The notes: generated from the letters alone by a model not told the origin. Positions 1-37,470 are shown, counted from the first letter of the stretch. The stretch: DNA of 37,470 nt from Gammaproteobacteria bacterium (GCA_029287435.1 JARFRD010000002.1:1-37470); one strand, 5' to 3'. Made by a program: numbers and translations.

Positions 1-1081
1 CATTCAATCTCTAGCCACAACTATATTTCTAGCTGCCATCTTTTTATTCGCTGCTGCAGTTCTGTGGTCACCTCGAGGTGGCTTCTCCGGTCTGGCTCAG
101 CTATGGGAAAGGTACCTGTTAAATATTGGTGGGCCATTTGAGCAGTGGATTTCCCAGTTATCTTCTCTAGAAGCCAACTCATCGCTGGAACCAGATTATT
201 TCCTTGAAACCAGCATTCGTTATTTACAGGAAAGGCACTGGATCAGCGGGATACACTGGAAGACCCAGTATGCCGATAAGACATCCGGTGATGTAACAAA
301 AAATGGCGTATCAGTCTCTGACGACAAGATCGAGCTTACGTTATATACACACAGCCCGGTTGGCCCGGCCTTGTTATTACATACAAAGCTGCTGCTAAGC
401 GTACTTACTTTTTACTACAAGGCGAAACTGCAGGAGCGTATGCTCACCAAGCAGGCACATCTGCGTGCAATATACGAAACCGGCTCAAAATTGACTCATG
501 ATGTAAAAAACATCCTGCAGTCAACCCAGGTACTTGCTCAGGCCGTGTCCAGCGATGACGCCAGAATCGAAGAAACTTATGAAATGCTTAGACGTCAGCT
601 ACCATTGCTGACAGACAGGTTACAGACCACACTCGATAAACTCAGCACACCCGGTCGACAACCGACTGAAACAATCCTGATAAAAACCTGGTGGCGGGAA
701 CTGATGTCGAAATACACCGGGCGTGATATTGAATTCAGTGAATCACTGCATGCGAATCCTGAAATACCCGCTGACGTATTTAACACGGTCACCGAGAATC
801 TGTTAGAAAACGCACGTTCAAAACGCATTATGGAGCCCGGTTTGAACATCAGTCTGACTATCCAGGCCGATAATCATTCAATTAATCTTCGTGTGATTGA
901 TAATGGCTCACCGATTCCTGAAGACACCTCTTCTCGCCTGTTCAACGAAGTACTGTTCTCTGAAAACGGCTTTGGTATTGGCCTGTATCAGTCAAGTCAA
1001 CTGGCAATGAAAGCGGGTTATAAGCTTAGCCTCGAAAGTAATAATCAGGGTAATGTTTGTTTCTGCCTGTCAAAACAGTAG
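1..1081 (+). CDS. Sensor histidine kinase (5' truncated by window edge)
   Basis: The listed ORF begins at a TTG (371), but the same frame is open back to base 2, so the gene enters from outside and about 359 residues are visible. The first visible residues form a membrane segment (TTIFLAAIFLFAAAVLW). A GAF-like stretch follows, then the dimerisation/phosphoacceptor helix with the H-box LTHDVKNILQS (His codon near 497). The ATPase domain shows an N-box (NLLENA), a G1 box (DNGSPIP) and a G2 box (GFGIGLYQ). It would autophosphorylate on His and pass the phosphate to a response regulator. It converges on the pilus-like operon with only nine bases between stop codons. The HDxKN H-box also occurs in PrsK-type kinases, and the operon's first gene is a PrsR-like regulator, so the pair may be partners; that is inference. 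The input domain is outside the window. Confidence 0.85.
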   Translation, partial: IQSLATTIFLAAIFLFAAAVLWSPRGGFSGLAQLWERYLLNIGGPFEQWISQLSSLEANSSLEPDYFLETSIRYLQERHWISGIHWKTQYADKTSGDVTKNGVSVSDDKIELTLYTHSPVGPALLLHTKLLLSVLTFYYKAKLQERMLTKQAHLRAIYETGSKLTHDVKNILQSTQVLAQAVSSDDARIEETYEMLRRQLPLLTDRLQTTLDKLSTPGRQPTETILIKTWWRELMSKYTGRDIEFSESLHANPEIPADVFNTVTENLLENARSKRIMEPGLNISLTIQADNHSINLRVIDNGSPIPEDTSSRLFNEVLFSENGFGIGLYQSSQLAMKAGYKLSLESNNQGNVCFCLSKQ

Positions 1082-1090
1082 TAATCACTA

Positions 1091-1876
1091 TTACGGCAGC
1101 ATTCCGGCATTCAGCATTTCAGCTTTGAGTTCATAGTCGGTCAGCCATATTATCAGATCATCGAATGGGCCCCCAGCCGTTGTAGTACCCTCCAGTGATG
1201 AGGTCCTGCTGATGAACTCGCTGTCATTCGAATTTGTATTATTGGTTTCATCAACATGGCTATCACCTACACTGGCTTCGTGTGCGGCGATGGTTTCATT
1301 CAAGCTGCTATCTGTGCTGATTCCGCCCAGCCTGTTTTTGCCGTGTGATACAACCACTGCAGTTATATTTGTTGCAAGTGACACCTCGTTATCTGCTGCA
1401 TCACGCGTCATTACTGTCATGGCTGTAACCGGTGACGCAAAGACAAATGGATTAGCATGGTCTGCGTATGCCGGGTCCACCCAGTATGTATAGCGCGTAT
1501 TCCATGCATCACCCCTGCCCAGCCCCAGCGTTACCCATGGCAGGTTACCCACACCACCGACGCCAACGCTACAGGTAGTTCCGTTAATATCCTCAATACC
1601 ATCGTTTGCCGTACCCACACAGCCAAAGGGGTTCCTGCAATCCGGGCATGGTAAGTAGGGGCCAACACCTCCCCGAATCGGGTCCGGATTCAACGCGTAG
1701 CCGACTAGCGCTTTTTTGATGTCTTCAAGTTCTTCTCGAGTCTCGGCAATTCGAGTACTGTCAATTCTTGCACCAAATGTGCCTATAAAACCGCCGATCA
1801 GTACACCGACGATAACCAGGACAATAGCCAGTTCAATCAGTGTAAAACCTTGTTGATGAGACTGCTGATTAATCAT
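1091..1876 (-). CDS. Prepilin-like protein, single-domain paralogue
   Basis: A class III-type prepilin signal is clear: a short polar leader, then G|FTLIELAIVLVIVGVLIGG with Glu at +5. Cleavage would be by a prepilin peptidase and the hydrophobic helix would pack in a filament core. The globular part has a YLPCPD motif, a PWVTLGLGRGDAW segment and several cysteines. I chose the ATG at 1876 because it overlaps the upstream stop as ATGA; the track start at 1891 adds five residues. At about 261 residues it is much longer than a typical major pilin (roughly 150-180). It is the last gene of the minus-strand operon and is homologous to the first half of its neighbour. Its role as main subunit, minor pilin or tip protein cannot be decided from sequence. 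Confidence 0.8.
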   Translation of the reverse strand: MINQQSHQQGFTLIELAIVLVIVGVLIGGFIGTFGARIDSTRIAETREELEDIKKALVGYALNPDPIRGGVGPYLPCPDCRNPFGCVGTANDGIEDINGTTCSVGVGGVGNLPWVTLGLGRGDAWNTRYTYWVDPAYADHANPFVFASPVTAMTVMTRDAADNEVSLATNITAVVVSHGKNRLGGISTDSSLNETIAAHEASVGDSHVDETNNTNSNDSEFISRTSSLEGTTTAGGPFDDLIIWLTDYELKAEMLNAGMLP

Positions 1877-3111
1877 GGGATCAGGGGCCATACACTGTCA
1901 TTGGACTCTGCTGCATCATAAACAAGATCCAGGTCAGCATTTTCGTTTTCATAGTATTCATTAATATTATTTATATGCCTGACACCGTTTAAATCTCTTC
2001 CCGCAAAAGTAACGACAAGGTCAGCATCGGTTATCGGCGGATTCACGTTATTTACCGTCAGGCAGTCAACACCAATGGTACAGGGAACGCTGGCTGCAAC
2101 GTGATAATACGTCACCTTGTGCCAGTCTTCCGCCTCCAGCCATACTGGCAATAAACCGTCCGCACAATTGCCTGGATTCCACTCGGTCGAATCTACCGGC
2201 ACATGACCCTGACGCACACCTGCATCGCTGGTATACAGACCAACTGCTTTTGTCGGGTCAAATGCAGACGCTTCTGGTAAATTGCCACAATTTGCAATAT
2301 CAGCATATGCAATCAATGCATTAGCCAGTTCTCCAGCTACACGTTGATGGATCACTTCCATGATTTCGTCATAAGTAATCACTTCGACGATATCATTTAC
2401 CTGCACCTGCGCTCCGGGGCGAACAACACCACTGATAAAGCCATCGAGTGTGCCATGCTGAAAACTCGCGTTATCCTCACCAAAGGCAATATCCAGGTAA
2501 TTCAGTGGATCATTCGGGTCCCCTGTAGCCGGCGAACGATCCTGCACATACGCATCTGACCGAACCAGCGCTTCACCCGGAGCCAGAATAACCGCAACTA
2601 TTCCATTACCGGTTGTACCATCGAAACGAATATTATTGTTGTTATCACGCACAGTGATGTTACCCGTTGTCGCTGAATTCACTTTGTTAACTGCCGGGCT
2701 GTTTGTATAGTCAAACGTATCTGCAACTGCGTACCAGAGTCCTTCATTGGCGCCATCACGAAGATCGCCGGCACCAACTGTGACCCAGGGAAAACGTCCC
2801 ACATTAACGACACCCGCGGGATTACAGCCAATGACTACCGATACACCATCGTTATCCAGATCCGGGCATGGTAAATAACCCGGCCCTCTGTTTGCCCCGG
2901 TTATTTCAGGGTAGTTAGCCGCATAGGCCAGCAGCGCTTTTTTTGCCTTTTTTAGCGCATCATTTGTTCGCGCATTGTTTTCAAACTCGAGGTCTCGTGC
3001 CGACATGTTCGAGATAAAAAAGGTGATAGCAGTTAATGCGATCACGATGATAATAAGCAGTAATGCTATTCCCTGCTGCCTGTTCCTACCAGCTACATAA
3101 AGCGATCGCAT
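1873..3111 (-). CDS. Large prepilin-like protein with duplicated globular domain
   Basis: The N-terminus is RQQG|IALLLIIIVIALTAITFF, a type IV pilin-like hydrophobic helix after a Gly, but without the Glu at +5, as is seen in PilX/GspK-type minor pilins. At 412 residues it is very large for a pilin. Residues from about 40 carry KKALLAYA, GYLPCPD and PWVTVGAG motifs shared with the next gene. A second, more divergent copy appears later (ELANALIAYA, LLPVWLEAEDWHKVTYYH, DADLVVTFAGRDL). Several cysteines could form disulfides. It is translationally coupled to the downstream prepilin gene (ATGA). The likely place is the filament tip or a minor subunit, by analogy with GspK; this is inference. Confidence 0.75.
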   Translation of the reverse strand: MRSLYVAGRNRQQGIALLLIIIVIALTAITFFISNMSARDLEFENNARTNDALKKAKKALLAYAANYPEITGANRGPGYLPCPDLDNDGVSVVIGCNPAGVVNVGRFPWVTVGAGDLRDGANEGLWYAVADTFDYTNSPAVNKVNSATTGNITVRDNNNNIRFDGTTGNGIVAVILAPGEALVRSDAYVQDRSPATGDPNDPLNYLDIAFGEDNASFQHGTLDGFISGVVRPGAQVQVNDIVEVITYDEIMEVIHQRVAGELANALIAYADIANCGNLPEASAFDPTKAVGLYTSDAGVRQGHVPVDSTEWNPGNCADGLLPVWLEAEDWHKVTYYHVAASVPCTIGVDCLTVNNVNPPITDADLVVTFAGRDLNGVRHINNINEYYENENADLDLVYDAAESNDSVWPLIP

Positions 3112-3122
3112 AATTTGTGCGG

Positions 3123-3542
3123 TTAATAATTATCTTTAACCGTACCTGTTGTCTCAGACCAGCTCTGGCCAGGCTGCATCATGATCTGGTGTTCATCCGT
3201 TTTTACCGGAACCTTGTATGATTCCTTGTTTACTTCTTTTGGATTTACTCTTACGCCATCTACTTTATTACTTTTTAAGGAGCTTTTATCATTGACCCAT
3301 ATAACATTGTTACCAGCTTCACGTATCATTACGCCATTTAACTCAACATCAGTTACAGCAGGCCTGTCTTCGATATTATTTGATGTCGCTGATCGCATGG
3401 CGTCTAGTTGTTGTCTTTCCTGTGGACTGGTGAAAAGACGATCAATGTTATCTGCTCCATATTTCTCGCTTGCTGACAACACCAGCGGCAGAACCATGCA
3501 ACACGCTAGCGATCCCAGGACCAGTTTGTTTACTTTACGCAT
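3123..3542 (-). CDS. MshK-like periplasmic pilus assembly protein
   Basis: I moved the start to the ATG at 3542, which has AAGGTG just upstream and lies two bases after the preceding stop. The track's longer version (3590) would run into the upstream gene. The protein is then 139 residues with a signal peptide (MRKVNKLVLGSLACCMVLPLVLSA). The mature part has RLFTSPQERQQLDAMR, followed by short beta-rich segments (VELNGVMIREAGNNVIWVND). That layout, and the position after the PilO-like gene, resemble MshK/PilP-type proteins that link inner-membrane components to the secretin. Similarity is weak, so the name is by position and architecture rather than strong family motifs. Confidence 0.6.
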   Translation of the reverse strand: MRKVNKLVLGSLACCMVLPLVLSASEKYGADNIDRLFTSPQERQQLDAMRSATSNNIEDRPAVTDVELNGVMIREAGNNVIWVNDKSSLKSNKVDGVRVNPKEVNKESYKVPVKTDEHQIMMQPGQSWSETTGTVKDNY

Positions 3543-3544
3543 AC

Positions 3545-4162
3545 TTACACCTTGCTCGCTTTCTTCAGCGTATACCAGCTTAATTCGCAATAAGCCCTCA
3601 TGTTCTCCCTGGCCATTTCAGCGCTCAACTGTTCAAGCCCTGATTTATTGATTAACTCCACATCACATTTATCAACTACACTGAGCCCGCGCGCATGACT
3701 GCGTAATGCATTTAACATCGCGAACAGATCCCCCTCATGCATAAACTTCATGTCAAGCGACATCGTGCTCTTAAAAACATCTATACCCTTATAGCGCTTA
3801 TCCAGTGATTTTTTTTCCTGCAGCACCTGGTTTGAAATACTGTATTTAACAGTTGCCATTCCTCTGGATTGAGCTGTTTTCTGTACGACCTCTACCCAGC
3901 TCAAACGATTTTCATCCCCTATGACCGAATTATCTTTTAGCTGTTTAAAGGTATTTTCATGCTTAACCAGGATCTGGTTATTTTTGTTCGCTTCCTCTAT
4001 CTTGTTTCGCCATTTACGCATTTCACGCTTGGCCTTTATTTCCTCCTCGTCTGCTTTCACTTTATACATATCAGACAGAGTAACAACCGTTGCCATCGAC
4101 AGCGCAATAACAATGAATACGGCCAGAGCCTTTTTGGTTGTTGAGTGCAGATTTTTATGCAT
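3545..4162 (-). CDS. PilO/MshJ-like inner-membrane pilus assembly protein
   Basis: A 205-residue bitopic protein: a short cytoplasmic tail, one membrane helix (about residues 11-32, ALAVFIVIALSMATVVTL), a charged coiled-coil segment (KADEEEIKAKREMRKWRNKI) and a periplasmic alpha/beta domain. This is the PilO/GspM/MshJ plan. Such proteins pair with PilN-like partners to connect the cytoplasmic PilM ring and platform to the secretin. It overlaps the preceding PilM/PilN-like gene by eight bases, implying coupled translation, and is followed two bases later by the MshK-like gene. Confidence 0.7.
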   Translation of the reverse strand: MHKNLHSTTKKALAVFIVIALSMATVVTLSDMYKVKADEEEIKAKREMRKWRNKIEEANKNNQILVKHENTFKQLKDNSVIGDENRLSWVEVVQKTAQSRGMATVKYSISNQVLQEKKSLDKRYKGIDVFKSTMSLDMKFMHEGDLFAMLNALRSHARGLSVVDKCDVELINKSGLEQLSAEMARENMRAYCELSWYTLKKASKV

Positions 4163-5765
4163 TTTCTGGCGCCTTCATAATTACCCGAAGAGAAAAAGCC
4201 CCTGTATTTCCTTTTGATACTGCCGCTTCTCCTGAAAGTGAAGTTTTGCTTTCAGAGGCAAACTTCTTGCTTGATCTGACTTCTACCGGCAGACTGATTG
4301 CACTTACATCTTCCACACGCTCATTTTCACTAATAACCGAAATAATATTATTAATATGATTGACTGATTCTCTGTAATTATCTGAAGCTACGGGGATTCT
4401 TCCGGAAACAACAGCCACATGCTGAATACTGTCACTCGATGCTGGATTGGTTTCTTTATACGCTATAGCAACAGGTTTGTTTCTGGATTTCTTTTTGGAC
4501 TTTGCCAAATCGAGCTGGCGGGTAGACCATTCAATCTTGTCGATATAAACCGTGCCAAGATGGGCTTGACTGATGATCTTGCTCAGCTCAACCATAAAAT
4601 CCATAGGCGTATTTTCACTACTGGCTTCAATCTGTCTGACCAGCGTTACAGCCGTGTCCATTAATCCCGCATTAGAAAACAGCTCCTCGTAGGCCTCATA
4701 TTTTTCCTTATAAACACGTTTAAATTCTGTTGACTCCTGCTTCAGCAGGTCTGTTGAACTTTTCAATGACATACCTTCAGATATATTCGATTCGATCATC
4801 AATAAAGCAGCAAGCACTACAACCACAGATGTTGCATATAACGCAGAAGATAAAACAGAATGATAAAAGCGATTAAATTCCTTACTTTCACCATAGTGTG
4901 ACTTTGCGCTGAATTTATTGACTGCTAACCAGGAAAAAATACCATCTGAAAATTTATCCGGCAGCCCTTTAATGCCCAGCTTGTCCTGCACATCTTTAAT
5001 ACGATGAATTTGATAGTCATGTGTGGGATCAGGTTCAAATGATTCAGTCAGAGAATCCAGCTGGCTATCTGATCCAATTACGTGAACATGAATAACCTCA
5101 TCATCTTCAACCTGGTGCTGGTTGCGCATGAAAGTCAGAGTACGATCAACTTCTGGCTTTGCCAGACGACCTATATTCGTAATGTTTGCAGCATCCTGAT
5201 TGATTACCGACTGTCTGCTGGAAATCATTTTTCCATCGATAAAGAATGTCTGCCGCAGATTACTGTTGACCTGTTGACTAACCAGAAGAACCGGTCCTTT
5301 TTTAGCACCTATAGTTGGTAACAAATCTTTGCTGACCAGCGGCAAACTCCAGATGCCTGATAACGGCACATCACTTTCTTCAATAATATCCAGCCATGGC
5401 TTGATTAGTGCCGGATTGGTAATGGCACCAATAAGCACCTCATCGTCTTTTCGTCCTGTCTTCAACCTACCCTGTACTTCAGCATAGGTATATTGCCTGC
5501 TCGCCCGATAATAACGGTCAATCAACCTCGATATTACTGCTTTCCTGTCCTTACCAAATACATGCGGAATAACCTCTTTTCGGAAATCTTCCTCTATAAC
5601 ATCCAGCAGCATCGCTGTAGAACTCTTGGCAGAAGATAACAGGTATTGTCTGAATTTTTCATAGCCGCCACTGTTTGGCTCGAACGAACATGCGCCGGAC
5701 AGCGACTTTACGCTCCAGTGGAAGACTGTTAGCCTGTGGCCTGAAAAATAGAAAACTCTTTTCAC
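4155..5765 (-). CDS. MshI/GspL-like protein (PilM-type ATPase fold plus PilN-type segment)
   Basis: 536 residues starting at GTG (5765) with GGATAGGA upstream. The N-terminal ~290 residues look like a divergent actin-like PilM/GspL/MshI cytoplasmic domain (VLIGAITNPALIKPWLDIIE; GPVLLVSQQVNSNLRQTFF). One membrane helix follows near residues 300-325 (SALYATSVVVVLAALLMI), then a periplasmic coiled coil and a PilN-like domain (MDFMVELSKIISQAHLGTVY). Fusion of the PilM and PilN roles in one chain is the GspL arrangement. It would dock the assembly ATPase to the platform and pair with the PilO-like protein encoded next. Codon use here looks more AT-rich than in mshE and mshL upstream. Confidence 0.7.
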   Translation of the reverse strand: MKRVFYFSGHRLTVFHWSVKSLSGACSFEPNSGGYEKFRQYLLSSAKSSTAMLLDVIEEDFRKEVIPHVFGKDRKAVISRLIDRYYRASRQYTYAEVQGRLKTGRKDDEVLIGAITNPALIKPWLDIIEESDVPLSGIWSLPLVSKDLLPTIGAKKGPVLLVSQQVNSNLRQTFFIDGKMISSRQSVINQDAANITNIGRLAKPEVDRTLTFMRNQHQVEDDEVIHVHVIGSDSQLDSLTESFEPDPTHDYQIHRIKDVQDKLGIKGLPDKFSDGIFSWLAVNKFSAKSHYGESKEFNRFYHSVLSSALYATSVVVVLAALLMIESNISEGMSLKSSTDLLKQESTEFKRVYKEKYEAYEELFSNAGLMDTAVTLVRQIEASSENTPMDFMVELSKIISQAHLGTVYIDKIEWSTRQLDLAKSKKKSRNKPVAIAYKETNPASSDSIQHVAVVSGRIPVASDNYRESVNHINNIISVISENERVEDVSAISLPVEVRSSKKFASESKTSLSGEAAVSKGNTGAFSLRVIMKAPENA

Positions 5766-5776
5766 AATCCTATCCG

Positions 5777-6982
5777 TTAAACCTTAACATTTGACACTGC
5801 ATCGTAAACCGGCCCTAGTACGGCAAGCATAATCCATAGCATGATGCCGCCAAGTAACACTGTCAGGATCGGCATCATCGCCGGCTCCAGTTTCTCAATC
5901 GATTCTTTAACTTCGCGATTATAAAAGTAACTGACATTTAACAAGGCCTCATCCATTGCGCCTGTATCCTCTCCCACCCGTATCATTCTCACGATTAATG
6001 AAGGAAAAACACCGATACTCTCGAAACTTTCGCTTATCTGCGAGCCTTCCGCGATACTTGCTCTCGCTTTATTTATGGAATCCTCGAGTACCAGGTTATC
6101 TACCATGTCCTCAGAAATTGTTAATGCATCAAGCACTGTAATACCCGAGCTATACATCATTGCAAAATAGTTTGCGAATCGAGCCAGTTTTATCTTTGAA
6201 GCAAGCGGCCCAATCAGCCAGATTTTCAGCTTCAGACCATCCAGCAGGTAGCGTAACCCCACATTACGTTTTGCCATGAAGGTGACACCAGCAATTACAA
6301 CTACCGGTACTGTAAAAATCAGATACCAGTATTCGACGAATGCACTGGATACAGCCATTAATACCTTGGTATGTGTTGGAATTTCACTACCAATGTTTTT
6401 TATAAATGGCAGCAACTGCGGCATCAGGTAAATCATCAAAAAACTGACCACGGCCAAAACAACAATCGATACAATCGCCGGGTAAATCATTATTTTTTTC
6501 GTATGGGAAGCCAGCTCATCCTGCCACATAATTGTTTCTGCAAGATCTCTAAGCACTTCTGCAAGATTACCGGTCTCTTCACCCACTCTGACCAGGGTCA
6601 CATAGACCTTGTCAAAAATCAGCGGGTGCTCAGATAGCGCAAGTGAAAACGTTTTACCACCTTCAATGTCGTCAATTACTGTTTGCAGTACGTCTGTAAA
6701 GTGGCCATATTCAATGCTATCCCTGATATCTTTCAGGCTATCAAGTAAAGGTACTCCTGATTTAGTAAGCTGCTCTACGTGAAAGGTGAAATTTATAAGT
6801 TCACGTCGGGTAATTGATTTTTTTTGCAGGAATGACTGCGATAATTTACTTTCCTTGTAACTGAGAAGGTCAAATCCCATGCTACCGAGGCGTTTTTCAA
6901 GCTCCATGGGATTACTCGCAACCATGGTGTCTGATCGCACCTTGCCGTTAGCATCAATGGTCTTGAACTTGTAATCCGGCAT
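5777..6982 (-). CDS. mshG: MshG/GspF/PilC-family platform protein
   Basis: 401 residues, the usual length for the GspF family. It opens with PDYKFKTIDANGKVRSDTM and has two homologous cytoplasmic T2SSF domains, each with the family's G-V-L and GE-TG motifs (TKSGVPLLDSLKDI and VGEETGNLAEVL; SSGITVLDAL and VGEDTGAMDEAL). Membrane helices are evident near residues 165-190, 218-236 and 368-392. It forms the inner-membrane platform that the ATPase rotates or pushes to add or remove pilin subunits. It starts two bases after the ATPase gene's stop. Confidence 0.93.
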   Translation of the reverse strand: MPDYKFKTIDANGKVRSDTMVASNPMELEKRLGSMGFDLLSYKESKLSQSFLQKKSITRRELINFTFHVEQLTKSGVPLLDSLKDIRDSIEYGHFTDVLQTVIDDIEGGKTFSLALSEHPLIFDKVYVTLVRVGEETGNLAEVLRDLAETIMWQDELASHTKKIMIYPAIVSIVVLAVVSFLMIYLMPQLLPFIKNIGSEIPTHTKVLMAVSSAFVEYWYLIFTVPVVVIAGVTFMAKRNVGLRYLLDGLKLKIWLIGPLASKIKLARFANYFAMMYSSGITVLDALTISEDMVDNLVLEDSINKARASIAEGSQISESFESIGVFPSLIVRMIRVGEDTGAMDEALLNVSYFYNREVKESIEKLEPAMMPILTVLLGGIMLWIMLAVLGPVYDAVSNVKV

Positions 6983-6984
6983 GC

Positions 6985-8700
6985 TTACATCAACCTCTGA
7001 GTCAGGTCGATCACACGTGAAACCTCCTGCAAGGTCGTTTCACCATCCAGTACTCGCCTGATGGCATCATCTGCCAACGATTTATAGCCCGTCGATTTTG
7101 CGCAGGCTCTTAACTCACCCAGAGTTGCACGTTTCGCAATCAATTCATCGAGCTCATTATCAATTCTCAGCGCCTCGATAATAGCGACACGACCTTTATA
7201 TCCCGTGTTATCACAATGTGGACAACCGGCAGCATCATATATCGTCAGTGCTTCGCTGACATATTCAACACCAAGCAACTTGCTGTCGGTCTCGTCAGCT
7301 TCGCGTGGTTTTTTACATTCCGGGCACAACAGGCGCACCAGGCGCTGACTGATAATGCCAATAATGTTGCCCGTCATAATGTCCGGCAACACGCCAATAT
7401 CGAGCAGGCGTGGGATCGCACCAATCGCAGAGTTGGTATGTAGTGTCGAAAGCACCTGGTGACCCGTCATCGCTGCCCTGAATGCCATGTCGGCCGTATC
7501 TTCATCACGAATCTCACCAACGAGGATAATGTCGGGGTCCTGACGCATCATCGATCGAATACCATTTGCGAAATCCATGCGTGCGACTTCGTTGACCGAT
7601 GTCTGCCGAATCATATCCACCGGATATTCGACAGGATCTTCCAGCGTCATGATGTTGACCTGTTCCGACTTGACGTAATTCAGCAGTGAATACAGGGTTG
7701 TGGTCTTACCGCTACCCGTGGGGCCTGTGACCAGGATGATGCCTTCAGGACGTGCCATCATCAGGCGTAATGCATTTAAAGTGCCTTCATTTAGGCCAAG
7801 CTGTTCCAGTGGCACGATACCTTTTGCACGATCCAGTACACGCAGTACAATATTCTCACCATGCGTTGTGGGCTGTGCCGACACACGAAAATCTACACGA
7901 TGCCCCTGCACCTGCAGGCTCAGACGCCCATCCTGAGGAATACGTGTTTCAGCGATATTCATGTTTGACATGACTTTCAGGCGCACAACGATGGCAGACC
8001 AGTAATCCTTATGCAGACTGCGAATCTGTCGCATCACGCCATCAATGCGATAGCGTAAACGCAGAAAGCCGTCTTCGGGCTCAAAGTGAATATCGGATGC
8101 CTCACGCTTCACCGCGTCAGCCAGTATTGCATCCACCAGTCTTACCAATGGCTGACTGTATTCATCATCGATGGTATCCAGACTCTGATAATCGATTTCA
8201 CCGGTCTCGATCTCGTTAAGAATGCCATCGACTGATAACTCATAGCCGTAGAACTGGTCGATTGCTTTCTTGATTTCGCCTTCGCCGGCGACCATCGGTA
8301 CAATTTCAATCTTGCGACCAACCAGTGCATGGATGCGGTCAAGCACCAGCAGGTCAGACGCATTTTTCATTGCGATTTTCAGCTGCTGATCATCATCGTC
8401 ATAGCTGACCGGTATAATGGTATGACGATCGGCGACTTCCTTGGGAACCAGTGTCAGCGCTTCCTGGTCAGGAATAACACTGGCAAGATCCACACTGTCG
8501 ACACCCAGTACCTTGCCGAGCACATCGCGCATCACGGATTCAGAAACGAACCCGAGACTGACGAGTATTTCGCCGATCAGTCGCCCTGTTTTCTTCTGCT
8601 CGGTGAGCGCAATATCGACCTGGTCAACTGACACCAGGCCTTTCTCGACGAGCTCTTCACCAAGCCGCTTTTTTTTCTTTGTCATTGCTGGTGCGTTCAT
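6985..8700 (-). CDS. mshE: MshE/GspE-family assembly ATPase with MshEN-like N-terminus
   Basis: 571 residues. The C-terminal motor has Walker A (GPTGSGKTTTLYS), the Asp box and Walker B (DPDIILVGEIRDEDTADMAF), the His box (TGHQVLSTLHTN) and a CxxC...CxxC zinc motif (CPECKKPR, CPHCDNTGYKGR) typical of extension ATPases. The N-terminus carries two LG-x-x-L repeats separated by five residues (RLGEELVEKGLVS, then LIGEILVSLGFVS), the pattern of the c-di-GMP-binding MshEN domain. The second copy has Leu for the usual Lys/Arg and Val for the final Gln. It powers filament or pseudopilus assembly, docked on the MshI-like and MshG proteins. Confidence 0.95.
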   Translation of the reverse strand: MNAPAMTKKKKRLGEELVEKGLVSVDQVDIALTEQKKTGRLIGEILVSLGFVSESVMRDVLGKVLGVDSVDLASVIPDQEALTLVPKEVADRHTIIPVSYDDDDQQLKIAMKNASDLLVLDRIHALVGRKIEIVPMVAGEGEIKKAIDQFYGYELSVDGILNEIETGEIDYQSLDTIDDEYSQPLVRLVDAILADAVKREASDIHFEPEDGFLRLRYRIDGVMRQIRSLHKDYWSAIVVRLKVMSNMNIAETRIPQDGRLSLQVQGHRVDFRVSAQPTTHGENIVLRVLDRAKGIVPLEQLGLNEGTLNALRLMMARPEGIILVTGPTGSGKTTTLYSLLNYVKSEQVNIMTLEDPVEYPVDMIRQTSVNEVARMDFANGIRSMMRQDPDIILVGEIRDEDTADMAFRAAMTGHQVLSTLHTNSAIGAIPRLLDIGVLPDIMTGNIIGIISQRLVRLLCPECKKPREADETDSKLLGVEYVSEALTIYDAAGCPHCDNTGYKGRVAIIEALRIDNELDELIAKRATLGELRACAKSTGYKSLADDAIRRVLDGETTLQEVSRVIDLTQRLM

Positions 8701-8702
8701 GG

Positions 8703-10013
8703 CTATTCGCGTGCTCCCAGCAATGCTATTCGTTTCTGGACCGAGTCGACTGAGAAGTTGATGTTCTTACCAGCCGCCAGCCGCAAGCTATCCTGGTAAT
8801 AACCACGGGCCTCGCGGTATTTACCCAGATGGTCGAGACTCACAGCCAGGTTGTAGGCATAGTCCGGATTTTGACTGTCATTCTGTAAGGCATTAAAGAA
8901 GGCCTGTTGTGCTTCCGGCCAGCTCTGTTTCTGTACATACAGATTCCCCAGCGCAAACTGCAGATGTGAATCATCAGGACGATGCTCGATCAGTTGTTTG
9001 AGTTTACTTTCACTCAAATTTGCACCATACATCTGCGCAATATTGGCGAGACCGGCATGTGCATGCGGGTCTTTTGGGTCACGCTGAAGCAGACGGATAT
9101 AAGTATCACGCGCGGTCTCGATGTCCTGTTGCTGTAACGCAACAGCAGCTACACCGAGCATGGCATCATGATTATTCGGCTCCTGCTCGAGTGCGGCGCG
9201 ATATGTTTTAGCGGCCAGTTCATAATCCTGCTGCTGATATGCCATCCATGCCTGGTTTAGCTTGACGCTGATCGGGTCGCGCTTCTCCTGTCTGGTTACG
9301 GTGAACGTTTCAGGTTTGTTCGTAACAACACCCGATGCCGCCTGACTTTTGGGTGCCTTAACCTGTGCAGGTTTTGTCGTATTAGTGCCTGCGCTGTCCT
9401 GCTGCTCGCTTTTTGAAGTGCTGGCCGGCACAGCGGCAAGTGATGTCAGGTTCTCTTCAATCTTTGTTTTAGCCTGCAGTGAGGCAAGCGCAATCTGGTG
9501 CTTGCGCTGCATCATTTCTATTTCATTATTCATCTCTGTATAAAAATACAGTCCACCCAGCGCGAGGAGCACAAGCGCCACCGTGGCAACGCCGCCCCAC
9601 AGAACGAAACGTGATTTTTTATATTCACTATTGGTTTTTCGTATCAGCAGTTGTAAGGCTTCATCGGTAACCGTGGACGGTGTAGCGGTTACCTGGGTTG
9701 TATCCTGGCGTTGTGCAACCGGTGCTGGCTCAATTTTTTCCGCACCAGTATCTGGAACGTCCTGTATCGGCGATTCACTTTCTAGCTCCAGAACATCATC
9801 GTCAAGCTCTAACTCTGGCGGCTCTGAGCTATCATCAATATCAAGATCGACGGACGTTATCTGTGATTGTGTTGCATCGACTGGTTGTTCAGCCTGTAAG
9901 ACCGCCTCATCTACGTCAGATAAAGCCTGATCTTCTGTTTCGGACACACCTGAAGCATCAGCTTTCTGCTTGTCTTCTGCAGCTTTTTTCAGGGCATCCA
10001 GTAACAGACTCAT
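8703..10013 (-). CDS. MshN-like TPR protein, inner membrane
   Basis: 436 residues beginning MSLLLDALKKAAEDK, a start shared by GspB/MshN-type proteins. The cytoplasmic N-terminal part (1-135) is rich in Glu/Asp (PPELELDDDVLELESES). A membrane helix lies at about 136-158, then a coiled-coil segment (NNEIEMMQRKHQIALASLQ), a low-complexity linker and about five tetratricopeptide repeats from residue ~250 (AWMAYQQQDYELAAKTYRAA onward). TPRs in MshN/PilF-like proteins assist secretin assembly or bridge to the envelope. The gene lies between the secretin and the ATPase genes, as in MSHA loci. Confidence 0.8.
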   Translation of the reverse strand: MSLLLDALKKAAEDKQKADASGVSETEDQALSDVDEAVLQAEQPVDATQSQITSVDLDIDDSSEPPELELDDDVLELESESPIQDVPDTGAEKIEPAPVAQRQDTTQVTATPSTVTDEALQLLIRKTNSEYKKSRFVLWGGVATVALVLLALGGLYFYTEMNNEIEMMQRKHQIALASLQAKTKIEENLTSLAAVPASTSKSEQQDSAGTNTTKPAQVKAPKSQAASGVVTNKPETFTVTRQEKRDPISVKLNQAWMAYQQQDYELAAKTYRAALEQEPNNHDAMLGVAAVALQQQDIETARDTYIRLLQRDPKDPHAHAGLANIAQMYGANLSESKLKQLIEHRPDDSHLQFALGNLYVQKQSWPEAQQAFFNALQNDSQNPDYAYNLAVSLDHLGKYREARGYYQDSLRLAAGKNINFSVDSVQKRIALLGARE

Positions 10014-10049
10014 CTTTGTACTCTATGTCAATCTTGATCAAAACAACAT

Positions 10050-11720
10050 TTACTGAGTGCTTTGTTCTGACTGGTCATCACCAGCTTCGGCTGTGGTTAA
10101 CTTCTTATCGTTTTTAGTATGCAGTTCTTCGAGCAGATACTTGCGGTACTCCTTGAAATCACCCGTCAAAGAGGCATCTTTCGTGACCACGGGACGGATG
10201 AAAATAACCAGCTCTGATTTTGCATACTTATCATCCTGGTAACGGAACAATGCACCTAACCATGGGATGCTGGATAATATCGGCACGCCTGATGTTGTTT
10301 TATCGATCTGGTCCTGCATCAAACCACCGATCACAGCGGTATCACCGTTTTCAATCTTGAGCACTGATTCTATTTCACGAACCTGGATCACGGGAATCTC
10401 GCTCGTCACTCCCGCATCAGCGAGCTGTGGGTTGGGGTCAGCAACAAAACCTATGATGCGTGAAATTGTTGGGCGCACATTCAGTGTCACCGTTTCATGC
10501 TGATCAATGAATGGCGTTACTGACATCACAAAACCTACGGGCACTGTGTTCACATCGGTATCAACCGTTACCAGAGAATTCTGGTTTACAGATCCGGGCA
10601 CTGCCTCAACATCCGTGGTGAAATACACCTCGTTATCAACAACCTTGAGAATAGCGCTCTGGTTGTTGATGGCCATTACCTTCGGGCTGGACAACACCTT
10701 GACATCACCAAACGTTTCCAACGCTTTAAGCGTGACATTCAATGGATTACCACTGATGGTCTCTGCGACGTTAAACGAGAAAAATGGCGTTTGTCCCAGA
10801 TTACCACCGAGCAGATCCTGGGTGGCCGTGGTGTTGGGGTCGCTGGTTACCAGGGTCCAGTCGATACCTGCCTGGTAACGGTCACTTAACTGAACTTCGG
10901 CAATGGTGGCTTCGATCAACACCTGTCGCTGTACGCTATCGAGCACCTTGTCAATAAAGTCTCCAATCTCTACGTGCTGTTTTGCGGTCGCCTTGACCGC
11001 TAACATGCCACTCTCGCGGTTAACGATAATCCGATCGCTGGTAAGGACATCATCACCTTTACTGGCTTTAACTTGTTCGCCGATAATGCTGGCAATATTG
11101 ATCGTCAGTGTTTTCCAGAACTGGTTAGTCGAGCTGTTTTGCACAAGTGAGTTTGAGTCATTACCGCCGCCGCTACCGCCGCCACTGGCACCACTCGCGC
11201 CGCTTTCAACATTACCCGTGCCTGTAGATTGAATTTCTGATGAAACCTCAACAGTACCCGTGCTGGTACGAGATACATTCAGGTAACTGATATTGTAGGT
11301 CTTGAGGTGCGGCGTATCTGATTTAACAACCAGTGTATCGTCGACCAGGCTGTAGCGGATGTCAGTCTGTTGCGAAATCCTGTCCAGAATTCTCGGCAAG
11401 GTTTGATCAATGGCATTCATTGTTACCTTGCCCGAGATTGTATTATCGATATCCAGGTTCAAATCCGCATCGCGCGCCATTGAAAACAGCAGTTCACGAA
11501 CTGGCACATCATGCACAACAACCGTATAGGTTTCGAGTTCGGGTCTTTCCTGTGGCTTTGGCAATACAGGCACCTGTGCAACGGGCGCAGGTATGCTCTC
11601 GACCGCAGGTTCATCAAAGATCAGGTGACCGTCTGAAACCTCAGGCGGGTTTGAAGCCCCACATCCACTCAGAATGGTTAGCCCAAAGATAATACCGGTT
11701 TTTATAGTATACATGTTCAT
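10050..11720 (-). CDS. mshL: MshL-family outer-membrane secretin
   Basis: 556 residues. The N-terminus is a lipoprotein signal (GLTILSGC, lipobox Cys near 20), so it may be a lipidated secretin needing no pilotin. An STN domain follows (YTVVVHDVPVRELLFSMA), then a Gly/Ser-rich loop (SGASGASGGGSGGG) within the N1-like region, and the secretin beta-barrel with ALETFGDVKVLSSPKVMAIN and the closing VPILSSIPWLGALFRY...SELVIFIRPVV. The start is the ATG at 11720, with GGAAATC upstream. It forms the outer-membrane channel through which the filament or cargo passes. Confidence 0.93.
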   Translation of the reverse strand: MNMYTIKTGIIFGLTILSGCGASNPPEVSDGHLIFDEPAVESIPAPVAQVPVLPKPQERPELETYTVVVHDVPVRELLFSMARDADLNLDIDNTISGKVTMNAIDQTLPRILDRISQQTDIRYSLVDDTLVVKSDTPHLKTYNISYLNVSRTSTGTVEVSSEIQSTGTGNVESGASGASGGGSGGGNDSNSLVQNSSTNQFWKTLTINIASIIGEQVKASKGDDVLTSDRIIVNRESGMLAVKATAKQHVEIGDFIDKVLDSVQRQVLIEATIAEVQLSDRYQAGIDWTLVTSDPNTTATQDLLGGNLGQTPFFSFNVAETISGNPLNVTLKALETFGDVKVLSSPKVMAINNQSAILKVVDNEVYFTTDVEAVPGSVNQNSLVTVDTDVNTVPVGFVMSVTPFIDQHETVTLNVRPTISRIIGFVADPNPQLADAGVTSEIPVIQVREIESVLKIENGDTAVIGGLMQDQIDKTTSGVPILSSIPWLGALFRYQDDKYAKSELVIFIRPVVTKDASLTGDFKEYRKYLLEELHTKNDKKLTTAEAGDDQSEQSTQ

Positions 11721-11768
11721 CTGATTTCCAATGACTCGATCCCCTGTCGATTCGAAGCTGCTTCTTGC

Positions 11769-12314
11769 TTATCCTGCCGCTATAAGATCTTTCTTCAACG
11801 CACTAACACGCCGCAAGTATGGCTTGCTGGCTTTTAATGAATCAGGCAGGTTTTGAAGCGTCGTGCGGGCCGTGGTTAGCGATTCAAAATCGTTATAAAG
11901 TACGCTATACATACGACTACCGCCGATCTTAGTTTCATAGACGTAAATCTTTTCAAATTCAAGAACACCGGACCTGTTTTTAAGGAACGATTCGACAGCT
12001 TTGGCATCAGCAATACGTGTCATAAACAGTTGAATACTGTAATTTCCGCTATCTGCCTGGCGTAACCATTTTTCAGTTTCGCTAAGGCGCTGATCGAGCC
12101 TGGTTGGTGAGATGCGTGGCTCAGCACTGGCATCTGTCGTCGTCGCATCTGCAGCTTGCGCTGTGTTAGCCGTTACGCCTTTAGGTACTTCCATATGTGA
12201 AGCTGTATCGACCAACACAGGTGACTTGTTATCCTTAAGCGGTAACAAGGTTCCAAGCCATACTGCTAACACGAGTAAATTGACAGCACCCGCCCCGTTA
12301 ATCCATGGGCGCAT
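11769..12314 (-). CDS. SPOR-like single-pass membrane protein of the pilus locus
   Basis: 181 residues: one N-terminal membrane helix (GAVNLLVLAVWLGTLLPL), a Ala/Thr-rich linker, and a C-terminal domain that reads like SPOR: YSIQLFMTRIADAKAVESFL, then IYVYETKIGGSRMYSVLYND and ESLTTARTTLQNLP. SPOR domains bind denuded peptidoglycan glycans. It follows the ExeA/MshM-like ATPase by 15 bases and precedes the secretin, so it may serve as the wall-binding partner in secretin placement, a role a fused peptidoglycan-binding domain plays in ExeA. That role is inferred; the domain call is by pattern only. Confidence 0.65.
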   Translation of the reverse strand: MRPWINGAGAVNLLVLAVWLGTLLPLKDNKSPVLVDTASHMEVPKGVTANTAQAADATTTDASAEPRISPTRLDQRLSETEKWLRQADSGNYSIQLFMTRIADAKAVESFLKNRSGVLEFEKIYVYETKIGGSRMYSVLYNDFESLTTARTTLQNLPDSLKASKPYLRRVSALKKDLIAAG

Positions 12315-12329
12315 GTTTTTCGCCGTGCG

Positions 12330-13133
12330 TTAATCACTGTCTTTTGCTGCAGTTGCTACATGTTTTGAACTGACCTCGTGTCCACCTTCTGAAAAAGAGG
12401 CCATCAATGCCTTGTCAGCAATGATGTTGATCCTTCTTGACAGGCCACCAGAGTATTTTTCGACCGCATTTGCGGTACGCTGACTGAACAGACTTGGGCC
12501 TTTATAACCAACCGCGCGCAAACGGAAGTTCAGATAATCGAGCGTGTCTTTTGGCGGGAATGGATCGAGATAAAAGCCGTGAGTAATACGTTCTTTCAAT
12601 TGACGTATCTGCGGCTGTGAAAGTTTCTCGTCGAGTTCGGGTTGTCCGAACAAAACCATTTGAAGCAGCTTGTGCTGGTCAGTTTCGAGGTTACTCAGCA
12701 GGCGGATCTCTTCCAGCGTTTCCACCGGCATGCTTTGCGCTTCTTCGACAAAGAGTACGACCTGTCGGTTATCGGCGTGCTTCTTTAACAGGTAATCCTG
12801 CAGTTTTTGCATCACGCTGAGCTTGCTTTCATCGCTGCTGACATCCAGGTGTAATTCATGAGCAATCACGTGCAGGATGTTGTCTGGTGACAGGCTTGGG
12901 TTTGCGATATAGACAACATCAATACTGTCGGCCAGTCGAACCTCGAGCATACGACACAACATGGTTTTGCCGCTGCCGACTTCTCCTACAACCTTGATGA
13001 TGCCTTCACCTGATCTGATTGCATACATTAATGCTTCCAGGGCGGCGCCGCGCTTACTGCCTTCATAAAACAGGCTGGTATCCGGCGTGATTTTGAACGG
13101 CTGTCTTTCAAGGCCAAAATGTTCAAGATACAT
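12330..13133 (-). CDS. mshM: MshM/ExeA(GspA)-family AAA ATPase
   Basis: 267 residues with the characteristic start [18 protein letters not shown]. Walker A is GEVGSGKT (about residues 50-57), Walker B is VVLFVEEAQ, and a sensor region follows (LRAVGYKGPSLFS, GGLSRRINIIADKAL). Aeromonas ExeA is about twice this length because of C-terminal periplasmic parts including a peptidoglycan-binding domain; these are absent here, so this is the short MshM form. It probably helps place the secretin or its wall-associated partner. Its start overlaps the end of the response-regulator gene by 11 bases. Confidence 0.85.
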   Translation of the reverse strand: MYLEHFGLERQPFKITPDTSLFYEGSKRGAALEALMYAIRSGEGIIKVVGEVGSGKTMLCRMLEVRLADSIDVVYIANPSLSPDNILHVIAHELHLDVSSDESKLSVMQKLQDYLLKKHADNRQVVLFVEEAQSMPVETLEEIRLLSNLETDQHKLLQMVLFGQPELDEKLSQPQIRQLKERITHGFYLDPFPPKDTLDYLNFRLRAVGYKGPSLFSQRTANAVEKYSGGLSRRINIIADKALMASFSEGGHEVSSKHVATAAKDSD

Positions 13134-14556
13134 TTTTGTTATCCCCCAGTTTTTGCACCCTGCTGTATAGAGTTGTTCGATTAATATGCAGGGCCTCTGC
13201 CGCTTTGCTTACGTTGTTATTATTTTTTTCCAGCGCAATCCGAATACAGCGACTTTCGATATCACCGAGCAATTCATCGAGCCTGAGCTCGCCCGCCTCA
13301 ATCATGCTTACAATATAGCTATCATTGATTGTTGTGCTTTGGTCGTTTAACGCCTCGGCAGACAATTGCGTTTCAAGCTCATTGTTCAATTGTGATCGTG
13401 TTACTGTTGCGCCCGGGTACTTCGTGCCCAGCCTGATAACGATGTTTCTGAGTTCCCGCACGTTTCCGGGGAAACTGTAACTACGCCATAGTTCAGACGC
13501 ATCTTGATCAAGCGTGATCGGCTTGACCGTGTCTGCATAAACCTGTTGAAAGTGGTCGAGTAACAGCATCTTGTCATCATTACGCTCACGCAACGACGGC
13601 ACACTGATGTGCAGGATACTTAATCGATGGTAAAGGTCGGCACGAAAGCGACCTTCCACCACTTCTTCACTTAATACCTTGTTGGTTGCAGTGACGATGC
13701 GGGCACGGGATTTGTGCATCTGCGTTTCACCTACCCGGTAAAACTCACCGGTTTCCAGCACGCGCAGCAGTTTGCTTTGTAATTCAAGTGGAAGCTCACC
13801 AATCTCATCCAGAAACAGTGTACCCTCGCCCACTTCCACGAAGAACCCCTTGTGCTCCCGGTCAGCACCGGTAAATGCTCCCTTACGATGTCCGAATAGC
13901 TGGGCTTCCAGCAGTTCAGGTGCGATAGACGCGCAATTAATCACCATGTAGGGATAATTGCTGCGCACGCTTTTGTCATGCAAGGCACGGGCTATCATTT
14001 CCTTACCCGTACCCGACTCACCTTCGATTAACACCGGAAACGGTGAGCCCGCAAACTGCTGGATCTGGTTTTTCACTGCCTGTATCGGTAGGCTGTCGCC
14101 GATAATACCGGCATCCGTCTGAACATCACGCTGGATCTCGATATCCAGTAACCGCTGGTGGTGCTGTAACCGGGATAACAATAAATCGGGGTCAGCTGGC
14201 TTGGCGATAAAATCAACCGCACCGAGCGTCAGTGCATGCTGGATATTCACATCTTCATCCTGCCCCGATAACACCAGAATTTTCATGTGTGGATTTCTGC
14301 TGATCAATTCCCTGATCAGCTCAAACCCCTCATCCGGCTTGTGTGGATACGGCGGCAGACCCAGGTCGACCAGTGCTATACCCGTCGATTCTGACTGCGT
14401 CATGAGCGCACTCGCCGCTGCCCTGCTATCCGCCGTGAGCACGTGAAAATGTTGCGACAGAATAAACTCGAGGCTCTCTGCAATCAGTGGATCATCATCC
14501 ACGAGCAGCAGAGTCTCAAGCTGTTCAGCATTAGCCTTCATTGCATGTTCAGGCAT
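13123..14556 (-). CDS. Sigma-54-dependent response regulator, PrsR-like
   Basis: 477 residues in three domains. The receiver domain has the acidic pocket (LLVDDDP, residues 17-23), probable phospho-acceptor Asp64 ([10 protein letters not shown]) and a Lys in IAKPAD. The AAA domain has Walker A ([14 protein letters not shown]), the sigma-54 contact loop GAFTGAD and Walker B (GTLFLDEIG). The C-terminal Fis-type helix-turn-helix is [20 protein letters not shown]. It should activate sigma-54 promoters when phosphorylated. The extended [13 protein letters not shown] loop resembles PrsR regulators of PEP-CTERM systems, though no exosortase or PEP-CTERM protein is present here. It heads the pilus-like operon and may autoregulate it. 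The cognate kinase is possibly the one at 1-1081. The start is the ATG at 14556; a second ATG at 14541 is possible. Confidence 0.9.
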
Positions 14557-14738
14557 ACGCCGACCCGTTTTTAGTAAAACAGTCGTTCATACACCTTATA
14601 TAGCAGAACACTTTATTAATAATGTGGTATCGAGCCTAATTCAGCGCGTTGTTTTGATAAATACCCTGGACACACTTCAAAAGCACTGCTTTTTACAGAA
14701 AAGCGCTTCGTAACACTTTTACGTCACGGTTAACGCGC

Positions 14739-14751
14739 TACAATGCGCCCA
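14739..14751 (+). promoter_or_regulatory. Putative -10 element placing transcription start at the trmL ATG
   Basis: TACAAT at 14739-14744 lies six bases before the trmL ATG (14751). The -35 is weak (TTTTAC or TTTACG, 15-16 bp upstream). The spacing would put the transcript start at or within a base of the ATG, and no Shine-Dalgarno sequence is visible. A leaderless mRNA is therefore possible. Confidence 0.35.
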
Positions 14752-15227
14752 TGTTCCATATCGTCCTGGTTGAGCCTGAAATACCCCCGAACACCGGTAA
14801 TATCATTCGCCTGTGTGCCAATACCGGGTGCCACTTGCACCTGGTAGAGCCTCTCGGCTTCGATCTGGATGAGAAAAAGCTCAGGCGAGCGGGTCTCGAT
14901 TATCATGAATGGGCCAGCGTAAAAACATATCCGGATATGGCTGCCTTGAAAAAGAGTCTGTCGGGTGATGTTTATGCCATCTCCACGCGTGGACAAACAT
15001 GCTATAGCGATGTGCAATTCAAGCCCGGAGATATTTTCGTGTTTGGCCCGGAAACCCGGGGATTGTCCGAAAGCTATCTGGAAAGCCGCTCGGCGAATTC
15101 GGTCTTACGCATACCCATGCTGGAGCATAGTCGCAGCCTGAACCTTTCCAATGCGGTAGCCGTGATTGTCTACGAAGCACTCAGGCAGAATGGTTTTGCC
15201 CAGATGCGCACCCGCGCAGCACATTAA
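14751..15227 (+). CDS. trmL: tRNA (cytidine/uridine-34 2'-O)-methyltransferase TrmL
   Basis: 158 residues, the normal size of this SPOUT-class enzyme. It methylates the wobble ribose of tRNA-Leu isoacceptors using S-adenosylmethionine. The diagnostic N-terminus FHIVLVEPEIPPNTGNIIRL, the GPETRGL motif and the C-terminal knot sequence IPMLEHSRSLNLSNAVAVIV are all present. The start is fixed by family alignment at the first codon. It is divergent from the pilus operon and convergent with gpsA, so it is probably monocistronic. Confidence 0.96.
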   Translation: MFHIVLVEPEIPPNTGNIIRLCANTGCHLHLVEPLGFDLDEKKLRRAGLDYHEWASVKTYPDMAALKKSLSGDVYAISTRGQTCYSDVQFKPGDIFVFGPETRGLSESYLESRSANSVLRIPMLEHSRSLNLSNAVAVIVYEALRQNGFAQMRTRAAH

Positions 15228-15255
15228 ATCCTTTTTATAAACAAAGATTTATTGA

Positions 15256-16266
15256 TTATAGAAGTTCGGCGATCGAACGCCGTTCGAGTAGAATCTGGAC
15301 TGCATCATGTGGATGAAAACCTTCATAGAGCACCTTGTGTACCTGCTCGATAATCGGCAGCTCGACCTTGTGCATTTTAGCCAGCCGTACAGCTTCCTGC
15401 GAGGTGCGTACGCCTTCGATTTCCTGGCCAATTTCGATAGCAATTTCTTCCTTGTTCAGGCCCCTGGCCAGCAACAGGCCCGTCTGGCGGTTGCGTGACT
15501 GGTCATCGGTACAGGTCAGTACCAGGTCACCCAGGCCCGCAAGCCCCATAAAGGTTTCCCGCTTACATCCCATCGCCTCACCCAGGCGCATCAGCTCGGC
15601 GAGTCCACGCGTTATCAGGGCCGCACGTGAGTTGGCACCAAAACCTAGTCCGTCCGCAATGCCGGCAGCAATGGCCAGTACATTCTTCAGTGCACCACCA
15701 AGCTCAACACCCGGCATGTCATCGCTGGTATAAGCCCGAAAGTAACCCGTATGCAGGCAATCACGCCATTCGTTAGCCACTTCTTCGGTATCAGAAGCCA
15801 CTGTGATAGCTGTCGGCATATTACGCGCGACTTCACCAGCAAACGTCGGCCCCGAAATCACCGCAAGTTTTTTGCACTGTGGAACTTCTTCGTTGATAAC
15901 TTCGTGTAAAAGCTTACCCGTACCTTCTTCTACACCTTTGCTGGCCCAGGCAATCGACATATCTTTATGGAACAGGTTTGCAGACTCATGAAAAAATGAA
16001 CGAAAGGCATGACTGGGAATAACAACGAGTACAAGCAACTCACCCTTGAGCACTTCTTGCAGACTTGTGTATAAGGTTAACGTCGGCGGGAACTCAATGC
16101 CGGGTAAATAATGCTCGTTACTGCCGTCACGCTGCAATTGTTCGATATGTTCGGCGTGATTGCCCCATAAACGCACATCGAGACCGGCACGTGCAAGATG
16201 AATAGCCAGGGCCGTTCCCCATGAACCGGCACCAAGAACAGCGACTGACTTCTGCGTGCTGCTCAC
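15256..16266 (-). CDS. gpsA: Glycerol-3-phosphate dehydrogenase [NAD(P)+]
   Basis: 336 residues. It reduces dihydroxyacetone phosphate to sn-glycerol-3-phosphate for phospholipid synthesis. The Rossmann motif GAGSWGTALAIHLA is at residues 12-25, and the catalytic region is GGALKNVLAIAAGIADGLG with the conserved Lys, followed by NSRAALITRGLAE and GLAGLGDLVLTC. It follows secB by nine bases on the same strand, the arrangement found in E. coli. Confidence 0.97.
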   Translation of the reverse strand: MSSTQKSVAVLGAGSWGTALAIHLARAGLDVRLWGNHAEHIEQLQRDGSNEHYLPGIEFPPTLTLYTSLQEVLKGELLVLVVIPSHAFRSFFHESANLFHKDMSIAWASKGVEEGTGKLLHEVINEEVPQCKKLAVISGPTFAGEVARNMPTAITVASDTEEVANEWRDCLHTGYFRAYTSDDMPGVELGGALKNVLAIAAGIADGLGFGANSRAALITRGLAELMRLGEAMGCKRETFMGLAGLGDLVLTCTDDQSRNRQTGLLLARGLNKEEIAIEIGQEIEGVRTSQEAVRLAKMHKVELPIIEQVHKVLYEGFHPHDAVQILLERRSIAELL

Positions 16267-16274
16267 GTATCGAC

Positions 16275-16760
16275 TTAGTGTGCCGTATCCTGCGCCGGGG
16301 CTGATGCCGCCTGCTGTTGCTGAAGTTGCTGCGTATAGAGCGCATTGAAATTAACCGGGGCCAGGTACAGTTGCGGGAAACCACCCTTGTTAACCAGTTC
16401 TGCAACCGCTTCACGCGCAAAGGGGAACAGGGTTTCCGGGCAGAACGCGCCTAACATGCCATGCAGGCCTTCTTGTGGAAAGCCGGCAATAGTGAAAATA
16501 CCAGACTGTGTAATTTCCACCAGGAACGCTGTTTTTTCGCCCTGTTTTGCAGTCACCGTAATCTTCAGGTCAACTTCATAAGTGTCATCAGCAATGCCCT
16601 GGTTTTTACTGTTTAGCTGGACATTGACTTCAGGCTGCCACTCGCCATCGGCGAACACGGTCGGTGCATTTGGTGACTCGAAAGAAACATCTTTCAAATA
16701 CAGTTTCTGGATCGCAAACTGCTGCTCCGGTGCCTGGCCTTGCTGGTTTTCTTCTGCCAT
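16275..16760 (-). CDS. secB: Protein-export chaperone SecB
   Basis: 161 residues. SecB is a cytosolic tetramer that holds preproteins unfolded and delivers them to SecA. Recognisable segments are FAIQKLYLKDVSFESPNAP near the N-terminus, VDLKITVTAKQGEKTAFLVE, and the family signature LHGMLGAFCPETLFPFARE. The Gln-rich tail (QQLQQQQAASA) ends without unusual features. It sits between the rhodanese and gpsA genes. The glutaredoxin gene grxC, which precedes secB in E. coli, is missing here. Confidence 0.97.
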   Translation of the reverse strand: MAEENQQGQAPEQQFAIQKLYLKDVSFESPNAPTVFADGEWQPEVNVQLNSKNQGIADDTYEVDLKITVTAKQGEKTAFLVEITQSGIFTIAGFPQEGLHGMLGAFCPETLFPFAREAVAELVNKGGFPQLYLAPVNFNALYTQQLQQQQAASAPAQDTAH

Positions 16761-16789
16761 GATGTGTTCTCAATATTGTCTGATACGAA

Positions 16790-17215
16790 TTACTTTTTGG
16801 TGACTGGTAAATTTGCATCCTGCCAGCCGATGATCCCGCCAGAAAGATTATGTACGTTTTCATAACCAGAGCCTTTTAACAGTCGGCAGGCCTTGCCCGA
16901 GATGTTACCGCTTCTGCAGTAAGCCAGTATCGGTGTGCTCTTGTCGCTACTCAGTGAATCAATCTTGTCTTTCAGCGCTGAAAACGGGACGTTCTGCGCC
17001 TGTTTGATATGACCCTCACCAAAATCCTTGGCTTCACGGACATCCAGTACGAGCGCATCGTCATTGTTCATCAGGCGGATAGCTGCCGTTGGATCCACTT
17101 GCCATGAGCGGCTGGTCTGATGATCCAGCTCGGCCTTGATGACCATAATCAGGACAACAACGAACGCACCAATCAGGAAAGGGTGGTTACCAGCGAATTC
17201 AATAATCTGTTCCAT
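16790..17215 (-). CDS. Membrane-anchored rhodanese-like sulfurtransferase (YibN-like)
   Basis: 141 residues: an N-terminal membrane helix (PFLIGAFVVVLIMVI, residues 12-26) and a single rhodanese domain with VLDVREAKDFGEGHI and the active-site loop YCRSGNIS, giving catalytic Cys100. Rhodaneses carry persulfide sulfur on this Cys. The architecture and the secB-gpsA neighbourhood match E. coli YibN. Directly upstream is an ArsR-family regulator with persulfide-sensor features, suggesting regulated sulfur transfer, comparable to the YgaV-YgaP pair though with the membrane helix at the other end. Confidence 0.88.
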   Translation of the reverse strand: MEQIIEFAGNHPFLIGAFVVVLIMVIKAELDHQTSRSWQVDPTAAIRLMNNDDALVLDVREAKDFGEGHIKQAQNVPFSALKDKIDSLSSDKSTPILAYCRSGNISGKACRLLKGSGYENVHNLSGGIIGWQDANLPVTKK

Positions 17216-17267
17216 GGGGACACGGAGTATAAATCAAACAGCAGGGTGCGAGTTGGAAAATCAGCGA

Positions 17268-17606
17268 TTAATCATGAATTCTTTTCGCTGAGCAGAATAC
17301 TTCCTGCATCATGCCAATCAGGCGTAAGGTGCGAGTGTCGCCGACCCGATAGTAAACCTTGTTAGCGTCCTTGCGTGACGCCAGGATGCCCTTGTCACGC
17401 AAGATAGCAAGGTGCTGTGAAATATTGCTTTGTGAGGTACCCACGGCTTCAACGATATCCTGTACACTCACTTCCTGATCACCGAGCGTACAAAGAATCT
17501 TGAGTCTGAGTGGGTGTGACATGGCTTTAAGCGAGCGCGAAGCACGGTTAATGTCTTCTTCGCGCGTCATCAAAATTGGATCTTCAATATCTACAGCGTT
17601 CATCAT
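17268..17606 (-). CDS. ArsR-family regulator, BigR/SqrR/YgaV-like
   Basis: 112 residues with a winged helix-turn-helix: LKAMSHPLRLKILCTL, SVQDIVEAVGTSQSNISQHL and the wing ASRKDANKVYYRV. It lacks the CVCD metal box of ArsR/SmtB metal sensors. It has two cysteines, Cys39 in the helix after HPLR and Cys105 near the C-terminus (EVFCSAK), 66 residues apart. That is the position and spacing of the redox pair in SqrR (41/107) and BigR (42/108), as I recall them, so a reactive-sulfur or persulfide sensor is likely. It starts with two adjacent ATG codons, with AGGAATC upstream, and leads the rhodanese-secB-gpsA run. Confidence 0.85.
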   Translation of the reverse strand: MMNAVDIEDPILMTREEDINRASRSLKAMSHPLRLKILCTLGDQEVSVQDIVEAVGTSQSNISQHLAILRDKGILASRKDANKVYYRVGDTRTLRLIGMMQEVFCSAKRIHD

Positions 17607-17619
17607 AGGTGATTCCTGA

Positions 17620-17694
17620 TATATCTAATTTATAATTATATAAGTAAACAGCGATAGAATAATACACATTTTTTATCGAATATAAATATCGAAT
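17620..17694. promoter_or_regulatory. AT-rich control region of the arsR-type gene with palindrome and direct repeat
   Basis: The arsR/envC intergenic region is strikingly AT-rich. It holds a perfect 10-bp palindrome TATAATTATA (17631-17640), about 25 bases before the arsR ATG, and a direct repeat TATCGAAT at 17674-17681 and 17687-17694 (13-bp period). On the minus strand a possible promoter (TTTACT, 17 bp, GATATA) overlaps the palindrome. The palindrome is a candidate operator for autoregulation. Confidence 0.4.
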
Positions 17695-17760
17695 TTTCTA
17701 AAAATGGCATTATTTTTTACGTTTTTAAGCTTGATTTAAGGTTCAAACGTCGAGTCAGGC

Positions 17761-18972
17761 ATGAAAAATCTCATTACGTCGTTTACACCGATCAAAACCT
17801 GTATCGGTGGATTCCTGCTTTTCGGCCTGTTGATGGTCTCATCCGCAAGCGCGAGCGAGGAAATTGAGGATTACAGGCATTACGAACAAAAACTCGAAAA
17901 GCTGCATAAAAGCATCGATAAGGTAAAAAAACACCTGAAAACCACGCGATACAAGCGTGGAAATGTCGTTACCGACCTGAAAAAACTCGAGGGGGAGATC
18001 AGTAAAAATGCCCTTGCATTGCAAAGCACCGAAGCCCGGATCAAATCACTGAATCAGGACATATCCAGGCAAAAAAGTGAATTGAACAAGGTCAATGCAA
18101 AACTGAAACTGCAGCGGGAACAGCTCGGTGGCCAGATACGTGCGGCCTATGCCGTCGGCAACCAGGAACAGATAAAAATGCTGCTGAACCAGCAACAACC
18201 GGCGGAAATGGGGCGGGTGATGGTGTACTTTGACTACCTTAACCGCGCCCGGCAGGAACAAATTGCGCTATTTATAGAAAATATTGAACAAAAACAACGT
18301 ATTGAGGCGAGTCTTAACGCGGCATTGTCAGACCAGGAAAAGTCTCTGACGAGGCGAAAGAAACAGAAACGCTCTCTCGATGCACAGCGACTCAAGCGCA
18401 ACCAGCTGCTGGCGCGACTTAACCGTGAAATCAACAACCAGGAGAAAAACCTCTCCGAACTGGAGGTCAGCCGGGGTCGTATCGAAAATCTGTTGATGTC
18501 CCTTGGCGAGCTACTCGCCGATATTCCGCAGGGACCATCAGCCGCTCGCCCGTTCAAGCAACAGAAAGGCAAATTGCCGTGGCCCGCCAAGGGCCCGTTT
18601 CTGGCTCGGTTTGGCCAGTCGCGTAACCAGGGTGACCTGAAATGGAATGGCGTCCTCATCGGTGCCGAATATGGCAGCCCGGTCCGGGCGGTGAGTCGCG
18701 GTCGTGTGGCGTTTGCTGACTGGTTGCAGGGCTTCGGCTTTATCACCATCATCGACCACGGTGACGGCTACATGAGCCTGTATGGACATAACGAGTCGCT
18801 GTTCAAACAGCCCGGTGACTGGGTCAATGCCGGTGATGTTATCGCCACCACCGGCGACAGCGGTGGACAGCCGCTTCCCGGCGTATATTTCGAAATACGC
18901 TCGCGTGGCAAGCCGGTCAATCCCAAGAAATGGTGCTCAAAATCGGCAAAATATGCCGCCAGCACTCAATAA
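17761..18972 (+). CDS. envC: EnvC-like murein hydrolase activator (degenerate LytM/M23)
   Basis: 403 residues: a signal peptide (CIGGFLLFGLLMVSSASAS), a long charged coiled coil (about residues 35-250) and a C-terminal LytM domain. The LytM domain keeps the fold motifs (GSPVRAVSRGRVAFADWLQG, IDHGDGYMSLYGHN) but lacks zinc ligands: NGVLIGAEYG replaces the H-x(3)-D site and GVYFEIR replaces HxH. This matches E. coli EnvC, which activates the division amidases AmiA/AmiB and does not cut peptidoglycan itself. It is followed by ctpA and yibQ, a common gammaproteobacterial order. Confidence 0.92.
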   Translation: MKNLITSFTPIKTCIGGFLLFGLLMVSSASASEEIEDYRHYEQKLEKLHKSIDKVKKHLKTTRYKRGNVVTDLKKLEGEISKNALALQSTEARIKSLNQDISRQKSELNKVNAKLKLQREQLGGQIRAAYAVGNQEQIKMLLNQQQPAEMGRVMVYFDYLNRARQEQIALFIENIEQKQRIEASLNAALSDQEKSLTRRKKQKRSLDAQRLKRNQLLARLNREINNQEKNLSELEVSRGRIENLLMSLGELLADIPQGPSAARPFKQQKGKLPWPAKGPFLARFGQSRNQGDLKWNGVLIGAEYGSPVRAVSRGRVAFADWLQGFGFITIIDHGDGYMSLYGHNESLFKQPGDWVNAGDVIATTGDSGGQPLPGVYFEIRSRGKPVNPKKWCSKSAKYAASTQ

Positions 18973-19031
18973 TACGCTCATCGGGAACAAGGGCACATTC
19001 TGTGACTCTATAATATAATGATTCAGTCGAC

Positions 19032-19060
19032 TTCGATTTTCGATCCAAGTGGACTATAGT
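19032..19060 (+). promoter_or_regulatory. Possible sigma-70 promoter of ctpA
   Basis: TTCGAT (19032-19037), a 17-bp spacer and TATAGT (19055-19060) lie about 35 bases before the chosen ctpA start. The -35 is poor and the -10 is good. It would allow ctpA transcription separate from envC. Confidence 0.3.
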
Positions 19061-19094
19061 ATTGATGTACGGCCCTGACGGCCTGGAGAGCTAC

Positions 19095-20417
19095 ATGAGC
19101 AAACAATTCAAGACCACGCTGGTACTGGTCTTCGGCATATTCCTCGGAGTATGCGCGTCATTAACGAGCAACGTGCTGGCCAATAAAGAAGAGGCCAAAG
19201 GCCTGCCACTTGATCAGTTACGTAATTTTTCAGATATTTTTTCACGTATCAAATCCGACTACGTTGAAGATGTAACCGACGAAGCCTTACTGGAACATGC
19301 CATCCGCGGCATGTTGTCTGGTCTCGATCCGCACTCAACCTACCTGAATGCCGACGAATACAACGAACTTCGCATCGGCACTTCCGGTGAATTTGGCGGC
19401 CTGGGTATACAGGTCGGTATGGAAGATGGCTTCGTCAAGGTTATCTCGCCGATTGATGATACGCCGGCCTATAAAGCCGGTCTTGAATCGGGTGACCTGA
19501 TTATTCGCCTGGATGACAAAACCGTGAAGGGCATGACCCTGAATGAAGCAGTGAAAGTCATGCGCGGCAAACCCGGCACTGACATTGAGCTTACCGTGGT
19601 TCGCGACGGTGAAGACAAGCCGCTTAAATTCGTTGTGACGCGAGACATTATCAAGGTTAAAAGCGTCAAGAACCGTATGCTGGATCCAGGCTATGGTTAC
19701 ATACGTATCAGCAACTTCCAGTCAAAAACCGCGCCGCAGCTGCTGGACGCCATCAACAAGCTGAAAGAAGAGAACAAGGCCGAATTGAAAGGGCTTATCC
19801 TCGACCTGCGTAATAACCCGGGTGGCGTGCTCAATGCAGCTGCCGAAGTGTCAGACATGTTTATCGACAAGGGCAAACTGGTTTACACAGAAGGGCGCAT
19901 TGATAACTCACACTATGAATACAATGCCAAGCCAGGCGATGTTCTTGATGGCGCACCCGTCGTTGTCCTGATTAATGGTGGCTCTGCATCTGCTTCGGAA
20001 ATCGTTGCCGGTGCCTTGCAGGATCATAAACGTGCCATCGTTATGGGCAGCAAGTCTTTCGGTAAAGGCTCGGTACAGACCATCCAGGAACTCAGAAGCG
20101 GCGGTGCTGTTAAGATAACAACAGCGCGTTACTTTACACCGGCTGGTCGCTCAATACAGGGCGAGGGCATTACACCGGATATCATTCTTGATAAGTACAC
20201 GGTCACATCAGCTGATGACGATTCTATAACACGCATCAAGGAATCTGACCTGAATAATCACATCAGTAATCCAACCAAATCCGATGAGGCTATCAAGAAT
20301 GCTGAAGATGAATCGGACGAGGCCAAGAAGAACGGTAAAGTACTGGCGACAGAAGACTACCAGCTGCACGAAGCACTGCTATTGCTCAAAGGTCTGAGTC
20401 TCTACAATCGATCCTGA
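19095..20417 (+). CDS. ctpA: C-terminal processing peptidase, S41 family
   Basis: About 440 residues. I start it at the ATG at 19095 because GGAGAG precedes it and the signal sequence MSKQFKTTLVLVFGIFLGVC begins there; the track start (19062) adds 11 residues. Domains in order: N-terminal helical region (FSRIKSDYVEDV), PDZ (GLGIQVGMEDGFVKV to VMRGKPGT) and the S41 protease core with catalytic Ser in NGGSASASEIVAGAL and the Lys in SKSFGKGSVQT. The enzyme acts in the periplasm, removing C-terminal tails from proteins including envelope and murein hydrolase-related substrates. It lies between envC and yibQ. Confidence 0.95.
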   Translation: MSKQFKTTLVLVFGIFLGVCASLTSNVLANKEEAKGLPLDQLRNFSDIFSRIKSDYVEDVTDEALLEHAIRGMLSGLDPHSTYLNADEYNELRIGTSGEFGGLGIQVGMEDGFVKVISPIDDTPAYKAGLESGDLIIRLDDKTVKGMTLNEAVKVMRGKPGTDIELTVVRDGEDKPLKFVVTRDIIKVKSVKNRMLDPGYGYIRISNFQSKTAPQLLDAINKLKEENKAELKGLILDLRNNPGGVLNAAAEVSDMFIDKGKLVYTEGRIDNSHYEYNAKPGDVLDGAPVVVLINGGSASASEIVAGALQDHKRAIVMGSKSFGKGSVQTIQELRSGGAVKITTARYFTPAGRSIQGEGITPDIILDKYTVTSADDDSITRIKESDLNNHISNPTKSDEAIKNAEDESDEAKKNGKVLATEDYQLHEALLLLKGLSLYNRS

Positions 20418-20431
20418 GTAACCGGTAAGGC

Positions 20432-21238
20432 ATGACAGGGCCGAGATCAACAAGGCGATCAGTTATTTTATATTTACTGGTCGCCTTTTTTATTGCCCAG
20501 CCACAGGCACTTGCTGAGAAATACGCCAGCATCATCATAGACGACCTCGGCAACAGCCTGATAAGTGGCGAACAGGTTCTTGAAATCGATGCACCTGTTA
20601 CCATAGCTATACTACCTCACACCCGCTTTGCCAGGTCGCTGGCGGAACAGGCGCATCAGCAGGGCAATGAGGTCATGTTGCACTTGCCTCTGCAATCTGT
20701 GGAACACCATTCACCAACCGCGGGTACGTTAACGCTGCACATGACCAAGTCACAGTTTCTTTCCCAGCTTGATGCGAACCTCGGCTCTATTCCACACATC
20801 AAGGGAGTCAACAACCATATGGGCAGCCTGTTGACACAACATCCCGGTCATATGGACTGGCTCATGGCCGAGTTATCCCGACGCAACAACCTGTACTTCG
20901 TTGATAGCCGAACGACGCGTAAATCGATAGCAAGCCAGTTTGCAGAGAAGCACGCAATTCCACATATGCCTCGTGACATATTTCTTGACCCGGATTTCCG
21001 TATCGATACGATTAGCAGACAATTTGAACGTTTTGTGCAACGCGCCAATGAGTCCGGGTTTGCCATTGCGATTGCTCATCCGCATCCACTGACGCTGCAA
21101 TTTATCCAGGACAACCTGAAACAGTTAGAAGACAATAATATCAAGCTGGTTGCCGTGTCGGAGCTGATCAATAAAAAACAAACTAGAGAGAACATGAACA
21201 ATGTCGCGAGTACTGGTACCTCTGGCCCAGGGCTGTGA
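20432..21238 (+). CDS. yibQ: YibQ-like divergent polysaccharide deacetylase family protein
   Basis: 268 residues with a signal sequence (VILYLLVAFFIAQPQALA) and one divergent polysaccharide deacetylase domain: ASIIIDDLGNS, VTIAILPHTRFA, EVMLHLPLQS, GVNNHMGS, YFVDSRTT and AIAHPHPLTL. Members of this family (formerly DUF610) are periplasmic and genetically linked to envC; enzymatic activity is not established. It begins 14 bases after ctpA. Its last 38 bases overlap the next gene in another frame. Confidence 0.9.
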   Translation: MTGPRSTRRSVILYLLVAFFIAQPQALAEKYASIIIDDLGNSLISGEQVLEIDAPVTIAILPHTRFARSLAEQAHQQGNEVMLHLPLQSVEHHSPTAGTLTLHMTKSQFLSQLDANLGSIPHIKGVNNHMGSLLTQHPGHMDWLMAELSRRNNLYFVDSRTTRKSIASQFAEKHAIPHMPRDIFLDPDFRIDTISRQFERFVQRANESGFAIAIAHPHPLTLQFIQDNLKQLEDNNIKLVAVSELINKKQTRENMNNVASTGTSGPGL

Positions 21239-21749
21239 AGAACTCGAAGCCATCACCATAACCGATCTGCTGGTACGCGCCGGCGTTGATGTCACCACGG
21301 CAGGATTAGACAACCAGCCGGTAAAAGCATCTCGCGGCACAACGCTTATCCCGGACACCACGATCGAAGCTGTAAGTGATGAGCTGTTCGATCTCATTGT
21401 ATTACCCGGCGGTTTACCGGGTGCCGACCACCTGCGTGATAATCAAAACATACAAAAACTGTTAAAAAATCATGCTGCAGAAGGAAAATATATCGGAGCC
21501 ATCTGTGCCGCACCCAAGGCCCTGGCACAGGCCGGTTTACTCGAAGGCAAAAAGGCCACCGGCTACCCGGGTGTGCTCGCTGCACTGGGTGATTCCGATA
21601 TCGCGGTTTCTGACGCTGCCATCGAGATTGACGACAAAATCGTGACCTCGCGCGGCCCCGGCACTGCGATGGATTTTACCCTGACACTGATCGAGCTCCT
21701 CGAAGGCCATGCCAGGCGCGACGAAGTAGAGCAACAGCTCGTGCGCTAG
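21201..21749 (+). CDS. DJ-1/PfpI family protein, YajL-like
   Basis: 182 residues of the DJ-1 superfamily. The nucleophile is Cys102 in GAICAAPKALA and the assisting Glu is in GCEELEA near residue 14. LPGGLPGADHL and the closing SRGPGTAMDFTLTLIE are family signatures. Members closest to this layout (YajL, human DJ-1) protect against oxidative and carbonyl stress, with disputed chaperone or deglycase activity. The ATG at 21201 lies inside yibQ, giving a 38-base overlap; the family's N-terminus (SRVLVPLAQGCEE) supports that start. Confidence 0.93.
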   Translation: MSRVLVPLAQGCEELEAITITDLLVRAGVDVTTAGLDNQPVKASRGTTLIPDTTIEAVSDELFDLIVLPGGLPGADHLRDNQNIQKLLKNHAAEGKYIGAICAAPKALAQAGLLEGKKATGYPGVLAALGDSDIAVSDAAIEIDDKIVTSRGPGTAMDFTLTLIELLEGHARRDEVEQQLVR

Positions 21750-21779
21750 GCCAATTATGACCAGAAAAACCACACAAAA

Positions 21780-21839
21780 AATAACCTATTTATCCCAGCC
21801 CCGTTTATATATAATACCCGACTAATTTACTAGGTTATT
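21780..21839. repeat. Inverted repeat bracketing the tusE promoter
   Basis: AATAACCTA (21780-21788) and its exact complement TAGGTTATT (21831-21839) are separated by 42 bp. The pair brackets the -10 element and the probable transcription start of the tusE-like gene. They could be paired operator half-sites or arms of a stem. Confidence 0.4.
21787..21815 (+). promoter_or_regulatory. Putative promoter of the tusE-like gene
   Basis: A consensus -10 TATAAT is at 21810-21815. The -35 at 17-bp spacing (TATTTA) is poor, so an activator may be needed. The predicted start is near 21822, with GGAG then eight bases before the ATG at 21853. Confidence 0.45.
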
Positions 21840-21852
21840 ATGGAGCCTGAAT

Positions 21853-22188
21853 ATGCAAGCAGAGGTCAATGGCCAGATTATTCAACTCAGCGAAGCTGGC
21901 TGGCTGGAAAATCTCGACGAGTGGAGCGAAGAACTTGCCGTCGAAATCGCTAAAAACGAGAAAATTGATGAACTCACCCAGGAGCACTGGGATATCATCA
22001 ATGAAGCACGCGAATACTTCATCGATAATGGGGCCGTATGTGAGCCTCGTGCGTTTTCAAAGATTATGAAGAAAAAGTACGGTAAAGACCGCAGTGATCA
22101 GAAATACATCTACTCACTGTTTCCAACGGGTTTGATTAAGTGCGCGAACAAGATCGCCGGCTTACCCCGTCCTAAAGGATGCAGTTAA
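21853..22188 (+). CDS. tusE: TusE/DsrC-family sulfur carrier protein
   Basis: 111 residues of the DsrC/TusE/TusE-like family: GWLENLDEWSEELAVEIA, LTQEHWDIINEAREYF, KYIYSLFPTGL and the flexible tail KIAGLPRPKGC. The penultimate Cys110 is the conserved sulfur-accepting CysB. The second DsrC cysteine (CysA, directly before KIAGLP) is Asn99 here, so the protein is formally TusE-like. An unusual Cys97 lies two residues earlier, and Cys63 is a third. TusE passes sulfur from TusBCD to MnmA for 2-thiouridine in tRNA. No tusBCD or dsr genes are visible nearby. The gene is single, with its own promoter and terminator. Confidence 0.9.
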   Translation: MQAEVNGQIIQLSEAGWLENLDEWSEELAVEIAKNEKIDELTQEHWDIINEAREYFIDNGAVCEPRAFSKIMKKKYGKDRSDQKYIYSLFPTGLIKCANKIAGLPRPKGCS

Positions 22189-22222
22189 TCGGAACAAGGC
22201 TGCTTTTTTTATTGAGAACAGG

Positions 22223-22250
22223 GAAGGGCTGCTAATAGCAGCCCTTCTTT
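22223..22250 (+). terminator. Rho-independent terminator after tusE
   Basis: A perfect 11-bp stem GAAGGGCTGCT / AGCAGCCCTTC with a three-base AAT loop (22223-22247) is followed by TTT. The short T tract makes it moderate. It lies 35 bases after the tusE stop and between convergent genes; in the reverse direction there is no T run. Confidence 0.75.
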
Positions 22251-22301
22251 CATACGGCGCTGTTACAAATCAGCTGCCAGGTTGAATGCCACAATTCAAA
22301 T

Positions 22302-23009
22302 CTAGGTATTATCTGTATTCTGGTAGCGTACGGCTTCTACGTGCATACACAGGCTCAGATCATCACTGACCATCGGTGCCATGCTGATAATGCCGAATTC
22401 AGAACGACGAATCTTTGTTGAAGCCTTTACATATATACGCTGGCTAGATTCCCCTGGTTCCTCATCCAGCTCCTCCATGACGACATGGAAGCCAACCTGT
22501 TTAGTAACATCGCGAATGGTCAGATCGCCAACCAGTACCGCTTCCTTTTCATTCAACCAGTAAAAGCCACGACTCACAAACAACATCTCGGGATAATGTT
22601 CACTATCAAGAAACGACTCACTTTCCAGTAATGAGCGGATCAGCTGGCCCGGGACTTCCATGCTCTCGGTTTCGACGACCATCATTGCCTGTCCGGAAAC
22701 ACCTTTCTTGTTGGGCTCAATGGTAAAACCACCTTTAAATTCCTTGAAATTACCCTCTATCAACCCAAGCGGTGTATCAATACAAAAGCCCATACGTGAA
22801 GAGACTGCTTCTATCTGGTACAACTGTCCCTTACTGGCGGCATCAAGCATGTGCTGAAACATATCGGCATCGACTTTTCCATTCGCAAACGGTGCACATA
22901 CATCGGTGCTGCTGTCTTCTTGCATAACCACTTCTTCTGCAATCGACAACAGCGGACTGATTATCAGCGCGGATACCAATGCCCATAGAATTACGTTTTT
23001 ACTAAACAT
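22302..23009 (-). CDS. Secreted YceI-like protein (copy 1)
   Basis: 235 residues: a signal peptide (VILWALVSALIISPLLSIA), a conserved N-terminal module (DVCAPFANGKVDADMFQHML) and a YceI-like lipocalin-fold domain starting at LYQIEAVSSRMGFCIDTP. The domain includes the family's FLDSEHYPEMLFVS, VGDLTIRDVTKQVGFHV and IRRSEFGI. Cysteines 38, 76 and 221 are shared with the third copy. YceI proteins are periplasmic binders of isoprenoid-like lipids, but the ligand here is unknown. AGGGAAAC precedes the start, ten bases after the middle copy, so it is the last gene of a three-gene unit. Confidence 0.82.
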   Translation of the reverse strand: MFSKNVILWALVSALIISPLLSIAEEVVMQEDSSTDVCAPFANGKVDADMFQHMLDAASKGQLYQIEAVSSRMGFCIDTPLGLIEGNFKEFKGGFTIEPNKKGVSGQAMMVVETESMEVPGQLIRSLLESESFLDSEHYPEMLFVSRGFYWLNEKEAVLVGDLTIRDVTKQVGFHVVMEELDEEPGESSQRIYVKASTKIRRSEFGIISMAPMVSDDLSLCMHVEAVRYQNTDNT

Positions 23010-23019
23010 TGCTGTTTCC

Positions 23020-23613
23020 CTACCTGGTACTGAACATCATCTGTTCCATTGCATAAGCTTCAGAAGCTTTATCTGTTCTGGCCTGCATGGCTACACAAAA
23101 GTTCAAACCACCATCATGTTTTGATTCTGCTGAAGTATCGGAAGACGAAGCCGGTCTCAAGGACAGGGTACCAATCAGCTGGATCTCACCTTTTAGTCCT
23201 GTTGTGACAGTACTTTCAGACATATCTACATCAAGAATGACATCCTGACTCATGTCTTTGAACTTTAAAACGCCCGGTAACATACGGGTGTTACGATCAA
23301 GAGTGTTTTGCGTAAAGTTAAATGTTAACGATGACAGCTGCTCTGCATAGTGCTCATGCATTAATGGCGAGGCATTGCTGTTGGCATTATCCGGAGAGTA
23401 GTTTCTCCACAAAGTTATACCTTTCTCAGCATCAAGAAATACAGCGTCTGTATTACCCTCAGCATCTTGCTGGCAAAATCCCGTCATTACGGTCTCTGGA
23501 ACAATTTGATACTGATCGTTATCAGCATGCTTTTCCTGACCAGATACCACTGAAGCAGCCAGTAGCGCCAGTAAAGAAAAGCTGGCGGAAGTAATATTTA
23601 CAAATGTGCGCAT
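23020..23613 (-). CDS. Secreted YceI-like protein, strongly diverged (copy 2)
   Basis: 197 residues from the ATG at 23613, which has GAGG six bases upstream; the track's GTG start (23625) adds four residues. A signal peptide (ASFSLLALLAASVVSG) leads straight into YQIVPETVMTGFCQ, matching YQI...GFC of the flanking copies. It also keeps LKFKDMSQDVILDVDM (equivalent to LTIRDVTKQVGFHVVM) and LNFCVAMQA (equivalent to LSLCMHVEA). The N-terminal CxPF-GKVD module and the FLDSEHYPEMLFVS motif are lost. The tail is unrelated. Membership of the YceI family is inferred from these spaced matches and from position. Confidence 0.65.
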   Translation of the reverse strand: MRTFVNITSASFSLLALLAASVVSGQEKHADNDQYQIVPETVMTGFCQQDAEGNTDAVFLDAEKGITLWRNYSPDNANSNASPLMHEHYAEQLSSLTFNFTQNTLDRNTRMLPGVLKFKDMSQDVILDVDMSESTVTTGLKGEIQLIGTLSLRPASSSDTSAESKHDGGLNFCVAMQARTDKASEAYAMEQMMFSTR

Positions 23614-23692
23614 CCTGCACCTCACAAATTAGTTTCTACTAATATACTTATAGTATAAATTGCTTACTATTTTTTGAACATTTTGTGAATAT

Positions 23693-24376
23693 TTATGCGC
23701 TGTAACGGACAGCTTCAACTTGCATACACAAGCTGATATCGTCGCTAACCACACTCGACATACTGATGATGCCGAAAGCAGCACGACTGATACGGGTCGA
23801 TGCCTTTACCTGTACCAACTGCCCGTCCTGGCCAATCTCGCTTTCCTGTTCGATCATTTCGACATGGAAACCGACGGTTCGAGTGACATCGCGAATAGTC
23901 AGGTCTCCGACCAGAACGGCTTCGTTTTCATTAACCCAGTAAAAGCCTTTGCTGACAAACAGCATTTCCGGAAAATGCTCACTATCCAGGAAGGATTCAC
24001 CCTCAAGCATGTTGCGAACAAATGAATTTGAAACATCGACACTACCGGTTTCAACCCTGAATAAGGCCTTGCCCTGGTTATCACCGGCCTGCTGCTCCAT
24101 GGTAAAACCACCCTGGAACTGCTTGAAGTCACCTTCAATCAGGCCAATAGGGCTATCGATACAAAAACCAATACGGGATGTGTCAGACTGAATCTGGTAA
24201 AGCTGCCCCTTTGAAGCAGCATCCAGCATGTGTTGTACAACAGCAGAATCCACCTTGCCACCCTGAAAAGGTGAGCAAACATCTGCATTGCTAGAGGCAT
24301 TTGCAGGCACTACCATACCGACCAAAACGAGGCCGGCAAGTGTATGTCTGAATTTGTTGAGTATGCTTAAAATCAT
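23693..24376 (-). CDS. Secreted YceI-like protein (copy 3, promoter-proximal)
   Basis: 227 residues: a signal peptide ending near VPANA, the N-terminal module DVCSPFQGGKVDSAVVQHML, and a YceI-like domain with LYQIQSDTSRIGFCIDSP, FLDSEHFPEMLFVS, VGDLTIRDVTRTVGFHV and ISRAAFGI. It is clearly paralogous to copy 1, with long identical stretches such as HMLDAASKGQLYQI. Cysteines 34, 72 and 217 match copy 1. The ATG at 24376 has no good ribosome-binding site but follows the mapped promoter by about 23 bases. It probably heads the three-gene transcript. Confidence 0.82.
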   Translation of the reverse strand: MILSILNKFRHTLAGLVLVGMVVPANASSNADVCSPFQGGKVDSAVVQHMLDAASKGQLYQIQSDTSRIGFCIDSPIGLIEGDFKQFQGGFTMEQQAGDNQGKALFRVETGSVDVSNSFVRNMLEGESFLDSEHFPEMLFVSKGFYWVNENEAVLVGDLTIRDVTRTVGFHVEMIEQESEIGQDGQLVQVKASTRISRAAFGIISMSSVVSDDISLCMQVEAVRYSA

Positions 24377-24405
24377 AATAAATCATTAAACATGAATATA
24401 AGAAA

Positions 24406-24434
24406 ATTCTAATATATTATGCTGTTGTTGTCAA
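24406..24434 (-). promoter_or_regulatory. Strong sigma-70 promoter of the YceI-like cluster
   Basis: Read on the minus strand, a perfect -35 TTGACA (24429-24434), a 17-bp spacer and a -10 TAGAAT (24406-24411) are present. The predicted start is near 24399, leaving a leader of about 23 bases before the copy-3 ATG. Confidence 0.75.
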
Positions 24435-24478
24435 GATTTCTTATGTTTTCAGTTTAGGAAAGGCTCTTAACTTATTGA

Positions 24479-24497
24479 TTAAATGATAATTATTCTC
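24479..24497. promoter_or_regulatory. Fur-like box
   Basis: TTAAATGATAATTATTCTC matches the 19-bp Fur consensus at about 14 positions, including an uninterrupted AATGATAAT core. It lies 45 bp upstream of the -35 of the YceI cluster, not over the promoter, so classical repression is not assured. AT-rich sequence makes chance matches possible. Confidence 0.35.
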
Positions 24498-24568
24498 GAG
24501 CGCGAATTAAATCGCGGTGGCTGATTGCGCGGCTATGCATGCGATTCACTGATACCGGTGCGCTCTAA

Positions 24569-24588
24569 TTATCCACAACATATCCACA
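24569..24588 (+). promoter_or_regulatory. Pair of DnaA boxes
   Basis: A consensus DnaA box TTATCCACA (24569-24577) is followed at 11-bp spacing by a one-mismatch copy ATATCCACA (24580-24588), in direct orientation. They lie in the 250-bp gap after glmU. No dnaA gene or full origin-like array is seen, so this is a DnaA-binding site rather than a proven origin. Confidence 0.55.
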
Positions 24589-24627
24589 ACACGTGAATCT
24601 GTACTGACTCACCTAAGTGATTGATAT

Positions 24628-25986
24628 TTAACCTTTAGTTGGCCGCTTCCAGCCTTTAACGGTTTTCTGCTGGGTGCGGCTCAGGGTCAATTCGTTGTCT
24701 TCTGTATCCCTGGTAATGGTTGATCCTGCACCGACAGTCGCATTTTTGCCAACTGTGACCGGTGCAACCAGTTGCGTATCTGAGCCAATGAAGGCGCCAT
24801 CCTTGATTACGGTTTTATGCTTGTTGGCCCCGTCATAATTACAGGTGATGGTGCCAGCCCCGATATTCACATTACTGCCGATTTCGGAATCACCCAGGTA
24901 AGTCAGGTGGTTGGCCTTACTGCCAGTACCGAGTTCGGTGTTTTTTACCTCAACGAAATTACCGACCTTGCTGTTTTGTTTCAGCGTAGTTCCGGGGCGT
25001 AAACGCGCGAATGGTCCAACATCAACGTTGTCGTCGATAACAGCGTTTTCAATGATGGAGTAGGGACTAATCACACAGCCATCAGCAATTCGGCTGTTAC
25101 TAATGACACAACCGGCACCGATGCTTACATTACTGCCGATATCAACCCTGCCTTCAAATAGACAGTTAACGTCTATGGTTGAATCGCTGCCAATGTTAAG
25201 CTCACCGCGAACATCAACGCGTGATGGATCAATTACGGTAACGCCATTTTTCATAATGTTTTCGATGATTTCACGCTGCTTGATCCGCTCCAGTCTCGCC
25301 AGCTGTACGCGATCATTCACGCCTTCAACTTCGTACGAGTTGTCTGGCTGAGTTGTAATCACGCTGTTGCCGTCGTTAACAGCCATCTCGATGATATCCG
25401 TGAGGTAGTACTCACCCTGTGCATTATTGTTGTCGATCTTGCTCAGGCACTCATTGAGATAACCCGCCCGAACCGCAAGAATACCGGTATTAACTTCGTT
25501 AACCTGCAACTGTTCTGCTGTCGCATCCTTATGCTCGACGATGGCAATAACCCGGCCTTCGTCTCTGATGATCCTGCCATAACCGGCTGGATCCTCCAGG
25601 TTGACGGTCAACAGGGAAATATCATCATCAGCAACATGATTAATCAGTTGCCGCAGCGTCTCCGATTTAATCAGCGGCACATCGCCATAGAGAATCAGCA
25701 CAATTTCGTCGGGCTCCAGCCCCGGACTTGCCTGCTGCACGGCATGTGCAGTGCCCAGTTGCTGTTCCTGTAGCACCCATTCAACATCGAAGTCCTGGCA
25801 ATAATCTCGCAAATGTTCACCGCCATGCCCAAATACGATATGGACATCCGCAGCCCCCAGATCAAGACTGCGTTCGTAGACATGCTCGAGCATGGGCTTG
25901 CCCGCGATGGGGTGCATCACTTTTGGCAGGGCGCTTTTCATGCGTGTACCCTGGCCGGCCGCGAGGATGATGACACTTAGTTTCAT
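24628..25986 (-). CDS. glmU: Bifunctional UDP-GlcNAc pyrophosphorylase / GlcN-1-P acetyltransferase
   Basis: About 452 residues. It makes UDP-N-acetylglucosamine for peptidoglycan and lipopolysaccharide. The uridyltransferase half has LAAGQGTRMKSALPKVMHPI, LILYGDVPLI and EVNTGI. The acetyltransferase half is a left-handed beta-helix with RLRPGTTL, KNTELG, NHLTYLGDSEIG and GAGTITCNYDGANKH. I prefer the ATG at 25986, which has AAGGG seven bases upstream; the track start (25992) overlaps that ribosome-binding site. It lies just after atpC, as in many gammaproteobacteria, but behind a terminator. Confidence 0.97.
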   Translation of the reverse strand: MKLSVIILAAGQGTRMKSALPKVMHPIAGKPMLEHVYERSLDLGAADVHIVFGHGGEHLRDYCQDFDVEWVLQEQQLGTAHAVQQASPGLEPDEIVLILYGDVPLIKSETLRQLINHVADDDISLLTVNLEDPAGYGRIIRDEGRVIAIVEHKDATAEQLQVNEVNTGILAVRAGYLNECLSKIDNNNAQGEYYLTDIIEMAVNDGNSVITTQPDNSYEVEGVNDRVQLARLERIKQREIIENIMKNGVTVIDPSRVDVRGELNIGSDSTIDVNCLFEGRVDIGSNVSIGAGCVISNSRIADGCVISPYSIIENAVIDDNVDVGPFARLRPGTTLKQNSKVGNFVEVKNTELGTGSKANHLTYLGDSEIGSNVNIGAGTITCNYDGANKHKTVIKDGAFIGSDTQLVAPVTVGKNATVGAGSTITRDTEDNELTLSRTQQKTVKGWKRPTKG

Positions 25987-26000
25987 GGACATTCCCTTAA

Positions 26001-26030
26001 CGTAAAAAAGGCCGGTAAATACCGGCCTTT
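26001..26030 (-). terminator. Terminator/attenuator between atpC and glmU
   Basis: On the minus strand, AAAGGCCGGTA / TACCGGCCTTT forms an 11-bp inverted repeat around two bases (effectively a nine-bp stem), followed by a run of six T. It ends the atp transcript and stands only about 15 bases before the glmU start. Confidence 0.85.
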
Positions 26031-26069
26031 CGATTTTAGCTCAATCGCTGTGTTGTTACCCTGATGGCG

Positions 26070-26489
26070 CTATTTTCTTTTACGTAGCTTTTTGATGGTC
26101 TCGATCTTGGCAACGGCCTCAATCAACTCAGCCTTGGCCCTTGCATAATCGAGATCTGACTTCTTGTCTGCCATCGCAGCTTCAGCTCTTTCCTTGGCTT
26201 CCAGCGCTGCTGCTTCATCAATATCCGTAGCGCGAATGGCCGTATCAGAAAGTATGGTTACAACATGCGGCTGGATTTCAAGGATGCCACCATTCACAAA
26301 GAATGACTGTTCTTCACCATCTTGCAGTACTACTCTGACTTCACCCGGCTTCATCTTGGTCAACAAAGGCGCATGCCGCGGGTGAATACCTACCTCACCC
26401 ATCTCTGCAGGCGCATAGCACTCAGTAACAGTGCCCGAATAAATTTCGGTTTCTGCGCTAACAATATCAACATGCATAGTCATAGCCAT
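26070..26489 (-). CDS. atpC: ATP synthase F1 epsilon subunit
   Basis: 139 residues. The N-terminal beta-sandwich ([58 protein letters not shown]) is followed by the two C-terminal helices rich in Ala/Glu/Lys ([13 protein letters not shown]). Epsilon is part of the central stalk and can inhibit ATP hydrolysis. It is the last atp gene, 20 bases after atpD and before the terminator. Confidence 0.97.
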
Positions 26490-26509
26490 ATTATTTCACT
26501 CTTTATGCG

Positions 26510-28797
<2,288 letters not shown>

Positions 28798-28843
28798 TTA
28801 TATGTCCCGTTGCCCTTTACAAGTTAATCGTGAAGCCGCTGGC

Positions 28844-30385
28844 CTAGTAAACACCGTTAGCCTTGAAATCATCCAGTGCAGCTTTCATCTCTGCAGCAAT
28901 TTCATCGTTGTAATCGCCGCTTTCATTGATCTTGTTCAACAGACCGCTGTAGTTGCTCTTCATGTGAGCAATCATCGCAGATTCGTATGAAACAACGTCC
29001 CTGGTTTCTACTTCGTCAAGGTAACCTTCATTTGCTGCGTACAGTGAAAATGCCATCTCCGCAATAGTCATTGGAGAATACTGGGCCTGTTTCATCAACT
29101 CGGTTACACGCTCACCACGTTCCAGCTGTGCACGTGTCGCATCATCAAGATCCGAAGCAAACTGTGCGAATGCTGCCAGCTCACGGAACTGCGCCAGTGC
29201 AAGACGTACACCACCACCCAGCTTCTTGATGATGTTGGTCTGGGCTGAACCACCTACACGTGATACTGACAGACCCGCGTTAATAGCAGGACGAATACCT
29301 GCATTGAACAAATCCGATTCAAGGAAGATCTGGCCATCAGTAATTGAGATCACGTTGGTCGGTACGAATGCGGAAACATCACCATCCTGTGTCTCAATGA
29401 TTGGCAGCGCAGTGAGTGACCCGGTTTTACCCTTGACTTCGCCGTTGGTAAATTTTTCAACATACTCGGCGTTTACACGCGCAGCTCGTTCAAGCAGGCG
29501 AGAGTGCAGGTAGAAAACGTCACCAGGATACGCTTCACGACCTGGCGGACGACGCAGCAGCAAAGATACCTGGCGATAGGCCCATGCCTGCTTAGTCAGG
29601 TCATCATAAATGATCAGTGCATCCTCACCGCGGTCACGGAAGTATTCGCCCATGGTGCAACCGGCATAAGGCGCAATGAATTGCATAGCAGCTGACTCGG
29701 AAGCTGTCGCAGCTACGATGATGGTGTGCTGCATGGCATCATGCTCTTCGAGCTTGCGAACGATATTGGCAACCGTTGAAGCTTTCTGACCAACCGCAAC
29801 ATAGATACATTTAATGCCTGATTTGGCCTGGTTGATAATGGCGTCAATGGCAACCGCTGTTTTACCTGTCTGGCGGTCACCAATAATCAGCTCACGCTGG
29901 CCTCGCCCAATCGGCACCATGGCATCAATAGACTTCAGACCAGTCTGTACCGGCTGGTCTACAGACTGACGTTCAATAACACCCGGTGCGATCTTTTCAA
30001 TCGGCGCGGTTTCCTTGGCATCAATAGGACCTTTACCATCAATCGGATTACCCAGCGCGTCTACAACTCGACCCAACAGCGCTTCACCAATGGGTACCTC
30101 GAGAATACGACCCGTACATTTTGCGGTATCGCCTTCAGAAAGATGACCATAAGCGCCCAGTACCACGGCACCGACAGAGTCGCGCTCAAGGTTCAAAGCC
30201 ATTGCGTATGTGTCACCGGGCAGTTCGATCATCTCACCCTGCATGGCATCGGCAAGACCGTGGATACGGAGAATACCGTCTGTCAGGCTGACAACGGTGC
30301 CCTCGGTGCGTGCTTCGACCGCAGAATCAAAACTCTCGATTCTGGATTTAATAAGTTCACTGATTTCAGATGGGTTCAGCTGCAT
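28844..30385 (-). CDS. atpA: ATP synthase F1 alpha subunit
   Basis: 513 residues. It holds the non-catalytic nucleotide sites: P-loop [15 protein letters not shown], then [20 protein letters not shown] and the arginine-finger region [12 protein letters not shown] in the form [12 protein letters not shown]. The N-terminus [17 protein letters not shown] is typical. It follows atpH by 13 bases. Confidence 0.99.
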
Positions 30386-30398
30386 TTTTACTTTCCTC

Positions 30399-30935
30399 TT
30401 AACGGCCCAAATTTAATGCCAGCGACTCGAGCTGGGATTTCATTGAACCATCGATAATTGTGTCTCCGGCCTTGATAACGACACCACCAATCAGTGACTC
30501 ATCAGTAGAAGTCGTAATAGATACTTCTCGGCCCAGTTTGCGTTTCAGCATGTCGGTAATAGCCTGTTCCTGTTCGCCGCTTAGTGCGAAAGCAGATATG
30601 ACCTCGGCATCGACCTTGCCCTCGGCTTCAGCTCGATAAACCTCGAACTGGTCAGCTACTTCCTTAACAGCCTTGAGGCGACCATTCTCAGCCATCAGTT
30701 TGACCAGGTTCTGCTGTTGCTGGCTTGCCTTGTCACCCAGCACCTGGATCATAAGTTCAGCTTTCTTTTCCTTGCTCAGCTGCGGGTTGTCGAGTACTTC
30801 CTGCATGGTCGCATCAGATGCGACGGCTGCCATCAGGTTTAGTGCCTCGCCCCAGCTATCGACTGAATTGTTCTCTTTTGCCAGTGTATAAACTGCCCTG
30901 GCGTAAGGACGTGCTGCGGTTGTGTAATCTGCCAT
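30399..30935 (-). CDS. atpH: ATP synthase F1 delta subunit
   Basis: 178 residues. Delta links the top of F1 to the peripheral b-stalk. The N-terminal helical bundle opens with [16 protein letters not shown], and the conserved C-terminal region is [20 protein letters not shown]...[20 protein letters not shown]. Length and order are standard. Confidence 0.98.
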
Positions 30936-30955
30936 TTCTTATTCCGGCCTTTAAC

Positions 30956-31426
30956 TTATAGCTGTGTAGCCAGATCGTTCAGGGTGCTTTCGTGAGCAGA
31001 TGCATCGACTTCACGTTTGAGTACTTTTTCAGCACCTGCGATTGCCAGTGTTACCACTTCATGGCGCAAATGCTCACGAGCACGGTTAACTTCCTGCTCA
31101 ATCTCTGCGTCAGCACCTGCCTTGATACGTTCGGCTTCGGTTCTGGCATCCTCTTTAGCTTCATCAATCATCTCGTTGGCACGCTTTTGCGCCTGTGCGA
31201 TGATTTCAGCTGCCTGGCCTTTAGCATCTTTCAGTTGCTCTGCGGCTTTCTTCGCAGCCAGCTCCTGCTCATGTTGACCACGTTCAGCAGCAGCCAGGCC
31301 TTCAGCAATACGCTTTTTGCGCTCAGCCAGTGCGTTTACCAGCGGCGGCCAGATAAAGGCATAACAGAACCACACAAACAGGGCGAAAGTGATTGACTGC
31401 CCTATAAGCGTCAGGTTGATATTCAT
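30956..31426 (-). CDS. atpF: ATP synthase Fo b subunit
   Basis: 156 residues: an N-terminal membrane helix ([20 protein letters not shown]), the conserved PPL region and a long charged alpha-helix ([20 protein letters not shown] onward) that dimerises as the peripheral stalk. Length matches E. coli subunit b. Confidence 0.98.
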
Positions 31427-31468
31427 ACGCTATTACCTTGCTTGATTCTTTAAAGTTGTCGGTGATTA

Positions 31469-31717
<249 letters not shown>

Positions 31718-31758
31718 CTAATAGATTTAATTTTTTAAATTCTGTTAATGATCATTCA

Positions 31759-32685
<927 letters not shown>

Positions 32686-32694
32686 TCAGCTCTC

Positions 32695-33111
32695 TTAGTA
32701 AATAGAATTCTTTTTTAACAACCTGCCGATCATGCTGACCATAGCCGGTGTCATGTGTACTACAAAATACGTGCCCAGCAAAGCTGCGGCATTAACGGGG
32801 CGGACAAGCACGAAGGCCCCAACAAACATTGCGCACGTGAACAGGATTTTGTTCAGCTCACTCCAGTAAAAAACCCGGAGGACCACACTGGGCTCATCTG
32901 CGTAATTTGAACTGAATACCTTGAGCGCAAACCAGGCATTGGCCAGTGTTGCAATCATACCGCCAACGAATGCGGAGTATGCAGCAGTCAGGCTCTCGGG
33001 CCAGTAACAGCCCAGTAAAATCAGAGAGAGTAGACACGTTGCTGCCAGCTGCGCAGCAATCAAGCTTTTTGCCCGCGTCGCTGTTCGCCTGTTTATCAGT
33101 TCAGTTGACAA
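32695..33111 (-). CDS. atpI: ATP synthase subunit I (AtpI)
   Basis: 138 residues with four predicted membrane helices (AAQLAATCLLSLILLGCYW; AAYSAFVGGMIATLANAWFA; ILFTCAMFVGAFVLVRPV; LLGTYFVVHMTPAMVSMI). AtpI assists c-ring assembly and is poorly conserved, so the call leans on position ahead of atpB. It begins with TTG (33111); GAGGA five bases upstream supports that start. Confidence 0.9.
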   Translation of the reverse strand: MSTELINRRTATRAKSLIAAQLAATCLLSLILLGCYWPESLTAAYSAFVGGMIATLANAWFALKVFSSNYADEPSVVLRVFYWSELNKILFTCAMFVGAFVLVRPVNAAALLGTYFVVHMTPAMVSMIGRLLKKNSIY

Positions 33112-33129
33112 TGAAATCCTCAGCGCTTG

Positions 33130-33147
33130 CAGGCTTTTAAGAGCCTG
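33130..33147 (-). promoter_or_regulatory. Hairpin in the 5' leader of the atp operon
   Basis: CAGGCT / AGCCTG with a six-base loop lies between the predicted transcription start (about 33155) and the TTG start of atpI. There is no T run, so it is more likely a stability or translation element than a terminator. Confidence 0.4.
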
Positions 33148-33161
33148 TAGGACGCGCGAGG

Positions 33162-33190
33162 ATTATAAGTAGCACGCCCTCTATGGTCAA
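33162..33190 (-). promoter_or_regulatory. Sigma-70 promoter of the atp operon
   Basis: On the minus strand TTGACC (33185-33190), a 17-bp spacer and a perfect TATAAT (33162-33167) occur in the parB-atpI gap. The predicted start near 33155 leaves a leader of about 44 bases before atpI. Near-consensus strength suits a housekeeping operon. Confidence 0.8.
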
Positions 33191-33252
33191 GTTAATATGC
33201 TGCTATAAAAGGGCTTTATCCCTGTATACGGCATGTGTTTGGCATCGAAAAA

Positions 33253-34116
33253 TCACTGAATTCGCGACAGAATTCCCTCGAGTTCATCCAGCGAGTTATA
33301 GCTGATCTCAAGGCGACCCCTGGATTTCGTTTTCTGGTGAATATTGACCGCGGCGCCCAGTTTTTCTGACAGGCTGTTTTCCAGTTGCTTTATATCTGCA
33401 TCTTTCGCTGGTTTCGGTGATTTTTTCGGCGGATTAAGCGTCTTTCTGACCAGCTGTTCAGTTTCACGCACCGACAGTCCTTTTTTCGCTGTTTCCCTGG
33501 CCAGCTTGCTCTGGGTAATGCCACTGACCCCAAGCAGGGCTCGTGCATGCCCCATCTCAATGCTGCGGTCTTCGAGCAGTGCCTTGACATCATTATTGAG
33601 TTCCTGCAAACGCAGTAGATTACTCACAGCAGCTCTTGAACGTGCCACGGTATCAGCCACTTCCTGGTGCGTCATTTCGAATTCGTCGATCAGGCGCTGC
33701 AGCGCAACTGATTCCTCAAGGGGATTCAGGTTCTCGCGCTGAATGTTTTCAATCAATGAGACCGCCGCGGCTGTCTGGTCATCAAAATGCTTGACCACGG
33801 CAGGCACCCTTTCGAGGCCGACAAGTTGTGCGGCACGCCAGCGGCGCTCACCGGCCACGATTTCGAAATTGTTATTGCCTGAAGCACGCACCACGATAGG
33901 CTGAACAACGCCCTGAGAACGGATGGATTCCGCCAGCTCTTGCAGTGCTTCTTCGTCAAAATGGGTTCGCGGTTGCCATGGACCGCGGCTGATCAGGTCG
34001 ATCTCGAGTTCACGTAATTCATCTTCCGCATTGGCAGCAGTAAGTGCTTCAACCGCCTCATCGCCTCCCAGTAAGGCATTCAAGCCGCGACCGAGACCTT
34101 TTTTCTTCGTTGCCAT
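33253..34116 (-). CDS. parB: Chromosome-partitioning protein ParB
   Basis: 287 residues. The N-terminus KKKGLGRGLNALLGG binds and stimulates ParA. The CTP-binding ParB/Srx region shows QELAESIRSQGVVQPIVVR and IVAGERRWRAAQLVGL, followed by ENIQRENLNPLEES and the helix-turn-helix MTHQEVADTVARSRAAVSNL. The C-terminal dimerisation region ends LEISYNSLDELEGILSRI. It loads on parS sites near the origin as a sliding clamp. It lies 35 bases after parA. Confidence 0.97.
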   Translation of the reverse strand: MATKKKGLGRGLNALLGGDEAVEALTAANAEDELRELEIDLISRGPWQPRTHFDEEALQELAESIRSQGVVQPIVVRASGNNNFEIVAGERRWRAAQLVGLERVPAVVKHFDDQTAAAVSLIENIQRENLNPLEESVALQRLIDEFEMTHQEVADTVARSRAAVSNLLRLQELNNDVKALLEDRSIEMGHARALLGVSGITQSKLARETAKKGLSVRETEQLVRKTLNPPKKSPKPAKDADIKQLENSLSEKLGAAVNIHQKTKSRGRLEISYNSLDELEGILSRIQ

Positions 34117-34151
34117 TATCGTTACCGTAAAATTCGTTTGTGTATTATCTG

Positions 34152-34961
34152 TCAGGCCACTGAAGCATTGTCTTGCGTACTCATGGCTGAGCTCGTGTGA
34201 CTATTACGGCGCAGCATTTCGCCGGCCAGTGCCAGGTAGGCGAGGGCGCCTCGCGAGGTTTTTTCGTACAGCAATGCCGGCAAGCCGTAGCTTGGCGCCT
34301 CGGCCAGGCGCACATTACGCGGCACAATCGTGCGGTAAACCTTGTCACCGAAATGTTCAATCAACTGGGCTGAAACATCGTTGGATAGCGTATTGCGTGG
34401 ATCGAACATGGTGCGCAGCAGGCCTTCGATCTGCAGGTGTGGATTCACCGTTGAGCGTACCTGTTCGATAGTGTCGAGCAGGGCCGACAACCCTTCCAGC
34501 GCATAGTACTCACACTGCATCGGGATAATGACGCCATCCGCCGCCACCATCGCGTTCAAGGTCAGCATGTTCAGTGCCGGTGGGCAGTCGAGGATCACGA
34601 ACTCGTAATCCTGTTTAATCTTCGCCAGACTGTCCTTGAGACGGGTTTCGGCACCACTCGAGCGCATCAGCTCAACTTCTGCCGCCGTGAGGTCAGCGTT
34701 TGCCGGCAACAGATCAATACCGACATTTTCGAGATGATGCACGCAGGCATAGGGGTCAAGCCCCTGCAACAATACATCGCACAGGGTTTGTTCCAGCGCA
34801 TGCTTGTCGACACCGACACCCATGGTCGCGTTACCCTGTGGATCGAGATCGACCAGCAATACCTTGCGACGGGTCGCAGCGAGCGATGCAGCCAGGTTTA
34901 CGCTGGTCGTGGTTTTACCCACGCCGCCCTTCTGATTTGCCAGTGCCAGTACTTGAGTCAT
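34152..34961 (-). CDS. parA: Chromosome-partitioning ATPase ParA (Soj)
   Basis: 269 residues. The deviant Walker A is LANQKGGVGKTTTSVNLA, with signature Lys in KGGVGKT, LLVDLDPQGNATMGVG as the A' motif and YEFVILDCPPALNMLT as Walker B. No N-terminal helix-turn-helix is present, so it is the chromosomal (type Ia-short) class. It starts six bases after rsmG ends and is presumably cotranscribed with mnmG, rsmG and parB. Confidence 0.97.
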   Translation of the reverse strand: MTQVLALANQKGGVGKTTTSVNLAASLAATRRKVLLVDLDPQGNATMGVGVDKHALEQTLCDVLLQGLDPYACVHHLENVGIDLLPANADLTAAEVELMRSSGAETRLKDSLAKIKQDYEFVILDCPPALNMLTLNAMVAADGVIIPMQCEYYALEGLSALLDTIEQVRSTVNPHLQIEGLLRTMFDPRNTLSNDVSAQLIEHFGDKVYRTIVPRNVRLAEAPSYGLPALLYEKTSRGALAYLALAGEMLRRNSHTSSAMSTQDNASVA

Positions 34962-34967
34962 TATTAT

Positions 34968-35606
34968 TTAAGGTGTAATGCCGATTTCCAGCAGATGCCT
35001 TTCAGCATCCAGTCCGTAGACGTTCAAAGTATGTGATTGTTTCAGAATATAACCCGGCACATCAAGTGTTTTATTGAGCTTGCCCTGCATGATTAAGATG
35101 CGTGTCTCGGGCTTGTGTAAATGCGCCGTGGTGTTAAGAATGTCACCCGTGTTTGCATATGCCCGGGCTATCACGGTATCAAAGTATATCCTATGGCCAT
35201 CATCCATGGGTTGATAATCTTCAACCCGTTGGTTGACCACCTCAATATTTTCCAGCCCCAGCGCGATTTTCACCTGGGTCAGAAAGCGCGTCTTCTTGCC
35301 ATTGGTGTCGATCAGTACAAAGTGCGTATCCGGTAAGGCGATCGCCAGTGGAATACCTGGCAGGCCCGCACCGGAACCCACATCCGCAACCAGGCCGTCG
35401 CCGATATAGGGTTGAACAGATATAGAGTCCAGCAAATGCTTGCTGATCATCTCCTCGGGATCACGAATCGCGGTCAAATTGATCGCCTTGTTCCAGTGGC
35501 TGAGCAGGCCGATGTAGTCGATCAGACGCTGTGGCGCATGCTCGGGCAACTCGAGGTCCATGGCCCTGATCCCCTGCTGTAAATCCTCGAGAAGCTGTTG
35601 TGTCAT
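34968..35606 (-). CDS. rsmG: 16S rRNA (guanine-527 N7)-methyltransferase
   Basis: About 212 residues. It methylates N7 of G527 in the 530 loop of 16S rRNA; loss gives low-level streptomycin resistance. Motifs: LSHWNKAINLTAIRDPEEMI, KHLLDSISV, and the SAM-binding VADVGSGAGLPGIPLAIALP. I prefer the ATG at 35606; a GTG at 35621 (the track start) is the alternative, and neither has a convincing ribosome-binding site. It lies between mnmG and parA as in most gammaproteobacteria. Confidence 0.95.
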   Translation of the reverse strand: MTQQLLEDLQQGIRAMDLELPEHAPQRLIDYIGLLSHWNKAINLTAIRDPEEMISKHLLDSISVQPYIGDGLVADVGSGAGLPGIPLAIALPDTHFVLIDTNGKKTRFLTQVKIALGLENIEVVNQRVEDYQPMDDGHRIYFDTVIARAYANTGDILNTTAHLHKPETRILIMQGKLNKTLDVPGYILKQSHTLNVYGLDAERHLLEIGITP

Positions 35607-35655
35607 CAAGCGATTTTGCACCTGCCGGCTGAGGTAACCAGCGCAGCTCAGGCCT

Positions 35656-37470
35656 TTAGCCTGATTTCTTCAGGTGCACCATGAGCAGCGAAATAGCGGC
35701 CGGTGTCACACCGGGTATACGCGACGCCTGGCCGATGGTTTCGGGCTGGTGGTCATTGAGCTTCTGGCAGACTTCGGCTGACAGGCCGCGCACCTGTTTA
35801 TAGTCCTGGATACTGGTGATAGCCGTAGTTTCATGGCGTTTGGCTTTTTCGATCTCGCTCAACTGGCGCTCGAGGTATCCCGAGTACCTGGCCTGGATCT
35901 CGACCTGCTCGGCCACGGCTTCGTCATCAACCGTACCACCGATGGCTTCGGTCAGCTTGATGTAATCCATTTCCGGTCGACGCAACAGTTCACTGGCCTT
36001 GTAGTCACGTGATAATGGCTTATCGAAATGTTTCGACACTTCCTTGCCGGGCTCTGAATCCGGCAGCACGGTGAGGCCATCCAGACGCTGTTGTTCGTGT
36101 TCGATGGCTTCGCGCTTGTGTTCGAACAGGCGCCAGTGATCATCGCTGATTAAGCCCAGTTCGCGGGCAATCGGCGTCAGGCGCAGGTCGGCATTATCCT
36201 CGCGCAGAATCAGGCGGTACTCAGCCCGCGAGGTGAACATGCGGTAGGGTTCCTGTGTACCCAGGGTCACGAGGTCGTCAACCAGAACCCCGATATAAGC
36301 CTGGTCACGGCTCGGGGTCCACGCCGGTAATTCCTGAACATGCCGCGTGGCATTAATGGCTGCGAGCAGGCCCTGGGCGCCGGCTTCTTCGTAACCCGTG
36401 GTGCCGTTGATCTGACCGGCGAAAAACAGGCCATTAATGAACCTGGTTTCCAGCGATGCTTTCAGGTCGCGTGGATCAAAGAAATCGTATTCGATCGCAT
36501 AACCCGGGCGGGTGATGTGCGCATTCTCGAAGCCTTTCATCGAGCGTACAAATGCAAATTGCACATCAAACGGCAGGCTGGTCGAGATGCCGTTGGGATA
36601 GACCTCGTGTGTGTGCAGGCCTTCGGGTTCAATGAATATCTGGTGCGAATCCTTGTCCGCAAAGCGCACGACCTTGTCTTCGATCGATGGGCAATAGCGC
36701 GGACCGATACCTTCGATAACGCCACTGTACATTGGTGAGCGATCGAGACCACCGCGAATAATGTCATGGGTCTGGTTATTCGTGTGCGTGATATGACAGC
36801 TGACCTGTTGCGGATGCTGGTCAACGCTGCCGGTGAAGGAAAATACCGGTGTCGGTGTATCGCCGGGTTGTTCCTGCAGGCCGGCGTAATTAATACTGCG
36901 GCCGTCGATACGTGGCGGCGTGCCCGTTTTCAGGCGTCCGACGCGAAAGGGTAATTCGCGCAGGCGATTAGCCAGTGAAATCGATGGCGGATCGCCGGCA
37001 CGACCACCGGCATGGTTCTGTTCGCCAATATGAATCTTGCCACCCAGGAAAGTGCCCACGGTTAACACCACGGCACGTGCACTGAATTTGAGCCCCATCT
37101 GGGTAACAACACCGCTAACGTGTTCGCCCCGGCCATCACTCTCGATGATCAAATCATCCACGGCCTGCTGGAATATGCACAGGTTCGGCTGGTTTTCGAG
37201 GGTTTCACGCACGGCCGCCTTGTACAGCACACGGTCGGCCTGTGCGCGCGTGGCCCTTACGGCCGGGCCCTTGCGGCGATTCAGAATGCGGAACTGGATG
37301 CCACCGCGATCGGCGGCTTTAGCCATGACACCACCCATGGCATCGATTTCCTTGACCAGGTGGCCCTTGCCGATACCGCCGATGGCCGGGTTACAGCTCA
37401 TCTGGCCCAGGGTTTCGATGTTGTGCGTGAGCAGCAGGGTTTTTACACCCATGCGTGCAGCCGCGAGCGC
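35656..37470 (-). CDS. mnmG: tRNA uridine-5-carboxymethylaminomethyl modification enzyme MnmG (5' truncated)
   Basis: The frame is open to the window end; codons before the listed ATG read ALAAAR, continuing the known N-terminal helix, so about 25 residues including the first FAD motif (GxGxxG) are missing. With MnmE, this FAD enzyme installs the cmnm5 group at U34 of several tRNAs. Visible motifs: [54 protein letters not shown] and [20 protein letters not shown]. It is the upstream gene of the rsmG-parA-parB run. Confidence 0.97.

Follow-up and report, generated by a model that had tools for sequence, protein, structure and literature searches.

The window, that is, the whole stretch of 37,470 nucleotides that was analysed, corresponds to contig C170; the MAG to which it belongs measures 2.6 Mb, is 77% complete and contains a strain mixture. 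By an ORF check of the window, all 12 of the 12 co-directional ORFs proposed between positions 1091 and 14556 were verified on the minus strand, and a convergent gene cut by the window edge lies beside them, as listed below (coordinates, strand, identity and, in brackets, the supporting match or observation).

1..1081, plus strand: C-terminal part of a sensor histidine kinase (HATPase_c), truncated at the window edge, convergent (PF02518, 1.5e-9)
1091..1891, minus strand: pilin266, a large prepilin with GFTLIE including Glu5 and a conserved PCP cysteine (N_methyl, 6e-8)
1873..3111, minus strand: pil412, a 412-aa pilin-like protein lacking Glu5, with a conserved LPCPD (homologues in the order)
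3123..3590, minus strand: small protein resembling MshK/PilP, with weak conservation and an uncertain start codon (position and homology among relatives)
3545..4162, minus strand: MshJ/PilO-like protein (conserved position)
4155..5765, minus strand: I536, a presumed 536-aa PilM/PilN-like fusion, the marker gene of the system (alignment across relatives)
5777..6982, minus strand: platform protein of the MshG/PilC/GspF family (T2SSF, 5e-50; own clade, 100/100)
6985..8700, minus strand: extension ATPase with an MshEN c-di-GMP module (T2SSE, 8e-129; MshEN, 5e-16)
8703..10013, minus strand: MshN-like TPR protein, start MSLLLDALKKA (TPR matches; conserved position ahead of E)
10050..11720, minus strand: secretin of the MshL family (Secretin, 2e-40; TIGR02519, 257 bits, cut-off 250)
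11769..12314, minus strand: TM and SPOR-like domain protein (PF05036, E 0.0077, below the cut-off)
12330..13133, minus strand: MshM/ExeA-type AAA+ ATPase (AAA_22, 8e-29)
13123..14556, minus strand: NtrC-family (PrsR-like) response regulator with a sigma-54 interaction domain (Response_reg, 5e-18; Sigma54_activat, 3e-63; HTH_8, 1e-10)

The gene order given in the original prediction was correct, and chance can be excluded because the identical order was found again in at least two classes. Its reading as an MSHA-like operon with a regulator of its own was borne out by the twelve ORFs and their domain matches, including Sigma54_activat in the NtrC-type regulator; the latter also scored 337 bits against TIGR02915, short of the equivalog cut-off. 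No significant Pfam match was obtained for the products of pil412, I, J and K, and the positions of all four are conserved across relatives. The MshJ/PilO-like protein was 37–63% identical to most relatives within the order and 22–29% identical to the most distant ones, and I536 is taken by us to be a PilM/PilN-like fusion from its position and its length. The twelve parts had all been placed correctly, but two of them, MshM and the SPOR-like protein, are a single gene in relatives, where the TM-SPOR ORF forms the C-terminal half of one fused MshM protein; here an in-frame stop (GAT TAA, window 12315-12332) separates the two halves, which share the same frame. The histidine kinase fragment was 71% identical to residues 199–557 of the full-length kinase of a relative, and the system runs on beyond the left edge of the window with the kinase, an ABC-2 permease, a ~245-aa protein, a third pilin (pilin3) and an ABC ATPase. 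At 22302-24376 of the window, three related ORFs stand in a row, whose sequence was judged by eye to be YceI-like.

In loci of the window's order (L040–L055), the order RR-M(SPOR)-L-N-E-G-I-J-K-pil412-pilin266, followed by the convergent histidine kinase, is conserved, with trmL/gpsA/secB usually on one side and the ABC-2 permease, the ~245-aa protein (‘DRPV’), pilin3 and the ABC ATPase on the other. The I536 marker was found in 73 of the 369 sampled species of Gammaproteobacteria and in 80 named loci; those from MAGs of Arenicellales, Thiotrichaceae, Pseudomonadales, Chromatiaceae and Gallionellaceae (the last among L129–L155) share the identical order. A match to pil412 is encoded in 43 of the 54 genomes of the window's order. 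The system is also present in a second class of Pseudomonadota, where, at locus L251, genes for the ABC permease, DRPV, pilin3 and the ABC ATPase follow the pilins contiguously and in the same direction. A search of plasmids for the I536 marker gave no match. The system is widespread in environmental proteobacteria, at times beside a normal MSHA locus.

The extension ATPase carries R12 and Q35 at a spacing equal to that of R9 and Q32 of V. cholerae MshE, residues which participate in c-di-GMP binding there (PMC4624772). This pair, as R or K plus Q, is retained in 52 of the 53 parsable members of the clade (26 others were not parsable), and the ATPase scored 62 bits against the NCBIfam c-di-GMP motif NF053729 (cut-off 38).

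Phylogenies of mshE and mshL had been proposed along with the original prediction as a check. In the secretin tree, classical MshL and the secretins of this system unite at 100/96 and then part into two sister clades (100/99 each), and in the platform tree the system is sister to, and outside, the MshG clade (92/83; both clades 100/100); both trees set it apart from the GspD, GspF and type IVa pilus (PilC/PilQ) clades. The ATPase falls in a clade of its own (100/100), just as separate from MshE as from GspE and PilB and with no sister resolved, and AU tests rejected none of its unions (with MshE, GspE and PilB: p = 0.21, 0.10 and 0.16, respectively). In at least 38 of the 73 carriers, a second MshL match scoring above or close to the cut-off lies apart from I536; one further carrier (G133) has its second MshL just 7.9 kb from the I536 locus, and in G133, G411 and G207 both loci share a contig within about 30 kb. 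Because the trees separate and about half of the carriers hold a separate MshL locus, the locus coexists with MSHA as a distinct lineage, sister to it, and is not a shuffled MSHA. In two pairs of loci (L158/L159 and L160/L161), a classical MSHA locus and this system lie adjacent near trmL (near gpsA/secB too in L161), as if the trmL site were a landing spot for both.

With the MSHA systems of Vibrio, Shewanella and Aeromonas, the locus shares MshL-, M-, N-, E- and G-type parts, the MshEN module, the N-E-G core order and the absence of pilD from the locus, PilD and PilT being supplied in trans. It differs in its order (RR-M-L-N-E-G-I-J-K-pilins), the PilM/N-like fusion, the fusion of MshM to SPOR, its own two-component system and ABC module, the distinct ATPase clade and the lack of a short MshA-D/O-type pilin set. 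The claim that its gene order is unlike that of classical MSHA stands: the classical I-J-K-L-M-N-E-G-pilins is replaced by a different order that is conserved within its own clade and among relatives, whereas classical loci (Aeromonas caviae L206; L159, L161–L165) run L-M-N-E-G and then short pilins. Among the genes mandatory in the MSH model of Denise 2019 (mshA, mshE, mshG, mshL and mshM), the secretin is MshL-type and the AAA_22 protein belongs to the same protein family as M of classical loci, but a short MshA-type pilin is absent from the locus, and pilin3 shares with solved MshA the N-terminal helix region only. T2SS likewise has GspE/F/D-type parts, prepilins and a GspK-like subunit without Glu5; here, however, the secretin and platform protein are apart from GspD and GspF, the ATPase is in its own clade, and the GspC-N gene set with GspD/GspE/GspF-clade proteins is lacking. 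Nor do the proteins belong to the PilB/PilC/PilQ clades, and the T4aP genes of the genome lie elsewhere; the linkage of a pilin gene, an ABC transporter and a two-component NtrC-type regulator is shared with Myxococcus T4aP (PilGHI ABC transporter, PilR/S), although the machinery here is not T4aP. Membership in the type IV filament superfamily is evident from the pilins that are prepilin peptidase substrates, the extension ATPase and the platform protein.

In 15 orthologues of pilin266, G15, F16, E20 and L80-P83 are invariant, and G-1, F1, Glu5 and the PCP motif are retained. In the orthologue alignment of pil412, Q12, G14 and L17 are invariant, the processing region reads QQG|IALLL with a GspK/PilX-like start, and G-1 is retained while Glu5 is absent; the GspK pseudopilin likewise lacks Glu5. 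By profile comparison, pilin266 is homologous to the N-half of pil412 (99%, E 4e-18). The AF2 model of pil412 (pLDDT 68) combines an N-terminal helix of 61 residues with mixed head domains, and a fold search with it against the PDB gave no match. An internal duplication in pil412, hinted at by a second helix and an ‘LPxPA’ motif, was not significant. Pil412 and pilin266 would be minor, tip or priming subunits.

A normal major pilin had been reported as lacking, but the region just outside the window encodes a third pilin, which has a sigma-54 promoter. Pilin3 is ~230 aa long with an almost invariant start, GFTLIEIAIVLVIIGLLLGGVLKGQELIN, and lies just past the histidine kinase in relatives. In the genome under study it is found on contig C41, which is the left neighbour of the window in this population because it also encodes residues 1-265 of the kinase and overlaps window positions 1-235, though at only 91% identity and in a MAG of mixed strains. 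Two copies of pilin3 occur in the genome (L006:2541-3236 and L007:122-799), sharing 82% identity and matching fully at the 5' and 3' ends. The contigs carrying them are broken at this gene, and the two may be either tandem copies or strain variants. The beginning of contig C167 (L007:1-118), with poly-C and an Illumina/Nextera adapter, is an assembly artefact.

In order to score -24/-12 sites, a sigma-54 matrix was built by hand from the published consensus, with a threshold of ≥11.5 bits picked after inspection. Such a site was present upstream of 15 of 31 pilin3-type genes, corresponding to 15 of the 17 closest orthologues, including that of the own genome (TGGTACGGTAATTGCT at L006:2465), and was absent from the more distant homologues. 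In the controls, sites occurred upstream of 3 of 80 pilin266-type genes, two of the three being pilin genes beside PilB loci, and in 4 of the 555 remaining upstream regions; Fisher's test gave p = 1e-7 and 5e-18, respectively, for sequences that are related and hence not independent. When the operon itself and other genes were scanned with the same matrix, no sigma-54 promoter was found upstream of them. RpoN is encoded in the genome. The putative promoter of pilin3 fits the NtrC-type regulator of the operon and the convergent histidine kinase, and the regulator encoded at 13123-14556 would be its natural activator; relatives have another NtrC-type gene within a few genes' distance. Pilin3 is probably the major filament subunit; its AlphaFold model is poor (pLDDT 45).

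The genome was also searched family by family for trans-acting parts. A single prepilin peptidase, PilD, is encoded on contig C144, adjoining a PilC, and four PilT/PilU-family ATPases are encoded on C82 (three) and C92 (one), so that the statements that the locus lacks a prepilin peptidase and has no retraction ATPase do not extend to the genome. T4aP minor pilins are found on C55 and a T2SS pseudopilin cluster on C135. All MSH loci are without pilD (Denise et al., PMC6668835), and the MSHA pilus of V. cholerae is reported to be worked by PilT (PMC9815625); loci of this kind therefore as a rule lack pilD and pilT. That parts seemed to be missing is an artefact, produced by the edge of the window and by supply in trans, and ‘self-contained’ was not an apt description, since PilD and PilT/PilU-type ATPases are encoded elsewhere and the system continues beyond the left edge. 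Separately from the T4aP genes, contig C43 encodes a TfpB-family pilus ATPase (L001:4372-6153; NF053534, 922 bits, cut-off 850).

We read the locus as a c-di-GMP- and sigma-54-controlled type IV pilus that is sister to MSHA, in which pilin3 is the major subunit and the two large pilins take minor or tip positions, serving attachment and biofilm formation, and give this reading a probability of roughly 70%. The histidine kinase and the NtrC-type regulator would turn on pilin3 via its sigma-54 promoter, the prepilins would be cleaved by PilD, and pilin3 would be polymerised as the main subunit by the c-di-GMP-gated MshE-like ATPase and the platform protein. The PilM/N-like fusion together with J and K may form the inner-membrane alignment complex, and the filament would exit via the MshL-type secretin, whose assembly may be aided by the peptidoglycan-binding MshM-SPOR protein. 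The tip could be primed or capped by pil412, which lacks Glu5, and pilin266, and retraction would depend on PilT in trans. The linked ABC transporter may be needed for pilin handling or may export a partner; pilin translocation in Myxococcus is described as requiring the PilG/H/I ABC transporter (PMC3724824). The most likely role would be surface attachment and biofilm formation.

Three other readings were weighed against this one. An ordinary MSHA pilus locus with genes merely rearranged in this lineage would account for the MshL equivalog match above the cut-off, the MshEN domain, the N-E-G order as in MSHA-like operons and the rearranged MSH cluster of Sideroxydans and Gallionella (Emerson et al., PMC3770913); it is very unlikely, given that secretin, platform protein and ATPase form clades outside the classical MSHA proteins, that both loci occur together in many genomes, that I is a PilM/PilN-like fusion and that no short MshA/B/C/D/O-type pilins follow MshG. 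We hold it quite unlikely that the locus is a T2SS-like short-pseudopilus system exporting specific proteins through the MshL-type secretin. The GspK-like lack of Glu5 in pil412, the large Cys-containing pilins, the SPOR/ExeA-like protein and the linked ABC transporter agree with such a role, but the machine proteins group with MSHA and not with T2SS, the genome already has a separate T2SS, and pilin3 has its own sigma-54 promoter, as is the case for pilA genes. Of the two options originally put forward, a short pseudopilus for secretion or a new type IV filament, the former has thus become less likely, and the latter holds as a sister lineage because the system is phylogenetically distinct from MSHA.

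The remaining reading, in which an unrelated adjacent module comprises pilin3 and the ABC transporter and pilin266 is the main filament subunit, draws on the operon members L108, L109 and L117, which are without ABC genes, and on members without a sigma-54 site. These three loci nevertheless keep pilin3 adjoining the operon, and the contiguous, same-direction arrangement at L251 also speaks against an unrelated module, which we consider unlikely. Going beyond a pilus that is sister to MSHA, the system might represent a type IV filament class in its own right, ranking equally with MSHA and T2SS and found widely in Pseudomonadota, in which a Cys-stabilised filament is built, a dedicated ABC transporter exports a pilin or a partner, and a job is done that MSHA does not do; this is possible but doubtful.

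Emerson et al. 2013 (PMC3770913) mentioned ‘a significant gene rearrangement’ in the MSH cluster of Sideroxydans ES-1 and Gallionella ES-2, with data not shown and the function stated as unknown; their few sentences treat the cluster as homologous to MSH genes and not as a separate family. That cluster is likely the same system as the one described here. The locus of Gallionellaceae, whose MAGs carry this operon and order, was called MSHA in a 2023 study (PMC10734482), and our literature search found no paper treating or naming the system as its own family. As such loci tend to carry the label ‘MSHA’, for example in studies of Gallionellaceae, attachment phenotypes predicted from it may be founded on the wrong system, in iron oxidisers as in other uncultured proteobacteria. 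With its own regulator, promoter and ABC module, and coexisting with MSHA as its monophyletic sister, the system provides a testable example of type IV filaments splitting into new machines.

Two variations of the operon were also observed. In the other class of Pseudomonadota, a PilM-like domain, equivalent to roughly the first 300 residues of I536, and an MshEN-T2SSE ATPase are joined in single ORFs of ~930 aa (927 aa in L248, 956 aa in L250 and 923 aa in L257), often as an extra copy beside a normal operon. In a single-contig genome of the same genus as the window (G020; L044, L233), the operon is split, with I-J-K-pilins at 1.73 Mb, the secretin at 0.48 Mb and a further T2SSE ATPase at 1.33 Mb.
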